Assembly: GCF_002090095.1 (NCBI RefSeq)
Contig: NZ_BBRJ01000002.1
Coordinates: forward strand, 1,116,817-1,180,816
Direction of reading: 5' to 3'
Source: Demequina sp. NBRC 110053
GTDB lineage: Bacteria; Actinomycetota; Actinomycetes; Actinomycetales; Demequinaceae
DNA length: 64,000 nucleotides
In this document: one piece after another, positions 1-64,000 of the stretch
How the letters are laid out: every line of letters starts with the position of its first letter
Numbering within the stretch: the stretch's first letter is position 1
Made by a program: the position numbers and the translations under genes
Notes under the pieces: model-generated
Database searches by the model: none
What the model was told of the DNA's origin: nothing
What the model saw: the letters and a program-made list of their open reading frames with translations, nothing else

Positions 1-2023
1 TGCTCGGCACCAGCGGCGGAACAGCCGTCGGCACCTGCGGCGGGACCTGGTGTGGCACCTGGTGCGGCGCAGCCACAGGCGCGAGCGGCGGTACCGCGGT
101 GGTCGGATTCTCGAGCTGAACCTCGACGGTGCCGGAGGAACCGCTCACCGTCGCGGCGCGCTCGCCGCTCGCGGTCACTCCCCTGCCGGAGTACACGGGC
201 GCGGTGAACGTCACGCCGTCGACAGTCGCTCGCGCCTCCGTCAATGTCACCGCAGCGCCTTCGGGGATGCGAGCGAGCGTGGCACTCGAGCCGTCGTGCA
301 CGTGGAGCACGCCGCTCTTGGCATCCGCGCCAGCTCCATAGGACCACGCCACGTCGAAGGGCGTGTCGCCCACCGCGGCCTCGCCCGGTCCGGTGACGTC
401 CTTGGTGAGGTGCAGGGCCCACAGCGCCACGCCGCTCGCGGCGCCGCCGGCGCTCGCCGTGTAGGTCACCTCCTTCGTGGTCGTGACGGATCCCGCCTCC
501 ACCGTGTTGGAGTATGCCTCGCCGGTGAAGGCGTCGAGGGGGTACGCGGTCGTGTAGCTGAGCACGTACTGCCCGCCATCGACGCGGCACGTCTGATCGC
601 TGATGCTCACCTCGAGAAGCTGGTTGGAGGCGTCGCTCCCGGAGGTGGACCACGACGCGCTGTCGAGGCCGTGAGTGCGCCCCAGGACGCGGCAGCTCAA
701 CGAGACGCTCTCAGGGTCCAGGGTGAGCCGGTCGGAGTAGCGGTCCTTGATGACCGCCTCGCCGGTTCCCAGTCCGGGAGCATCGGCCACCACGGTCCAC
801 TCGGCGCGCCGGTGCTCGTTGTCGCCCTTCACGGACTTGCTCAGTTGGGCCGGAGGGTTCCAGGTCGCGTGGGCCGTGGCGCGGGGTTGACCGGGCACGG
901 CCGCGATGTTCTCGAACGTCGTGCGGCTGTGTGCGGACGCCGGCAGCTCGGTCCCGTATGTGAGGACGTAGGTGCCGTCGCACTGCGAGTCGCTGATCCC
1001 CACGGTGATGCCATCAGGCCGGGCGGTGACGCTGAACCCGTGCGCTCCCACGCCCGAGGTGTGACCGGAGGTCTGCGCCTTGCAGCTCAGCTTCGCGTCG
1101 CCGAGGTACGTGAGCTCGTTCCCGCCGGACCAGGTGTCCGTGATCGTGAGGGCGCTGTGCGAGGGGCGCGCAGAGGTGGGAACGGTGACCTCCCAGTCGA
1201 TGCGGCGGCGCGTGGAGTCGACGCGCCGGGCGCGCTTGGTCGGGTGCGCGGCGGGGTGATAGGCGTGCGAGGTCTGCGTGTGGGGCTGGGAGGGCGTGGG
1301 CTCGTCGACCGTGAGCGGAATGCGGTAGGTCGCACCGCCGGCGCCCACGAGGTTCACGTGATCGGCGCCGTCGGTGTAGTGAGCGGTCACCTTGAACCAG
1401 AGGTCTCCGTGGACGTTCTGGTGGGTCGCTCCGTAGTCGTTGACGGTGCAGTCGATCGCGGAGTGCGTGACCTCGCACTCGCCCACCGGCACGCCGGCCG
1501 CGTCGAGCAGAGGGAAGGGCGCCACGGGCGTCGCGATCAACTCCGGAGGCAGCGAGAGCCCGAAGTGGCTGCCTGCTGGCGTGCCAGCCGGCTCCGCCCA
1601 GTCGGCGGCGACCGTGAGCTGATGGCCGTCTGCGACGGTGGAGACGCTGGCGCGCACGCGGGAGAGCGCGTCGAAGAAACCTGCGGCAGGCGCCGGAGCG
1701 GGTGCCACATCGGGCTCGTCCGGGGCGGGAGGTGCCGACGGCTGCTGCGCGGGCTCAGCCGCGGGGACTGGCTCAGTGGCGGGAGCCAGTTCAGCCGCAG
1801 GACGAGGCTCGGCGGACGGCGTCGGCTCGGGCGTGGGGGACACCGCCGGAGTCGACACGGTCGTGTCGGCGGCGGGAGCGACCTCTGCGGCGGATGCCGG
1901 GATGGCCGCGAGCCCGAAGGCCAGGATGGCGATGGCGACGACCGCCACCAGGGCGACGATCCGACACGCGACGGCGATGGCCAGGTTCGCTGTGCCTCGG
2001 ACGGTGCGGGCTACTGCATTCAT
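1..2023 (-). CDS. Secreted adhesin-like surface protein, C-terminus beyond window
   Basis: Open frame of about 674 codons read leftwards and still open at base 1, so the 3' end is missing. The ATG at 2023 is preceded by GAGGAA about 9 nt upstream. The first ~45 residues form a signal sequence with a long hydrophobic stretch (residues ~20-40) ending in an ASA-type cleavage site. A Pro/Ala/Glu-rich linker follows (to ~115), then Thr/Ser-rich beta-type repeats with regularly placed cysteines, some separated by about 90-120 residues. A further beta domain ends in an SGSSGTVEVQLENPT-like strand. The visible end is a proline-rich spacer (repeats of PHQVP/PPQVP), as often precedes a cell-wall anchor. 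Architecture resembles the giant adhesin at 22354-30648. Ligand unknown; a wall anchor is inferred, not seen. Confidence 0.75.
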   Translation of the reverse strand, partial: MNAVARTVRGTANLAIAVACRIVALVAVVAIAILAFGLAAIPASAAEVAPAADTTVSTPAVSPTPEPTPSAEPRPAAELAPATEPVPAAEPAQQPSAPPAPDEPDVAPAPAPAAGFFDALSRVRASVSTVADGHQLTVAADWAEPAGTPAGSHFGLSLPPELIATPVAPFPLLDAAGVPVGECEVTHSAIDCTVNDYGATHQNVHGDLWFKVTAHYTDGADHVNLVGAGGATYRIPLTVDEPTPSQPHTQTSHAYHPAAHPTKRARRVDSTRRRIDWEVTVPTSARPSHSALTITDTWSGGNELTYLGDAKLSCKAQTSGHTSGVGAHGFSVTARPDGITVGISDSQCDGTYVLTYGTELPASAHSRTTFENIAAVPGQPRATAHATWNPPAQLSKSVKGDNEHRRAEWTVVADAPGLGTGEAVIKDRYSDRLTLDPESVSLSCRVLGRTHGLDSASWSTSGSDASNQLLEVSISDQTCRVDGGQYVLSYTTAYPLDAFTGEAYSNTVEAGSVTTTKEVTYTASAGGAASGVALWALHLTKDVTGPGEAAVGDTPFDVAWSYGAGADAKSGVLHVHDGSSATLARIPEGAAVTLTEARATVDGVTFTAPVYSGRGVTASGERAATVSGSSGTVEVQLENPTTAVPPLAPVAAPHQVPHQVPPQVPTAVPPLVPS

Positions 2024-2287
2024 GGGGGACCACTTCCTCAGAGAGTTGAGCCGGAGCGTTCCTCGAGGGGGTCGTCATGGAGATCACCTCAGCGGCGATC
2101 GGCGGGGACTCGGTGGGCCCCGGCGTGTCATACCGTTGTGACAGTTCTCACGCTTCCACGGCGCCGCGGGGTCCGCTCGGGCCTTAGGTCCCATTTTTGG
2201 CGGATGTTCCAACAAATGTCCCGGTCCTGGTGCGTCAGGGCACGTAAGGACGGCCATGCTTCGAGCCTGGTCGCGCCCGCCCGGACC
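2024..2287. other. Intergenic region upstream of the adhesin, no gene seen
   Basis: No convincing coding sequence. It holds the leader of the leftward adhesin gene and imperfect inverted repeats: TGTCA at 2126-2130 with TGACA at 2139-2143, and an overlapping GTGA/TCAC pair just to the right. These could be operator half-sites, but no strong -35/-10 pair was identified. An open frame on the minus strand through 2128-2409 has no recognisable domain and overlaps the epimerase remnant. Confidence 0.4.
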
Positions 2288-2552
2288 GACGCCGTGATCC
2301 CCCTGGCGCGGGAGATCCAGCCCAACCCGACCGCCAGCGGCTCCGCAGAACTGATGTCACCGGGACCGCGAACGTGCTCGTGGCGGCTCGTGACGCCAGC
2401 GTGGCGCACATGGTGGTCGCGTCCTCGGTTGGCGCCTACTGGACGCTCACGAGCGCGACCACCCGGATGTGCTCATCACGCGGCTGCGCCCCGCGACGAT
2501 CGTCCGGCGCGATGCCGGAGCGCAGATGGTTCGCACGCTGGCCCAAGAATGA
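2288..2552 (+). pseudogene. Frameshifted remnant of an NAD-dependent epimerase/dehydratase
   Basis: Three short stretches in three different frames read in order like the middle of an extended short-chain dehydrogenase. From 2288, DAVIPLAREIQPN resembles the family's AVVHLAWxIQP segment. From 2341, LRRTDVTGTANVLVAARDAS followed by VAHMVVASSVGAYW resembles the N(V)xGTxNVLxAA...SSVxAY core containing the catalytic region. From 2460, HPDVLITRLRPATIVRRDAG resembles the VRxRPxxIxxRDAG substrate-binding segment. A stop follows at 2550-2552. No N-terminal Rossmann GxxGxxG motif or C-terminus was found, so at least two frameshifts plus loss of both ends are required. Sequencing error would not explain the missing ends. 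Confidence 0.7.
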
Positions 2553-2589
2553 CTCAAGTCCCGCCGCGACTGCGACGGGGCTTGTCCTG

Positions 2590-2665
2590 TGGCGCGCCCT
2601 GAGGGATTCGAACCCCCAACCTTCTGATCCGTAGTCAGATGCTCTATCCGTTGAGCTAAGGGCGC
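2590..2665 (-). tRNA. tRNA-Arg(ACG)
   Basis: Cloverleaf on the minus strand: acceptor stem GCGCCCT (2665-2659) pairs with AGGGCGC (2600-2594). The anticodon loop CTACGGA gives anticodon ACG, and the T-arm contains GGTTCGAATCC. CCA is encoded at 2592-2590. Confidence 0.96.
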
Positions 2666-2734
2666 ACGGCCCGTGCGGGCCGAGTCACGAGTATACAGGC
2701 TGTGCGACGCGCGTCGCGACGAGCCGGCTACGGG

Positions 2735-2824
2735 TGGCGGAGACGGTGGGATTCGAACCCACGGATGGGTAACCCCATCACATCCTTAGCAGGGATGCAC
2801 TTTCGGCCGCTCAGTCACGTCTCC
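2735..2824 (-). tRNA. tRNA-Ser(GCT)
   Basis: About 90 nt with the long variable arm of a class II tRNA. Acceptor stem GGAGACG begins at 2824; the anticodon loop CTGCTAA lies between CATCC and GGATG stems, giving GCT. The T-arm is GGGTTCGAATCCC, with an encoded CCA at 2737-2735. Confidence 0.96.
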
Positions 2825-2920
2825 CGATCGCCCACACAGGGTACCGGGCGCGGGGCGCGCTGAGCAAAGCGGATCCGACGAGCGGGTGATCAGGCCGCCC
2901 GCCGGTCGCGTTCCAGCCGA

Positions 2921-2971
2921 TCAGCAGCAGCCTCCGCTGCAGCAGCCTCCGCCGTTGTCGGTGTCCACCAT
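2921..2971 (-). CDS. 16-residue cysteine-rich peptide, divergent from arsR-like gene
   Basis: Reading MVDTDNGGGCCSGGCC then TGA: ATG at 2971-2969, stop at 2923-2921. It is preceded by a near-ideal ribosome binding site, AAAGGAGGTGA, five bases from the ATG, one of the strongest in the window. Four of 16 residues are Cys, arranged CC-SGG-CC, a tetracysteine pattern able in principle to bind As(III) or soft metals. It diverges from the ArsR gene at 3057, and the intergenic region carries the repressor-like palindrome. No transport or reductase gene follows; downstream on this strand is tRNA-Ser. I know of no named family. That it is translated and binds metalloid is inferred from the Shine-Dalgarno site, composition and context. 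Confidence 0.65.
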   Translation of the reverse strand: MVDTDNGGGCCSGGCC

Positions 2972-2985
2972 CGCGCTCACCTCCT

Positions 2986-2995
2986 TTCGACATAT
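2986..2995. repeat. Direct repeat copy of operator half-site
   Basis: TTCGACATAT here is repeated exactly at 3021-3030, 35 bp away. This copy lies immediately upstream of the Shine-Dalgarno site of the cysteine-rich peptide, where repressor binding could block its transcript. Confidence 0.5.
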
Positions 2996-3019
2996 ATCTC
3001 AAGCCGAGCGTGGCGCAGG

Positions 3020-3037
3020 ATTCGACATATGTCAAAT
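3020..3037. promoter_or_regulatory. ArsR-type operator palindrome
   Basis: ATTCGACATATGTCAAAT is an 18-bp inverted repeat with a single mismatched pair (C/A), like ArsR/SmtB operators in length and AT content. It overlaps a plausible -35 (TTCGAC, 3021-3026) whose -10 would be CATGAT (3045-3050, 18-bp spacer). That promoter would start transcription close to the ATG at 3057, making the repressor mRNA leaderless. Its position between divergent genes suggests autoregulation plus control of the peptide. Confidence 0.55.
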
Positions 3038-3056
3038 CTCGTGGCATGATCGCCTC

Positions 3057-3422
3057 ATGCCAGCGAGCCTGCCCGTGATCGACGCCTCCGAGACGCTGTG
3101 CTGCGCGCCGCTCGGCTCGGCGGCGTTCTCGCCCGAGCGCGACGCCGCCCAGATCGCGGCCAGGCTGCGCGCGATGGCCGACGCCGGGCGCGTGCGCATC
3201 CTGCAGGAGCTCTCGTGCTGCGACGGCCACGCGCTCACCACCACCGAGGTGGCGACGCTGCTGGAGGTGACAGCCGCGACGGCGAACCATCACCTCCGAC
3301 AGCTCGAACGCGCCGGCCTGGTGGCTCCTCGCCGTGACGGTGCGAGGGTGCTCTACGCCCTGCGCGCGGACAACGTGAGGGCGGTCGCCGCGGCGCTGAG
3401 CATCGGCTGCGACTGCTGCTGA
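3057..3422 (+). CDS. arsR: ArsR/SmtB-family arsenite-responsive repressor (CgArsR1-like)
   Basis: 121 residues from the ATG at 3057; the frame is open further upstream but lacks a better start. A winged helix-turn-helix spans roughly residues 30-105, with VATLLEVTAATANHHLRQLERAGLV as recognition region split across helices 4-5. Cysteines sit at positions 15, 16, 54 and 55, plus a C-terminal CDCC. The Corynebacterium glutamicum ArsR1 As(III) site is known to be Cys15-Cys16-Cys55, so spacing matches that subtype rather than the E. coli CVC motif. Inferred role: releases its operator on As(III)/Sb(III), derepressing itself and the divergent cysteine-rich peptide. No arsenite pump or arsenate reductase is adjacent. 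Confidence 0.85.
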   Translation: MPASLPVIDASETLCCAPLGSAAFSPERDAAQIAARLRAMADAGRVRILQELSCCDGHALTTTEVATLLEVTAATANHHLRQLERAGLVAPRRDGARVLYALRADNVRAVAAALSIGCDCC

Positions 3423-3463
3423 CGCTGAGACGTCCCGCGCAGGCGAGCGCGCCGCACCAGCGG

Positions 3464-3551
3464 CGGAGAGTGTGGGATTCGAACCCACGGAGACGGGTTA
3501 CGCCTCAACAGTTTTCAAGACTGTCACCTTCGGCCGCTCGGTCAACTCTCC
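3464..3551 (-). tRNA. tRNA-Ser(TGA)
   Basis: Class II tRNA on the minus strand. Acceptor stem GGAGAGT starts at 3551 and pairs with ACTCTCC (3471-3465). The anticodon loop CTTGAAA between ACAGT and ACTGT gives TGA; the long variable arm and GGGTTCGAATCCC T-arm are present. No CCA is encoded. Confidence 0.95.
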
Positions 3552-3609
3552 TCGGCGACCCGAGGATCGCCAGCGACCATTGTGCCAGCCCGAGCGAGCG
3601 CATCGGCCC

Positions 3610-4041
3610 TCAGGAGGCCGGACCGCCCCCATGCCAGCCCGGCTCGAGGCCAGGGGTGACGACGGTGAGGCCGTAGAGCTCCGCCGCCTGCGCGAGCTCC
3701 GCGTCGTACGTGGCGATGGTGTCCATCGCGGGATGGGCGACCGCCGCCCCCAGGTGCAGGGCTGCGAACGGCTTCAGGACCGCGGCAGCGTGCGTGGACA
3801 CGGAGACGTTCTGGTCGGAGAAGCGGATCATCGCGATCTTCGCGCGCACCTGATCCACCACGTCATACGCGCGAGCCTTCTGGTCGCGCGGCATGAGCTC
3901 CGCCGCCTGCCGCAGCTCCGTCACGCCTAGCTGCGTCATCGCGACCTGGTCGATGCGAGGCACCACCCAGGCGTTCCACTCGTCGAAGTACTTCACGCCG
4001 GGCAGGAACCTGCACAGCGCGGAACCGTCGACATAGATCAC
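3610..4041 (-). CDS. PIN-domain protein, VapC-like toxin or RNase
   Basis: 143 residues if started at the GTG at 4041, which gives the typical PIN opening VIYVDGSALCRF with the first catalytic Asp. A mid-protein acidic residue (VTELRQAAELMPRD) and the C-terminal DTIATYDAELAQAAELYGLTVVTPG, with Asp residues and the usual LAxAAxxxGLxVVTPG ending, match the fold. PIN proteins cleave RNA using Mg2+. No VapB-like antitoxin ORF precedes it; the gene upstream on the same strand is the conservon GTPase. It is therefore a solitary PIN gene, or an antitoxin too small to recognise is missed. The upstream extension to 4095 is Arg-rich and unlike the family. Confidence 0.75.
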   Translation of the reverse strand: MIYVDGSALCRFLPGVKYFDEWNAWVVPRIDQVAMTQLGVTELRQAAELMPRDQKARAYDVVDQVRAKIAMIRFSDQNVSVSTHAAAVLKPFAALHLGAAVAHPAMDTIATYDAELAQAAELYGLTVVTPGLEPGWHGGGPAS

Positions 4042-4111
4042 GTCACCAGGGTATCGGCGCAGGCGGCGAGCCGATGCGCACGCGCCTTTGCGCACGCATC
4101 GGCCGTCTGAG

Positions 4112-4723
4112 TCAGCTCTTCTTGAGCTGCTTCATCGCCAACTGCACGACGGCGATGAGCGCCTGCTTGGTCGCGGCCTTCTCGCGAGCGTCCGTGTACA
4201 TGACCGGGACCTCGGGCGGGATGCCCAGGGCCTCACGAACATCCTCGAGGGTGTGGCGAGCCACGCCATCGAAGCAGTTCACGCACACGACGAACGGCAC
4301 GCCGCGACCCTCGAAGTAGTCGACGGCCGGGAAGCACTGGTCCAGACGCTCGGTGTCGACCAGCACGACCGCGCCGATGGCGCCCCGCACGAGGTCGTCC
4401 CACATGAACAGGAAGCGGTCCTGGCCCGGCGTCCCGAACAGGTACAGCCACAGCGAGCCCGGCAGGGCGATGCGGCCGAAGTCCATGGCGACGGTGGTGG
4501 TGGTCTTGCGGTCGGTCACGCCGCCGGCATCGTCGATGCCGATCGACTTCTCCGTCATCGCCGCCTCGGTGTTGAGGGGGTCGATGTCCGAGATCGAACC
4601 GATGAAGGTGGTCTTGCCCACCGCGAAGCCGCCCGCGATCACGATCTTGACGACCGTGGGGGCGACGGTGGGGGCGGAGGTCGCGACCGCCGCGTCAGAG
4701 GGCTGCGATGCCATCGAGGACAC
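4112..4723 (-). CDS. cvnD: Conservon GTPase CvnD
   Basis: 203-residue small GTPase of the bacterial MglA/Arf-like class, last gene of the conservon. The P-loop GGFAVGKTTFIG lies near residues 30-42. The switch II/G3 region is FGTPGQDRF, where Gln replaces the usual Glu-type context, and the G4 site is VNCFDG, a degenerate NKxD, as usual in this family. The N-terminal ~20 residues are Ser/Ala/Thr-rich. The start overlaps the end of the DUF742 gene by 29 bases, implying translational coupling. In Streptomyces conservons CvnA-D act as a membrane-associated, G-protein-coupled-receptor-like signalling module; the signal here is unknown. Confidence 0.92.
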   Translation of the reverse strand: MSSMASQPSDAAVATSAPTVAPTVVKIVIAGGFAVGKTTFIGSISDIDPLNTEAAMTEKSIGIDDAGGVTDRKTTTTVAMDFGRIALPGSLWLYLFGTPGQDRFLFMWDDLVRGAIGAVVLVDTERLDQCFPAVDYFEGRGVPFVVCVNCFDGVARHTLEDVREALGIPPEVPVMYTDAREKAATKQALIAVVQLAMKQLKKS

Positions 4724-5090
4724 TCTCCAGGAGACTCAGGGAAATGCCGCCGGACTCGTCGTGGGTCGACGTGTCGTCGGCAGTTCCGCCGGTGTGAATC
4801 GTCAGGTGATTTTCTTCAGCAAGATCCGTCACCAGCACACGGACCACACCGAGCGGAAGCCGGGTGTGAGCCGAGAGCTCGGCGACGGATTGATATTGAC
4901 CTGTAGCGAGCTGCAGGATCTTCTTCTTCTCCGGGGTGAGCCCCTTCAAAGCCTGGGTGGTGGAGCGCGACTCGACCAGGGCCTCCATGGGGAGGTCCTT
5001 GCTGGCAGCGCTCACGCGGCCGCCGGTCACGGCGTAGGGGCGGACCGTGTAGGTCTCCTCCTCGCCGTGCGGCGTCATCGCGTCTGTCAT
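4695..5090 (-). CDS. cvnC: Conservon protein CvnC (DUF742)
   Basis: 131 residues from the ATG at 5090; the longer open frame to 5228 overlaps cvnB and is not needed. YTVRPYAVTGGRV near the N-terminus is the usual DUF742 opening, and KKKILQLATGQYQSVAELSAHTRLPLGVVRVLVTDLAEENHL is a winged-helix-like region. It begins 11 bases after the cvnB stop and overlaps cvnD. In characterised conservons this protein interacts with the kinase-like CvnA and the GTPase. Confidence 0.92.
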   Translation of the reverse strand: MTDAMTPHGEEETYTVRPYAVTGGRVSAASKDLPMEALVESRSTTQALKGLTPEKKKILQLATGQYQSVAELSAHTRLPLGVVRVLVTDLAEENHLTIHTGGTADDTSTHDESGGISLSLLESVLDGIAAL

Positions 5091-5101
5091 GATCCGTCCC
5101 C

Positions 5102-5542
5102 TTACGAGCGCAGCAGGCCGTCGGTGGGAAGGTTCTGACGCATCTCGGTGATGAGCTGCGGGGTGAGGGCGTTCTCGGTGCGCGACACCAGCAGTGTCAT
5201 CTCGTAGCCCACCAGGCCCACGTCGCACGTCGAGTCGGCGGCCACTGCCAGCACCGAGCCGTTCGAGACGCTCATGAGGAAGAGGAACAGCTCGTCCATC
5301 TCGATGATGGACTGCCTGACCTCACCCGCTCCGAGCTGTCGCGCCGCGCCCCGGGTGAGGCTCGCCATGCCGGAGACGACCGCGGCCAGGGTGTCGCCAC
5401 CGGTGCGGTCGAGGTTCTTCGACATGGCCATGAGCAGGCCATCCGCGCTCACCACGAGGGTGTGGCGAGTGCCAGGCACCGTCTGAACGAAGTTGTCGAG
5501 AAGCCATCCGAAGTTGGTGGCCTCAGTGCTGAGCTCGGTCAC
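5102..5542 (-). CDS. cvnB: Conservon roadblock/LC7 protein CvnB
   Basis: 146 residues from the GTG at 5542, chosen because AAGGAGG lies 4 bases upstream; an in-frame ATG at 5569 has no such site. The single roadblock/LC7 domain spans most of the protein (FGWLLDNFVQTVPGTRHTLVVSADGLLMAMS, then LTRGAARQLGAGEVRQSIIEMDE, then GSVLAVAADSTCDVGLVGYEMTLLV). Roadblock proteins act as GTPase-activating or scaffold partners for MglA-type GTPases, here CvnD. Confidence 0.92.
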   Translation of the reverse strand: MTELSTEATNFGWLLDNFVQTVPGTRHTLVVSADGLLMAMSKNLDRTGGDTLAAVVSGMASLTRGAARQLGAGEVRQSIIEMDELFLFLMSVSNGSVLAVAADSTCDVGLVGYEMTLLVSRTENALTPQLITEMRQNLPTDGLLRS

Positions 5543-5615
5543 AGCTCCTCCTTGCTGGTAACGCTCCATCGGTGGAACGAGTTCTGGGTGGTAGGGATGC
5601 TAGTCGGTTGGGGTC

Positions 5616-8600
5616 TCACGAGTCGGTCGCCTCCGCAGGCTCAGTCTGGCGCTCGAAGCTCGCGACGTCATCCTTCGCGCGCTGCGTACCCGAGTAGAAC
5701 GAGCTGAAGCGGTTGCGAACAGCGTCCGCGTCGCGCTCGGCCGGGGCGATCTCCACGGACTCCTCGATGGGCTTGACCTCGACCGGCGCCGCGCCCGTGG
5801 GGCGGCGGCGCTGGAGGCCAGCACTCGTCTTCTCGATCTTGGGCCGCTCGGCCGCGAGCGAGCTCAGCTCGGAGAACACCGCCGACGTCACGTCCTCGCC
5901 ACCTGCGGAGTCCGGCTGGATCACCGGCTGGTAGCTGGTCGCGACCTCGGGCTCGGCGGCCTGGAGCGCGCTCGCACCGGCAGACTCCCATCCCGCCGGC
6001 GTGGCGAGCTGCTCGGGCGTGAAGCTTCGCGCGCCTCCGTCGGCTCCCCATGCAGTCGCGGGCTGCTGTGGCGCCGCGGGGAAGTCCTCCGCGCGGGGCT
6101 CCGGCTGCGGCTCGGGCGCGAAGGACGTGGGCGCGGACGGGGATGCCTGCCACGGCGACTGCGCCGGCTGCCGCGCGTCGTGCTGGGGCGACTCGTGCTG
6201 GGGCGACTCGTGGTGCGGCGCGGCCGGCTCGGGCGCGGACGGCACCTGTGGCGCGAAGGCCACCGGAGCTGACGGCACGGAAGGAGCCTGCGGTGCGCTC
6301 GTCGCCTCGGGCGCCGGCTGCGGCGTCCCGAAGGCGAAGCCGTTCTGAGCCTGCGGCGCGGGCTGCTCGTCGCGCGGGCCAGCGGCCTCGGGGACGGACG
6401 GCGTCTGTGGCGCGAAGGCGACCGGAGCCGATGGCACGGACGGGACCTGCTGGGCACTCGCGGGCTCCGGCGTCGACGTCACGGAGCTGAACGCGTGAGG
6501 CGATGACGCCGGCGGCGCGCTCGGCTGGGCCAGCGGCGCAGCGCCGGTGGCCTTGCGGTTGCCACGGCCGAACAGCCGGGCGAAGAACCCGGGGCGCTCC
6601 TCCGCGTCGTGGTCGACGGCACTCTGAATCAGGTCATCGAGGCTCGGGTTGGACCGCGCGCCTGGACTCGGAGCCGAGCTCGCGCCCGGGGCCGCGAGCT
6701 CCTCCTGGCGCTCGGCATCCACGGGCTCTGCAGCGGCCACCGGCTCGGCCACGGGCTCAGGCGCCGGCGATGCGAAGCCCGGCGCGGCCGGGGCGAACCC
6801 GGGTGCCGGCTGCTGGGCGACGGGCGCGGCCGGAGCATCGTGCTCGACCGCGGACTGCGACCACGGGGCCGCTGCCGGGGCAGCGGACGGGGCCGACGGC
6901 GCGTGCGCCGACTGCTCCCACGGCATGCTCGTCGGTGTGCCGTCGTGAGGCGCGGCCGGAGCGGGCATGTCGTAGCGATCGTCGCTCAGGGAGACCGCGT
7001 CGACGCCGCTGTGCGGATCCGGAACGTCCGAGGGGGCGTCGTCGGCAGGCACGGCCGCGGCTCGCGCGTCCTCCGCCTGGTCCGCCTGGTCCGCCTGACC
7101 GTGATCGGCCTCGGCGGCCTCATCCTCGTCGCTCTCGAGGCTCGGGATCACCATGGGAGCAGCGGAGTCTGCGCCGAACTCCGGCTCGAAGTCGTCAGCG
7201 CTCGAGGCGGACAGGGCTGGCCCGTCGCTCTCCAGGTCAGGGACGGACTCGACTCGGGTCTCGTCCGCCGCAGGGGTCGCGGGCGCCGATGCGCTCGCCG
7301 GCTCGTCTTGGTGCGCGACGGCACCGGTAGCCGCCAGCCCGACGCCCGTGGCTCCAGCGAGCTTGGGCATCGAGAAGGTCGGCAGGTCAGCGTCAGGCTG
7401 CGGCGACAGATCGTCTTCGGCGGCGACGGGTGCCGACGCCGCGGAAGGCGCCGTCGGCGCCGAGGCCGCGGAGCTCGCCGACGCGAACGACGTCGCGGAC
7501 CCGACGGGCGCGTCGGCCCCATCTGCAGCGTTCGCGTCGGCAGCGTGCGCGTCCGCGGAGCTCGGAGCGCCGCCATCCTCGGCTGCCCGCGCTCCGAAGA
7601 ACGCGGCCGCGCCGAAGGCGGTCGCGCCGGCGGCGATCGCAGTGTCACCAGAGCCGTCGGCGTCCGCGCCCTCACCGTCCGCGCTGCCCTCGGGAGAGGG
7701 CGCGTCATCGGGCTCGAGCGACGGGATGGTCAGCTCGGGCTCGGCCGGCGCCGCGGACTCCGCGGGCTCCGCCGGCTCGTTGGCCGCAGCAAGGGCGGAT
7801 GCGTCGAGGCCGCCACGACGGGCAGCGTGGCCGAGCGACTCCTGCTCGGGATCGACCGGCGCCTCGTCCTCGGTGGACCTGCGCGACCGGAAGCCGCGGA
7901 ACATCGACGCGCGCTCCTCGGCGGACTGCGGCGCGAGCTCGCTGGGCGAGACGGCGGGCGTGAAGCCGCCGGCCTGCTCCGCCTCGAGGGCGGACAGCTG
8001 CTCGTCGGTCGCGGTCGCAGGAAGTCCGACGATCGACTGCTGCTCGCGCTCGGCGTCGGCGGGCGCGGGAGCCTCCCGGCGACGGCGCGTGGGCAGGCCC
8101 GCTCCGGTGGTCCCCTCGGTGAGGTCTGCGGGGTTGGACTGCTCGCCGGAGGGCGCGGCGGCGGCATCGGCGGCGATCAGCGCCTCGATCGAGTTCGGGT
8201 CTGCCTGCGGCTGCGGGCTGGCCTCCTGCTCGGTGGTCGCCGGGCCTGACGCGGCACCACGGCCCGCGAGCAGGCTTGCGCCTTCCTCGATCACCGTCGG
8301 GGTGTACGCGGGTGCCGCGGTGGCGCGCGATGGCAACTCGGAGATCTCGTCCGCGGCGTCGTGGCTCACGAGCGCCGCCGGGGCATGAGTCGCGGCGTCG
8401 ACTGCGGAGCCCGAGATGTGCTCCTCCGGAACGCTCTCCTCCGACACGAACAGCGACTGCGGCATGGTGACGGTCGCCACCGTGCCCTTGTTCTCCTGGG
8501 AGGCGATGCTGACGCGCGCACCCACGCGACGGGCGATGCGGCCGACCACGAACAGGCCCAGGCGCTGCGCGCCCAGGATCTCGGACGCGGCCGACGAGGC

Positions 8601-10715
8601 GACGCGGTTGTTGGCCTCGGCGAGCTCCGACTCGGTCATGCCGATTCCGGAGTCCTCGATCTCGACCACGTACGTCCCGTCGATGTGCCGCGTGCGCACC
8701 ACGACCTGGGTGCCAGGGTCGGAGAACACGGTCGCGTTCTCGAGGAGCTCGGCGAACAGGTGCGCTGCGGTGAGCGCCGAGTGACCGAGCATCGAGGGAT
8801 CGGCGTCGAGCTCGAGCTGCACGCGCTCGTAGAGCTCGATCTCCGACGACGCGGTGCGGATCACGTCGGACAGCGGCATCGGACGGCGCAGGCGACGGCC
8901 GGTATCGATGCCTGCGAGCACCAGGAGCGACTCGGAGTTTCGACGCATTCGGGTCGCGAGGTGGTCGAGCGCGAACAGCCGGGTCAGCGTATCCGGGTCG
9001 TCCTCGGTGCGCTCCATCTCGTCGATCGACTTGAGCTGGCGGTTGAGGAGGACCTGGTCACGACGGGCGACGTTGACGAACATCTCCGAGATCGAGCCAC
9101 GCAGGGCGGCCTGCTCGGCCGCGATCGACAGCGTCGCGGCGTTGACGCCGTTGAACGCCTCCGCGAGCGTGCCGATCTCATCACGGGACTCGACGGTGAT
9201 CTGCACCTCGGAGACGTCCACCTGCTCGCCCGGCATCGCCACGCGCTCCACGAGGCGCGGCAGCTCCTGGCGCACGGCGGTCGCCGTCGTGGTCAGGCGT
9301 CGCAGCGGGTTGATGATGCGGCGGGCGATGAGGAGGGCGATGATGATCGACGCCACGACGACCAGCACGGCGACGATGGCCGTCAGGATGGCCTGGGTGA
9401 GCGCCGCTCCGGCGTCTGCCGCCACCATGTCCTCGACCTCGTTCCAGAGGTCCTCGCGCAGCGGCTCGTAGACCGCAAGCTCCTCGTCGACCTGCTCCGC
9501 CCACTGGGCGTTGCTCTGGGCGGCCAGGTCGGTGTCGGTGCCTCGGATGACCGCGGCACGCACGGACTCGTACGACTGCTGGTCGAGGGAGCCGTCGAAT
9601 CCCACGGACGCGCCGAAGTCGGGGACGGGCTCGACGCCGGCGATGGCGGCGGACGAGTCCTGCGCCTCCTCGAGCGTCAGGTCCGTGCGGACCGTCAGGT
9701 TCCTCGCCTCGGTGGACTCGCCCACCTGGAAGGTGCCCGCGCGGATCAGCTTCTCGAACTCTGACTTCTCGAACTCCATGTTCTCGACGAGCGCGTCGAG
9801 ATCGCCGTACGCCTGGAGCGCGGCGACGACCTCGCGGTCGGTCATCGCCACGGCGATGTCGTCCGCGGCGCCGACGATCGTGAGCAGGATGCTGCGGTAG
9901 AAGCCGGAGTAGGTGGCGACGTTGCCCTGCGCGGCGCGCACGCCGGTGCGAACCGACTCGAGGTTCGCGATGGCGGCCTCGCCGGACGACAGCGCGGCGA
10001 CGGCGGCGGCGTTGTCCTCGTTCTGCTCGAGGCGCGCGGTCGAGCCCAGCAGCGCGGCGATGGCGCGGTCGACGTCGGCGGCGCTCGAGTCGACCTGTGC
10101 CTGCAGCGGGACCGGCTCGGTGAACAGGCGTGCAGCGGTGTCGCGCTCGTAGCCGATGCTGGACTCGAGGATCGTGAAGCTTCCGCCGACCGTCGCAGGG
10201 GCGTCCTCCGCGACTGCGGCGACTGCGGCCTGCGTCGCGGTGTACGCGTCCTGCATCGCCGCGACCTCGTCCTCGGCGGGGAACGTCAGCCAGCCCCCCT
10301 CCTCGGCCGGCGCGCCCAGCGTGACGGCGCGCTGCGCAGCGAAGAGCGGGTCGTCGGGACCGCTCACTCCCAGCGCGGCGTAGAGCTCGGGCACCAGCTC
10401 CGACGCGTCCTCGGCCTGCAGGTCGGCAACGGCCGCGTCGACGGCCTCGTCCGTGTCGTTCTGTCCGAGCACTCGGGCGTTGCTCACGCCCTGCACGATG
10501 TCCACGAACTCGGTTCCCGCCCAGCGCTCGTCCTGCAGCGCGGCCTCGAGCCCGCGGGTGGTGTCGAGGGTCTCGACCAGATCCTGGGAGTTGCGGGCGG
10601 CACTGAGGTCCTGGGAGGCGCCGTAGGTGATGAAGGCGGCCGCGAGCACGAGCACCAGGATCGGCACTGCCACCACCGCGAGGATCTTTCCCCGAATACC
10701 AAGCCTTTGGAGCAT
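5616..10715 (-). CDS. cvnA: Conservon sensor CvnA, histidine-kinase-like, with giant disordered tail
   Basis: 1699 residues. TM1 is at ~10-30 and a nitrate/nitrite-sensing-type extracellular helical domain runs to ~440. TM2 is at ~440-465, followed by HAMP, then a dimerisation helix with FALDHLATRMRRNSESLLVLAG. The HATPase_c domain shows N-box ELLENATVFSDPG (~655), G1 EDSGIGM and G2 LGLFVVGRIARRVGARV (~720). Family members are commonly 800-1000 residues. Here ~930 further residues (765-1699) are Ala/Pro/Asp/Glu-rich low-complexity sequence, including two copies of SVPSAPVAFAPQ and a short HESPQHESPQH repeat. An SD-like GGGAGAG precedes the ATG. It heads the cvnABCD operon; 73 bases separate it from cvnB. 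Confidence 0.93.
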   Translation of the reverse strand: MLQRLGIRGKILAVVAVPILVLVLAAAFITYGASQDLSAARNSQDLVETLDTTRGLEAALQDERWAGTEFVDIVQGVSNARVLGQNDTDEAVDAAVADLQAEDASELVPELYAALGVSGPDDPLFAAQRAVTLGAPAEEGGWLTFPAEDEVAAMQDAYTATQAAVAAVAEDAPATVGGSFTILESSIGYERDTAARLFTEPVPLQAQVDSSAADVDRAIAALLGSTARLEQNEDNAAAVAALSSGEAAIANLESVRTGVRAAQGNVATYSGFYRSILLTIVGAADDIAVAMTDREVVAALQAYGDLDALVENMEFEKSEFEKLIRAGTFQVGESTEARNLTVRTDLTLEEAQDSSAAIAGVEPVPDFGASVGFDGSLDQQSYESVRAAVIRGTDTDLAAQSNAQWAEQVDEELAVYEPLREDLWNEVEDMVAADAGAALTQAILTAIVAVLVVVASIIIALLIARRIINPLRRLTTTATAVRQELPRLVERVAMPGEQVDVSEVQITVESRDEIGTLAEAFNGVNAATLSIAAEQAALRGSISEMFVNVARRDQVLLNRQLKSIDEMERTEDDPDTLTRLFALDHLATRMRRNSESLLVLAGIDTGRRLRRPMPLSDVIRTASSEIELYERVQLELDADPSMLGHSALTAAHLFAELLENATVFSDPGTQVVVRTRHIDGTYVVEIEDSGIGMTESELAEANNRVASSAASEILGAQRLGLFVVGRIARRVGARVSIASQENKGTVATVTMPQSLFVSEESVPEEHISGSAVDAATHAPAALVSHDAADEISELPSRATAAPAYTPTVIEEGASLLAGRGAASGPATTEQEASPQPQADPNSIEALIAADAAAAPSGEQSNPADLTEGTTGAGLPTRRRREAPAPADAEREQQSIVGLPATATDEQLSALEAEQAGGFTPAVSPSELAPQSAEERASMFRGFRSRRSTEDEAPVDPEQESLGHAARRGGLDASALAAANEPAEPAESAAPAEPELTIPSLEPDDAPSPEGSADGEGADADGSGDTAIAAGATAFGAAAFFGARAAEDGGAPSSADAHAADANAADGADAPVGSATSFASASSAASAPTAPSAASAPVAAEDDLSPQPDADLPTFSMPKLAGATGVGLAATGAVAHQDEPASASAPATPAADETRVESVPDLESDGPALSASSADDFEPEFGADSAAPMVIPSLESDEDEAAEADHGQADQADQAEDARAAAVPADDAPSDVPDPHSGVDAVSLSDDRYDMPAPAAPHDGTPTSMPWEQSAHAPSAPSAAPAAAPWSQSAVEHDAPAAPVAQQPAPGFAPAAPGFASPAPEPVAEPVAAAEPVDAERQEELAAPGASSAPSPGARSNPSLDDLIQSAVDHDAEERPGFFARLFGRGNRKATGAAPLAQPSAPPASSPHAFSSVTSTPEPASAQQVPSVPSAPVAFAPQTPSVPEAAGPRDEQPAPQAQNGFAFGTPQPAPEATSAPQAPSVPSAPVAFAPQVPSAPEPAAPHHESPQHESPQHDARQPAQSPWQASPSAPTSFAPEPQPEPRAEDFPAAPQQPATAWGADGGARSFTPEQLATPAGWESAGASALQAAEPEVATSYQPVIQPDSAGGEDVTSAVFSELSSLAAERPKIEKTSAGLQRRRPTGAAPVEVKPIEESVEIAPAERDADAVRNRFSSFYSGTQRAKDDVASFERQTEPAEATDS

Positions 10716-10848
10716 CTACTCTCTCCCTCACAAGCCACGTGCCTGGCCAGCTGGACATCTTCCAGCCGCGCCCTCATGCATCTGGACCCCAGCCTTATCG
10801 GCACCTTCGCCGAGAACCTGAAACCAGCGGCTTCGCAGACTGAGACGC

Positions 10849-10893
10849 TATACCGTGGCCGCTATGACGCAAACCATTGGGGCGTTGATGTGA
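10849..10893 (+). promoter_or_regulatory. Possible -10 box and 9-codon leader ORF coupled to the oxidoreductase
   Basis: A TATACC element (10849-10854) lies about 10 bases before an ATG at 10864, a leaderless arrangement common in actinobacteria. That ATG opens MTQTIGALM and stops at TGA 10891-10893, overlapping the oxidoreductase GTG (10890) as GTGA. No good -35 was found. Translation of the leader could deliver ribosomes to the GTG, which has no Shine-Dalgarno of its own. Confidence 0.35.
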
Positions 10894-11855
10894 TCATCTC
10901 CACTTTGCGTGGTTTTGGCGGACCCGAGGTCCTCCACCTCGCCGAGGCCCCCGATCCGGCCCCTAGCCCTCACGACGTGGTGGTCGCCGTGCGCGCCGCC
11001 GGCGTGAATCGGGCAGACCTCCTACAGCGCGAAGGCCGGTACCCTCCGCCGGCCGGATCGCCGGAATGGCCCGGGCTCGAGGTCGCCGGCGAGGTGGTCG
11101 AGATGGGCGGACGGGTCACCCGCTGGCAGCTCGGCGACGCGGTGTGCGCGCTCGTGGCGGGTGGCGGCTATGCCCAGCGCGTCGCCGTCCACGAGGACCT
11201 GGTCCTGCCGCGCCCTGATGGGCTGTCCTGGGAAGAGGCCGGCAGCATCGTGGAGGCGGCGTGCACGGCGTGGTCCACCTTGGAGGCGGCCGATGCGCGG
11301 GCTGGGCAGACCCTGCTCGTCCAGGGAGGATCCGGTGGAGTGGGCAGCCTCGCGATCCAGATCGCTGCCGCGCACGGCATGCGGGTGCTCGCCACGGCGC
11401 GAGGGTCGGACCGCGCCGCGCGGTGCGAGGCGCTGGGCGCGGTCGGGATCGACTACACCGCAGGAGACGTGGTGGACCGCGTGCGCGAGCTGGGCGGGGC
11501 CGACGTGATCCTCGACGTGCTGGGCGCCGGCGCCTTGGCCGACAACCTCGCGATGCTGCGCCCTGACGGAGCGCTCGCCGTCATCGGACTTCAGCGCGGC
11601 GTCCGCGGCGAGCTCGACCTGGGCCGGCTGCTGGCGCTGCGCGGCAGGCTGATCGGCACCACCCTGCGAGCCCGACCCCACGCGCAGAAGGCCGCGATCG
11701 TGCGCGCCGTCGAACGCGACGTGTGGCCCTTCGTCCCCACGCAGGTGCGGCCCGTCGTGCACGGGGCCTTCGCGCTCGGCGAGGCCGACCACGCCCACCG
11801 CGCCCTCGAATCAGGCGACGTCTTCGGCAAACTGGTGCTCACGCCGCCCCGATGA
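10890..11855 (+). CDS. NADPH:quinone oxidoreductase, zinc-independent MDR family
   Basis: 321 residues from the GTG at 10890, which yields the family-typical opening (IISTLRGFGGPEVLHL) and GroES-like domain VAVRAAGVNRADLLQREGRY. The nucleotide-binding domain has VQGGSGGVGSLAIQIAAAHG, the AxGxxGxxG-type NADPH motif of quinone oxidoreductases, around residues 145-165. Zinc-ligand cysteines of classic alcohol dehydrogenases are absent, as expected for the quinone-reductase/PIG3 (TP53I3-like) branch. Longer in-frame starts reach back over the cvnA promoter and were rejected. Physiological substrate cannot be told from sequence. Confidence 0.88.
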   Translation: MIISTLRGFGGPEVLHLAEAPDPAPSPHDVVVAVRAAGVNRADLLQREGRYPPPAGSPEWPGLEVAGEVVEMGGRVTRWQLGDAVCALVAGGGYAQRVAVHEDLVLPRPDGLSWEEAGSIVEAACTAWSTLEAADARAGQTLLVQGGSGGVGSLAIQIAAAHGMRVLATARGSDRAARCEALGAVGIDYTAGDVVDRVRELGGADVILDVLGAGALADNLAMLRPDGALAVIGLQRGVRGELDLGRLLALRGRLIGTTLRARPHAQKAAIVRAVERDVWPFVPTQVRPVVHGAFALGEADHAHRALESGDVFGKLVLTPPR

Positions 11856-11858
11856 CCC

Positions 11859-11902
11859 GCGCATCGGCCCCGCGCATCGGCCCCGCGCATCGGCCCCGCG
11901 CA
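11859..11902. repeat. 13-bp tandem repeat, about 3.4 copies
   Basis: Unit GCGCATCGGCCCC repeated head to tail at 11859, 11872 and 11885 with a partial fourth copy. It sits between the convergent oxidoreductase and AGE-family genes. The core GCATCGGCC is also over-represented elsewhere in the window. Confidence 0.85.
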
Positions 11903-11947
11903 CTGTCCCCCTCCTCCGCGGCTGATGCGCGAATGGGGAGCTGAACG

Positions 11948-13180
11948 TCAGCGAAGGTTGCCTGACGCCAACGAGCTCGCGAGCGCAGGCGACACCGGCA
12001 GCCGCGGGATCAAGGTCGCCTGCAGCGCGTGATAGATGTCCGCCTTGCCCTCCCACACCGTCCGGGAGACCGCATTGCCCGGGCCGAGCTCGTGCCACCA
12101 CGAGCCGCCTCGTCGATCGATGTGGAACTCAGCCGCGAAGTCCCACCAGCGCTGGTAGTCCTCCGCGTATGCCGCGTTCCTGGTGACGGACCACAGCACC
12201 GCGGCGGCGCCGATCGCCTCCGCCGTCACCCAGTGCATGCGCTCGCGCACGACCGGCTTTCCCTCCCAGTCGACCGTGTAGACGAACCCCACCGCGCCGT
12301 CGACGTTCCACCCCTCGCGCACGGCCGCCTCATACAGGTGCTTGGCATCCTCGACCATCCACTCTGGTCGCGCGAGGCCGGACTGCTGCACGGACGATGC
12401 GAGCTGCAGCGTCAGCCGAGACCACTCGAACAGATGGCCGATGGTGGCGCCGTAGGGGCGGAACGGGTGGGCGGGATGCCCCGCGTTGTACTCGAGCAGC
12501 GGGGTCCATGACGAGTCGAAGTGCTCCGGCAGGCGCCAGTCGTTCTCCAGGGCGTACGCGTGCACCACGCGCTCGGCGATGCGCAGCGCTCGAGCGAGGA
12601 GCTGCTTGTCGCCCGTCGCATCCGCCGCCGCCATGTACGCCTCGACCGTGTGCATGTTCGCGTTGACGCCGCGGTAGTCCTCCACCTCCGACCAGTCGCG
12701 GCCGAAGACCTCCCGGCTCATCCCGGCGCCCTCGTCCCAGAACCTCTCGGCATGCACGGCGAGCGCCTCGTCCAGCAGCGACTGCGCCCCCGGACGGCCC
12801 GCCATGAGCGCCGACGACGCCGCGAGGATCACGAATGCGTGGCCGTACGCCTCCTTGAGATCCTTGGTGATGGCATCCCCGTCAACGGCCGCGAACCATC
12901 CCCCGTGCACGTCGTCATGCAGTCGCCCGCGCAGAGCGTCGATGCCGTGGTCAGCGAGCGCGCCGGCACCTGGGCGTCCCATGAGCGCCGCGAGGGAGAA
13001 GCAGTGGGTCATGCGGCAGGTGATCCACAGCTCCACGGGACGCGTCACGTCGAGACTGCCCGCCTCGTCGAGCCACCCGAACCCGCCGCGCGGGTCGAGG
13101 CTCGCGGCGCCGAACTCGAGCAGTCGATCCGTCTCGGACTCGAGCCAGCGCACGTGCGCGGGGTTCGTCATCCAGATCAT
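11948..13180 (-). CDS. AGE-family sugar epimerase/isomerase (mannose or sulfoquinovose isomerase-like)
   Basis: 410 residues, the usual length for N-acylglucosamine 2-epimerase/YihS-type (alpha/alpha)6 barrels. Family landmarks include RMTHCFSLAALMG near the N-terminus, KEAYGHAFVILAAS, NANMHTVEAYMAAADATGD and HLFEWSRL. Near the C-terminus are MHWVTAEAIGAAAVLW and GGSWWHELGP, supplying the conserved His residues used for proton transfer. Proteins in this family with similar motifs isomerise mannose/fructose or sulfoquinovose; choosing between these needs more than the sequence. It converges on the oxidoreductase and is followed in the same direction by nothing obvious; upstream are the HAD genes. 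Confidence 0.87.
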   Translation of the reverse strand: MIWMTNPAHVRWLESETDRLLEFGAASLDPRGGFGWLDEAGSLDVTRPVELWITCRMTHCFSLAALMGRPGAGALADHGIDALRGRLHDDVHGGWFAAVDGDAITKDLKEAYGHAFVILAASSALMAGRPGAQSLLDEALAVHAERFWDEGAGMSREVFGRDWSEVEDYRGVNANMHTVEAYMAAADATGDKQLLARALRIAERVVHAYALENDWRLPEHFDSSWTPLLEYNAGHPAHPFRPYGATIGHLFEWSRLTLQLASSVQQSGLARPEWMVEDAKHLYEAAVREGWNVDGAVGFVYTVDWEGKPVVRERMHWVTAEAIGAAAVLWSVTRNAAYAEDYQRWWDFAAEFHIDRRGGSWWHELGPGNAVSRTVWEGKADIYHALQATLIPRLPVSPALASSLASGNLR

Positions 13181-13201
13181 GGTGTGAGGCTAGCGCCGCG
13201 C

Positions 13202-14047
13202 TCAGAGGACGGCGAGGCGGTCGGGGTCGATGAGCCGCTCGAGCAGCGGAAGCAGCCCGTCCTCCTCGACCGACCCCAGAACCTCGTCCGCGGCAGCGTG
13301 AACGTGCGCGGGCGCATTTCCCATCGCCGCTGACTGACCCGCCCACTCGAGCATCGCGAGGTCGTTGTTGCCGTCGCCGACGGCCACCGTGTGGGCGGGA
13401 TACACGCCCAGCTTGCGGCGCAGCGCCTCGAGCGCGGACGCCTTGGTCACGCCCGGCGGCGTCAGGTCGAGCCACGCCGAGTAGCCCACCGCGTACGTGA
13501 CGTCGTTGAGGCCGATGCGGTGGACCAGATCGTCGAAGTGGGAGACGTCCACGCCGGGCGCACGGATCACCACGCGGGTCGCCTCGCCGTGCGCCAGGTC
13601 CTCGAAGCTGTCGACCACGATCTGCCGACCGGTGAGCTCTCCCATCGGGAACTCACGGCTCACGCGGAACCCCACGCCCAGGTCCTCGACGGCGAAGAAC
13701 GCGTCCGGCATCTCCTCGCGGATGAGCGCGAGAGCCGCCGTGGGATCGAAGGTGACCGTCTCGATGATGTCGTAGCCACCGGGGCTTGCTGGGTTCAGGC
13801 GCAGCGTCACCGCTCCGTTGGAGCACACGGCGTAGCCGCGCCTGATACCCAGCCGCTCCGCCACGGGCATGGTCGCGACGATGTTGCGGCCGGTCGCGAG
13901 GATCACGTGATTGCGGCACATGCGCACCTGCTCGACCGCCCGCACCACCCGATCCGAGATGTCGCCGCCCCAGTGCATGAGGGTGCCGTCGATGTCGAGG
14001 CCGAGGATCCGCCACGAGTCGTTGTCGAGCGGGGGGCGCATCTCCAT
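13202..14047 (-). CDS. Cof-type HAD-IIB phosphatase (first of tandem pair)
   Basis: 281 residues from the ATG at 14047. Motif I is ILGLDIDGTLM (nucleophile and general acid Asp), motif II the LATGRN region, and motif III/IV GVTKASALEALRRKLGV then VAVGDGNNDLAMLEWAG, the hallmark of Cof/YbiV-type sugar-phosphate or flavin-phosphate phosphatases. Gene order serS-HAD-HAD on one strand; 43 bases separate it from its paralogue. Substrate unknown. Confidence 0.9.
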   Translation of the reverse strand: MEMRPPLDNDSWRILGLDIDGTLMHWGGDISDRVVRAVEQVRMCRNHVILATGRNIVATMPVAERLGIRRGYAVCSNGAVTLRLNPASPGGYDIIETVTFDPTAALALIREEMPDAFFAVEDLGVGFRVSREFPMGELTGRQIVVDSFEDLAHGEATRVVIRAPGVDVSHFDDLVHRIGLNDVTYAVGYSAWLDLTPPGVTKASALEALRRKLGVYPAHTVAVGDGNNDLAMLEWAGQSAAMGNAPAHVHAAADEVLGSVEEDGLLPLLERLIDPDRLAVL

Positions 14048-14090
14048 GACACAGATGCTACGACGTGCCGGTGACGCAGGGTGGAGGACG

Positions 14091-14948
14091 TCAGGACAGC
14101 GCGTCGAGCACTGCGACCACGCCGTCGTCGTCAAGTGTTCCGGTGACGTGGGTCGCCGCCTCGCGCACCGCCTGTGAGGCCTGGCCCATCGCGACCGAGT
14201 GCGCCGCCCACGCGAACATGGGCAGATCGTTGGTGTGGTCTCCCACCGCGACCGTGTTGCGCCGCGGCACGCCATACGCCACCCGCAGCTCCTCGAGCCC
14301 TGAGGCCTTGGTCACGCCAGGGGGCGACGCATCGACCCAGCCCGAGCCCAGGTCGGTGAAGGGATGGCAGCTGAGCCCCAGGTGCTCGATCGCGTCATGG
14401 AGCTCGTCGCCCGTCGCCGTGGTGCTGCTCACCATGAGAGCGGTGGTCTCCGCCGCGTCCGCGTCCGTCATCCCTGCGGCCATGCGACCGAACACCGTGC
14501 CCTGAGGATGCGCCACGCCCACCGCATGCCCCGTGTCGATGTGCTCCACGCTGTAGCTCAGGTCAGGGAAGCGCGACAGCAGCGCCGAGATCGCAGGTCG
14601 CGCGTCGAACGTGCGGCGCGCGGTGATCTCGAAGTCCGCGGCATCGGGCGAGGTGTGGACCGTGACCGCGCCCTGGGAGCACAGCATGTCGAGGTCGCCC
14701 CAGCCCTGCTGGCGGGCCAACGCCAGTGCGGAGTCCGTCTGCCGGCCCGTCGCGAAGACGAGGTGCACCCCCGCATCGCGCACGCGGTCGATCGCCTCCT
14801 GGACCGCGCGCGAGACCACGCCCAGGGAACGCACCTCGCCAACGGTCTCCTGGTACGAGCACGTGTCATCGATGTCGAGCGCGAGCAGCACGGGCGCGGT
14901 CGGATCGAGGTCGAACCGCAGGGGGGCGGGCGTCGCGCCCGCACTCAT
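14091..14948 (-). CDS. Cof-type HAD-IIB phosphatase (second of tandem pair)
   Basis: 285 residues from the ATG at 14948, which overlaps the serS stop as ATGA, indicating translational coupling to serS. Motif I is variant, [11 protein letters not shown], with Asp-Thr-Cys where the usual Gly-Thr occurs. The motif III/IV region [17 protein letters not shown] then [16 protein letters not shown] is intact. It is similar to the gene at 13202-14047 in length and motif layout, so the two are probably tandem duplicates. Substrate unknown; the changed motif I suggests diverged specificity. Confidence 0.9.
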
Positions 14949-16216
14949 GCGACCGGCTCGAGCCGCTCGACCCCGCCCAGGTAGGGCCGCAGGATCTCGG
15001 GCACGTGCACCGAGCCGTCCGCCTGCTGATGGTTCTCGAGCAGCGCCACGATCCACCGCGTGGTACCGATGGTGCCGTTGACGGTCGCCACTGCCTCCGT
15101 GCCGCGCTCGCCCCGCTCGCGGACGTTGAGCCTGCGCGCCTGATACGTGGTGCAGTTCGAGGTCGACGTGACCTCCATCCAGCGCTCCTGGCTCGGCAGC
15201 CACGCCTCGCAGTCGAACTTGCGCGCCGCGCTCATGCCCAGGTCGCCGGCCGCGGTGTCGATCACCCGGTACGGCAGCTCGAGCGCCTGCAGCATGCGCT
15301 CCTCGATCTCGAGGAACCGCGCGTGCTCGGCGGCCGCGTCGGCGGCGGTCACGTAGCTGAACATCTCCACCTTGTGGAACTGGTGCACGCGGATGATGCC
15401 ACGCGTGTCGCGCCCGGCGGACCCGGCCTCGCGCCGATAGCACGCGCTCCAGCCGGCATACCGGAGTGGGCCGCTGCTCAGGTCGAGTATCTCGTCCGTG
15501 TGGTAGCCCGCGAGCGCGACCTCCGAGGTTCCCGTCAGGTACAGCTCATCGCGCTCGAGGTAGTAGATCTCGTCCGCATGCTTGCCCAGGAACCCGGTGC
15601 CCGCCATGGTCTCCGGGCGCACGAGGGTGGGCGTGATCATCGGGCTGAAGCCCGCATCCTGCGCCACGGCCATCGCCGCGTTCAGGATCGCGAGCTCGAG
15701 GCGCGCCCCGACGCCGGTGAGGAAGTAGAACCGAGCACCGGACACCTTCGCGCCGCGCTCCATGTCGATGGCCTTGAGGCCCTCGGCGATCGCGAGGTGA
15801 TCCGCGACCTCGACGCCCTCGGCAGCGAAGTCGCGCACCTCGCCCTCATGACGCAGGACCGCGAAGCTGTCCTCGCCGCCGCTCGGCACGCCGGCCTCGG
15901 GGATGTTGCCCAGCGACCGGGCGAGCTCGATCGCCCGAGCCGCCGCCGCATCGGCGCTTGCCTGCAGCTCCTTGACCTCGGCGGCCAGCGTCTTGGTGCG
16001 CGCGAGCAGCGCCTGTTTGGCGTCGCCCTGAGCCTGCGCGACGTCCTTGCCCAGCGCCTTCTGCTCCGCCCGCTTGGTCTCGAAGTCCGCGAGCGCGCCG
16101 CGGTGCTCGGCGTCCGCCGCGAGCACCCGATCGACCACATCGGGGTCCTCTCCGCGAGAGCGCTGGCTGTCCTTCACGAGGTCCGGCTGAGCACGAAGGA
16201 GCTTCAGGTCGATCAT
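14945..16216 (-). CDS. serS: Seryl-tRNA synthetase
   Basis: 423 residues starting [22 protein letters not shown], the canonical SerRS opening, followed by the antiparallel coiled-coil arm (~residues 35-100). The class II core includes motif 2 ([32 protein letters not shown], where the Arg and Glu bind ATP and serine) and motif 3 near the C-terminus ([17 protein letters not shown]). It charges both tRNA-Ser species; two of their genes lie at 2735 and 3464. Forms an operon with the downstream HAD gene (4-base overlap). Confidence 0.97.
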
Positions 16217-16250
16217 GCGGGCGAGTCTATCGGCGGCGTAGGCTCGGGAC

Positions 16251-17393
16251 ATGGTTGCCCTGGTGCTCGGCGGTATTGCCCTGATCATCGCCGTCATGGC
16301 GCTGGTGCTCGCCGTCACCATCACGCGCCGCGTGGGGGCCCGCGATCCCTTCGCCGTGCCCAAGTATCTGCGCCGACTCCTGCGGATCCGGCCCGCCGTT
16401 CCCGGCGGCAGCGGAGCCTTCAGCCTCGACCACCCCGACCAGCAGCGTGTCGCCTTCGTCGCCAACCCGTCGAAGGACGGCGTCCTCCAGATCAAGGAGC
16501 GCGCGATGCGTGCGTGCGCGATCCGGTATCTGCCGCAGCCCATGTGGTTCACCACGACGGTCGAGGATCCGGGGACGGGACAGGCGCGCGCGGCCGTCGA
16601 GGCGGGCGCCGATGTGGTGGTCGCCGTGGGTGGCGACGGCACGGTGCGCGCCGTCGCGGAGGCGCTCGCCGGCACTGGCGTGGCGATGGGGATCCTGCCC
16701 ATGGGCACCGGGAACCTCTTCGCACGCAACCTGGACCTGCCGCTGGCGGACACGAGTGCGCTCATGCGAACGGCTCTCGAGGGAGTGGACCGCGCCGTCG
16801 ACGTGGGCTACCTGGACGTCGACCGCGCCGACGGCGAGTTCGACCACGAGGGGCGCCACCTGTTCCTCGTCATGGCGGGCGCGGGCATCGACGCGGAGAT
16901 GGTCGCGGGCGCCAATCCGACCCTCAAGCGCCGGCTCGGATGGATGGCGTACTTCTTCGCGGCGCTCGAGCATCTGGGCGACAAGCGCATGACGGCGACG
17001 GTCACCATCGACGACGGCGAGCCCGTCACCAACGAGATGCGCACCGTGCTGCTCGCGAACGCTGGGCGACTGCCCGGCGGCCTTCAGCTGATCCCGGATG
17101 CGTCGATCTCGGATGGCACCCTCGACATCGCGACGCTCGACGCGCGCGCCGGGATCGTGGGATGGACAGACCTGTTCGGATCGGTCATCGCTCAAGGCGC
17201 TGGCATCAAGCAGTCCGAGGTCCTCCAGGCGTGGCGCGCGTCCCGCATCGACACCGCGACGGGGCGCAAGGTCGAGATCTCCATGGCGTCGCCCGAGCGC
17301 GTGCAGGTCGACGGCGAGGAGCTCGGGCGCGCGACTCGGATCACGGCGGTCCTCGATCCAGGCGCCCTGAAGGTCCGAGTCCCGGCCACCTGA
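16251..17393 (+). CDS. Diacylglycerol kinase-family lipid kinase
   Basis: 380 residues. An N-terminal membrane anchor ([20 protein letters not shown]) precedes the DAGK catalytic domain: [27 protein letters not shown] (the GGDGT nucleotide motif) and [18 protein letters not shown]. The C-terminal domain has [14 protein letters not shown] and the [10 protein letters not shown] substrate-site segment. Members phosphorylate diacylglycerol, sphingoid bases or polyprenols; here membrane-tethered. Divergent from serS with 34 bases between starts, so the promoters overlap. Confidence 0.9.
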
Positions 17394-17415
17394 CCCGCGC
17401 CTCCCCTCCCCCTGA

Positions 17416-17471
17416 TGCGCGAGTTGGGCCCAACTCGCGCACCTAAGCGACTTGATGCACCAGAACCGACC
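17416..17471. repeat. Left inverted repeat of DUF559 cassette, with internal palindrome
   Basis: Contains a perfect 24-bp palindrome at 17417-17440 (half-arm GCGCGAGTTGGG) and then ACCTAAGCGACTTGATGCAC further in. The mirrored copy lies at 18484-18539. The stop of the enclosed gene is only 16 bp inside this repeat. The palindrome could also serve as a bidirectional terminator for the lipid kinase gene. Confidence 0.9.
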
Positions 17472-17486
17472 CACAGGATCGCAGGT

Positions 17487-18398
17487 CTACCGCGCCGCTA
17501 GGGCCTCCCGAACACGTCGCCTGCACCACTCCGGACGGCGAGTGATGTCCTCCCAGGTGAGCCGGATCACCATGAACCCCACGGAGGCAAGCAGCGCATC
17601 GCGTTCGATATCGCGCCGCCGCTGACCGTCGTCAGAGTGGTGACGTGCCCCGTCGAGCTCAATCGCGATGCGCGACGCCCGATGGACCATGTCAGGGTGC
17701 AGCACTCGTCCGCCCACCGCTATCGCCCCTTGGCGCTCCCAGTCGCGCCACTCCGGGCCGTGGAAGACCTCTGTCGCAGCGATGTACTCGAGCATGCTCT
17801 GAACGCCCTCACGCGCGAGAGCGACGACCTTTAGCAGTCCGTCGCGATCGGGTATGCGCGCGGTCGAGTCGACACGCTCCCTCAGAACGGAAGCGCGCAC
17901 GCTCATGTCTCGCAGAACATCGAGCAGGAGCCCCTTGCGGTCGTCGGCTTGCGCCCGGCGCCACGCCATCACTGCGGCATCTTCAACCCCAACGACCCGA
18001 AGCCCGCGAACCACGTCGCTCGCTGGCACGTCGTCTGTGCGCAGCGTGTCCACGAATGCCGGCCTAGCGAGCTTGGAGCCGCGCGGCAACACGACGTCGA
18101 TTCGCTCGGGCTCGGCGCCTCTCCAGCCTCGCACCCACAGAGCCGCAACGCCCGAGATCACGCCAGATGGAGCCATCCAGCTCGAGACGGCCTCAAGTCG
18201 GCATCCGGGGTCCTCGGAGTACGCCGCGTGGACATACTGTGCAGGAGCGATGCGCGCGATGAACCCTCTGCGAAGCGCCTCGGAGAGGGTTCGACCGCTC
18301 CACGAGGCCTCGAGCTCAGCTCGAGTCCAGGGCCGAGGTGCCGACTGCATCGCCGTCGTCATCGAGACGAGTGAAGGCGCGGAACGGCGTCTGGGCAT
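17487..18398 (-). CDS. AbiEi-like HTH plus DUF559 (Vsr-like endonuclease fold) protein
   Basis: 303 residues if started at the ATG at 18398 (another Met at 18362 is possible; no clear Shine-Dalgarno at either). The N-terminal ~60 residues (RAELEASWSGRTLSEALRRGFIARI then QYVHA) match the HTH region seen in AbiEi-type antitoxin-like proteins. The middle shows VISGVAALWVRGW and IDVVLPRGSK. The C-terminal DUF559/PD-(D/E)XK region has SRIAIELDGARHHSD, RRRDIERDALLASVGFMVIRLTWEDI and RRRVREAL, with the Glu-x-Asp expected in Vsr-like nucleases. Such proteins are frequent, often multi-copy, in actinobacteria; function unproven. It is enclosed by inverted repeats, which suggests mobility. Confidence 0.75.
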   Translation of the reverse strand: MPRRRSAPSLVSMTTAMQSAPRPWTRAELEASWSGRTLSEALRRGFIARIAPAQYVHAAYSEDPGCRLEAVSSWMAPSGVISGVAALWVRGWRGAEPERIDVVLPRGSKLARPAFVDTLRTDDVPASDVVRGLRVVGVEDAAVMAWRRAQADDRKGLLLDVLRDMSVRASVLRERVDSTARIPDRDGLLKVVALAREGVQSMLEYIAATEVFHGPEWRDWERQGAIAVGGRVLHPDMVHRASRIAIELDGARHHSDDGQRRRDIERDALLASVGFMVIRLTWEDITRRPEWCRRRVREALAAR

Positions 18399-18483
18399 GA
18401 CTCGCACCGTATGCCTGGCGAGCGCGCGGGGGCCACTGCGGGTGCGCGGCCTGTGGATAAGCGTTCGCCGCGGCCATCGCCGT

Positions 18484-18539
18484 GGTCGGTTTTGGTGCAT
18501 CAAGTCGCTTAGGTGCGCGAGTTGGGCCCAATTCGCGCA
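18484..18539. repeat. Right inverted repeat of DUF559 cassette
   Basis: Reverse complement of 17416-17471 except at two positions; at both, the + strand would form G.U pairs, so the two arms could pair fully in RNA from the + strand. The palindromic core here (18515-18538 region) carries one of those two changes. Confidence 0.9.
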
Positions 18540-18584
18540 ACAAGGGAGAGGTGAGGGTTGCGGAGGCCGGGACGGCCGCGGCGG

Positions 18585-19532
18585 CTAGGGCTGTCCGTTC
18601 CTGAGGCCCGCCACCCAGGCGCGGGCTTCCTCGAAGGCCCGATCGGTCATGCCGTCCGGCACCGCGGTGACGCCGGAGCCCACCGCAGGGTAGGAGCCCA
18701 GGAAGACCACCAGCGGGCACGACCGTCGAAGTCCCGCGAGCGCGTCCGCGATGCGCTCCTCCGCGATGTGGCCGAGCGCGTCGATCGAGAACGAGTACTC
18801 GCCCGGCCGGTCCCACCGCGGCCGCGACTCGATGCGCGACAGGTTCACGCCGCGCGCGGCGAACTGCTCGAGCATCTCCAGCAGGGCTCCCGAGCGATCG
18901 GTGGGCAGGTGCACCGTGAGCGTGGTCTTGTCGCGCCCGGTGGGTGCCGGCACGTCGCCGGGACGGCCGATGCGCACGAACCTGGTCGCTGCATGAGGGT
19001 TGTCGGCGACGTGGGACTCGATGAGGCTCAGGCCCAGACGCGCGGCGGTCCCCGGGGGAGCGAGCGCTGCGTCGACGTCCACGCCGCCCACTCCCTCACG
19101 CCCCGCGACGGCGAGTGCGCCGGCAGCGTTCGATGAGGCGGGCACGAACACCGCCTGCGGGATCGTCGCGTGCGCCCAGCGCCGCACCTGCGCCCACGCG
19201 TGCGAGTGCGCCGTGACCCGCTCGATGTCGGCATGCGCCGTGGGCTGCCGGGCGACGAGCTCGAACTCGACGGGCAGGACCGACTCGCCCAGGATGACCA
19301 GCGGGTCGCCCTCGGCGAGGGTGTCGAGCGTCGCGGTGACGCCGCCCTCGACGGTGTTCTCGATCGCGACCACGGCGAAGTCCGCCTCACCGGCGCGCAC
19401 GGCGCCCAGCGCCGCAGGAACGTCGACCACGGGCACCGCATCGATGGCCGTGTCACCGACCATGGCGTACAGCGCGGCCTCCGTGAAGGTGCCGGCCGGT
19501 CCCAGATACGCATAGCGGGGACTGTGGGTCAC
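18585..19532 (-). CDS. pheA: Prephenate dehydratase
   Basis: 315 residues, monofunctional. The catalytic domain opens YAYLGPAGTFTEAAL, contains VVAIENTVEGGV, and ends with the ATRFVRIGR segment carrying the conserved Thr-Arg-Phe active-site motif. The ACT regulatory domain follows, with GALLEMLEQFAARGVNLSRIESRP, the ESRP motif that binds phenylalanine for feedback inhibition. Converts prephenate to phenylpyruvate. Its start overlaps the stop of the upstream GT2 gene by 4 bases. The aminotransferase at 51720 could complete phenylalanine synthesis. Confidence 0.96.
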   Translation of the reverse strand: MTHSPRYAYLGPAGTFTEAALYAMVGDTAIDAVPVVDVPAALGAVRAGEADFAVVAIENTVEGGVTATLDTLAEGDPLVILGESVLPVEFELVARQPTAHADIERVTAHSHAWAQVRRWAHATIPQAVFVPASSNAAGALAVAGREGVGGVDVDAALAPPGTAARLGLSLIESHVADNPHAATRFVRIGRPGDVPAPTGRDKTTLTVHLPTDRSGALLEMLEQFAARGVNLSRIESRPRWDRPGEYSFSIDALGHIAEERIADALAGLRRSCPLVVFLGSYPAVGSGVTAVPDGMTDRAFEEARAWVAGLRNGQP

Positions 19533-20485
19533 GCGTCCTCCTCCTTGCTGCCGCGCAGGCGCTGGCTCACAGCGACGCGCGCGCCCGTCACCTCCGACCG
19601 CACCCGTCTCGAGCTCACGGCCACCATGACGTCACGGTACTGGGCGGCACGCTTGGCCGCGGCCCTGGGAGACGAACCCCCGGGGCGGTGCCGGATGTCG
19701 CACTCCACCTCCGTCACCGTGAATCCCGATCGGAGCGCGTCGAGCGTCATCGCGACCTCGAGTCCGGCGCCGCGCGCCAGCGGGACCGCCGCCTCGAACG
19801 CCTCACGCGTGATGCATCGGATGGGTCCGAGCGGGTCGTGAGGCGCCCATCCGGAGAAATGCTCGACGGCACGCCTGGCCAGCTTGCCAGAGGTGCTGAG
19901 AGCACGGTCATCGTGCTCGGTGACGGCGACGGCGAGATCCGCGACCTGCTCCACGACCGCGGGGACGAGGGGCGCGGCACCCACGGCGTGATGCCCCAGC
20001 CCGCCAGGCAGCAGGAGGATCGCCCGCGGAGTGCGGCCGGGCTCGTCGCGCATCGCGATGACGGAGGCCCCGGTCTCCACCGATGCGCTCTTGCCGCGAT
20101 GGTGGGAGTGGCGGATCACCACCGCCCCCGCCTTGCGAGCGAGCTCCTGGGTGTTGTCGCCGGAGCCATCGTCGACCACGAGCACGAGGTCGACGCCGGG
20201 GATCGATCGTGCCGCGCGGACGGTCGCGGCGATGCGACGCGCCTGGTTGTGCGCCACGATCAGCGCGGCTGCGGCGTGAAGGTCGCGCGGGTCGGTGATG
20301 GCGCGGCGGCGCGCGGCGACCGCGATGCCGTCGGAGGCGCTGCCGTCGGGGGCCGATGCGCCGGTCCTCTTGGGGCGTCGGCTCGCCTTGGGGCCCGCGG
20401 TGCGGCTCGGCTTGCCGGCCTGCGTCGCCTCCGCGTCCGCAGGCTCCCGGTCTGCGCTTGCCTTGCGCTGAGCTGCCACGAGCAC
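19529..20485 (-). CDS. GT2-fold glycosyltransferase-like protein with degenerate DXD
   Basis: 318 residues from the GTG at 20485. A basic, Ala/Lys/Arg-rich N-terminus of about 70 residues precedes the GT-A fold: ALIVAHNQARRIAATVRAAR and VDLVLVVDDGSGDNTQELARKAGA. Where family members normally have a metal-binding LDADLG-type motif, this protein reads LLLPGGLGHHAVGAAPLV, without an acidic residue. Later segments (HFSGWAPHDPLGPIRCITREAFEA and FTVTEVECDIRHRPGGSS) are family-like. Probably descended from GpgS/polyprenol-type GT2 enzymes; activity is doubtful. Coupled to pheA by a 4-base overlap. Confidence 0.8.
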   Translation of the reverse strand: MLVAAQRKASADREPADAEATQAGKPSRTAGPKASRRPKRTGASAPDGSASDGIAVAARRRAITDPRDLHAAAALIVAHNQARRIAATVRAARSIPGVDLVLVVDDGSGDNTQELARKAGAVVIRHSHHRGKSASVETGASVIAMRDEPGRTPRAILLLPGGLGHHAVGAAPLVPAVVEQVADLAVAVTEHDDRALSTSGKLARRAVEHFSGWAPHDPLGPIRCITREAFEAAVPLARGAGLEVAMTLDALRSGFTVTEVECDIRHRPGGSSPRAAAKRAAQYRDVMVAVSSRRVRSEVTGARVAVSQRLRGSKEEDA

Positions 20486-20607
20486 AGCCTAGCCCTCCAG
20501 CCGGGCATTTTTCCCCGTCTTTTGCATGACCGTGACCTCGACGTGACTCTGCATCGCCGTGCCTGTGCGATGGACGCGACCGCGCGCCTGGTGCAAGAGT
20601 GGGAGCC

Positions 20608-22287
<1,680 letters not shown>

Positions 22288-22316
22288 GCACGCTCCGGCT
22301 GCTCGGCGGCCTGGCG

Positions 22317-22342
22317 GTGTCGCGGGGCCTCCGCCGCGACAC
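22317..22342. terminator. Terminator-like hairpin between convergent genes
   Basis: GTGTCGCGG (22317-22325) pairs with CCGCGACAC (22334-22342) around an 8-base loop, a perfect 9-bp GC-rich stem. No T-run on either side. It lies between the ends of pgm and the leftward adhesin gene. Confidence 0.55.
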
Positions 22343-22353
22343 GGCGCGTGCGA

Positions 22354-25300
22354 TTACTCCTTGATGCGCCGCCTGACCACGACGAGGATCACGCCCAGCA
22401 CCAGCAGCGCTCCCGCGACGGCCACGAGCCACCAGCCGTCGAATCCGGTGAGCGGCAGCACCGCGTCCGCCTCGAAGGTGTTGACCGCCGTCACCGACAC
22501 CGACGTGCCTGCCGCGATGGTGACGACGGCCGTGCCCGCCTCCGATCCCGCCGGCGAGAGAGCCACCTCATCCGCCCCGCCCGTGTCGACCTCGGTGATG
22601 ACGCACTCCGAGCCGGCGACGATGCCGTCGATGCCAGCGACGAGCGGCTGCCCGCCGCCGAGGATCAGCTCGCCGGTGTAGGTCGGCGCAGGGCCGCGGC
22701 CCGCCCGTGCCAGGGTGCACTCGATGGAGAAGGTGAACGGTCCGGCGTCGGCGTAGGCCTCGGGGTCGCCGGCGAGCTCCTTCACGAGAGCGAGCGAGCC
22801 CGCGTCGAACGCGTTCGTCACGACCACGGACGTGGTCGCCTCGTCCGCGTCGTCGTTCGGCGTGATCGCGACCGCACCCGCCGTGCCGTCGACTGGCTCG
22901 CCGGCGCCATCGGCGTTCGCGACCGTGACCGTGCTCGACACGGCACCGCCGTCGACGAGCTCGGTGACCGTGCAGACCGAGGTCGCGGGAATGCCGGTGT
23001 AGGTCGCCGTCTCGCCGTCGTCGAGCAGCGCGACCATGGGCCTGAGCAGACCGTGGCCGTCGGCGTAGACCTCGTGCTCGTTGGGGCCGCCCGGGTCGTA
23101 GATGCACTCCACGGCGATCGCGTACGGGCCGAGGTCGGGGACGGCGCCAGTCTCGTCGGCGATGGTGTCCTCCACGACCTTGGTCACCTCGAGAGAGGCG
23201 AGCGGCTCGAAGTGGTTGGTCACGGTGACCGTCACCGGCGCCTGGGCGTCAGCCGTGACGAGCACGGTACTCTGGCGGGCACCCGGGAGCGCGGGCTCGA
23301 AGAACACGGCGTCCGCGCCGCCGTCGTCGACCTCCGTCACGGTGCACAGCGACGGCGCGAGGATGCCGTCGATGGTCGCGGTGAGCGGCTCGGTGCCGCC
23401 GACGATCACGTCGCCGGACCAGGTGTCGGCGCCGAACGTCGGCGACGTGCACTCGACGTGCAGCGTGAACGGCCCGGCTCCACGGTCCGCTGCCCCATCG
23501 CCGGTCAGCACCTTCTCGAGCGCGAGGGAGCCCACCGGGAAGTCGTTGACGAAGGTCACGTGGTTGGTGGTGCCGCCGAGGACGCCGTTCGGGGTGAGGG
23601 TGATGGTGGTGCTCGTGCCATCGAGCGCGCCAGTGCTGCCGTCGGCGTTCTCGGCCTCCACGGTGGTCCCGATGGCTCCAGCCGCATCCGTCTCGGTCAC
23701 GGTGCAGACCGTGCCGGTGGGCATGTCCTCGACCAACCAGACGTCGCCGTCGAGCAGCTCGTTCGTCGCTGGCGCGTCGGTGGAGTAGATCACCTGCTCG
23801 TAGGGTGTGCCCTCGGCGTAGACGCACGTGACCGCGACCGGGAAGGGGCCCACGTCCGGCACGCCTCCCTGACCGTCGTTCAGCGGGTCGGCGTCGACGA
23901 TCTTCGTCACGTCGAGGTCCACGAGGGTCTCGAAGACGTTCGTGACCGTGAGGGTCACCGGCGCCGTGTCGGTGTCGATGACCACCTGACCCGCGTCCGC
24001 GCCGTCGGGCGCGGCAGGATCGAAGATCCACTGGTCGGCGCCGTTGCGGCCCGACTCGGGTTCGGTCACGTCGCAGACCGAGCCCACGATGATGCCGTCG
24101 ATCACCGTCGGCGTCCCGACCACGACGTCCACGGCGCCGTCGAAGGTCACGACGTCGCCGCCCTCGTCGTCAGGCCGCTCGAAGACACAGGTCACCTCGA
24201 CGGTGAACGTGTCGCCCAGGTGAGCGGACGCTCCGGGGCCGTCCAGCTCCTTGATGATCTCGAGCTGGCCCTGGGCGTACTGGTTGAGGACCAGGACATC
24301 GTTCGTCGTCGGGCCCAGCGGCGCGTCGTCGTCGTCCGGGGTCAGCGCGAACAGGTCGGACGCGACGGGCCCGTCGTCGGGGTCTCCCACCACTGTGCCG
24401 CCGGAGCCGGCAGTCGCGGTGGTCCAGATCACGCCCACGCGATCCGCGCCGGCCGCGTCGAGCTCTCCCGCGATGCACTCGGCACCCGCGGGCAGACCCT
24501 CGAGAATGATGGAGTCGTCGTGCGTCATGCCCTCGACGGCCATGATGGTGCCGCTCACAACGGTGTAGTCGGAGGTGTTGCTCGCGAACACCACGTCACC
24601 CTGGAAGCGGCAGATCGCGGCGAGCGTGAACGGCCCGGCATCCTCGGGGTCAACCGTCGAATCGCCCTGCAGCACCTCCTTCGTCAGGCGCAGGGACGCG
24701 AGCGGGTAGTCGTTGGTGATGGTGATCTGGACGGGCACGGCAGACCCATCCGGGATCGTGACGGTCTCCGGGTCGAGCGCCACGGTGTACTGACCTTGGT
24801 CCGTCTCCTCGAGCGTGCACTCCGCGCCATACGGCAGGTTGTCAACGAGCTCGGCGGGGCCGTTGCCCGTGACGGTGAAGGTGGTGCGGAACACCTCCTC
24901 GTCCAACGAGGTGCACACAACCGTCACGTCGAAGTCGTCCGGCGCGAAGTCGGGATCGATGCCGTCCGCCCCCTCGCCGATGACGACCTTGTTGAACTCG
25001 AGCGCGCCCGTCGCGAGCGCGACGCCCGCCGCGTTGCCCTCGGTGGCGAGCAGGTCGGTGCCGTCCTCGGTGGTGGCCGACGTCGCGACCGTGTTCCAGG
25101 CGATCGGATCGGCGGTCGCGGTGTCGGGGTCGGTGAGGGATGGCGCGGTCGCGGGAGTGGTGGTCTCGACATCGATCCAGACCACGCCGCCTGGCTCCAG
25201 TGCGCTGCCAGGGGCGAAGTCCGCGATGTACATGGAGCCGGTGATGTCGGCCACGTCGCCGGTGAAGTCCTCGAGGGGGATCCACGAGCCATCGCAGTCG

Positions 25301-28300
25301 CCGGTGTGATTGATGACGTCCGTGCACGGCACCTCGTCCTCGGTGACGTACTCCGTCAAGGTGACGCCTGTCGCGCCGCCCGAGCCCGCCAGCGGCGTGG
25401 TCAGCACGGGCGCCCACAGCGAGCCGCGGCTCTGGCCCGGGTTGAGCGCTGTCGCATCGCCCACGGCCGGCAGACGGTCGACGGCGATGATCTGACTCAA
25501 CGGCACATTGCCGGTGTTCCGCAGCACCAGCCGCCACGTCTCGGTCTGCCCTGGCGCGGTGCGCGGCACGCAGGGCAGGGCGAAGAAGCCGTCATTGAAG
25601 GTTCCCGTGTACGGCTCGCACTCGGCGCCGGGGTCGATCACGTTGATCTCGCCCAGGTCGTAGCTCGGCTCGTCCTCGGTCCCTGCACGCACGAACTTGC
25701 CCGAGCGCAGCGCCCCGCCGGCGGCCACGGAGTTCGTCGCATCGCCCTCGCAGGTGTCGAGCACCTCGGCGTCGTCGGGATCGAAGGGCGGCGCGGCACA
25801 GTAGTCGAACGGCCGATCGCCGTCGATGACGGCGGTGTTGGTGAAGAACTCGTCGGGGCTCAGCCCGGCCTGGGTGAGCATCTGGATGGTGATGGTGTAG
25901 CTCTCGCCCACGCCGAGCGCCACTCCGTCGGGGAAGGCGAACTCGATCTCGGTCGTGTCGTCGCCGGCCGGGTCGGGGGTGATGGTGATCTGCGCCTCAT
26001 CGGTGGGCACCGGAGCCCACCCGGCAGGCAGCGGATCCCCCCCGGCGGTGTCCAGTGCGAACGCGTACGGACTGCCGCCGGTCGCCGCCGGGGAGGGATC
26101 GACGAGCAGCACAGGGCCGTCGGCGTTCACCGGCAGCTCGTCGGTGAAGACCGGGTTGTAGATGGGCGTGTCGCCGGTGTTGGTGAACGTGAGGCTGAAC
26201 GGCGTCGACGCCGCGAGGCTCAGCGGACCGCTGCCATCCGGGGTCTTCACGACCTCCGCGGCCGTCACCGAGTGGGCATAGGTGACATCCGCCGTGACGT
26301 CCTCCGCGACGCCGTGGATGCCGTCGCCGGTGGCGCCGGCCTCGTCGAGCAGCGCGGTGATCGCGCCCTGCGTGGTGTTCTCCCACGTGCCCGCCGCGGC
26401 CTCTCCAGGCGCCGCCTGGTTGCCGTCCAGGTCCGTGGGCGGTGCGGAGCCGGCCGGCGTCAGCATGGTCTCGCGCCGCTGGACGATGATGGGGATCTCC
26501 TGCACGGGGTTCCACGGGTTCTCCCAGGCGGTCGCCGACGAGAACGTGAAGATCAGTCCGATCACGTCCTCCGCGTCCACGTCCGTCGGGAGCGTGGGGA
26601 TGACTGAGGTGGGACCGCTGGACTCGAGCGTGCCGGAGTACGTCACCGAGTCGTCGCCTGCGACGGCGCGCTCACACCCACCCGAGATGGTCGCATCGCC
26701 TAGATCGCCGGCGAGCGCCGGGCCGGTGCACACCTGCATCTCGACCGTCTCGATCGGCGACGCGAGCGTGAAGCTCGGGTCGATGCCCACGAACTCGTAG
26801 GCGTTCCAGAAGCTCGCGTCGAGGTCGCTCACCTGCATCGAGATCGGCCGAGCGCCCTCGATGGGCGTGCCCGTCAGCGTCATCCGGAACTCGGGCCGCG
26901 ATCCGTCCACGGTCTCCACCTGGACGTACGGATCGGCGGCGTTCGCGCCATCGGCGTCGGAGAACTCCTTGTCCACCGCGACGCCGATCTCGAACACGGT
27001 CAGGTCCACCGAGGCCTCGGCGTCATCCGTCGGAGGCTCAGGATCCACGGCGGGCACGCGGCCCGCGTCGTCGACAGACCCGACGGAGGCATTGTCCACC
27101 GGAACGGAGTAGTCGCCGGTGATGGGGTCCTCGACGCCGTAGGTCTCCAGGTAGGCATCGTCGATGGGAACCGACCGGTACCGATCCTCCTGGCGAAGGC
27201 GCAGGGACAGGTCGATGCCTCCTGTCTCGCTCGGCTCGATGCCTCCGGTGGTCGGGTCCCCGGGCCCGCCGGTCGCCGGGTCGACCCGTCCGGAGAACAG
27301 CAGCTCGAATCCGACGACGTTCGCGAGCTGCGCCTCCGTCCACGCCACAGCGCCCGCGCCGTCGGCGTCGGTCGACGCGAGGATCTCGACGCCCGCATCA
27401 TCGAAGGCGGTCACCGTGACCTCGTCGGCTCCGATCGGCATCGTCACCGCGTCGATCGAGGTGATGTCGAAGACATCCGGCATGAGCACCTGGGGGTCAT
27501 CCGCAGGACGACCCTCCGTCGGGCGGTCGACGATCCTGAGCTCGTCGACGTACACGATGGACGAGCCGTTGGTCACGGTGAGCGACATGGCGGTGTTCGG
27601 ATACGAGCCGGGATCGGTCGAGGTGGGTGGAACGCCCACGGGCGAGCCGTCCCACGTCTTCGTGGTGGCGACGTCGAGGTCGGGTCCGGTGATGACGATC
27701 TCCGCACCATCGTCGACGGACGTGGTCGTGCCGCCCATGTCCGAGACGGCCGAGGCCGTGTTGCCCACGAGTCCCGCATCGCCGGCGTTGTACGTGTCCG
27801 TGCTGTCGACCGCCTCGAGACCAGGGAGCACGCTCCGGCGCCAGTCCCTGACGCGCATGGTGAGGTCCGCGTCACGACCGTCGGCATCGGTCGAGCGGGC
27901 GACGCCCGAGCCCACCGGCGGCGCCAGCGCGTCGCCGCGCGCGCCCGGGTACTCGACGTAGACGATCTGCACGCCGACGGTCTGCGCCTGCTCCTCATCG
28001 GTCAGCGCGATGGCGGGCATCGCGCCGGCACACGCCGCGGTGAACTCGGCCCCGCCACCGTCGTCGAGCGGGCCGCACGGACTGTCGGTCGGCACCACCC
28101 ACGCGTCGAGGTCGTCCCGATAGATGAGGACGGCGTCGATCGCGTCGTACTCCATGAGCGGGTCGAGGCTGCCGTCGATCGCGTCGATCTGGACGAGGTC
28201 GAATGCATCGAACACGGAGGTGGCGAGGTCGCCAGGCGGGGCGCCGTCCTCGTCGGTGAGAGTGACCGAGTCGACGTCCGACATTCCGCCCGTCGACCAG

Positions 28301-30648
28301 TGCAGGCGAGCCGTGGTGGTCTGGTGCGATCGGGCGGGGATGCTCGGGTCCTCGCTCCCATCGGCGTTGACGAAGGTCTTGTCCATGGTGGGGCCGCCGC
28401 CGTCGGCGTCGGGCTCGAGAACGTCGACGTCGGCACAGGCGGGGTCGGACGGGCCGAAGCCGGTGGTACCGGCAGCCGCGCTCGCGTTCGCGCAGTTCGT
28501 GAACTGGGCGGGATCGTCGGACTCCCACGCGGACGTGTCGGCCGCATCGACGTCGAAGTCCATGACCACGTTCGGCTGAAAGGAGGTGCCCGGCGGGAAG
28601 CCGTCATCGGCGCCCACATAGTCGTACTGGAACTGCAGTCCGCCGATGTCCTCGGGCGCGGGGGGTGCCTCGCCGGCGATGTCATAGGAGAACGGGGACT
28701 GCGAGCTGTCGAGGGGACCGGTGAGGGTCTCCCAGGAGTCGCCGTCCCAATAGTTGACGGTGAGCTCCGCGTCCGCCGGGATGTCGATGTCGGTGAGCTG
28801 GGTCGGGTCGAAGGCGTCCCAGAAGGGATCCGCGGCACTCGGATCCACCGGGTCCTGCACCACGATCTGCTGCGAGGGGATGGACGAGTACGGGACGTCG
28901 GTCTCGCCATCGACGGGCAGGCCCGCGGTTCCTCCGGAGAGCTGCATCACCACCCACTCGCCGTCGAAGCCGAGGATCGAGCTGGGCGTGATCGACTTGG
29001 TGGCCGTGGGGTCGATGTGCTCATCGAACACGTAGAGCGTGTCCTCGCCGGAAGCGGAGCCGTTGACGCCGTCCTCCGTGGTGCCGGTCACGTCGATCGG
29101 GTTGTCGAGCTCGGTGACCTCGGCGGTGTCGGTGGGGTCCGTGCCCACCGCGATCGGGATGGACGCCTCGGTCCCGCCCGCGACGATGCCGCTGTCGTCG
29201 GTGTCCTCGAAGGTGATGGCGAAGCTGGTGACCGTGGCGGGATCGGGCAGGGGAGTCGGATCCTCGCCCGACGCGAACGGGTCCGTGGTCACCGGGCCAC
29301 CGGTGGTCTGGAAGGTGATCGTCGCGGAGTCCGCGCCTTCGGGGAAGACGATGGGTCCGTCGAAGCCCTCGAAGCTCATGGCCTCCGAGAACGATCCCGC
29401 GGACGGCTCGGTCACGGTGAGCGTCTCGACATCGATGTCGCCCTCCACACCGGCGGTGATGGTCGCCGTCGATGACTCCCCGTGCAGCACCTGGTCGGGA
29501 TCGAAGGTCTTGCCGGCGGACACGGTGGGGACATTGGTCGTGATGTCGTAGGTCGCGTCGTCCGTGTCGGATCCCGGCTCGCCATCGCGACTGACCTCGG
29601 AACCAGCGGTGTTGGTGACCGTCACGTCATCGCTGAGCGCTCCGGGGTCGCGCTGGACCATGCCGATGTCGACGCCCGCGCTGGCCCCATCCTCGATGCG
29701 AGGGTCTTCGGTGTCCGTGAACTCGATCTGGATGCCCTCGACCGCCTCGAGGTCGACGCCCGACAGGTCGATCACGTACGGCGCGGCGGGGGGACTGACG
29801 TCGATCGCCGGGCCGACCGGCTCGAGTCCGCTGCCGGTGTCCACGGAGACCACGAGCTCGTCCGCACCGGCCGGCACATCGGTGATGGTGATGGAGTCGA
29901 GCTGGAGATAGTCGAAGGTGGTGCTGCCCGATCCCGGCGCCGGATCGGTGATCACGAGCGAATCCACTCCCGTGCCTGACTCATTCGTCGCGTCGATCTC
30001 GATGGTGGTGGGGGTTCCTGCGCTCGCCGTCGCCTCTGCGGGGTCGAAGGACTTCGTGACATCGGTCTCGGGATCGAGCTCCACGTCGATCTGGACCGCG
30101 TGATCGTCGTCGACGGGCGCAGTGTCGGGGTTGGACGCGGAGAAGTCCGCGGTGTTGACGATGTCCGTGCCCGAGAAGTCGTAGTCCGCGTCCTCGGGAA
30201 CGACCACCGGAATGGTGATGGTCGCGGTGGTGCCGCCGAGCATGCCGGAGCCGGGGTCGGTGGTGTTGAGGAACGTGGTGTCGAAGTCGACAGTGACGTC
30301 GTTGCCGGACGTCGTCACCGTCGCGGAGTTGCCGTTGGACACGACTGTGGGCGTGCCGGCGAGCTCGAACGGAGCCGGGATCGTGTCGGTGACCTGCGCG
30401 TCGTAGCAGCCGGAGTTGGGGATGGGGTACGAGCACTGAACGGTGACGACGTAGTTGAAGGGCTCGCCGGGCGACAGCGGAAGATCCGCGGGAGCGGGTC
30501 CGGTCTTCTCGATCGACAGGGTTGCGGGCTGGATCACCGCTGCGGCCGTCGTGCCCGCGATCACCGTGGTGGCACCTGCGGTGACGAGTGCGATCAGCCC
30601 CGCGATCCATCGTTGACCTGTGCTGTGACGCCTCCGGCGACCGTTCAC
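22354..30648 (-). CDS. Giant LPXTG-anchored surface adhesin (2764 aa) with seven C-terminal repeat domains
   Basis: Start at GTG 30648, where GGGGAGG sits 4 bases upstream; the signal peptide has an RRRR run then IAGLIALVTAGATTVIAGTTAAA. About 1900 residues of Asp/Thr-rich beta domains follow (many TVTNTxG, TITDVPAGADEL-type strands), resembling DUF11/isopeptide-forming Ig-like modules. Then come seven ~95-110-residue repeats of the DUF5979 type. Each opens like LEFNKVV, LRLTKEV, LEIIKEL, LDVTKIV, LALEKVL, LEVTKVV or LALVKEL, carries a CxxxE(T/V)D-type turn, and closes in TVTN-like strands. The C-terminus is LPLTG, a hydrophobic helix and RRRIKE, a classical sortase signal. No sortase is in the window. 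Ligand unknown. Confidence 0.9.
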   Translation of the reverse strand: MNGRRRRHSTGQRWIAGLIALVTAGATTVIAGTTAAAVIQPATLSIEKTGPAPADLPLSPGEPFNYVVTVQCSYPIPNSGCYDAQVTDTIPAPFELAGTPTVVSNGNSATVTTSGNDVTVDFDTTFLNTTDPGSGMLGGTTATITIPVVVPEDADYDFSGTDIVNTADFSASNPDTAPVDDDHAVQIDVELDPETDVTKSFDPAEATASAGTPTTIEIDATNESGTGVDSLVITDPAPGSGSTTFDYLQLDSITITDVPAGADELVVSVDTGSGLEPVGPAIDVSPPAAPYVIDLSGVDLEAVEGIQIEFTDTEDPRIEDGASAGVDIGMVQRDPGALSDDVTVTNTAGSEVSRDGEPGSDTDDATYDITTNVPTVSAGKTFDPDQVLHGESSTATITAGVEGDIDVETLTVTEPSAGSFSEAMSFEGFDGPIVFPEGADSATITFQTTGGPVTTDPFASGEDPTPLPDPATVTSFAITFEDTDDSGIVAGGTEASIPIAVGTDPTDTAEVTELDNPIDVTGTTEDGVNGSASGEDTLYVFDEHIDPTATKSITPSSILGFDGEWVVMQLSGGTAGLPVDGETDVPYSSIPSQQIVVQDPVDPSAADPFWDAFDPTQLTDIDIPADAELTVNYWDGDSWETLTGPLDSSQSPFSYDIAGEAPPAPEDIGGLQFQYDYVGADDGFPPGTSFQPNVVMDFDVDAADTSAWESDDPAQFTNCANASAAAGTTGFGPSDPACADVDVLEPDADGGGPTMDKTFVNADGSEDPSIPARSHQTTTARLHWSTGGMSDVDSVTLTDEDGAPPGDLATSVFDAFDLVQIDAIDGSLDPLMEYDAIDAVLIYRDDLDAWVVPTDSPCGPLDDGGGAEFTAACAGAMPAIALTDEEQAQTVGVQIVYVEYPGARGDALAPPVGSGVARSTDADGRDADLTMRVRDWRRSVLPGLEAVDSTDTYNAGDAGLVGNTASAVSDMGGTTTSVDDGAEIVITGPDLDVATTKTWDGSPVGVPPTSTDPGSYPNTAMSLTVTNGSSIVYVDELRIVDRPTEGRPADDPQVLMPDVFDITSIDAVTMPIGADEVTVTAFDDAGVEILASTDADGAGAVAWTEAQLANVVGFELLFSGRVDPATGGPGDPTTGGIEPSETGGIDLSLRLRQEDRYRSVPIDDAYLETYGVEDPITGDYSVPVDNASVGSVDDAGRVPAVDPEPPTDDAEASVDLTVFEIGVAVDKEFSDADGANAADPYVQVETVDGSRPEFRMTLTGTPIEGARPISMQVSDLDASFWNAYEFVGIDPSFTLASPIETVEMQVCTGPALAGDLGDATISGGCERAVAGDDSVTYSGTLESSGPTSVIPTLPTDVDAEDVIGLIFTFSSATAWENPWNPVQEIPIIVQRRETMLTPAGSAPPTDLDGNQAAPGEAAAGTWENTTQGAITALLDEAGATGDGIHGVAEDVTADVTYAHSVTAAEVVKTPDGSGPLSLAASTPFSLTFTNTGDTPIYNPVFTDELPVNADGPVLLVDPSPAATGGSPYAFALDTAGGDPLPAGWAPVPTDEAQITITPDPAGDDTTEIEFAFPDGVALGVGESYTITIQMLTQAGLSPDEFFTNTAVIDGDRPFDYCAAPPFDPDDAEVLDTCEGDATNSVAAGGALRSGKFVRAGTEDEPSYDLGEINVIDPGAECEPYTGTFNDGFFALPCVPRTAPGQTETWRLVLRNTGNVPLSQIIAVDRLPAVGDATALNPGQSRGSLWAPVLTTPLAGSGGATGVTLTEYVTEDEVPCTDVINHTGDCDGSWIPLEDFTGDVADITGSMYIADFAPGSALEPGGVVWIDVETTTPATAPSLTDPDTATADPIAWNTVATSATTEDGTDLLATEGNAAGVALATGALEFNKVVIGEGADGIDPDFAPDDFDVTVVCTSLDEEVFRTTFTVTGNGPAELVDNLPYGAECTLEETDQGQYTVALDPETVTIPDGSAVPVQITITNDYPLASLRLTKEVLQGDSTVDPEDAGPFTLAAICRFQGDVVFASNTSDYTVVSGTIMAVEGMTHDDSIILEGLPAGAECIAGELDAAGADRVGVIWTTATAGSGGTVVGDPDDGPVASDLFALTPDDDDAPLGPTTNDVLVLNQYAQGQLEIIKELDGPGASAHLGDTFTVEVTCVFERPDDEGGDVVTFDGAVDVVVGTPTVIDGIIVGSVCDVTEPESGRNGADQWIFDPAAPDGADAGQVVIDTDTAPVTLTVTNVFETLVDLDVTKIVDADPLNDGQGGVPDVGPFPVAVTCVYAEGTPYEQVIYSTDAPATNELLDGDVWLVEDMPTGTVCTVTETDAAGAIGTTVEAENADGSTGALDGTSTTITLTPNGVLGGTTNHVTFVNDFPVGSLALEKVLTGDGAADRGAGPFTLHVECTSPTFGADTWSGDVIVGGTEPLTATIDGILAPSLCTVTEVDDGGADAVFFEPALPGARQSTVLVTADAQAPVTVTVTNHFEPLASLEVTKVVEDTIADETGAVPDLGPYAIAVECIYDPGGPNEHEVYADGHGLLRPMVALLDDGETATYTGIPATSVCTVTELVDGGAVSSTVTVANADGAGEPVDGTAGAVAITPNDDADEATTSVVVTNAFDAGSLALVKELAGDPEAYADAGPFTFSIECTLARAGRGPAPTYTGELILGGGQPLVAGIDGIVAGSECVITEVDTGGADEVALSPAGSEAGTAVVTIAAGTSVSVTAVNTFEADAVLPLTGFDGWWLVAVAGALLVLGVILVVVRRRIKE

Positions 30649-30755
30649 GTGCCCTCCCCGTCCTGGCACGTGATGACCCGCGACACGCACCTCATCCGAC
30701 ACTCGCCACGGTAGCCGAATCCGCGCGAGATGGCCTCTATAGGAGTTATCGGCGC

Positions 30756-31778
30756 TCACGCCTGGACCTGAAGCCACCGTCCGTGCGGATGCGCGGTCGC
30801 GACCACCTCAGCCGCGCCGAAGGCATGGCCCACGCGCACCTCGGGATCGCGGCCCGATGCGACCGGCTCGAAGCCGATCCTGGTCACGTCGCGCAGGCGC
30901 GCGGCGTGGTTGACCGCCGCGTCGATGTCCGCCTGTGCCGTCGCACTGGCTTGATAGAGCGCGATGGTGTGCCAGATCACCGCGGGGCCGGGCGGCAGCG
31001 CGTCGAGAACGTCGGCGAGAGCGGACGCTGCATCCCCCGCGACCATCCGCACGTCGACCCCTCGCCGGACGGCGATGGCGGCGCGCAGGCGGTCGAGCCG
31101 ATCCTGGTGCTCGGGCCACACGAGCGCCTCGAGCCACGCGGCGGCCTCCGGGTCCGTCGGGTCGACGGGCGCGAGGTCGATGCCCGTGCGCGTCGCGAAC
31201 GTCGGAAGACTCTCGGGCAGCTCGACCTCTCCGCGCACCTCGCAGGTGATCCGCGGCTCACCTGCGCCGAGCGTCGCGCGCCTGTCGCCCGTGTACCGGT
31301 ACGAGAAGTGGTCCAGACACAGATTGAGACCGGCCGATGCGCCCAGGTCGATCGCGTGGACCGGCACCTGGGCGGGCATCCATGGTAGGAGCACGGCTGC
31401 TCTCGCGGTCTCGTTCGTCTGGGTGCGGTGGGCGGAGGCAATCGCAAGCAGGTCGCGCTCACGCTCGAGCACGTAGGTGCGGAACGCCGCGAACGCGGCG
31501 CCGCCCGCCACTCGAGGGTCGGAGGTGAGGTGGGGATACCAGGCCGCGAGCGCATCGGCCCTGTCCAAGGTGAGCTTGACCGCGCCGAACAGGAGGTTGA
31601 GGGGAGGCACATTGTCGATGGCCGCGACCACGCGCAGCAGGTCGGGGTCGCTTGCGATGCCGAGCGCGAAGGCGCTGTAGAGCGGGGAGTCGGGCACGGC
31701 CCGCTCCCACCGCAGCACCTCGGCGGCGACCTGCGCGAGGTCGGCGCGGTCGGCGGCGCTCCACGCGGTCGTCGGCAT
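30756..31778 (-). CDS. DUF2332 domain protein
   Basis: 340 residues from the ATG at 31778. DUF2332 landmarks are visible: SPLYSAFALGIASDPDLLRVV, PPLNLLFGAVKL, HRTQTNETARAAVLLPW, AIDLGASAGLNLCLDHFSYRY, GIDLAPVDPTDPEAAAWLEALVWPEHQDR and VIWHTIALYQ. The AIDLGASAGLNL stretch resembles a SAM-binding loop, and the family is sometimes described as methyltransferase-like, but no function is established. Divergent from the winged-helix gene. Confidence 0.85.
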   Translation of the reverse strand: MPTTAWSAADRADLAQVAAEVLRWERAVPDSPLYSAFALGIASDPDLLRVVAAIDNVPPLNLLFGAVKLTLDRADALAAWYPHLTSDPRVAGGAAFAAFRTYVLERERDLLAIASAHRTQTNETARAAVLLPWMPAQVPVHAIDLGASAGLNLCLDHFSYRYTGDRRATLGAGEPRITCEVRGEVELPESLPTFATRTGIDLAPVDPTDPEAAAWLEALVWPEHQDRLDRLRAAIAVRRGVDVRMVAGDAASALADVLDALPPGPAVIWHTIALYQASATAQADIDAAVNHAARLRDVTRIGFEPVASGRDPEVRVGHAFGAAEVVATAHPHGRWLQVQA

Positions 31779-31875
31779 GAGTCGATGGTCCCGCATCCCG
31801 CGACGGCGCGCCCAGTGCCGGAACGTGCGGATCCGGCACCGCCGTGTGTCGGAGCGCATGAGTACCGTGACACGC

Positions 31876-32994
31876 ATGGCCGTCCTGAGCGTCGACGAGG
31901 TCCGCGCTCTGCGCATGCGCGCGCTGCTGCTGGCGGGCGAGCACCCGCACCGCTCCGTCGAGGACGTCGTGACATGGATGGGGGCGATGCAGGCGCAGGA
32001 CGAGGCGAGCGGGATGTGGTCTCTGGGAATCCGCTTGCCGGGGTGGACGAGCAGCGACGTGACCGAGGCGCTCGAGCGGCGCGAGGCCCTGCGCACCTGG
32101 CCCATGCGCGGCACGGTGCACCTCGTGCCGTCGCGCGACGCGCGCTGGATGCTCGACCTGATGTCCGCGAAGCCGCTCGCCGGGGCAGCCAAGCGGCGCG
32201 AGTACCTGGGAATCACGGAGCGCACCGTCGAGACCGCCAATGGCGCGCTCGAGCAGGCGCTGCGCGGCGGCGGTCGCCTGACCCGCGCGCAGTGCATCGA
32301 GCGCATCGCGGCGGCCGGGGTCGAGACTCCCGGCCAGGTGGGCTACCACCTGCTGTGGTACGCCTCGCAGACCGGCCTCACGTGCATCGCTCCGGCCCAG
32401 GGCAAGGAGCAGACGTTCGTGCTGCTCGACGAGTGGGTGCCTGATCCGGTGCGGCTGTCGCGCGAGGAGAGCCTCGCGACCATCGCTCTGCGCTACGTCC
32501 GCTCGCACGGGCCGGCGCTCGTCAAGGACCTGTCGCGGTGGACGGGGCTCGGGGTGCGCGACTGCCGCGCGGGCATCGATGGCGCGGGGGACGCGCTCGC
32601 GAGCGTCGACACGGAGCTGGGCCCCATGATCGCCGCGGCCGATGCGCTCGCCGAGGGCGTCCCGAACAGCGCGGGCGGCGCCGTGGTGCCGCCCGGCTTC
32701 GACGAGCTCATGCTCGGGTTCGGCGATCGCACGGCCTTCGTCGCTGCCGGCGACCTCGACAGGATCGTGCCCGGCGGCAACGGGGTCTTCCGGGCCACCC
32801 TCGTGCGCGAGGGCGTGGTCGTGGGCACGTGGACCCGCACCCTTCGAACGCGCCTCTGCGTGGTCGACGTCGAGCCGCTCTCCCGGCTCACGGGTCGCGA
32901 CCGTCACGCCTTCGAGCGCGCCTTCACGCGGTATGCCGCGTTCCTGGGGCGTGAGGTCGACGTGCGATGGACGGACCGCACGCCCACCGGCTGA
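31876..32994 (+). CDS. Winged-helix DNA-binding protein of the AlkX/YcaQ (HTH_42) family
   Basis: 372 residues from the ATG at 31876, which places VLSVDEVRALRMRA at the N-terminus as in relatives (ATG 31858 is an alternative). WMGAMQAQDEASGMWSLGIRLP contains the Gln-x-Gln motif that in YcaQ/AlkZ glycosylases catalyses excision from interstrand crosslinks. TWPMRGTVHLVPSRDARWML and GGGRLTRAQCIERIAAAG are the winged helices. The C-terminal ILGR-like barrel has PPGFDELMLGFGDRTAFV and DRIVPGGNGVF. Likely a DNA glycosylase or repair-associated DNA-binding protein, activity inferred from family. Confidence 0.82.
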   Translation: MAVLSVDEVRALRMRALLLAGEHPHRSVEDVVTWMGAMQAQDEASGMWSLGIRLPGWTSSDVTEALERREALRTWPMRGTVHLVPSRDARWMLDLMSAKPLAGAAKRREYLGITERTVETANGALEQALRGGGRLTRAQCIERIAAAGVETPGQVGYHLLWYASQTGLTCIAPAQGKEQTFVLLDEWVPDPVRLSREESLATIALRYVRSHGPALVKDLSRWTGLGVRDCRAGIDGAGDALASVDTELGPMIAAADALAEGVPNSAGGAVVPPGFDELMLGFGDRTAFVAAGDLDRIVPGGNGVFRATLVREGVVVGTWTRTLRTRLCVVDVEPLSRLTGRDRHAFERAFTRYAAFLGREVDVRWTDRTPTG

Positions 32995-33063
32995 ACGTTC
33001 CGTGGGTCGCCAGACCTCGATGTCCTCGCCAGGACGGCCAACGCCGTCACCCTGGCCAGGGAG

Positions 33064-34536
33064 CTACGCCCAGACGAGCCCCTGCGCGGGATCCTCCATG
33101 ACTCGGCCCACGTCGTAGAGCACGCGGGCGCCCAGCTCGCCGTCGACCAGGCGGTGGTCGAAGCTGAGCGCGAGCTGCGTGACCCAGCGCACCTTGATCT
33201 CGCCCTCGTGCACCCACGGCTGTTGCCGCACGGCGCCAAACGCGAGGATCGCCGCCTCCCCAGGATTGAGGATGGGCGTGCCCGTGTCGATGCCCAGCGC
33301 GCCCACGTTGGTGATGGTGATGGTGCCGTCCGTCATCTGCGCGGGCTTCACGGTGCCCGCCCGCGCCTCGGTGGTGAGGTGCTGGAGCTCGACCGCGAGC
33401 GCGTGCAGCGGGAGACGGTGGGCGTCCTTGATGTTCGGCACCACGAGGCCGCGCGGGGTGGAGGCCGCAATGCCCAGGTTGACGTAGTGCTTGTAGACGA
33501 TCTCCTGGGTCTCGTCATCCCACGCCGCGTTCACCTCCGGGTGGCGGCGCACCGCGAGCAGGAGCGCCTTCGCGACGATGAGCAGCGGGGTCACGCGAAC
33601 ATCCTGGAAGTCGCGGTCCTGCTTGAGCTTCGCCACGAGGTTCATGGTCTCGGTGACGTCGACGGTGTGGAACTCGGTGACGTGCGGAGCGGTGAATGCC
33701 GACTGGACCATCGCCTCGGCGGTGCGCTTGCGCACCGACTTCACGGGCACGCGGGTGGTGCGGCCGTCGTTCTGCGTGGTTCCGGTCTCGAGCCATGGCT
33801 GGTCGTCGCCTGGGTACGTGGCGAGCGTCTGCGCCGCCGTCGCCTTCACGTGCTGCTCGACGTCCTCGCGGGTCACGAGGCCACCCGGCCCGGATGGTGT
33901 CACGGTGGTGAGGTCCACGCCGAGGTCCCGAGCGAGCTTGCGCACGGGCGGCTTGGCGAGCACCGGGTAGTCCCCGGCATCCTGCGCGCCGCCCACGGGC
34001 TCGAGGGCGTCATCGTGGCGCGGGCGTCGCTGCGCCGAGCCGGCTCGAACCCCGTACCCGACCAGCACCGCGCCCGAGCCCTCATCCCCACTCGCGCCCG
34101 AGCCCTCGCTCGAGGGCGACCCGGCTGGCGCATCGTCGCTGCCCCCAGCCCGCGCATCGGCCGAGGGCGCTGTCGCCTGTGCCGAGCTCACAGATGAGCC
34201 GACGCGAGAGCCACCGTCCGCCGTAGGCGTGGCAGCAGCCGCTGCAGTTGAACTGGGAGTTGTGCTCGCTGGCGCGGGCGCCTCACCGCTCGGATCGACG
34301 TCGACCTCGAGGATCGGCACGCCCACCTCGACCGTCTCTCCCTCCTGCGCGAGCAGGCGCGAGACCACGCCGTCGAACGGGCACGGGAGCTCGACCAGGG
34401 ACTTCGCGGTCTCGATCTCGACGATGGGCTGGTTGACCTCGACCGTGTCGCCGGGGCCGACCATCCAGGTGATGATGTCGGCCTCGGTCAGGCCCTCGCC
34501 CGCGTCGGGCATGGTGAACTGCTCGAAGGTAGGCAC
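33064..34536 (-). CDS. 2-oxoacid dehydrogenase E2, dihydrolipoamide acyltransferase
   Basis: 490 residues. The lipoyl domain (1-80) has ETAKSLVELP with the lipoylated Lys45. A long Ala/Ser/Pro/Gly linker follows (~85-185), then the peripheral-subunit-binding domain PVLAKPPVRKLARDLGVDL and TPSGPGGLVTREDVEQHV. The catalytic domain ends with ALSFDHRLVDGELGARVL, where DHRxVDG is the acyltransferase motif. It transfers the acyl group from E1 to CoA. Last gene of the operon, 9 bases after E1beta. No E3 (lipoamide dehydrogenase) is adjacent. Branched-chain versus pyruvate specificity is not decided. Confidence 0.93.
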   Translation of the reverse strand: MPTFEQFTMPDAGEGLTEADIITWMVGPGDTVEVNQPIVEIETAKSLVELPCPFDGVVSRLLAQEGETVEVGVPILEVDVDPSGEAPAPASTTPSSTAAAAATPTADGGSRVGSSVSSAQATAPSADARAGGSDDAPAGSPSSEGSGASGDEGSGAVLVGYGVRAGSAQRRPRHDDALEPVGGAQDAGDYPVLAKPPVRKLARDLGVDLTTVTPSGPGGLVTREDVEQHVKATAAQTLATYPGDDQPWLETGTTQNDGRTTRVPVKSVRKRTAEAMVQSAFTAPHVTEFHTVDVTETMNLVAKLKQDRDFQDVRVTPLLIVAKALLLAVRRHPEVNAAWDDETQEIVYKHYVNLGIAASTPRGLVVPNIKDAHRLPLHALAVELQHLTTEARAGTVKPAQMTDGTITITNVGALGIDTGTPILNPGEAAILAFGAVRQQPWVHEGEIKVRWVTQLALSFDHRLVDGELGARVLYDVGRVMEDPAQGLVWA

Positions 34537-34545
34537 CCGCGCTCC

Positions 34546-35610
34546 TCAGTGCTGAATGACCCGGTCGACCGCGTCGAGGACCCGGTCGAGGCTGGGCAGG
34601 TAGTCGTGCTCGTACGTGGCTCCAGGGTAGGGCGTGTGGAAGCCGCCCACGCGGAGCACAGGCGCGTGCAGATGGAAGAAGGCCTGCTCGGTGACGCGCG
34701 CGGACAGCTCGGCGCCCGAGCCGAAGCTCGTCGGGGCCTCGTGGACCACCACGACCCGGCCGGTGCGCTTGGCGCTCGCGACGACGGCGCCCGAGTCGAG
34801 CGGCGAGATCGAGCGCAGGTCGATCACCTCGACGTCGGTGCCGTCCTTCGCGGCGACCTCGGCTGCCTGCAGCGCCAGGCGCACGGTCGGTCCGTAGGCG
34901 ACCAGGGTGACATCGGCACCTTCGCGAGCGACGCGAGCCTTCGCCATCTCCGCGGTCCCGGCGGATTGGCCGTCGGCCGCGTCGAGCTGGGCGCTCACCC
35001 GCGCCGTGTCGACCTCGCCCTTGTCCCAGTAACGGGCCTTGGGCTCGAAGAACATGACCGGGTCAGGGCACGCGATGGACTGCTGGATGAGGTCGTAGGC
35101 GTCCTGCGGCGTGGCCGGGGAGACGATGCGCAGGCCGGCCGTGTGCGCGAACAGCGCCTCGGGAGACTCCGAGTGGTGCTCGACGGCGCCGATGCCGCCC
35201 GCGAACGGCACCCTGATGACGATCGGCAGCGTGATCTGGCCCTGCGAGCGGTAGTGCATCTTCGCGAGCTGGGTGGTGATCTGGTCGTACGCGGGGAAGA
35301 TGAAGCCGTCGAACTGGATCTCGATCACCGAGCGGTAGCCGCGCATGGCCATCCCGATCGCGGTGCCCACGATGCCGGACTCCGCGAGCGGAGTGTCCAT
35401 CACGCGGTCGTCGCCGAAGTCCTTGTGCAGGCCGTCCGTGACGCGGAACACCCCGCCGAGGGCGCCGATGTCCTCGCCCATCAGCAGCACCTTGGGGTCA
35501 CGGTCCATCGCGGCCCGCAGCCCGGCGTTGATGGCGCCGGCCATGGTCAGGGTCGTGGTCGTGCTGGGGGCCGATGCGGTGGTCGCCGGCCGTTCGATCG
35601 TCGCGGTCAT
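34546..35610 (-). CDS. 2-oxoacid dehydrogenase E1 beta subunit
   Basis: 354 residues from the ATG at 35610. Transketolase-type pyrimidine-binding domain: MAGAINAGLRAAMDRDPKVLLMGEDIGALGGVFRVTDGL, where the Glu activates thiamine diphosphate, then DTPLAESGIVGTAIGMAMRGYRSVIEIQFDGF. The transketolase C-terminal domain is KEGTDVEVIDLRSISPLD-like, then VVVVHEAPTSFGSGAELSARV. Its start overlaps the E1alpha stop by 4 bases, consistent with equimolar synthesis of the alpha2beta2 E1. Confidence 0.94.
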   Translation of the reverse strand: MTATIERPATTASAPSTTTTLTMAGAINAGLRAAMDRDPKVLLMGEDIGALGGVFRVTDGLHKDFGDDRVMDTPLAESGIVGTAIGMAMRGYRSVIEIQFDGFIFPAYDQITTQLAKMHYRSQGQITLPIVIRVPFAGGIGAVEHHSESPEALFAHTAGLRIVSPATPQDAYDLIQQSIACPDPVMFFEPKARYWDKGEVDTARVSAQLDAADGQSAGTAEMAKARVAREGADVTLVAYGPTVRLALQAAEVAAKDGTDVEVIDLRSISPLDSGAVVASAKRTGRVVVVHEAPTSFGSGAELSARVTEQAFFHLHAPVLRVGGFHTPYPGATYEHDYLPSLDRVLDAVDRVIQH

Positions 35611-36737
35611 CGGGTGGCCTCCACATCCGCGAAGGAGCTCTCGTAGCGCTCGAACCACGCTCGCTCGGCCTCCACGGTGGCGTGAGGCAGGGCGTAGACG
35701 TGGTCGAACATGGTGGTGGTCGGTGGCTTGGTCCAGCCGCGCACGGTGGTGCGCGTGCGCTCGCCCAAGGCCTTGCACTCGGCGGCGACCTGCGCGCGGA
35801 ACTGCTCGTCGAGCTCGCCGCTGCGGGTGAGGTGGGCGTCGAGGCGGGCGATGGGGTCGCGCTCGCGCCAGTGCTCATCCTGCGCCTTCGAGCGGTACCG
35901 CGTGGGGTCGTCCGAGGTGGTGTGCGCGCCCATGCGGTAGGTGAACGCCTCGATGAGCACGGGGCCTTGTCCGGACCGCGCGTGCTCGAGCGCCCAGCGC
36001 GTGACGGCGTGGCACGCGATGACGTCGTTGCCGTCCACCCGCACCGATGGGATGCCGAACCCCTTGCCGCGGTCGGCGATCGGGACGCGCGACTGGCGGG
36101 TCGCGGGCTCGGAGATGGCGAACTGGTTGTTCTGAACGAAGAACACCACGGGCGCATTGTTGACCGCGGCGAACACCATGGCCTCGCTCACGTCGCCCTG
36201 GGACGTGGCGCCATCGCCGAAGTAGGCGACGACCGCGCCATCCTTGTCGGGGTCGCCCGACGCCACGAGCCCGTCGCGGTCGAGCGCCATCGCGTAGCCC
36301 GTGGCATGGAGGGCGTGGGTGCCGATCACCAGTGAGTAGAGGTGGAAGCCGTGGTCAGCGGGGTTCCACGCGCCGTGCTGGAGGCCGCGGAAGATGCGCA
36401 GGATCTCGACGAGGTCCACGTCCCTGGTGAGCGCGACGCCGTGCTCCCGGTAGCTGGGGAACACGAAGTCGGGTTCACGAAGGGCGTGGCCGGAGCCGAT
36501 CTGGGCTGCCTCCTGCCCCAGCGACTGCACCCACAGGCCCAGCTCGCCCTGACGCTGGAGGCTTGTGGCCTCGAGGTCCCAGCTGCGCAGCACCGTCATG
36601 TCGCGCCAGAAGGCCCGCAGGTCATGTGCGCTCAGGTGCGCGGCGAACGGGTCGAACTGCTCGTTGCCGATGCGCTCGCCCGCGGGCGTGAGGAGCTGGA
36701 CGAGCCCTTCCTCGGAGAGCGGTCCTCCGACGTCCAC
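35607..36737 (-). CDS. 2-oxoacid dehydrogenase E1 alpha subunit
   Basis: 376 residues from the GTG at 36737, chosen because GGGAGG lies 4 bases upstream; an in-frame GTG at 36770 has no such site. Thiamine diphosphate motif: VVAYFGDGATSQGDVSEAMVFAAVNNAPVVFFVQNN (GDGx~25-NN). VFPSYREHGVAL and FTYRMGAHTTSDDPTRYR, containing the phosphorylation-loop equivalent, are typical of the branched-chain/acetoin/pyruvate E1alpha group. First gene of the E1alpha-E1beta-E2 operon, under the twin-repeat promoter at 36786-36820. Confidence 0.93.
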   Translation of the reverse strand: MDVGGPLSEEGLVQLLTPAGERIGNEQFDPFAAHLSAHDLRAFWRDMTVLRSWDLEATSLQRQGELGLWVQSLGQEAAQIGSGHALREPDFVFPSYREHGVALTRDVDLVEILRIFRGLQHGAWNPADHGFHLYSLVIGTHALHATGYAMALDRDGLVASGDPDKDGAVVAYFGDGATSQGDVSEAMVFAAVNNAPVVFFVQNNQFAISEPATRQSRVPIADRGKGFGIPSVRVDGNDVIACHAVTRWALEHARSGQGPVLIEAFTYRMGAHTTSDDPTRYRSKAQDEHWRERDPIARLDAHLTRSGELDEQFRAQVAAECKALGERTRTTVRGWTKPPTTTMFDHVYALPHATVEAERAWFERYESSFADVEATR

Positions 36738-36785
36738 GTTGCCTCCCAGGTTCCAAGGGTGCTCAAGCACCCGCCTGCGCTAACT

Positions 36786-36820
36786 TACGCAAGCGTAGGC
36801 TACGGAAGCGTAGGTTTCAA
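36786..36820 (-). promoter_or_regulatory. Promoter with twin operator-like repeats for the E1/E2 operon
   Basis: On the minus strand, TTGAAA (36820-36815) and TACGCT (36797-36792) form a -35/-10 pair with a 17-bp spacer. Two inverted repeats overlie it: TACGC-AA-GCGTA at 36786-36797 covers the -10, and TACGG-AA-GCGTA at 36801-36812 fills the spacer, 15 bp centre to centre. That placement fits repression by a dimeric regulator, which is not encoded nearby. Confidence 0.6.
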
Positions 36821-36927
36821 GCGATGCGGCCCCCTTGGCCGGGTCGCCCCTGGCGGGATCGGAGCACATGCGCAACGATGGGGGGCCACGCGGCGGCCGC
36901 CGCAGACACACAGCAAAGTGGAGGACC

Positions 36928-38076
36928 ATGGCCGAGAGGGAGCTCATCTACCTCGTCGCCACCGCGGGACATCCCAACTACGGCGACGAGCTCATCGCAG
37001 CGGGTTGGCTCTGCTACCTCGCAGAGCGCCGGCCCGACGCCGACGTGTGGATCGACTGCGCGCAGCCAGGGCGCGCTGCCGTGCTGCTCGCCGGCATCCA
37101 CCCGCGGCTGCAGACCACCGACACCTGCTGGCGGGTCGCCTGGCAGGCTGACGGTCCCGATCGCGACGCGGCCCACGCCCGCGCGCGAGAGCTCGTGGCG
37201 AAGCGCGGCACCCCGCGAGAGGACCTGGGAATCGAGCTCGCGACGGACGCCGACACCATCCATCTGCTGGGCGGCGGGCACCTGTCGTCCCTGTGGCCGC
37301 CGAACCTGCTGATCCCGACCATCGTGTCCGAGCTGGTGCGCATCTCCGGCGCGCCCGCGCACGCGACCGGCATGAGCCTGCTGCCGGTGGACGGCGAGGA
37401 TGTCGGCCACCTCCGCGACGCGCTCGGCGATCTCACCATCGCCGAGGCGAGCGAGGCGCGAACGGCCGAGCAGTTCGGTCTGGAAATCGGGATCGACGAC
37501 GCCTTCCTGGCCCTCGCCACCGACCAGCTGCGCATCGATGCGCGACCCGCGCCGCGCGGGATGCTCCTGCTCCATGGCGACCTTCACGAACGCGGTGCCC
37601 TCGACCGTGCGCTCGATCAGGCGCTCGCGGCGTTCAAGGCAGAGGGTCTGGACGGGCAGGAGATCGGCGTGGTCGAGGCGATACCGCCCGACGACTCGTG
37701 GCTGCTCGACGCCGCCAGGGAGCGATGGGGCGCCGTACGCATGTTCTCGTTCGCCGAGGTGTGGCAGCAGGGTCTCGCCGCGAATGCTGACCAGGTATGG
37801 ATCACGAGTCGCTTCCACGCCCACCTCGTGGCTGCTGCTCAGGGAGCTCGCGGCCTCGCCGTCAACACGGGCCTCGAGTACTACCAGGTCAAGCATCGCT
37901 CGCTGCTCGCGCAGGACTCAGGTTGGGAGCTGGTCGACGCCGCTCAGGACTGGCCGGCGATTCCTCCTGCAGGGACCTTTCCCCGTGTCGCGGCGCGACT
38001 GGCCGACCGCAAGCGCAGCGTCGCCGACCGGCTCTACCCGACCAGCACGCGCAAGCGCGGCCTCTTCGGTCGCTGA
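36928..38076 (+). CDS. Polysaccharide pyruvyl transferase-family protein
   Basis: 382 residues from the ATG at 36928, preceded by GTGGAGGACC. Family features: YLVATAGHPNYGDELIAAGWLCYLAERRP at the N-terminus (the NxGDE motif), DTIHLLGGGHLSSLWPPN (the GGG loop), and near the C-terminus DQVWITSRFHAHLVAAAQGARGLAV, corresponding to the SRFH/SD-H motif of CsaB-type enzymes. Such enzymes add pyruvate ketals to sugars of wall polymers using phosphoenolpyruvate. It diverges from the E1 operon and converges on the GlfT2 gene. It is only distantly like the N-terminal domain of the fusion at 45359-48028. Confidence 0.85.
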   Translation: MAERELIYLVATAGHPNYGDELIAAGWLCYLAERRPDADVWIDCAQPGRAAVLLAGIHPRLQTTDTCWRVAWQADGPDRDAAHARARELVAKRGTPREDLGIELATDADTIHLLGGGHLSSLWPPNLLIPTIVSELVRISGAPAHATGMSLLPVDGEDVGHLRDALGDLTIAEASEARTAEQFGLEIGIDDAFLALATDQLRIDARPAPRGMLLLHGDLHERGALDRALDQALAAFKAEGLDGQEIGVVEAIPPDDSWLLDAARERWGAVRMFSFAEVWQQGLAANADQVWITSRFHAHLVAAAQGARGLAVNTGLEYYQVKHRSLLAQDSGWELVDAAQDWPAIPPAGTFPRVAARLADRKRSVADRLYPTSTRKRGLFGR

Positions 38077-38103
38077 CGCGCGCGGCCGCGCGGCCGCGCG
38101 CGT
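38076..38103. terminator. Perfect 28-bp palindrome between convergent genes
   Basis: Fourteen-base half-arm ACGCGCGCGGCCGC followed directly by its reverse complement, with no unpaired loop in the DNA palindrome. It starts at the last base of the pyruvyl transferase stop and ends just before the GlfT2 stop at 38110, so a bidirectional terminator is the simplest reading. No U-tract. Confidence 0.6.
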
Positions 38104-38109
38104 CCCCGA

Positions 38110-41276
<3,167 letters not shown>

Positions 41277-41355
41277 TCAGGGTACCCGCGGGCGCGAACC
41301 GGCAACAAAACGACCACGCCCGTTCACCGAGCCGACATGTCCGCGGCGGGTCCGC

Positions 41356-43077
41356 CTAGTCCAGGGCGTCGAGCCGTTGGAGGAACGCCGCCATCGCGTC
41401 CCTGGAGATGGGCGCGAACGGCCGGAACTCGACGCCTTCCGAGGTCTGCCAGCCGGTGGAGATGCCGGACTCAGCCAACCAGGTGATCTCCCGGTAGAAC
41501 GGCGACGATGGATCGACGTCCACGAACGGCGAGGCGGCGGGCGCCTCGTAGTCCTGCGGCGCCTCGAGTCGGAACAGGAACGCGGCCATCGCGTCGCGGG
41601 TGGTGCGCGCGAGGGGTCGGTACTCGCTGCCGTCGTCGCCGGCCCAACCGCTCGCGACCCCGGTGCTGGCGAGCCACTCGATCTCCTCGTAGAACTCGCT
41701 CGAGTCCGGAGTCACATCCACGAAGCTGGGCTCATCGCCCGGAGCGTGCGTCGCCTCCGCATGGCGGTACAGGAAGGCCGCCATGGCGTCACGCGTGATG
41801 GACGCCGTCGGCCTGAACTGCGGGCCGTACCGGGACTGCCAGCCTTCCGCGATTCCGGTGCGAGCCATCCAGAAGATCGCGTCCGCGTGCTCTGTGTAGT
41901 CGCGGGAGGCCGGGTTGTCGGAGACGTCGCTGTAGGGATGGCCGGGGACTGCCTTGCCGTCGATCTGCGCGACGCGCAGGTGCTGGAACTCGACCATCGT
42001 CGTGCCGGCGTGGGTGAAGGCGTCCGTGATGGGCCATCCCCACGGCCCCGCTGGGCCGCCCGCCGCCTCGTACGCCTTCGTCACCGCGTACGGATGATGG
42101 CGGAACGTGACGATGCCGGACCGTGTCATGAAGAGCGTCCCCTTGGACATCCTCTGGTACCAGCCGCCGCCGTGCGCATCGAGCCACACGGTCTTGGCCT
42201 CTGGCACCCCCAGCGTGGCCGCGCCGCCGCGCTCGTCGTAGGCGGCCTGCAGGCGCGGGTAGACCTCGATGCCCCGCGTCGAGCCGAACCAGGTGCTGTA
42301 GTACAGGAAGAAGTTGCGGTTCCCGTACGAGCTGCACGAGTTGCCCGTCCCGAAACCAGCCGCGAGCGCACTCGAGTTGGGCACGTACGGCGTGTAGATG
42401 TACAGCGCCGCCGTCGCCTGATTCTCGATGTACACCGATGCGGTTCCGCAGGACGTGTTGTGGGGGTGGTACTTGATCACGTTGGTACGACCGGCCCGGT
42501 AGCCGTAGTTCTGCGGCAGCGCCTGGTAGCGCTTGAACTGGCGTGCGGCCATGTAGACCTGATTGAAGAAGCCCCGGTACTGCGTGTCGCACGGCGCGGT
42601 GTCAGGGCATCCGTAGCCCATCGCCTTGTCGAAGCGGTAGCTCGACGGCCAATCGTGGGTGACGAGACCCTGCTCCTTCTGGAGAGTCACCAGCAGCACC
42701 TTCTGGCTGATCCCGCAGGACCGCGCCACACCGTCGATGATCTGCGCCGCCGTCTGCGTCTTCACGGCGTACCCGTTGCAGTACGCGTCCCTGGACTTCG
42801 CCGTCGTCCTCTGCCGGAAGTCCTTGAGGCACGTGATGTCCTCGGGGTTGGGGTCCTTCTCCGGATGGCAGGTGCGCACCTTGCCGTTGAGGAACGTCTG
42901 CACCTGGGACGCAGTCATGGCGTCGGAGTCGTAGAACAGCGAGTCGCTGATGATCATGCCGGGGTCGAAGTCGGTGGCGGACACCGCCTGCGCGCTCGTG
43001 GCCGGCGTCACGAGCGCCAGCAGGGTGGCCGCGATCAGCGTGATGGACAGCGTCGAGATGTGGGACATGCGCGTCAC
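41356..43077 (-). CDS. Secreted surface protein with LGFP-like repeats and three SLH domains
   Basis: 573 residues from the GTG at 43077, which overlaps the upstream lipoprotein stop as GTGA; the ATG at 43068 is an alternative. Signal peptide: STLSITLIAATLLALVTPATSAQA. Residues ~35-280 form a cysteine-containing domain (VLLVTLQKEQGLVTHDWPSSY, KAMGYGCPDTAPC, FFNQVYMAARQFKRY, NFFLYYSTWFGS) found in secreted actinobacterial proteins of unknown function. An LGFP-like region follows (GGAATLGVPEAKTVW, GPWGWPITDAF). The C-terminal third has three SLH-type repeats, each with an ITRDAMAAFLYR-like helix, for non-covalent attachment to wall polymers, often pyruvylated ones. Confidence 0.85.
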   Translation of the reverse strand: MTRMSHISTLSITLIAATLLALVTPATSAQAVSATDFDPGMIISDSLFYDSDAMTASQVQTFLNGKVRTCHPEKDPNPEDITCLKDFRQRTTAKSRDAYCNGYAVKTQTAAQIIDGVARSCGISQKVLLVTLQKEQGLVTHDWPSSYRFDKAMGYGCPDTAPCDTQYRGFFNQVYMAARQFKRYQALPQNYGYRAGRTNVIKYHPHNTSCGTASVYIENQATAALYIYTPYVPNSSALAAGFGTGNSCSSYGNRNFFLYYSTWFGSTRGIEVYPRLQAAYDERGGAATLGVPEAKTVWLDAHGGGWYQRMSKGTLFMTRSGIVTFRHHPYAVTKAYEAAGGPAGPWGWPITDAFTHAGTTMVEFQHLRVAQIDGKAVPGHPYSDVSDNPASRDYTEHADAIFWMARTGIAEGWQSRYGPQFRPTASITRDAMAAFLYRHAEATHAPGDEPSFVDVTPDSSEFYEEIEWLASTGVASGWAGDDGSEYRPLARTTRDAMAAFLFRLEAPQDYEAPAASPFVDVDPSSPFYREITWLAESGISTGWQTSEGVEFRPFAPISRDAMAAFLQRLDALD

Positions 43078-43664
43078 GGCACCTCCACCTCCTGAGGTTC
43101 GGTCGAGCCGACGACGTCGCCGGCGTCGAAGCTCACGTGCAGCATCCACGTGCCTGCGGTCAGCTCCGACAGGGGTATCGACAGGTCCTGGGCGCAGCTG
43201 GACGAGTCTGCCGACCGGGTGGAGGGGCCGGTCGCCTTCCTGACGTCGCCGCGACGGGTCATCTCCAGCGTGCACGTCCCGTCGTCGACGACGCCTTCGA
43301 CGATCGCCGTCGCGGAGTACTCGCTCGACGACGCTCCCCAGCCGGTCAGCACCATCTCTGCCTTGGCCGTGGACGAGCCGGCCGTGGGACTCGGTTCCGC
43401 GACCGGGGGGTCGACCGCGACGCCGTCGCCTGGGTCGTTGCGCTCAGTCTCCGTCTCCGAGGGTGTTCGCGTCGGTGCGGCCGATGCGGGCGCCGTCACG
43501 GCGGCCGTGGGCTTCGCGGTCGGCTCGGCAGCCGGTGTGGCCGTCGCCGACGGCGCGGTGGCGCTGGGCGTCGCCGCGGGGTCGTCGTCGCTGGTGCACC
43601 CGGTCGCCAGCAGCGCGCAGAGAACCGCGGGCACCGCTGCGAGGGGGCGGGCGCGTAGGCGCAT
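43074..43664 (-). CDS. Small lipoprotein, translationally coupled to the SLH protein
   Basis: 196 residues from the ATG at 43664, with AAGGAG six bases upstream. The signal peptide ends in the lipobox LLATGC, so Cys is the lipidated residue. Residues ~25-90 are Thr/Ala/Pro/Glu low-complexity linker. The last ~100 residues form a small beta-rich domain (AEMVLTGWGASSSEYSATAIVEG, TCTLEMTRRGD, SCAQDLSIPLSELTAGTWMLHVSFD) with two cysteines. Not assigned to a named family. The GTGA overlap implies joint synthesis with the SLH protein. Confidence 0.8.
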   Translation of the reverse strand: MRLRARPLAAVPAVLCALLATGCTSDDDPAATPSATAPSATATPAAEPTAKPTAAVTAPASAAPTRTPSETETERNDPGDGVAVDPPVAEPSPTAGSSTAKAEMVLTGWGASSSEYSATAIVEGVVDDGTCTLEMTRRGDVRKATGPSTRSADSSSCAQDLSIPLSELTAGTWMLHVSFDAGDVVGSTEPQEVEVP

Positions 43665-43799
43665 GGCAGACTCCTTGGGCATGGTCGCGTCCGGCCATCG
43701 TAGGAGCCGAGGCGCGCGGTGCGCGGAAGGCGCGGCCGGTGAGCCGCCGAGCAGCGGTGCGGCCGGGGGGCGCCTGCGTCCTGGCATACTGGCCCGGAT

Positions 43800-45287
43800 T
43801 CAGCCCTTCTCGTGCCGCGTCAGCACCTGGTCGATCTCGGTGCGCTTCGACCGCGGGACCAGCACCTGCTCGTCGTAGTGGCCCACCGCCACGAACGCGA
43901 TGAAGACCTCGTGGTCAGGGATGTCGATGATCTTGCGGATCGCGGCGTCCTTCTGCGCACCCATCGCCGTGTTCAGCGAGCATGAGCCCAGCCCCATGTG
44001 GGTCAGGCCGAGAAGCACGGACATCATGAACAGCCCGCCGTCGACGTAGGGCTGATTGCGTTCGGCCGCGAAGAGGAACGCATCGAGGTCCGCGGTGATC
44101 AGCAGCAGGCGGGGCGGCATCTCGTAGCCGCTGAAGCCTCCCTGGATGTCGAGCACGGACTTGATGACGCGGGGGTCGGAGAACTGATGCACGCGTCCCC
44201 CCTGTCGATTGCACACCGACGGCGCCTGCATGGCGATCTGCACCGCAGCGGCGATGTCCTCGTCGCTCACCGGCTCCCGGGTGAACTCCCGAACGCTGCG
44301 ACGCCCGTACATGACGTCCAGGAACGACCGGTCCTCGTTGCTCGCCAGGACGATCTCGCGCACCTTCTGCGCGGGCAGCACGCCACCTTCCTCGTGCGTG
44401 CAGGTGTCGATGAGCTCCTGGGCCTGCGCGGAGAAGAGGTCACGGAAGTGCTGCACGTCGAACTTCTTCTCGCGATGCCGGTCGAAGTAGGTCTTCATCA
44501 CGGCCGCGGAGCTCTGCAGGAACGAGTCGTCGAGGCTCCGCCCCGCCGCCAGCCAGGCGTTCATCTCCTTCGCGAGGCCAGGAACCGCGATCTTGCCGAA
44601 GCCCAGGCGGGCGTTGCTGCGGCTCAAGCCCTTCTCGACCGCATGCGCATGGAAGATCATCCGCGCGCGAGCACCCGACACCCCGTCCGGTGTGCGGGCG
44701 TGGGCATGGGAGCGAACCTGGCGCGCGTGATCCTTGAGCGCAAGGATCTTCGCCTGCGACGCGAACCCGCCCTGCACGGGCGCGCCTGAGCTCACGGGCG
44801 CCGAGCCCGCGGGCATCTCCTCGATCTCGATGGAGCGCACGAGAGCGCCGCGCCCGAGGCCGGTGAAGTGCAGCGCACCCAGCATGAACTGGGAGAGACC
44901 GGACTCGGGCGCACGGAAGAACAGCGTGTCCAAGCGCGTGCGCGCATTCCGATCGGGCACGTCGATCTGGCCGATCACCTTGAAGCGACCCGTGCTCGCG
45001 TTGCGCAGGTGGAGATTGATGACGGGGGACGAGGTGCGAGGGGTCCAGTCCAGCTTGAGCCGGTAGGTCGCACCCTTCACGAGCGGCTCAGGCAGGTCGG
45101 CCCACACGAGATTGCCGCGCTCGGCTCCCCCTCGCGCCACCCTCAGACGGGTGCCGTTCGCACGCTGGGTCGTCCTCCACGCGCCGCTGCTCGCCGTGAA
45201 GCTCGGAGCCTCCAGGGTGAAGTGCTGGGGCACACGTTCCGCGACAGCCGCGGACGCGGCCGTGGACGTGCCGGTCGCATCGCTCAT
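43800..45287 (-). CDS. Nitroreductase fused to an N-terminal beta-sandwich module
   Basis: 495 residues from the ATG at 45287. Residues ~18-155 form a beta-sandwich-like module (LRVARGGAERGNLVWADLP, YRLKLDWTP, VINLHLRNASTGRFKVIG, MLGALHFTGLGRGALVRSIEIEE), clearly paralogous to residues ~385-525 of the adjacent fusion protein. A helical central region follows (~175-310). The C-terminal FMN nitroreductase domain begins SFLDVMYGRRSVREFTREPVSDEDI, the RRSVRxF motif, with AMQAPSVCNRQGGRVHQF and LGLTHMGLGSCSLNTAMG. It lies 72 bases after the fusion gene on the same strand, so is probably co-transcribed. Redox partner and substrate unknown. Confidence 0.85.
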   Translation of the reverse strand: MSDATGTSTAASAAVAERVPQHFTLEAPSFTASSGAWRTTQRANGTRLRVARGGAERGNLVWADLPEPLVKGATYRLKLDWTPRTSSPVINLHLRNASTGRFKVIGQIDVPDRNARTRLDTLFFRAPESGLSQFMLGALHFTGLGRGALVRSIEIEEMPAGSAPVSSGAPVQGGFASQAKILALKDHARQVRSHAHARTPDGVSGARARMIFHAHAVEKGLSRSNARLGFGKIAVPGLAKEMNAWLAAGRSLDDSFLQSSAAVMKTYFDRHREKKFDVQHFRDLFSAQAQELIDTCTHEEGGVLPAQKVREIVLASNEDRSFLDVMYGRRSVREFTREPVSDEDIAAAVQIAMQAPSVCNRQGGRVHQFSDPRVIKSVLDIQGGFSGYEMPPRLLLITADLDAFLFAAERNQPYVDGGLFMMSVLLGLTHMGLGSCSLNTAMGAQKDAAIRKIIDIPDHEVFIAFVAVGHYDEQVLVPRSKRTEIDQVLTRHEKG

Positions 45288-45358
45288 GCCAACTCCCTTG
45301 CGTAGCCTCTCCACGGCCTCCCGGCGCGCAGTCTGGTGGTGCGACGGATCGCGGGCCC

Positions 45359-48028
45359 TCAGGCCTGCGGCCCGGTCGCCTTCCGCTCGAGGTCGGTCAC
45401 GGGGGATCCCGTCGTGTAGCGCTCGTAGCGGTGCGGGCGCTCACCCAGGAACTCCACCTCCGGCTCGAGCAGGAACCCGGAGTGCTCGTAGACCTTGCCG
45501 ATGGCGTAGTCGACGAGCGCCTCGTAGTCAGCGGCGGTGGCCCGGTCGACGTTGACGAAGAAGCCGGGCTGCTTGGTCGAGATCTGCGCGCCGCCGATGC
45601 GGTAGCCCGTCAGCCCGCTCTGCATGATGAGCCTCGGTGCACGCCACCACTTGAAGGTCGAGCCGTGGTTGGGGCTCTCGAGCGGGAAGTGGTTCTCACG
45701 CACCTGCACCGTGCGCAGCATCTTCTTCGAGAGGTCCTCCTTGTCGGAGGGCGAGGTGGTGAAGGTCGCCTCCAGCACCACCCAGTTGGGGTGGTCCTGG
45801 AAGGTCGTGTACCGCTTGCCCCAGGAGATCTGGTCCTTCTGCAGCTCGCGGATGTTGCCCTTGTGGTCGAGGTACGTGACCGAGCGGATCGTCGCACGCA
45901 CGTCGCTGACGTTGGTGCCGGCGTTCATGTAGACCGCGCCGCCCACCGTTCCGGGGATGCCGGAGGCCCACTCGAGCGTGGACAGCCCGTGCTCGAGCAG
46001 GAAGTACGACGCTTCGATGAAGCTCGCGCCGGCACCCGCGGTGAAGATGCCGTCCTCGAGCTTGAAGTAGTTGAGGCCGGTGGTGATGATGACGATGCCG
46101 CGGATGCCGCCGTCACGGACGATGACGTTGGTGCCACGGCCCAGGATCGTGTACGGCACGTCGTCCTCGAGAGCGAGGTCGACGAGCTGCTTCAGCTCGT
46201 CGATGGTCCTGGGGAACGCCAGGATGTCCGCCGGCCCGCCCACCTTGTTCCACGTGTACTCCTTGAGCTCGCGGCCCATGTAGATGGGGATGTCGGGGTT
46301 CACGGAGACGATGCGGTGCTTGAGCGCGTTGACGTGCGGGTCGTTGAGGACGCTCAGGATCATCTCCTCGCGATCCCGCGTCTTCCCGGGGATCGCCAGC
46401 TCCTTCTGCCGCGCCCCTGGCGCGTCCTTCGCGCCGCCCTTGGTCTGGCGCGCAGCGGCGCTCATCGCGCTGGCCGGGACCTCATCGATGTCGATGGAGC
46501 GCACGTCGGCGCCGCCGCGACGCCCAGGGAAGTGCACCGCGCCCAGCGCCACCTGCGTGTAGCCGGCGTCCTGCACGCTGAACAGCACCGAGTCCTGGCG
46601 CGAGCGGCCGGAGCCCTTGGACAGGTCGACGCTGCCGATCACCCTGAACGTCCCCGTCGCAGGGTTGCGCAGGTGCAGGTTCACGGTCGAGGCCTCCGAC
46701 TGGGGCGTCCAGTCGATGCTGAGCCGGTACGCCGATCCCTTGGTGAGCGGCTGCGGCAGCTCGGTCCACACCAGGTTTCCGCGAACGGCGCCCCCGCGTG
46801 CGACCCTCAATCGCACCGCGCCGGACTTCCGAGTGACCTTCCACGCATCGCTGCTCGCCTCGAACTCGGGGTTGCGCAGCGCGAAGTGCTGGTAGGGCCT
46901 CACCGCGGCGGAGTCCTTCTTGTCCGGGTCGAGCGCCGTCTTGAGCCACTCCATCGAGGATGCGCGACCCTTCTCGATGTACTCGCGGGCCTTGGTGAAG
47001 TCGATCTCCCTCGACACGTTCTCGTTCGCGGCGATCTTGTCCGCGCCGTCGGTCTCGAAGACGCGACGCGAGTCGTCGAAGCCCAGCGAGGCGAGCAGGT
47101 TCTTGAACCGGTCCGCGCCGCGCTTGGTGTTGTAGATGGAGGAGAAGGGCTTCTCGAAGATCGCGGCGAAGGCGGTGCCGTGGAAGCTGTCCGTGACCAC
47201 GTAGCCCGCGTCGCGGTACGCGCGCAGGAAGTTCTCGGGGGCGTCCTCTGCGAGGACCTCGACGCGCGAGTCGCCCTGGAACAGCGAGGTCGCCGCCTCC
47301 CGGCCCTCATCCGGGTTGGGGATCACGAGGATCTTCTCGAAGCCGAGCTTGGTCGCGATCGCGAGGGCGACGGCCTTCTTCTCAGGGTTGGGGTCCAGGA
47401 AGAACACCGCCATGTGCCCGCCCTCGGGGGTCACCGTCGCCGTGTCAGCGAGCTCGGCGTAGTGCTCCTGGGACATGAGGAATACGGGGTCGACCACCAG
47501 GGTCGCCTTGGCGCCGAACACGTCGCGAGCGGTGTCGATCGCATAGTTCTCTCGCACCGAGATCGCCTTGAACTTCTGCAGGTTCGCGGCATGCTTGGTG
47601 ATGAACGGCGCCTTGAACTTGTCGGTGCCGCGGTTGCCGAAGGACGTCGCATAGGCGACGCGATCGTTCGAAGGGTCCACGAAGTCGAGGAACAGGTCGT
47701 CGTTGACGCGACCGATCATGGGGTTCCACAGCTGGTCGCTGCCCACGACGAAGGTGCGCGCGACGTCGTTCAACCGTGGGAGCTGCGAGTAGTGCTCCTG
47801 CTGCGTGTAGTCGTAGCCGATCCTCCGCGCGAACTCCATCGACAGGATGTCGTCGGGCCACGACACGCGAAAGCCGTTGTACCCCAGCGGCTCGTGCACC
47901 ATGAGCGCCGAGCGCCCGAGGCTGGTGATCGCGCGGTTGAGCCCGTAGTACGTGAGGATCGAACCGTAGTTCTTCCCGTACCACCAGCCGAGGACTGCGA
48001 CGTCGTACTTCTTCGAGGGATCGGTCAT
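45359..48028 (-). CDS. Fusion: polysaccharide pyruvyl transferase, beta-sandwich, MurB-like reductase
   Basis: 889 residues. Domain 1 (~5-370) is of the polysaccharide pyruvyl transferase type: LGWWYGKNYGSILTYYGL, FVVGSDQLWNP, VAYATSFGNR, KAISVRENYAI and VVTDSFHGTAFAAIF. Domain 2 (~385-525) is the module shared with the neighbouring nitroreductase. Domain 3 (~560-885) is MurB-like: YTILGRGTNVIVRDGGIRGIVI (FAD pyrophosphate), GIPGTVGGAVYMNAG, and HGSTFKWW with the Ser of the catalytic GSxFK motif. It continues IGGAQISTKQPGFFVN and LEPEVEFLG with the catalytic Glu. MurB reduces an enolpyruvyl ether to a lactyl ether. I know no characterised enzyme with this order. Confidence 0.88.
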   Translation of the reverse strand: MTDPSKKYDVAVLGWWYGKNYGSILTYYGLNRAITSLGRSALMVHEPLGYNGFRVSWPDDILSMEFARRIGYDYTQQEHYSQLPRLNDVARTFVVGSDQLWNPMIGRVNDDLFLDFVDPSNDRVAYATSFGNRGTDKFKAPFITKHAANLQKFKAISVRENYAIDTARDVFGAKATLVVDPVFLMSQEHYAELADTATVTPEGGHMAVFFLDPNPEKKAVALAIATKLGFEKILVIPNPDEGREAATSLFQGDSRVEVLAEDAPENFLRAYRDAGYVVTDSFHGTAFAAIFEKPFSSIYNTKRGADRFKNLLASLGFDDSRRVFETDGADKIAANENVSREIDFTKAREYIEKGRASSMEWLKTALDPDKKDSAAVRPYQHFALRNPEFEASSDAWKVTRKSGAVRLRVARGGAVRGNLVWTELPQPLTKGSAYRLSIDWTPQSEASTVNLHLRNPATGTFRVIGSVDLSKGSGRSRQDSVLFSVQDAGYTQVALGAVHFPGRRGGADVRSIDIDEVPASAMSAAARQTKGGAKDAPGARQKELAIPGKTRDREEMILSVLNDPHVNALKHRIVSVNPDIPIYMGRELKEYTWNKVGGPADILAFPRTIDELKQLVDLALEDDVPYTILGRGTNVIVRDGGIRGIVIITTGLNYFKLEDGIFTAGAGASFIEASYFLLEHGLSTLEWASGIPGTVGGAVYMNAGTNVSDVRATIRSVTYLDHKGNIRELQKDQISWGKRYTTFQDHPNWVVLEATFTTSPSDKEDLSKKMLRTVQVRENHFPLESPNHGSTFKWWRAPRLIMQSGLTGYRIGGAQISTKQPGFFVNVDRATAADYEALVDYAIGKVYEHSGFLLEPEVEFLGERPHRYERYTTGSPVTDLERKATGPQA

Positions 48029-48248
48029 CTGCGAAAGTTCCTTACCTGCCGTGATGTGGTGGGTCCATGGCCGCGGCCGCTGCTCGTCGACTCCAGTGCG
48101 TTCGACATGGCAGAGCCATCGACCACGGCGGCTCGAGGGAGACGATGTACGCGCGACGATTCTAGTTCAGAATCCTCCCGACGAGAGGTGGTGAGGAGAG
48201 CGGGTTCGCCCGCGCGTTCCACGGCGAGGGACCTCGCCTTCTCGTGCC
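48029..48248. other. Intergenic region with possible promoter for the fusion gene
   Basis: Two hundred twenty bases without a gene. A GATTCT/AGAATC inverted repeat near 48155-48175 includes TAGAAT on the minus strand, a good -10 but with no clear -35. It could start the leftward transcript covering the fusion and nitroreductase genes. Confidence 0.35.
48223..48238 (-). terminator. Terminator-like hairpin after the GT2/Wzt/Wzm operon
   Basis: GGCGAGG (48223-48229) and CCTCGCC (48232-48238) form a perfect 7-bp stem, located 11-26 bases past the GT2 stop at 48249 in the direction of transcription. No U-run. Confidence 0.5.
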
Positions 48249-49073
48249 TCATCCGCTCGACAGGAAGGTGCGGCGATAGGCGGTGCGCCGCACCAGCGTC
48301 GGGACCAGGCGGTAGCCGCCACGCACCACGAGGTTGCGCACGTACTGCCGCCGCGAGGTGAAGCCGATGCGCCGCATGTGGCGCTGCAGCGCCAGCTCCG
48401 CGCGGAGCTGCTCCCAGCCGCCACGGCGCCGATAGGCGCCCGCGTCCACGCGGTACGCGACGAGCGGCTCGACGATGTTCTCGACGTGCGCTCCGGACGA
48501 GATCATGCGCGCCCACAGCCAGTAGTCCTCCATCGGGCCCATCGCCTGATAGCCCGCCGCGCGCTGCACGGCCTCGCGCCGGAACATCACCGTCGGGTGG
48601 TGGAAGGGCGAGCGGAACCGCGCTGCACGCGCGATGTCGGCACCCTGCGGCGTGACCCGCGCGCGCCCGAGTGACTGGGCGTCGCCCTCGAACTCGACCA
48701 GACCGGTACCGACGAGGTCGTAGCCCCGCTCGATCATGGCGAGCTGGCGAGCGAACCGCTCCGGGAAGGACACGTCGTCGGCGTCCATGCGCGCCACGAC
48801 GTCATGGGAGCACGCCTCCAGACCCCTCGTGAGAGCGATCGCCAGCCCGGAGTTGTCCGGCAGGTCAACGCGCGTGACCGAGACCGGCGACTCGCGTGCG
48901 AGACGGTCGAGCTCGGCGGCGAGCTCGTCATGAACGGGGCCGTCGCGCACGAGCACGACCTCGGAGGGAGGCGTGGTCTGGTCCTGCACGCTCGACACGA
49001 AGGCTGCGCGCAGATGGGCCGCCCTGTCGCCGTCGTACACCGGCAGCAGCAGCGAGAAGCGCGTGTCGGTCAT
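48249..49073 (-). CDS. GT2 glycosyltransferase
   Basis: 274 residues from the ATG at 49073, overlapping the stop of the preceding GT2 gene by 4 bases. GT-A landmarks: FSLLLPVYDGDRAAHLRAAFVSSVQDQTTPPSEVVLVRDGP, GLAIALTRGLEACSHDVVARMDADDVSFPERFARQ with the metal-binding DADD, and MGPMEDYWLWARM, the ED motif supplying the catalytic base. Short C-terminus without membrane segment. Last gene of the Wzm-Wzt-GT2-GT2 operon; it probably assembles the exported glycan. Donor and acceptor unknown. Confidence 0.88.
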   Translation of the reverse strand: MTDTRFSLLLPVYDGDRAAHLRAAFVSSVQDQTTPPSEVVLVRDGPVHDELAAELDRLARESPVSVTRVDLPDNSGLAIALTRGLEACSHDVVARMDADDVSFPERFARQLAMIERGYDLVGTGLVEFEGDAQSLGRARVTPQGADIARAARFRSPFHHPTVMFRREAVQRAAGYQAMGPMEDYWLWARMISSGAHVENIVEPLVAYRVDAGAYRRRGGWEQLRAELALQRHMRRIGFTSRRQYVRNLVVRGGYRLVPTLVRRTAYRRTFLSSG

Positions 49074-50041
49074 GACCGCCCTCCGTCGGCTCCTGCGGCC
49101 GCCAGCGACTCGGACGCGGTGCGCGGCCGCGTGCGCCAGCCGTCCCGCCACCCCGAGCGCAGGCCGGACACCAGCACCCCGCGGTCGGACGACCGAGCGA
49201 GCGTTCGCAGCCAGCGCGCAGCGGAGGATGCCCCGTACATCCCCTTCTCGAAGGGAGACAGGGACGGGGACAGGCGCCACATCCACACCTTGTTGCGCAC
49301 CTCGTAGTAGAACCGCGCCCCTGGATCGATGTCCGTCGACCCGAGCTTGGCTGTCTTGTGCACCACGACGCTCGCGGGGACGTGCAGGCCGAGTCGACGC
49401 CGCAGCAGGCGCGTCGAGTACTCGAAGTCGTCGTTCCAGATGAAGTAGTCGACGACGGGCAGGGCCTCGACCCGGGCCGCCTGGGCGTCGATGAGCATCG
49501 ACACGAAGGACGACGAGCGCACGCTGGTCGCCTGCGCCTGGGCGGCGGCGTCGCGGCGGGAGCGCGAGTCGAACGGGCGCCGGCGCGGCGTGTTCATCGG
49601 ATGGTCGGCTCCATCGGTCCAGACGACTCGTGACCCCGCCACGGCGGCGCCGGCGGCGGTCGCCGCCTCGACCAGCGCCTCGAGCGCGTCGTGCTCAGGG
49701 ATGGTGTCGTCATCCATCAGCCACAGCCAGTCGGGCTGGTGCGCCCGGAGCGCCCTCGCGATGCCCGCAGCGAACCCCCCTGCTCCGCCGATGTTCTCCG
49801 CGAGCTCGATCACATCGGCGCCAGGCGTCGCGCGCCTCGCGGCGTCGGCGGAGCCATCGCTCGAGGCGTTGTCGACCACGACGATCTGCGCGAGCGGCAA
49901 GGTCTGCGCCCCGAGGGCTCCGAGCGCCTCGGTCAGCAGCTCGCGACGGTTGTACGAGACCACGACGGCGACCACGCGGACAGTGCCCGAGGCAGCGCTC
50001 CGCGAGGTGGCCGGTTCCACGGTGCTACGTCGACTCCGCAT
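49070..50041 (-). CDS. GT2 glycosyltransferase
   Basis: 323 residues if started at the ATG at 50041, inside the end of the wzt gene; a GTG at 50020 just past the wzt stop is an equal alternative. VVAVVVSYNRRELLTEALGALGAQT and IVVVDNASSDGSADAARRA open the fold; LWLMDDDTIPEHDALEAL has the DDD motif; YFIWNDDFEYSTRLLRRRLGL matches the WxDDxEY catalytic motif seen in galactofuranosyl/rhamnosyltransferase-like GT2 enzymes. The C-terminus is basic. It likely extends the glycan exported by Wzm/Wzt. Confidence 0.87.
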   Translation of the reverse strand: MRSRRSTVEPATSRSAASGTVRVVAVVVSYNRRELLTEALGALGAQTLPLAQIVVVDNASSDGSADAARRATPGADVIELAENIGGAGGFAAGIARALRAHQPDWLWLMDDDTIPEHDALEALVEAATAAGAAVAGSRVVWTDGADHPMNTPRRRPFDSRSRRDAAAQAQATSVRSSSFVSMLIDAQAARVEALPVVDYFIWNDDFEYSTRLLRRRLGLHVPASVVVHKTAKLGSTDIDPGARFYYEVRNKVWMWRLSPSLSPFEKGMYGASSAARWLRTLARSSDRGVLVSGLRSGWRDGWRTRPRTASESLAAAGADGGRS

Positions 50042-50771
50042 ACGCGGCGACGACCTCCTCGGCGTCACCATCCATCTTGAGCTCGCCGTGGTCGATCCAG
50101 ATCACACGTGAACAGGTGTCGAGGATCGACCGCATCGAGTGACTCACGAGGAACACCGTCCCAGCGGTGTCTCGCAGCTCCCGAATGCGCGCCTCGGACT
50201 TGGCGCGAAACTCCTTGTCGCCCACCGAGAGCGCTTCGTCGACGAGCAGGATGCGGTGGTCGCGGGAGACGGCGATGGAGAACCGCAGGCGTGCGGACAT
50301 CCCCGACGAGTAGGTCTTCATGGGCAGGTCGATGAACTCCTCGAGCCCCGAGAAGTCGACGATGCCCTGATAGTTCTCCTCCGCCTCGGCGCGCGAGTGG
50401 CCGAGGGCGAGCGACCCGAGGATGACGTTCTTCGAGCCCGACAGGTCTCCCAGGAGGGCGGCGTTGACGCCCAGCAGCGCGGGCTGGCTGGAGGCGTACA
50501 CGCCGCCGCTCGCGGGCTGCTGGAGACCGGCGATCGCACGCATGAGGGAGGACTTGCCGGAGCCGTTGTGCCCGATCACGCCGATCGACTCGCCCTCGTG
50601 CGCGACGAAGGACACGCCCTTGACGGCGTGCACGATGCGCACGCCCTTCTGGCGCTGGAGCAGCGCTCGCGTGGAGCTCGCGGCCTTGCCGGAGGCGAAG
50701 GTCTTGTACTTGATGTGGACGTCGTCCACGATCACCGTGGGCCGCGTCGTGTCGACGGTGGCGTCAGTCAC
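50025..50771 (-). CDS. wzt: Polysaccharide ABC exporter ATP-binding subunit (Wzt/TagH-like)
   Basis: 248 residues. Walker A GVIGHNGSGKSSLMRAIAGL, signature YSSGMSARLRFSIAVSRD (SSGM, as in Wzt/RfbE/TagH), Walker B ILLVDEALSVGDKEF and the switch His in VFLVSHSM. Ends shortly after the nucleotide-binding domain, so it lacks the C-terminal glycan-recognition domain of long Wzt proteins. Overlaps the permease gene by 8 bases. Powers export of an undecaprenyl-linked glycan. Confidence 0.92.
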   Translation of the reverse strand: MTDATVDTTRPTVIVDDVHIKYKTFASGKAASSTRALLQRQKGVRIVHAVKGVSFVAHEGESIGVIGHNGSGKSSLMRAIAGLQQPASGGVYASSQPALLGVNAALLGDLSGSKNVILGSLALGHSRAEAEENYQGIVDFSGLEEFIDLPMKTYSSGMSARLRFSIAVSRDHRILLVDEALSVGDKEFRAKSEARIRELRDTAGTVFLVSHSMRSILDTCSRVIWIDHGELKMDGDAEEVVAAYAEST

Positions 50772-51621
50772 GGCCGTACCTCTCCTCGGCCTTCCAGAAG
50801 TACACGAGGCCGAACCCGAAGGTCACGAGGGAGGCACCGATGGCGATCCACCACATGAACGGCTCGATCGGATTGCCCGACACCATGTAGCCGCGCACGA
50901 GCGCGATGAAGTCGTGGACGGGGTTGAGCCGCGCGAGCGTCAGCAGCGTCGGCTCGTCGGCGAGCACCTTCTCGAGGTCGAAGAAGATCCCCGAGGTGTA
51001 GAAGACCACTCGCGACACCAGCGGGATGATCTGGGTCAGGTCTCGCACGTGCACGGTGAGGCGCGCGGTGATGAGCGCGATGCCCGTGTTGAACACCGTC
51101 ATGAGCATCATGACGGGGATGAGCATCAGCCACCACCAGGTGATGGGCTCTCCGAGCACGATGAGGATCACGATCATCACGATGAGCATCGGGATGAGCT
51201 CGACGAGCTGACGGATGACCACGGCGAGCGGCAGCAGGATGCGCGGGAAGGTGAGGCTGCGCACGAGCGACCTCGCGCCGACGATCGATCTCGCGCCCCC
51301 TGACAGCGTCGAGGAGAAGTACTCGAAGATGAAGAAGCCGACGATGAGGAACGGCACGAAGTTGTCCGGCCGTGTGCTGTCGGGGAGGATCAGGCCGAAG
51401 ATCGTGCCGAACAGCGCCGCGTTGAGGATCGGCCGCAGGACCACCCAGCCCAGGCCGAGGCGGTTCTCGCTCATCGACGCCTGGAGCCGGTACCGCGCGA
51501 GTGTGGCTGCGAAGTCCCGGCGGTGCCAGGTGGCTGCGAGGTAGCGGAAGAACGGTGGCCGAGCGCCAACGCGCTCCAGGCCGTTCTCGCTCGCCAGCGC
51601 CTCGAGGTGGGTGGAAGTCAC
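50764..51621 (-). CDS. wzm: Polysaccharide ABC exporter permease (Wzm/TagG-like)
   Basis: 285 residues from the GTG at 51621, with AAGGAG five bases upstream. ABC-2-type permease: amphipathic N-terminus (LGLGWVVLRPILNAALFGTIFGLIL), about six transmembrane segments (FLIVGFFIFEYFSS, LAVVIRQLVELIPMLIVMIVILIVL, WWWLMLIPVMMLMTVFNTGIALI, FYTSGIFFDLEKVL), and a C-terminal segment LVTFGFGLVYFWKAEERYGRD. Forms the channel with the coupled Wzt. Confidence 0.92.
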   Translation of the reverse strand: MTSTHLEALASENGLERVGARPPFFRYLAATWHRRDFAATLARYRLQASMSENRLGLGWVVLRPILNAALFGTIFGLILPDSTRPDNFVPFLIVGFFIFEYFSSTLSGGARSIVGARSLVRSLTFPRILLPLAVVIRQLVELIPMLIVMIVILIVLGEPITWWWLMLIPVMMLMTVFNTGIALITARLTVHVRDLTQIIPLVSRVVFYTSGIFFDLEKVLADEPTLLTLARLNPVHDFIALVRGYMVSGNPIEPFMWWIAIGASLVTFGFGLVYFWKAEERYGRD

Positions 51622-51719
51622 ACGTCTCCTTGGAAACAGGTCCTCAGCGGTGATGACCGCGGGACACAGGCGAGTCCAAGTTACCAGTCAGTCGCACGAG
51701 TCTGGGAATCGGTGGTGCC

Positions 51720-52802
51720 TCACGCCCACTCGCGCAGGGCCGCGAGCAATGCGTCGTTCTCCTCCGGCGCGCCGATCGTCACGCGGATGCCCTCGCCGGC
51801 GAAGGGCCGCACGAGGACCGGCCGCTCGGCGTCGGCCAGCGCGGCCGCGATCTCCGCCGTGCGCTCGCCCGCCGGGAGCCAGACGAAGTTGCCCTGCGCA
51901 TCGGGGACGTTCCAGCCCAAGCCAGCCAGCGCATCGGCCACGCGCACACGCTCCGTGACGACGGACTCGACGCGTTCGAGCAGCTCGTCCCGCGCCTCGA
52001 GCGACACGATCGCGGCGGTCTGGGCGGGGGCGGACACGGAGAACGGCGTGACGCATGAGCGCACGGGCGCGATCAGCTCGGGGTCGCCCGCCACGTAGCC
52101 CACGCGGAGTCCGGCGAGCCCGTACGCCTTCGAGAACGTGCGCGCGATGAGCAGATTGGGGTGGCGGTCCAGCGCCGCGCGGCCGTCGATCACCTCAGGG
52201 TCGCGCACGAACTCCACGTACGCCTCATCGAGTACCACCAGCACCCGGGAGGGCACCTTCGCCAGGAAGTCCTCGACCTCGGTGGAGCGCAGCGCCGGTC
52301 CGGTGGGATTGTTGGGCGAGCACAGCAGGATGACCGTGGTCGCGTCCGTGATCGCAGCCGCCATGGCGTCGAGGTCGTGGCGCCCGTCCGCCAGGAGCGG
52401 CACCGGCACGGCCGTCGCGCCCGCCACCTGCGTGAGGATCGGGTACGCCTCGAAGCTGCGCCACGCGAAGATCACCTCGTCACCGGCAGCGGCGTAGGCC
52501 TGCAGGACGTGGTGAAGCGCGGCGACGGACCCGCCGCCGACCGCGACAGACTCTGCGCTCAGGCCCAGGAAGGAGCCGATGCGCTCGTGGAGCTCCACCG
52601 CGAACATGTCGGGGTAGCGGTGCGCCACCTCGCCGGCTGCCGCGACGGCCTGCGCGACCGAGGGCAGCGGAGGGTAGGGGCTCTCGTTCGACGACAGCTT
52701 CACGGGCGGCGGTCCGCCCGCACTGCCGCGCGCTCCAGGAACGTAGCGGGGCAGCGCGGCGACGGCCGGGCGGGGCACAGGCAGGGACGCAGGTCGATCC
52801 AT
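51720..52802 (-). CDS. Histidinol-phosphate / aromatic aminotransferase (HisC-like)
   Basis: 360 residues from the ATG at 52802 (GTG at 52808 possible; no Shine-Dalgarno). PLP fold-type I: KLSSNESPYPPLPSV is the HisC/Pat opening, LLCSPNNPTG binds cofactor, and RTFSKAYGLAGLRVGYVAG carries the Schiff-base Lys; GIRVTIG near the end has the substrate-carboxylate Arg. In actinobacteria this branch includes phenylalanine aminotransferase Pat, which would match pheA elsewhere in the window. No his genes are adjacent, which favours Pat. Confidence 0.88.
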   Translation of the reverse strand: MDRPASLPVPRPAVAALPRYVPGARGSAGGPPPVKLSSNESPYPPLPSVAQAVAAAGEVAHRYPDMFAVELHERIGSFLGLSAESVAVGGGSVAALHHVLQAYAAAGDEVIFAWRSFEAYPILTQVAGATAVPVPLLADGRHDLDAMAAAITDATTVILLCSPNNPTGPALRSTEVEDFLAKVPSRVLVVLDEAYVEFVRDPEVIDGRAALDRHPNLLIARTFSKAYGLAGLRVGYVAGDPELIAPVRSCVTPFSVSAPAQTAAIVSLEARDELLERVESVVTERVRVADALAGLGWNVPDAQGNFVWLPAGERTAEIAAALADAERPVLVRPFAGEGIRVTIGAPEENDALLAALREWA

Positions 52803-52864
52803 GGTCACCAGGATGGCAGGTGAGGCTCGCGGAGTCGTCCGGACCGTGTGGAAGACTGCAGCCC

Positions 52865-53251
52865 ATGAAGTTCGTGCTCAACGTCATCGTGATCTCCGTG
52901 GCGGTCTGGATCGCCACGCTCCTGCCGCTCGACCTGGTCGTCACCGGGGGCGAGGCCGAGTGGTGGACGAGGGTGCTGGCCTTCCTCGCGCTGGGAGCCG
53001 TGATCGCGCTGCTGAACGCGATCGTCAAGCCCGTGCTGAGCGTGCTGGCCCTCCCGATCACGATCCTGACGCTCGGCCTGTTCGCGCTGGTGATCAACTG
53101 GTTCATCCTGTGGCTCACGGCGTGGATCTCCGAGCAGGTGGACTTCGTGAACCTGTCCATCGGCGGCTTCTGGCAGACACTGCTCGCTGCGCTCGTCATC
53201 TCGATCGCGTCCGCGCTCATGGGGACGTTGGTGGGATCCCGCCGAGACTGA
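52865..53251 (+). CDS. Small membrane protein, phage-holin-family 4 (PF04020-like)
   Basis: 128 residues from the ATG at 52865. About four hydrophobic helices: VLNVIVISVAVWIATLL, VLAFLALGAVIALLNAIV, VLALPITILTLGLFALVINWFILWL and TLLAALVISIASALMGTLV. The NAIVKPVLSVLALPITILTLGLF stretch, with Lys-Pro in the second helix, is characteristic of the YvlD/phage-holin-4 family; despite the name these are chromosomal and unlinked to phage. Its last 35 bases overlap the end of the convergent hydrolase gene. Confidence 0.85.
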   Translation: MKFVLNVIVISVAVWIATLLPLDLVVTGGEAEWWTRVLAFLALGAVIALLNAIVKPVLSVLALPITILTLGLFALVINWFILWLTAWISEQVDFVNLSIGGFWQTLLAALVISIASALMGTLVGSRRD

Positions 53252-54755
53252 CAGCGGGCCGCGGGAGGGCGTCCAGCCGCCTCAGCGGGCGGCACTGCTC
53301 CTCGCCCGACTCGCCCGCCGGCGAGGGGTGATCCGGCCGCACGGCATGCACCTGCTGGAAGTGCACGCGGTCGGTCCGACCGTCCCTGAAGAACTGCTGG
53401 TTCTGCTCCTTCCACCGCTCGAGCGAGAGGCTGGAGGAGGTCCGGTCCGCGCTCGCGAGCGCCGCAGCGTACGTGGTGGTGTGATGGGCGCCGACGACGG
53501 TGCGCGAGACCTCCGCGAGCCTGCGATCCCCAGAGGCCCTCGTGTCGAACCCCACCACCACGACGTTCGGGCCCAGGGCATGGAGCGCGCCGTCGGCCGC
53601 AGGCACGATGTCGGGCGCGTTCTCGAGGTGCAGATAGCTGACCCCGGGCGCCCGCGCCACCCCGGCCGACGGCCCGCCGATGGTCACGACCGAGCGCACG
53701 TCATAGGCGCCGCTCGCGGTGGCGCCTTCGGCGATGGCGGCCGCGACCATCGCACCCTGCGAGTGCCCTGCGAGCATGACGGGCTGGTCCGCGGGGATGC
53801 GCGCGGCCTTCATCGCCGCGAGAACCATGGCCGCGGACGCGGAGGGGCCGCCGGCGACGCCATCCAGGTTGCTGCCGATGTCGAACACCTCGCCGCGTGC
53901 GCCCACGGTGTCCGCGGTGCCGGGGATGGTGACGACCCAGGCGCTGCTGCCGTCCGGCTGCGAGACGCGATCGATCGTCACCTCACGCGGCGCGGAGCGG
54001 TCGAGCAGGACGAACAGCGCGCCCAGGTCGGCGAGCGACCGCAGCGGCTGCGGGTCATCGGGCGTCGTGGCGGCGACAGCCACCAGCGCGGGCTCGCCGG
54101 CGACGTGGTCGACGAACCGGGCGAGGCGGGCCAGGTGCGCGCGGGCGGGCTCGTAGACGCCCGCCCCGCGCAAAGCGAATGTGACGGCCTCGAGCGACGT
54201 CCCGTTGAGGTAGCCCGCTGTGGGAGGCGCTCCGTCTGGCTGGATCGCGTCGCCTACGGGATCGGCGCCCACGAGACGTGACAGCACCCCCCACTGGCTG
54301 ACCTTCCACAGGCTCGCAGCCACGGCGCGGGTGCCCCACACCCGCGTGTCGGCCAGGTCGCGCAGCGTCCAGCCCATCTGCACCAGCGTCGGCACGCGCT
54401 CGCGCGCCGCCTCCTCTGCGGCCGCGTAGCCCCGCGCGACCTGGTGGAGCCTGACCTCGACGCCGTCCATCTCCCTCGCGAGCGACCTGGCGCCGTCGAT
54501 CCCCAAGCGCGCCTCCTCCGCGGCGTCGCGCGCCTGCCATATGAGGGGGGCGACGCTCGGGATCGCCCTGGCGTGGGCGTCGTCGCACACGTCCTGCACC
54601 TCTGACAGCCACCGGTCCGCGTCGCGCAGCTGCGAGGCGGCATCGCCCAGCACACGCGCTGCCTCGACGAGGTCCTCGGTGAGAGCGGCGTGACCGGCCA
54701 CACCGCCGTAGACGTTGAGGTGGACGGGGGCATCGCTGATCTCGTCCTCGCTCAC
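53217..54755 (-). CDS. Alpha/beta-hydrolase with WXG-like helical N-terminus
   Basis: 512 residues. The first ~170 are helical and Ala/Glu/Arg-rich (VEAARVLGDAASQLRDADRWLSEV, RDAAEEARLGIDGARSLAREMDGV), like the helical N-termini of proteins paired with WXG100 partners. The C-terminal hydrolase domain has VTIPGTADT, then MLAGHSQGAMVAAAIAEG with the GxSxG nucleophile elbow, and candidate acid and His residues in VVVVGFDTRASGDRR and AHHTTTYAAAL. No signal peptide. It overlaps the upstream WXG-like gene by 4 bases and converges on the holin-family gene. Confidence 0.8.
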   Translation of the reverse strand: MSEDEISDAPVHLNVYGGVAGHAALTEDLVEAARVLGDAASQLRDADRWLSEVQDVCDDAHARAIPSVAPLIWQARDAAEEARLGIDGARSLAREMDGVEVRLHQVARGYAAAEEAARERVPTLVQMGWTLRDLADTRVWGTRAVAASLWKVSQWGVLSRLVGADPVGDAIQPDGAPPTAGYLNGTSLEAVTFALRGAGVYEPARAHLARLARFVDHVAGEPALVAVAATTPDDPQPLRSLADLGALFVLLDRSAPREVTIDRVSQPDGSSAWVVTIPGTADTVGARGEVFDIGSNLDGVAGGPSASAAMVLAAMKAARIPADQPVMLAGHSQGAMVAAAIAEGATASGAYDVRSVVTIGGPSAGVARAPGVSYLHLENAPDIVPAADGALHALGPNVVVVGFDTRASGDRRLAEVSRTVVGAHHTTTYAAALASADRTSSSLSLERWKEQNQQFFRDGRTDRVHFQQVHAVRPDHPSPAGESGEEQCRPLRRLDALPRPAVSLGGIPPTSP

Positions 54756-55015
54756 AGCTGACCTACGCTCTGCGCGCCCCAGCGAGCCTGCAGCAGCGCG
54801 ATGCGTGCGCGGTCGACGGCGGCGGCCAGCTCACCGACTCTTCGCTCGAGCCGCGCGAGCTCCTCGCGGTACTCCTCGGCGGCGACGGAGACCCACTCGA
54901 CCATGGCCGCTCGCCGCAGCGCCGCGTGGACGCCGTCGATGGAGGCCTCCGCGGCCATCATCTGGTGCGTAGGCAGATAGAGCGTGGGCGCGTCGAGCGT
55001 GAGCGGGTCGGTCAT
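54752..55015 (-). CDS. WXG100-like small helical protein
   Basis: 87 residues, two predicted helices. AAMVEWVSVAAEEYREELARLERRV resembles the WXG100 hairpin signature W-x-G/S-xx-A-xx-Y/F-R-x-x-L, with Ser in place of Gly. Its 3' end overlaps the start of the hydrolase gene by 4 bases (ATGA), implying co-translation. This gene pair looks like a type VII-style partner plus effector or secreted enzyme, but no ESX secretion genes are in the window. Weaker alternative: a coiled-coil chaperone for the hydrolase. Confidence 0.65.
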   Translation of the reverse strand: MTDPLTLDAPTLYLPTHQMMAAEASIDGVHAALRRAAMVEWVSVAAEEYREELARLERRVGELAAAVDRARIALLQARWGAQSVGQL

Positions 55016-55109
55016 GGCTCGACGCTAGGCATCCGCGGCGCGCCGACGGCCAGACCCTCCCCTGCCTGTGGATAATCCCCACGCCGCCCCGCATTGGGAG
55101 CGTGGAACA

Positions 55110-56543
55110 ATGGTCGCCGTGACCGCCTGGGACCCCGCCTCCATGACCTCGTTCGCCGATCTTGAGCCCGCCGTGGCGCTCGGCCCTCTGGACGGCCGCT
55201 ACCGGTCCGCCGCATCGGCCCTCGTCGACCACCTCTCCGAGCCGGCGCTCAACCGGGCCCGGCTCCACGTCGAGGTCGAGTGGTTCATCCACCTGTGCGC
55301 GAGCGGCGCGGTGCCGGGAGCGCGCGAGCTGTCCGGCGAGGAGACCGCACTGCTGCGCGCGATCCCTCGCGACTTCGACGGGGACGGCATCCGCGAGCAC
55401 GCCGACATCGAGAAGGTCACCGTCCACGACGTCAAGGCCATCGAGTACTACATCAAGCGGCGCATCGCGGGCACGTCGCTCGCGCCGCTCGCCGAGCTGG
55501 TCCACTTCGCGTGCACCTCCGAGGACATCAATAACCTGTCCTATGCCCTGATGGTGAAGGGTGCCGTCGAGCAGGTGTGGCTGCCCGCGGCCGATGCGCT
55601 GGCTGGGCAGATCGCCGATCTCGCCCGAGCGACGGCCGGCACGCCGATGCTGTCGCGCACCCACGGCCAGACGGCGACGCCCACCACGCTCGGCAAGGAG
55701 CTCGCGGTTCTCGCCCACCGACTGCGTCGCCAGCTCGCGCGCGTGCGCGCGCAGGAGTATCTGGGCAAGATCAACGGTGCGACGGGAACGTTCGGCGCTC
55801 ACACGGCGGCGGTGCCGTCCACAGACTGGGTCGGCGTGTCACGCAGCTTCGTCGAGGGCCTGGGCCTCACCTGGAATCCGCTCACCACGCAGATCGAGAG
55901 CCACGACTGGCAGGCCGAGCTCTACGCGGACGGCGCGCGCTTCGGCCGCATTCTGCATAATTTGGCCACCGACGTGTGGACCTACATCTCGCTGGGCTAC
56001 TTCGCGCAGGCCGCGGTCGAGGGTGCCATCGGGTCCAGCGCGATGCCGCACAAGATCAACCCCATCCGCTTCGAGAACGCGGAGGCGAACCTCGAGATCT
56101 CCGCCGCGCTGTTCGACACCCTTGGTGCGACGCTCGTCACCAGCCGTCTGCAGCGCGACCTCACGGACTCGACGTCGCAGCGCAACATCGGCGTCGCGTT
56201 CGGCCACTCGCTGCTGGCGATCGACAACGTGCGCCGGGGAATGACCGCGCTGTCGGTGAACGAGGCGGCGCTGGCGGCTGACCTCGACGCGTCATGGGAG
56301 GTGCTCGCCGAGCCCATCCAGTCGGCGATGCGCGCGGCGGCCGTCGCGGGCGTGCCCGGCATGGAGAACCCGTACGAGCGGCTCAAGGACCTCACCCGCG
56401 GTCACGTCATCGACGCCGACGCGATCCGGGCCTTCGTCGACGAGCTGGAGCTGCCCTCTGACGTGAAGGAGCGCCTGGCCGCCCTCACCCCCGCCACCTA
56501 CACCGGCCTCGCCGAGTCCCTGGTGCGCGACTACCTGAGCTGA
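55110..56543 (+). CDS. purB: Adenylosuccinate lyase
   Basis: 477 residues if started at the ATG at 55110 (GTG 55119 and ATG 55143 are alternatives). AVALGPLDGRYRSAASALVDHLSE is the usual opening; HADIEKVTVHDVKAIEYYIKRRI; the catalytic LVHFACTSEDINNLSYALM and MLSRTHGQTATPTTLGKELA regions; and the fumarase-superfamily signature GSSAMPHKINPIRFENAEANL with the flexible-loop Ser (~308-325). Acts twice in purine synthesis, on SAICAR and adenylosuccinate. Divergent from the WXG-like gene across 94 bases. Confidence 0.96.
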   Translation: MVAVTAWDPASMTSFADLEPAVALGPLDGRYRSAASALVDHLSEPALNRARLHVEVEWFIHLCASGAVPGARELSGEETALLRAIPRDFDGDGIREHADIEKVTVHDVKAIEYYIKRRIAGTSLAPLAELVHFACTSEDINNLSYALMVKGAVEQVWLPAADALAGQIADLARATAGTPMLSRTHGQTATPTTLGKELAVLAHRLRRQLARVRAQEYLGKINGATGTFGAHTAAVPSTDWVGVSRSFVEGLGLTWNPLTTQIESHDWQAELYADGARFGRILHNLATDVWTYISLGYFAQAAVEGAIGSSAMPHKINPIRFENAEANLEISAALFDTLGATLVTSRLQRDLTDSTSQRNIGVAFGHSLLAIDNVRRGMTALSVNEAALAADLDASWEVLAEPIQSAMRAAAVAGVPGMENPYERLKDLTRGHVIDADAIRAFVDELELPSDVKERLAALTPATYTGLAESLVRDYLS

Positions 56544-56613
56544 CCCCGCATCGGCGCTGCGCCTGCGCTCGCTGGAAGGTCGTGAGTGTACGTTCGAGGG
56601 CCGATCCGGGCAC

Positions 56614-57303
56614 TCAGGACCTGCTGAGGCGCACATCGTCGCCCACGGCGATCCGTCCCGGCGTCACCACGTCCAGGTAGATGGCGACGCGCAGGTCCCG
56701 CTTGTCGCCCAGCGCCTTGAGCCAGCGGGTCTCGGTGTCGACGCCGTCCTGGGCGAGGTCGATGGTGCGGCAGCGTTCGATCCGTCCGGCCGGCCTCAGC
56801 ACCGCAGAGCCGATGCGCACGTCGCCTTGCCAGCCCTCCTCCTCGAACGGCTCGGACGTGTCGACCACGAGGTTGGCCCGCAGGCGCCGGGCATCGGCGT
56901 CCACGTCCAGCTCGCGCGCGCACCAGTCGAGCGTCGCGGTGCCCACCAGCGAGATCGCGCCGTCGTCGAAGTGCGGCACGTCCGTCTCGGGCGCGACGGC
57001 GACGTCCGCCGCGAGCGCGTCGGACAGCCAGACGTCCAGGTGCGGGGCGCCCACCACGGCGTGCCGCCCGCCAGGGCCGGTCACGACCACGCCCTCAGGC
57101 TGCGTCGCGGCGCGGAACTCGAAGATCCCGTCCCGACGCACCATGCGCTTGGTGCTCTTGCCGGCGGCGAGCCGCGAGTCGGCGTCCCGCACCGCGTACT
57201 CGCGGTCGCCCACGAGCCCGCGCTCATCGACCTCGATGGTCTGCAAGGACTCGCCGCCCATCGACTTCACGGGGTAGCGACGGATCGACACCACTGACGT
57301 CAT
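56614..57303 (-). CDS. MOSC-domain protein
   Basis: 229 residues from the ATG at 57303. The N-terminal beta-barrel opens MTSVVSIRRYPVKSMGGESLQTIEVDERGLVGDREYAV, the typical MOSC_N. The C-terminal MOSC domain has DVSEPFEEEGW-like spacing, IGSAVLRPAGRIERCRTIDLAQ with the conserved Cys, and RVAIYLDVVTPGRIAVGDDV. MOSC proteins deliver or use molybdenum-cofactor-bound sulfur and reduce N-hydroxylated compounds (mARC/YcbX group). No molybdenum enzymes are adjacent. Confidence 0.88.
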   Translation of the reverse strand: MTSVVSIRRYPVKSMGGESLQTIEVDERGLVGDREYAVRDADSRLAAGKSTKRMVRRDGIFEFRAATQPEGVVVTGPGGRHAVVGAPHLDVWLSDALAADVAVAPETDVPHFDDGAISLVGTATLDWCARELDVDADARRLRANLVVDTSEPFEEEGWQGDVRIGSAVLRPAGRIERCRTIDLAQDGVDTETRWLKALGDKRDLRVAIYLDVVTPGRIAVGDDVRLSRS

Positions 57304-57379
57304 GGTCTCCAGGCTACGGGTTGCATCGCGCGCCGCCGGGGACACTGCGCATTCGCCGGTCGTTAGAGTGGCCGTGACC

Positions 57380-58228
57380 ATGAACGACCGCACAGCAACG
57401 GACACCTCCGCGACCGTCGCGTCCGCGCCCGAGCCAGCCCGCGCATCGGCCCTCGAGGTGACCACGCCGAGCCGCCGCCGGCTCGGGGCCGAGGTCCTCA
57501 TCGTCCTCGGGCTGTCGCTGGGCTACTACGCGATCACCGCCGCCCTGCGCCTGGTCGAGCGCTATCTCGCGGAGCCGGCGATCGGCCAGCAGTCCACCAC
57601 TATCAACCCCTCTCGCTCCCAGATCGACTACGTCGACCTCGCCTTCCAGGTGGTCCGCCAGCTGTACCTGCTGATGCCGGTGGCGCTCGTGCTGTACCTG
57701 CTGAGCGCGGGCGGCAAGTCCGCGCTGCGGCGGCTCGGCCTCACGGGGCCCGGCCGCGCGTGGTTCAAGGACCTCGGGGCGGGGTTGCTTCTCGCCGCGT
57801 GCATCGGCATCCCTGGGTTGGTGCTGTATGCCGTGGGCCGAGCGATCGGGCAGACGGTTCGCGTCGACACCTCCGGCCTGCCGGACCTGTGGTGGACGGC
57901 CACGATCCTGCTGTTCTCCGCCGCCGTCGCGGGCGTGCTCGAGGAGACCATCGCCGTCGGATACCTCATGACGCGGCTGAAGGATCTGCGGTGGGCGCCC
58001 TGGGCGGCGATCGCCGCATCGGCCCTGCTGCGCGGCTGCTACCACCTCTATCAGGGGTGGCCGATGGCGCTCGGCAACGTCGTCATGGGCGTGGTCTTCG
58101 CATGGTGGTACCACCGCAGCGGTCGGCTCGGGCCGCTGATCCTCGCGCACTGGACGCTCGACGCCGTCGCCTTCATCGGTCCCGAGGTCGTCGGACAGGA
58201 GACGCTCGAGTCGTGGGGGATCTCGTGA
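57380..58228 (+). CDS. CPBP-family intramembrane protease-like protein
   Basis: 282 residues from the ATG at 57380. About seven membrane segments, beginning LGAEVLIVLGLSLGYYAITAALRL. The CPBP/Abi motif 1 appears as AGVLEETIAVGYLMTRLK, motif 2 as RGCYHLYQGWPMALGNVVMGVVFAWWY (the Fxx-H equivalent), and motif 3 as LILAHWTLDAVAFI with conserved His and Asp. Family members include CAAX prenyl endopeptidases and bacteriocin-immunity proteins. Motif 1 lacks the usual Arg (EExxxR is EETIAVG), so proteolytic activity is uncertain. Confidence 0.83.
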   Translation: MNDRTATDTSATVASAPEPARASALEVTTPSRRRLGAEVLIVLGLSLGYYAITAALRLVERYLAEPAIGQQSTTINPSRSQIDYVDLAFQVVRQLYLLMPVALVLYLLSAGGKSALRRLGLTGPGRAWFKDLGAGLLLAACIGIPGLVLYAVGRAIGQTVRVDTSGLPDLWWTATILLFSAAVAGVLEETIAVGYLMTRLKDLRWAPWAAIAASALLRGCYHLYQGWPMALGNVVMGVVFAWWYHRSGRLGPLILAHWTLDAVAFIGPEVVGQETLESWGIS

Positions 58229-58302
58229 CCGCCTCGCAGGGCCGATGCGCGGGCTGGGTCGCGCTCCCGGCGTCTGTGAGCACTTCCTCCTAGACTCGCC
58301 TC

Positions 58303-60930
58303 ATGGCCGGCGACCGCTCCGTGAATGACGCGCGCGCGGACGAGCCTGTCGAGGCCGAGGTCGTGGAGGCGGAGGTCGTCGAGGCAGACGAGCCGGACGA
58401 GGAGCCCGTCGAGGCCGAGTCCATCTGGACAGTGCGGGACGAAGCCGAGCCCCTCGAGGCCGAGCCCGTCGATGCGGACGAGCCGGAACCCGATCCGCTG
58501 CGCGGCGTGACCGTGATCGATCAGCCATCATCGCGCGTCCACCGCGTCACCGACCTGCTGGCAGCGGCCGGCACGCTCATCGGCATCGTGCTCGTCATCC
58601 TGCTGGGCGCGTACGGCCACGGCACCACACAGGGCTTCGCGGAGGACGTCGAGGGCATCGCGCGCCTGCTGCAGCGGCTGCTGGTGTTCCCCGTGAACAT
58701 CTTCTCCGGCATCGTGACGCTGGTCGTGCCGTCCGCCGTGATCATCGACCTCGCCGCACGACGGGAGCCGCGCAGGATCCTCGAGGTGCTGGGGGCGGCC
58801 GTGCTCGCCTTCATCGTCACCGTGATCGCCGCGTTCACCACGCTCGAGTGGGGCTCGGACGAGCTCATCGCGAGCCTGTCGGTCCGTGGCTCCGAGGGCG
58901 CCATGGTCGTGCAGCTCCCCGCCTACCTCGCCGCCGTCGCGGCCATGCTGACCGCCGCCGGTCTGCGCACCACGCGCCGGGTGCTGTCCGTCTCGTGGAC
59001 GCTGCTGTGGATCGCCGCGGCGGTCGCGTTCGTGTCGGGCATCGTGACCCTGCCGGCGGTCATCACGGTCGTGCTGATCGGCCGCACGTCAGGGCTGGTG
59101 CTGCGATGGATGCTGGGATCGACCGCCGACCGGGCCTACGGCGCGGCGCTCGTGGACGGGATCCGTCGCGCGGGCTTCGAGCCGCGTCGCGTGGTCCGGG
59201 CGGACACCCACGACGGCTACGATCCGGGCGACATCGATGCCGTCTCCGCCGCGCTGGGGCGCACCCGATCGGGCAGGGTCTACGACGTCACGACCGTCGA
59301 AGGCCATCGGCTCATCACCATCGCGCTCGACGGCGATCGTCACGCTGCAGGATTCCTGACCAAGTGGTGGAGCACCATCCGCTTCCGGGGCATCGACGCC
59401 CGTGCCGAGGTCAGCCTGCGCCATTCCGCCGAGTCGACCGCGCTCGCCTCCCACGCCTCACGCACCGCTGGCGTGCGCACCGCGCGGGTGCTCGGCATGA
59501 GCCAGTCGCGCGACACCATGATCACCGTCTACCAGCGGCCGCTCGCGACGCGCGCGCTCAGCGACATCCCCGCTGACGAGGTCTCCGACGAGCTGCTCGA
59601 CGCCGTCTGGACGGAGGTCGCTCGCGCGGGCGAGGCTGGCATCGCTCACCGGACGCTGAGCGCTGACACGGTGCTGGTGGGAGAGGACGACGCGACGGGC
59701 CAGCCCGTGGTGTGGCTGACGACGTGGGAGATGGGCGAGGTCGCATCGTCGACGCTCTCGCGGCGCCTGGACGCCGTGCAGGTGATGGCCGCGACCGCCG
59801 CGATCGTGGGATCCGACCGCGCCGTCGACGCGGCGTTCCGCGCGCTCGGCGAGGACGTGGTCGAGCAGATCGCGCCGCTGCTGCAGGCCATCGTCCTTCC
59901 CCGGACGACGCGTCAAGCCGTCAAGAAGGGCAAGCTCCTCCCGCAGATGCGCGCCCGCATCGTCCAGCGCCTGCCCGACGCGGAGATCGAGCAGCAGAAC
60001 ATCGTGCGGTTCGGCTGGCGCACGGTGATGTTCATCGCCGTCGGCATCGTCGCGGCCTCGATCGTCATCGGCTTCTTCAATGCGCAGGACGTGCTGACCG
60101 CTCTGCAGGAGGCCAACCTGTGGTGGCTGCTCGCCGCCGCCGTCTGGTCGTCGTTCACGTTCGTGGGCGCCGCGCTCGCGATGATCGCCTTCTCGCCCAT
60201 CCGGCTCCCGTGGATGCGGGTGCTGCTCGTGCAGGTCGCTGCGGCGTACATCGCTCTCGCCGTGCCGGCGGGCATCGGGCCGGCGGCGCTGAACCTGCGG
60301 CTGCTCACCAGGCGCCGGGTGCCCAGCCCGCTCGCGGTGGCGACCGTCGCCCTCGTCCAGGTCAGCGCCATCGTCGTCACCGTGGGCGGCCTGCTGATCC
60401 TCGGGCTCGTCGGAGGCTCCGAGGGCACGCTCGCCGCACTGCCGTCAGGCACGGTGCTGCTGGGCGTCGGAATCGTGGTCGCCGTGGTGGTCGCGGCGAT
60501 GCTGGTCCCCAGGATCCGCCGTTGGGCCCTCGCGAAGATCATGCCGCCGCTGCGCCAGACCTGGCCGCGACTCGCGCAGGTGCTGGGACAGCCGCTGCGC
60601 CTGCTGCTGGGGCTCACCGGCAACTTCGTGCAGACCATCGCCTACGTAGGCGCCTTCTACTGCACGCTCGAGGCCTTCGGACAGCAGCTCGCGATCATCG
60701 ATGTCGCGGTGCTGTTCTTCCTATCGAACGCGGTGGGCGCCGTGGTGCCGACCCCTGGCGGCATGGGCGCGGTCGAGGTAGCGCTCATCACCGGCCTCAC
60801 GACCTCCGCCGGGCTCTCCCTCCCCCTCGCGACCTCCGTCGTGATCCTCTACCGCTTCATCACCTACTGGGCGCGCATCCCGCTGGGCTACATCGCCATG
60901 CAGTACCTGCAGCGCAAGGGCGAGATCTAG
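58303..60930 (+). CDS. Pseudokinase fused to UPF0104/LPG-synthase-type membrane domain
   Basis: 875 residues. The first ~70 are acidic imperfect repeats (VEAEVVEAEVVEADEPDEE). A first membrane block (~85-270) is followed by a cytoplasmic kinase-like region (~280-555). GIAHRTLSADTVLV stands where HRDLKPxNVL is expected and VWLTTWEMGE replaces DFG, so catalytic Asp residues are missing. The C-terminal ~300 residues have seven or more helices of the YbhN/UPF0104 (lysylphosphatidylglycerol synthase TM) family: VPAGIGPAALNLRLL, LSNAVGAVVPTPGGMGAVEVALITGL. Likely a lipid flippase or transporter. The stop codon lies inside the target duplication of the adjacent IS. Confidence 0.85.
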   Translation: MAGDRSVNDARADEPVEAEVVEAEVVEADEPDEEPVEAESIWTVRDEAEPLEAEPVDADEPEPDPLRGVTVIDQPSSRVHRVTDLLAAAGTLIGIVLVILLGAYGHGTTQGFAEDVEGIARLLQRLLVFPVNIFSGIVTLVVPSAVIIDLAARREPRRILEVLGAAVLAFIVTVIAAFTTLEWGSDELIASLSVRGSEGAMVVQLPAYLAAVAAMLTAAGLRTTRRVLSVSWTLLWIAAAVAFVSGIVTLPAVITVVLIGRTSGLVLRWMLGSTADRAYGAALVDGIRRAGFEPRRVVRADTHDGYDPGDIDAVSAALGRTRSGRVYDVTTVEGHRLITIALDGDRHAAGFLTKWWSTIRFRGIDARAEVSLRHSAESTALASHASRTAGVRTARVLGMSQSRDTMITVYQRPLATRALSDIPADEVSDELLDAVWTEVARAGEAGIAHRTLSADTVLVGEDDATGQPVVWLTTWEMGEVASSTLSRRLDAVQVMAATAAIVGSDRAVDAAFRALGEDVVEQIAPLLQAIVLPRTTRQAVKKGKLLPQMRARIVQRLPDAEIEQQNIVRFGWRTVMFIAVGIVAASIVIGFFNAQDVLTALQEANLWWLLAAAVWSSFTFVGAALAMIAFSPIRLPWMRVLLVQVAAAYIALAVPAGIGPAALNLRLLTRRRVPSPLAVATVALVQVSAIVVTVGGLLILGLVGGSEGTLAALPSGTVLLGVGIVVAVVVAAMLVPRIRRWALAKIMPPLRQTWPRLAQVLGQPLRLLLGLTGNFVQTIAYVGAFYCTLEAFGQQLAIIDVAVLFFLSNAVGAVVPTPGGMGAVEVALITGLTTSAGLSLPLATSVVILYRFITYWARIPLGYIAMQYLQRKGEI

Positions 60931-60931
60931 G
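60926..60931. repeat. Target-site duplication TCTAGG, left copy
   Basis: TCTAGG here and again at 62017-62022, flanking the IS exactly. It matches the NCTAGN target consensus reported for IS481-type elements. Confidence 0.92.
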
Positions 60932-62016
60932 TGTAGTGCCCAGGGACGTTGTTTGATTTCTGGGCGATGGGGAGAACCTCCGGGCAGAGTGGAGTTGCTA
61001 CCACTTCACGCTGACCCCGGAGGTTCTCGTGCTCCACGCTAATGCTGCTTTGACGCCTGTCCAACGTGCTCGTATCGGTCGTCTCGTCGTCGACGAGGGC
61101 TGGACCATTGCCGACGCCGCCCGGTTCCACCACGTGTCGTGGCCCACAGCTGCGAAATGGGCCAGGCGCTATGCGCTGATGGGTCGAGCCGGGATGACCG
61201 ATCGGACCTCGAGGCCGGTGTCGTCACCTACGAGGACACCCCGGCGCCTCGAGTCGAAGATCGTCCACGCTCGTATCAAACGCCGGGTTGGTCCGGTGGA
61301 GATCTCCTCGATCGTGGGAGTGCCACCCTCGACCGTGCACGCCGTGCTGAAGCGTCGGGGACTGAACCGGCTGTCCCACGTCGACGTGGTGACCGGTGAA
61401 CCAGCCAGGCGCTATGAGCGTCCCTATCCGGGTTCGATGATCCACGTCGACGTCAAGAAACTGGGGAACATCCCCGACGGTGAGGGCTGGCGCTATGTGG
61501 GTCGAGCTCAGGGGCGCAAGAATCGCTTCGCCACTGCTACCGCAGCCACCAACGCCTACCGCAATCCCAAACTCGGTCACGCGTTCGTGCACACCGTCAT
61601 CGACGACCACTCCCGTGTCGCCTATGCAGAGATCCACGACGACGAGAAGGCCGTCACCGCCATCGGGGTCCTGACCCGCGCGGTCGCCTGGTTCGCCCAG
61701 CGTGGTGTTCGTGTCGAGTCGGTGCTGTCCGACAACGGCGCCTGCTATCGCTCGAACGCCTGGCGCGACACCTGCCGGACTCTAGGTATCAAGCATCGCC
61801 GCACCCGGCCGTATCGGCCCCAGACCAACGGCAAGATCGAACGCTACCACCGCACCCTCGCGGGCGGCTGGGCCTACTCCCGCCACTACAACACCGAGAA
61901 AGCCCGCCGAGCCGAACTAGAGTCATGGATGCACTACTACAACCACCACCGCAACCACTCAGCCATCGGCAAGGTTCCACCCATCACGAGGTTGAACAAC
62001 CTCCCTGGGCACTACA
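60932..62016 (+). mobile_element. IS481-family insertion sequence, 1085 bp, intact
   Basis: Terminal inverted repeats at 60932-60953 and 61995-62016 share 21 of 22 bases (outermost 15: TGTAGTGCCCAGGGA). One transposase gene fills the element. Perfect 6-bp target duplications and an intact frame indicate a recent insertion. Removing the IS and one duplication restores GAGATCTAGGTCTCG, with the upstream gene's stop unchanged. Confidence 0.93.
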
Positions 62017-62021
62017 TCTAG
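61029..62021 (+). CDS. IS481-family transposase
   Basis: 330 residues from the GTG at 61029, with GGAGG five bases upstream. The N-terminal HTH reads RARIGRLVVDEGWTIADAARFHHVSWPTAAKWARRY. The DDE integrase core has SMIHVDVKKLG (first Asp), VLSDNGACYRSNAW (second Asp) and RPQTNGKIERYHRTL (Glu). The stop codon TAG (62019-62021) lies outside the element, in the CTAG of the duplicated target, so translation termination is supplied by the insertion site. Confidence 0.95.
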   Translation: MLHANAALTPVQRARIGRLVVDEGWTIADAARFHHVSWPTAAKWARRYALMGRAGMTDRTSRPVSSPTRTPRRLESKIVHARIKRRVGPVEISSIVGVPPSTVHAVLKRRGLNRLSHVDVVTGEPARRYERPYPGSMIHVDVKKLGNIPDGEGWRYVGRAQGRKNRFATATAATNAYRNPKLGHAFVHTVIDDHSRVAYAEIHDDEKAVTAIGVLTRAVAWFAQRGVRVESVLSDNGACYRSNAWRDTCRTLGIKHRRTRPYRPQTNGKIERYHRTLAGGWAYSRHYNTEKARRAELESWMHYYNHHRNHSAIGKVPPITRLNNLPGHYI

Positions 62022-62022
62022 G
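62017..62022. repeat. Target-site duplication TCTAGG, right copy
   Basis: Second copy of the sequence at 60926-60931; provides the transposase stop codon. Confidence 0.92.
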
Positions 62023-62049
62023 TCTCGATCCGCGACCGGCGATCGCGCG

Positions 62050-62646
62050 TCACTGCCGCGCGACGCACTCGATGAGGTGCCATCGCTTGAGGCCCATGTA
62101 CGACTCTCCTTCAAAGGTGGAGGCAGACCAGTGCAGGATCTCGAGGCCATCGAACAGCGCGCGAGCCTCGGTCTCGGTCAGGCAGGTGAGTTCGGGGCGC
62201 GACGCCCACTCGTCTCGATTGCCGAAGATGTTGACGGCGACGACGCCGCCCTCCCGAAGGCTGAGTCGCATGGCACGCCAGACCGTTCCGAACGCGCTGG
62301 GCGCTAACCACGACAGCGTGTACCCCGAGTAGACGAGGTCCGCGTCGGGCAGGGCGGGTGCGGACTCCAGATCCGCTGCCACGGTGGTGAGGCGCGACGA
62401 CCTCGCGCCGCCGAGGCGATCGCGCAGCCCAGCCAGAGCAGTCTCATCGGCGTCGTAGGCGTAGACGCTCCACCCTGCATCGAGCAACGCGGCCGTCTCG
62501 ATTCCGGCTCCCGCACCCAGGTCGAGCGCCACGCGTCCGGCCCCTGGCCCTGCATGCTCGAGAGCCGTCGCGAGCAGGGGCCGCACGCCCGAGCGCGAAG
62601 CCTGTGACCGGTTGTACTCCGCCCACAGGTCGGCGTCGAAGGTCAT
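62050..62646 (-). CDS. Class I SAM-dependent methyltransferase
   Basis: 198 residues from the ATG at 62646. Rossmann motif I is ALDLGAGAGIETAALLDAGW, motif II YAYDADETALAGLRDRL, motif III VAADLESAPALPDADLVYSGYTLSWL, followed by GTVWRAMRLSLREGGVVAVNIFGNRDEWA. It resembles methyltransferases related to tellurite-resistance TehB or small-molecule methylases; substrate unknown. It lies just right of the IS, convergent with the pseudokinase gene. Confidence 0.85.
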   Translation of the reverse strand: MTFDADLWAEYNRSQASRSGVRPLLATALEHAGPGAGRVALDLGAGAGIETAALLDAGWSVYAYDADETALAGLRDRLGGARSSRLTTVAADLESAPALPDADLVYSGYTLSWLAPSAFGTVWRAMRLSLREGGVVAVNIFGNRDEWASRPELTCLTETEARALFDGLEILHWSASTFEGESYMGLKRWHLIECVARQ

Positions 62647-62721
62647 GCGCGACACGGTACTCGGCGCGGGACCTGGGTGGAGGTGCTCGGCTCACGAGGC
62701 GGCGACGAGCCGGCAGGCGAA

Positions 62722-62763
62722 GAGGCCCGGCCCCGCGACTGGCGATCCGCGGAACCGGGCCTC
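62722..62763 (-). terminator. Terminator hairpin after the zinc-chaperone gene
   Basis: GAGGCCCGG (62722-62730) and CCGGGCCTC (62755-62763) form a 9-bp stem around a 24-base loop, 22 bases beyond the stop at 62786 in the direction of that gene. Confidence 0.6.
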
Positions 62764-62785
62764 TCCTGAGAGAAGGAGGCGAACG

Positions 62786-64000
62786 TCAGCCGGTGACGCC
62801 CACGACCTCGTTGAACTCGACTCCCGCGTCGGCGGTCTCGAAGACCTCGCCTCCCACGTAGTCGACGCTCGTGATGGTGCCGGTGTTGGGGTCCGTCACG
62901 TACGCCATGCCCTCGACCACGGCGAGAGCCGGGTGAGCGGTCTGCCACTCCTCGGGGACCTCCCACGGGTCGATGACCGGGATGGTGGTGGTGACGTCGC
63001 CCGTCGCGGGGTCGATCACGCGCAGCGCGCCGTCCGTACCGAGCACCAGCACCTCGCCGTCGTCGCCGCGGCGCAGGCCGCGCCACGTGTACGTCGCGTC
63101 GTCGCCCGCGAACGGGTCGACTACGGTGATGGTCTCGCCCTCGGGGTCGATCAGCGAGATCTCGGACAGGCCCAGGCCGCCCTCGGGGTCGGACTTGTAG
63201 TCGCCCGCGACGATGTCGTTGCCGTCGGTCGCGAAGAGGTTGCCGATGCGCCCGAACGCGGTGGGCGAGCTCAGCTTGTGGACGTGGTCGCCGTGGAAGA
63301 CTGCGACCCCGTCCTCGCACCCGAAGGCCACGATTTCCTCGTCCTCCGACGTGTGGAAAGCGGTCTCGCCGTGAACGCCGGGGCACTCGTCGGTCGATGC
63401 GACGACCTCGCCGTCCAGCAGCGCCTGCGCGCCAGACCGGGACTCCTCGGTGCCGACGGTGGTGTACAGCACGCCGGCCTCGTCGACCACGGCGACGCCG
63501 TGGTGCGGCGCCTCGGCCGTCCACTCGTCGATCGCGTCCACGTGGCCCTCCTCGACCATGTGCGACCACTCGCTCACCTCGACGACGGTGACGTTGCCCG
63601 TCCCGTCGTCCCACAGCGCCGCGAGCTCTCCGTGGGGCACGACGTGCCCGGGTACCTCGGCGTCGACGAGGACGTCCGTGAGCGTAGGCTCGGCGGTGTA
63701 GTAGTGGAAGTGGTCACCGTGCGGCTGCGACCAGGTGCCGGCGTCGAGCACGGCCCAGCCGCCGGTGGTGGAGACGGCGACGTGGCGGCCATCGCCAGCG
63801 TCGCTCAGCCGGTTGAAGCCGTCGAGCGGGATGTCAGCCACCTGCTCGAGCGAGAGGGCGTCGAACACGACGATGCCGCCGTCGTAGGTCGCGACGATGC
63901 GCGGGGTCTTCGACTCGTTCTCGGTGGCATCGGTCGCGGCCTCGTCGTGACCCTCCTCGCCGTGGTCGTGGTCCTCGTGGTCGTCGTGGCCTTCCTCGGC
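62786..64000 (-). CDS. aztD: AztD-like zinc metallochaperone, 5' end beyond window
   Basis: 404 residues visible; the frame is open through base 64000, so the start and any signal peptide lie outside. The visible N-terminus is an acidic, His-rich stretch (AEEGHDDHEDHDHGEEGHDEA), then repeated beta-propeller-like blades: PRIVATYDGGIVVFDALSLEQV, GDGRHVAVSTTGGWAVLD, GVAVVDEAGVLYTTVG, EEIVAFGCEDGVAVFHGDHVHKL, TAFGRIGNLFATDG. Scattered His residues match the AztD family, periplasmic/surface zinc chaperones working with AztABC zinc importers. Those genes would be expected to the right. Zur control cannot be assessed from here. Confidence 0.82.
   Translation of the reverse strand, partial: AEEGHDDHEDHDHGEEGHDEAATDATENESKTPRIVATYDGGIVVFDALSLEQVADIPLDGFNRLSDAGDGRHVAVSTTGGWAVLDAGTWSQPHGDHFHYYTAEPTLTDVLVDAEVPGHVVPHGELAALWDDGTGNVTVVEVSEWSHMVEEGHVDAIDEWTAEAPHHGVAVVDEAGVLYTTVGTEESRSGAQALLDGEVVASTDECPGVHGETAFHTSEDEEIVAFGCEDGVAVFHGDHVHKLSSPTAFGRIGNLFATDGNDIVAGDYKSDPEGGLGLSEISLIDPEGETITVVDPFAGDDATYTWRGLRRGDDGEVLVLGTDGALRVIDPATGDVTTTIPVIDPWEVPEEWQTAHPALAVVEGMAYVTDPNTGTITSVDYVGGEVFETADAGVEFNEVVGVTG

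Follow-up and report, generated by a model that had tools for sequence, protein, structure and literature searches.

Genes and features at the locus

The window, by which is meant the whole analysed stretch of 64,000 nucleotides from Demequina sp. NBRC 110053, has near its beginning an arsR gene and, diverging from it, a very short open reading frame that encodes a peptide with four cysteines. The features of the locus, with positions counted in the window, are as follows.

2875..2905, minus strand: hairpin after the micro-ORF that may be a terminator; its z of -0.8 is not significant in the window, and many relatives have a strong one
2921..2971, minus strand: micro-ORF encoding MVDTDNGGGCCSGGCC (16 aa, 4 Cys), from reading of the ORF; a Cys-rich ORF is in the same place in 11/11 syntenic family loci
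2980..2987, minus strand: Shine-Dalgarno sequence AAAGGAGG, 8 nt before the micro-ORF ATG; at least 5/6 bases of AGGAGG in 11/11 family members
2986..2998, no strand: operator-like repeat 2, which abuts the upstream end of the Shine-Dalgarno sequence; from a repeat search
3007..3035, minus strand: putative micro-ORF promoter suggested by sequence, with TTGACA (3035-3030), a 17-nt spacer and a weak -10 element CACGCT (3012-3007)
3020..3037, no strand: operator-like near-palindrome 1, ATTCGACATATGTCAAAT, containing -35-like hexamers of both genes
3022..3050, plus strand: arsR promoter-like site TCGACA-17-CATGAT from a promoter scan (9/12 matches; mean of shuffles 0.0)
3057..3422, plus strand: arsR, a repressor of the ArsR/SmtB family related to the Rv2640c group, from family models

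The original prediction, that a tetracysteine ORF with a strong ribosome binding site lies opposite arsR, is confirmed: MVDTDNGGGCCSGGCC is read from 2971 to 2921 on the minus strand and AAAGGAGG from 2987 to 2980. The start codon ATG occupies 2971-2969, the stop codon 2923-2921, and the nucleotides of the frame are ATG GTG GAC ACC GAC AAC GGC GGA GGC TGC TGC AGC GGA GGC TGC TGC TGA. Apart from the micro-ORF, no coding unit is evident between the window arsR and the tRNA-Ser gene. With tRNA-Arg and tRNA-Ser(gct) genes on one side of the locus and a tRNA-Ser(tga) gene on the other, it also holds, as had been claimed, that neither a pump nor a reductase adjoins it; an Rfam search gave tRNAs only. 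Between positions 2590 and 3551 of the window the arsR cassette sits between tRNA-Ser(tga) and tRNA-Ser(gct). Beside the tRNA genes, at 4112-10715, a conservon-like cluster can be recognized by eye, with small GTPase-like, DUF742-like and roadblock-like proteins and a histidine-kinase-like ORF of 1699 aa.

The product of the micro-ORF had no match among the Pfam metallothioneins when an artificial tandem of the 16-mer was used as query, since at least 20 residues are needed. No RiPP modifying enzyme is evident by eye among the ORFs at window positions 1-9000 and in the short flanks of relatives.

The repressor scores above the curated cut-offs of PF01022 (33.3 bits, cut-off 22) and NF033788 (58.7 bits, cut-off 55). 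Its best full-length NCBIfam match is the Rv2640c-family model NF041413, with 97.8 bits over positions 1-118 of 118, which is below the curated cut-off of 155. Cysteines at 15, 16, 54 and 55 had been pointed out before and are present, and to these must be added 118, 120 and 121. The As(III) ligands of the Corynebacterium glutamicum ArsR are given as Cys15, Cys16 and Cys55 in PMC13236881. The cysteines of the window ArsR resemble them, but in the alignment its N-terminal pair is offset by one residue and Cys55 by two. Among 10 aligned orthologs there is no variation at the N-terminal CC, Cys118 and Cys120, while the ArsRs of two peptide-bearing family members (L018 and L092) are without Cys54/55; nine ArsRs of other families (the A3 set) have the N-terminal CC plus CxC. 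In one ortholog (L011) the C-terminal tail, CGASCDCC, is similar to the peptide. Judged from these residues, the sensing site would vary among loci, with As(III) as its likely ligand and Cd(II), Pb(II) or Sb(III) as possible ones. No site geometry was taken from an AlphaFold model of the window ArsR, whose pLDDT is 75.6 on average and about 52 in residues 1-20.

Between the two genes, both an 18-bp palindrome and a direct repeat with 35-bp spacing were found, as predicted, the palindrome with one mismatched pair. The repeat copies TTCGACATATATC (2986-2998) and TTCGACATATGTC (3021-3033) are identical at 12/13 positions with 35 bp from start to start, and the palindrome ATTCGACATATGTCAAAT encloses one of the 13-bp copies. 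Within 3020-3037 the hexamer TTGACA could serve the micro-ORF and TCGACA, in the opposite direction, arsR. The putative micro-ORF promoter is absent from the output of the promoter scan, which did report the arsR site; there, the -10 element is only 6 nt before the arsR ATG, and it is possible that the arsR mRNA is leaderless. In 11/11 family members TTGAC lies upstream of the start codon at -54 to -66, and in 21/23 divergent cases of all families it occurs within the 90 nt before that codon. In these divergent cases palindrome-like repeats mostly surround TTGAC and recur near the Shine-Dalgarno sequence.

When the source genome is scanned for TTCGACATATATC with at most 2 mismatches, 10 rows are obtained, as compared with 2 for the reversed control; 3 of the 10 are in the arsR/micro-ORF intergenic region, where they correspond to 2 physical sites, and one other match (C2:572075) is just upstream of another arsR. 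A larger TTCGACATATATC regulon in this genome is not claimed.

Conservation and joint occurrence in Demequinaceae

A clear ortholog of the window arsR (E 1e-24 or better) exists in 10 of 44 Demequina genomes, the source genome included. An ArsR profile search of 47 family genomes gives 12 at E 1e-20, namely these 10, a genome of the sister genus (G045, locus L092, E 2.2e-37) and G032 (best E 1.2e-33). The sister-genus locus and the 10 Demequina orthologs are all flanked by the same two genes, tRNA-Ser(tga) and tRNA-Ser(gct), and all 11 of these syntenic loci have a divergent Cys peptide beside arsR; by score alone this is 11 of 12 genomes. Three other ArsRs, all in G032, match the profile (E 1e-23 to 1e-33) without a divergent peptide. 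The same genome has, at the 3' end of an Rv2640c-like arsR and on the opposite strand (L093, from 1381, plus strand), a Cys-rich ORF of 38 aa, MSTATPTDRPNLMDTGKETEESGCCGECTCGGEGKADK, which is possibly a metallothionein-like gene of different layout.

The peptides of the family are MVDTDNGGGCCSGGCC, MTTILDCCGGGGGCCGGGGCC, MGDSTTCCDGGGCCGTGCC, MESMTQCCGGGCCGTGCC, MTGTTMNGGGCCGGCC, MMSSATNGGGCCGGACGC, MTLENINGCCDGGSADGCCENGCCGTGCC, MELENVNGCCDGAGAGGCCEDGCCDSGCC, MAFDYITKCGDGGGKNGDGDKDGKGGCC, MTTNANDNCCSGSGCCGTPCC and MGSIGPGDGCCGGCGCGCC. Nine of the 11 have two or more CC pairs; the L014 peptide has one CC and two single cysteines, and the L017 peptide is degenerate with 3 Cys and one CC pair. 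The start codon is ATG in every case, the stops are TGA (4), TAG (4) and TAA (3), and cysteine is encoded by TGC 54 times and by TGT 7 times. The check that had been proposed for the micro-ORF, conservation of the CC frame and its Shine-Dalgarno sequence next to arsR in relatives, has thus been passed, with a Cys peptide in all syntenic loci.

To exemplify how the two genes come and go, consider the interval between the two tRNA-Ser genes. A tRNA search reached 44 Demequina genomes, 30 loci were fetched and both tRNA-Ser genes were found in 26. At 6 cassette sites the tRNA-Ser genes are 630-714 bp apart, as against 58-263 bp at 20 sites without arsR, and none of these 20 sites has an ORF of 8-60 aa with at least 3 Cys between the tRNA-Ser genes. 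In the remaining 4 of the 30 loci, G002 among them, the two tRNA-Ser genes were not both seen, and these loci were left unscored. As far as scored, arsR and the micro-ORF behave as one unit. In the peptide-less genome G002 (L290) about 2 kb separate two tRNA-Ser matches, which may reflect a different insertion at the same site. No co-occurrence with acr3, the gene of the Acr3 pump, was seen in Demequina: it is over the cut-off in 3/10 peptide-bearing and in 10/34 other genomes. In G040 acr3 is a short fragment only, below the cut-off, and it was not found in the source genome.

Similar peptides in other families of the phylum

The survey beyond Demequinaceae rests on 129 ArsR loci, taken from the Rv2640c-family-model matches listed in 396 genomes of the phylum, and on 8 loci added later, which makes 137. 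The strict scan, which demands a Shine-Dalgarno sequence with at least 5/6 bases, a length of 8-60 aa, two CC and a CC near the end, was applied to 132 loci, that is to the 129 ArsR loci and 3 acr3 loci (L138-L140), some of them within 2 kb of each other. It gave 20 matches, 9 of which are CadI stretches and were removed as in-frame CadI (L110, L116, L118, L156, L167, L181, L188, L195 and L208, where L110 and L167 are the same gene), and 11 of which are micro-ORFs. Nine of the 11 micro-ORFs diverge from arsR, at 55-116 nt from the start of the ArsR match, and encode MIGDPRALGGDGCCDSDCCGGGAGCC, MDPDCCPPGCC, MNEGCCPSGCC, MRIDGPCCPPGCC, MSGECCKPGSDCCSGDDCC, MRVDDPCCPPDCCPPGCC, MAPIKITGDAGGDDSDCCSGCGPGCC, MCEECPPGCCGPGCC and MPDPGCPDCCPPDCC. 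A relaxed scan, with 27 matches in 195 loci, adds the divergent peptides MKLRTDGGCCGGGCSC, MRVDDPCCPPDCCLPASC and MRLDPCCPDCPECPPDCC; from its matches L028, L065, L096, L112, L121, L133, L144, L156, L168, L179 and L208 were removed as non-specific or as protein tails. A match in L276 was set aside as well, since it is an ORF out of frame at the ArsR gene. The 8 later ArsR loci have no divergent peptide. Besides Demequinaceae, then, 12 of the 137 surveyed ArsR loci of the phylum have one, and most such ArsRs have other genes opposite them.

The arsR-adjacent peptides belong to families labelled f31, f49, f62, f71 and f76, plus f1 when Demequinaceae are counted, and two further peptides away from arsR (L122 and L125) belong to f6 and f55. 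Over the whole set the length is 11-29 residues. In the order that contains f31 a close ArsR (E 1e-38) is found in 9/27 genomes and the peptide in 8 of these 9, the ninth ArsR facing cadI; of the 9 ArsRs, 6 built the query and had been chosen for having the peptide, so that three are independent, two with and one without it. A close ArsR at E 1e-36 is present in 79/396 genomes of the phylum, most of them without the peptide. In L252 (G539) the stretch opposite a close ArsR is tRNA-like by eye; the operator-like sequence upstream of this ArsR is the same, but there is neither peptide nor cadI, and perhaps the unit was lost there. On plasmids there are 4 distant Rv2640c-type matches to the window ArsR, and another plasmid search matched many ordinary ArsRs; among viral contigs 9 ArsR relatives were found, with no such peptide at their loci. 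A 20-position peptide profile gave no match in 396 genomes of the order and missed the source genome as well, which means that the profile is blind.

As controls, five copies made from the 297-kb set with a Markov-1 model gave the strict scan no match, and neither did 549,890 bases of real sequence not near arsR, of which 276,568 are from named Actinomycetota; the control of the relaxed scan is weaker, with 6 matches in the same 549,890 bases. Since such an ORF is conserved beside orthologous arsR genes and the strict controls are empty, the micro-ORF is beyond what chance would produce. It could be imagined that the sequence, which is repeat-like (repeat family D1) and very short, is no gene at all but a fortuitously open GGC/TGC repeat or a small RNA. 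This is hardly credible, given not only those controls but also that the start codon, the Shine-Dalgarno sequence and the cysteines are kept in all 11 syntenic loci while all three stop codons are used, and that peptides with other residues (CCPPGCC) occupy the same place in other families.

What follows the micro-ORF bears on whether it could be a leader peptide, one of the options in the original prediction. A cysteine-responsive attenuator, in which consecutive Cys codons sense Cys-tRNA and control what lies downstream, would account for the runs of Cys codons and for a hairpin after the ORF, and has a precedent in the polycysteine leader ORFs known in mycobacteria. Downstream there is a tRNA-Ser gene in Demequinaceae and, co-directional beyond the hairpin, glmM in L129. 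Against this, the downstream content differs by lineage: in L169 it is a convergent truA (just under the cut-off, on an incomplete stretch) and in L228 a convergent gene for ribosomal protein S9, rpsI, so that no conserved co-directional coding gene is common to the lineages compared (Demequinaceae, L129, L169 and L228). Over 25 units the hairpin after the stop codon has a mean z of -3.5, with z below -2 in 17; it is not below -2 in the other 8, and positive in L018 and L125. Many of these hairpins are compact and directly 3' of the stop codon. Having no common gene downstream and a hairpin that closes many units argues against a leader peptide, and the unit furthermore occupies the place that effector genes have in sister loci. 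We therefore regard the attenuator as very unlikely; the pattern fits units that would be single micro-genes rather than leaders.

The sister loci also suggest what such a micro-gene may do. Related ArsRs with a similar promoter layout face cadI/ArsI genes (L097 and L248 over the NF041414 cut-off; L109-L113, L253 and L256 by eye), arsenate-reductase-like genes (L171 and L183, family-model matches below the cut-off) or arsM (L262 and L263, NF008823 over the cut-off). If the ArsR instead sensed persulfide or an essential metal, the peptide could be a redox, sulfide or copper/zinc thiol buffer and have nothing to do with arsenic. Sensors of sulfur and of Cd/Pb/Zn among the ArsR-family relatives, and the fact that Cys54/55 are not universal, are in line with such a buffer, but the arsenic and cadmium genes faced by the related repressors make it quite unlikely.

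A pattern search of the fetched loci gave 27 distinct CadI-type tails, with two CC or more in 14, one in 12 and none in 1. The linkers between the CC pairs of these CadI/ArsI-type tails (L047, L109-L234) are variable. In L125 a CadI-type protein (Pfam Glyoxalase) without a CC tail is followed by a co-directional ORF encoding MMRSGCCDEGCCEPGCC, and the ArsD of L096 (NF033727, 108.9 bits, cut-off 90) has the C-terminal end GGSCCSGPGCC. Because of the tail pattern, the MMRSGCCDEGCCEPGCC ORF and the ArsD end, we infer that the micropeptide is a stand-alone version of the Cys tails found on arsenic proteins, where descent and convergence are alike possible at such length. In the source genome, other arsR genes (L001, C3 at about 34.7 kb; L002, C2 at about 572 kb) lie beside an aquaporin-family ORF (L001, Pfam MIP) and arsC-like ORFs, the latter named by eye.

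A proposed two-gene divergon and its known counterparts

Taken together, the comparisons point, with somewhat more than even confidence, to a two-gene metal(loid)-response divergon of a minimal smtB-smtA-like kind, where a de-repressed thiol micropeptide would bind As(III) or a soft metal. The earlier suggestion of a chelator under an arsenite-type repressor appears to be the best reading. In such a divergon, ArsR bound to the two repeats would repress both arsR and the micro-ORF. The repressor would be released when its cysteines take up As(III) or another soft metal(loid), of which Sb(III), Cd(II) and Pb(II) are examples; the ligand site may be made up of the N-terminal CC plus either Cys54/55 or the C-terminal cysteines. 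The micro-ORF would then be translated into a peptide that, by binding the metal(loid) through its CC pairs, would serve as a minimal buffer or carrier in the manner of a metallothionein. Its action would be that of the CC-rich tail at the C-terminus of CadI/ArsI or ArsD, encoded here by a gene of its own.

A different role for the same two components would be that the peptide strips metal(loid) from ArsR, or hands it over, and in this way sets the threshold of the repressor rather than detoxifies. To our knowledge, members of the ArsR family need no second ArsR-binding partner for repression, and for this reason sensor tuning seems unlikely, in spite of arsR and the micro-ORF being present or absent together, of both products being Cys-rich and of the ArsR tail that resembles the peptide. 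It would gain from E. coli ArsD, whose CC pairs at the C-terminus were predicted to serve regulation (PMC4562236).

Returning to the metal-binding divergon, the similar peptides of 11-29 residues beside related repressors in other families probably catch toxic metals or metalloids too. More tentatively, and with slightly less than even confidence, we propose that there is a class of encoded metalloid-binding micropeptides of 11-29 aa with paired cysteines in several families of the phylum, each forming a complete transcription unit controlled by its own ArsR, with counterparts in the CC tails of CadI/ArsI and ArsD, and with some members near the engineered biarsenical tag CCPGCC. The proposed class is without a name so far, and among the matches listed in a literature search, to which subscription journals were mostly outside scope, no title or abstract opening describing such peptides was found. 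If the class is real, a single repressor together with a single peptide of 11-29 residues can make up a response to arsenic or metals, and genes of such size, which easily escape gene finders, would have been overlooked in actinobacterial genomes. Such genes would supply natural thiol peptides, each with a sensor of its own, which could be of use in biosensors and for the question of how small a metallothionein can be. The CadI tail pattern suggests, in addition, that the Cys tail of an arsenic enzyme is a module that can be separated from it.

Of the known systems, the C. glutamicum ArsR1 (PDB 6J0E) resembles the window ArsR in that the latter has one CC near its N-terminus and another at 54/55, in the regions where ArsR1 has its ligands, and differs in that the window ArsR has three more C-terminal cysteines and that L018 and L092 do without Cys54/55. 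ArsD offers a likeness in sequence, as its end in L096 resembles the GGGCCSGGCC of the micropeptide; the 16-aa micropeptide is, however, without the ArsD domain and without the chaperone site Cys12/13/18 described in PMC4562236. A repressor of the Rv2640c family that faces cadI shares, in L097, a similar look of the ArsR and a similar operator layout with the present unit, whereas the window ArsR is below the cut-off of that family and no CadI is over its cut-off in the 47 Demequinaceae genomes. The tetracysteine biarsenical tag CCPGCC is engineered, while the micropeptides are natural; CCGGCC, CCPPGCC, CCEPGCC and CCGPGCC all occur in them.

From the smtB-smtA divergon the present one differs in its product, as the peptides have 11-29 aa with CC pairs and SmtA is far longer, about 56 aa, with no sequence relation seen. 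In Synechococcus PCC 7942 that divergon pairs the Zn-responsive repressor SmtB with the metallothionein SmtA (PMC8790569), and there as here a repressor of the ArsR/SmtB family diverges, at a distance of about 100 bp, from a small Cys-rich gene, which is the arrangement by which a smtB-smtA-like divergon is recognized.
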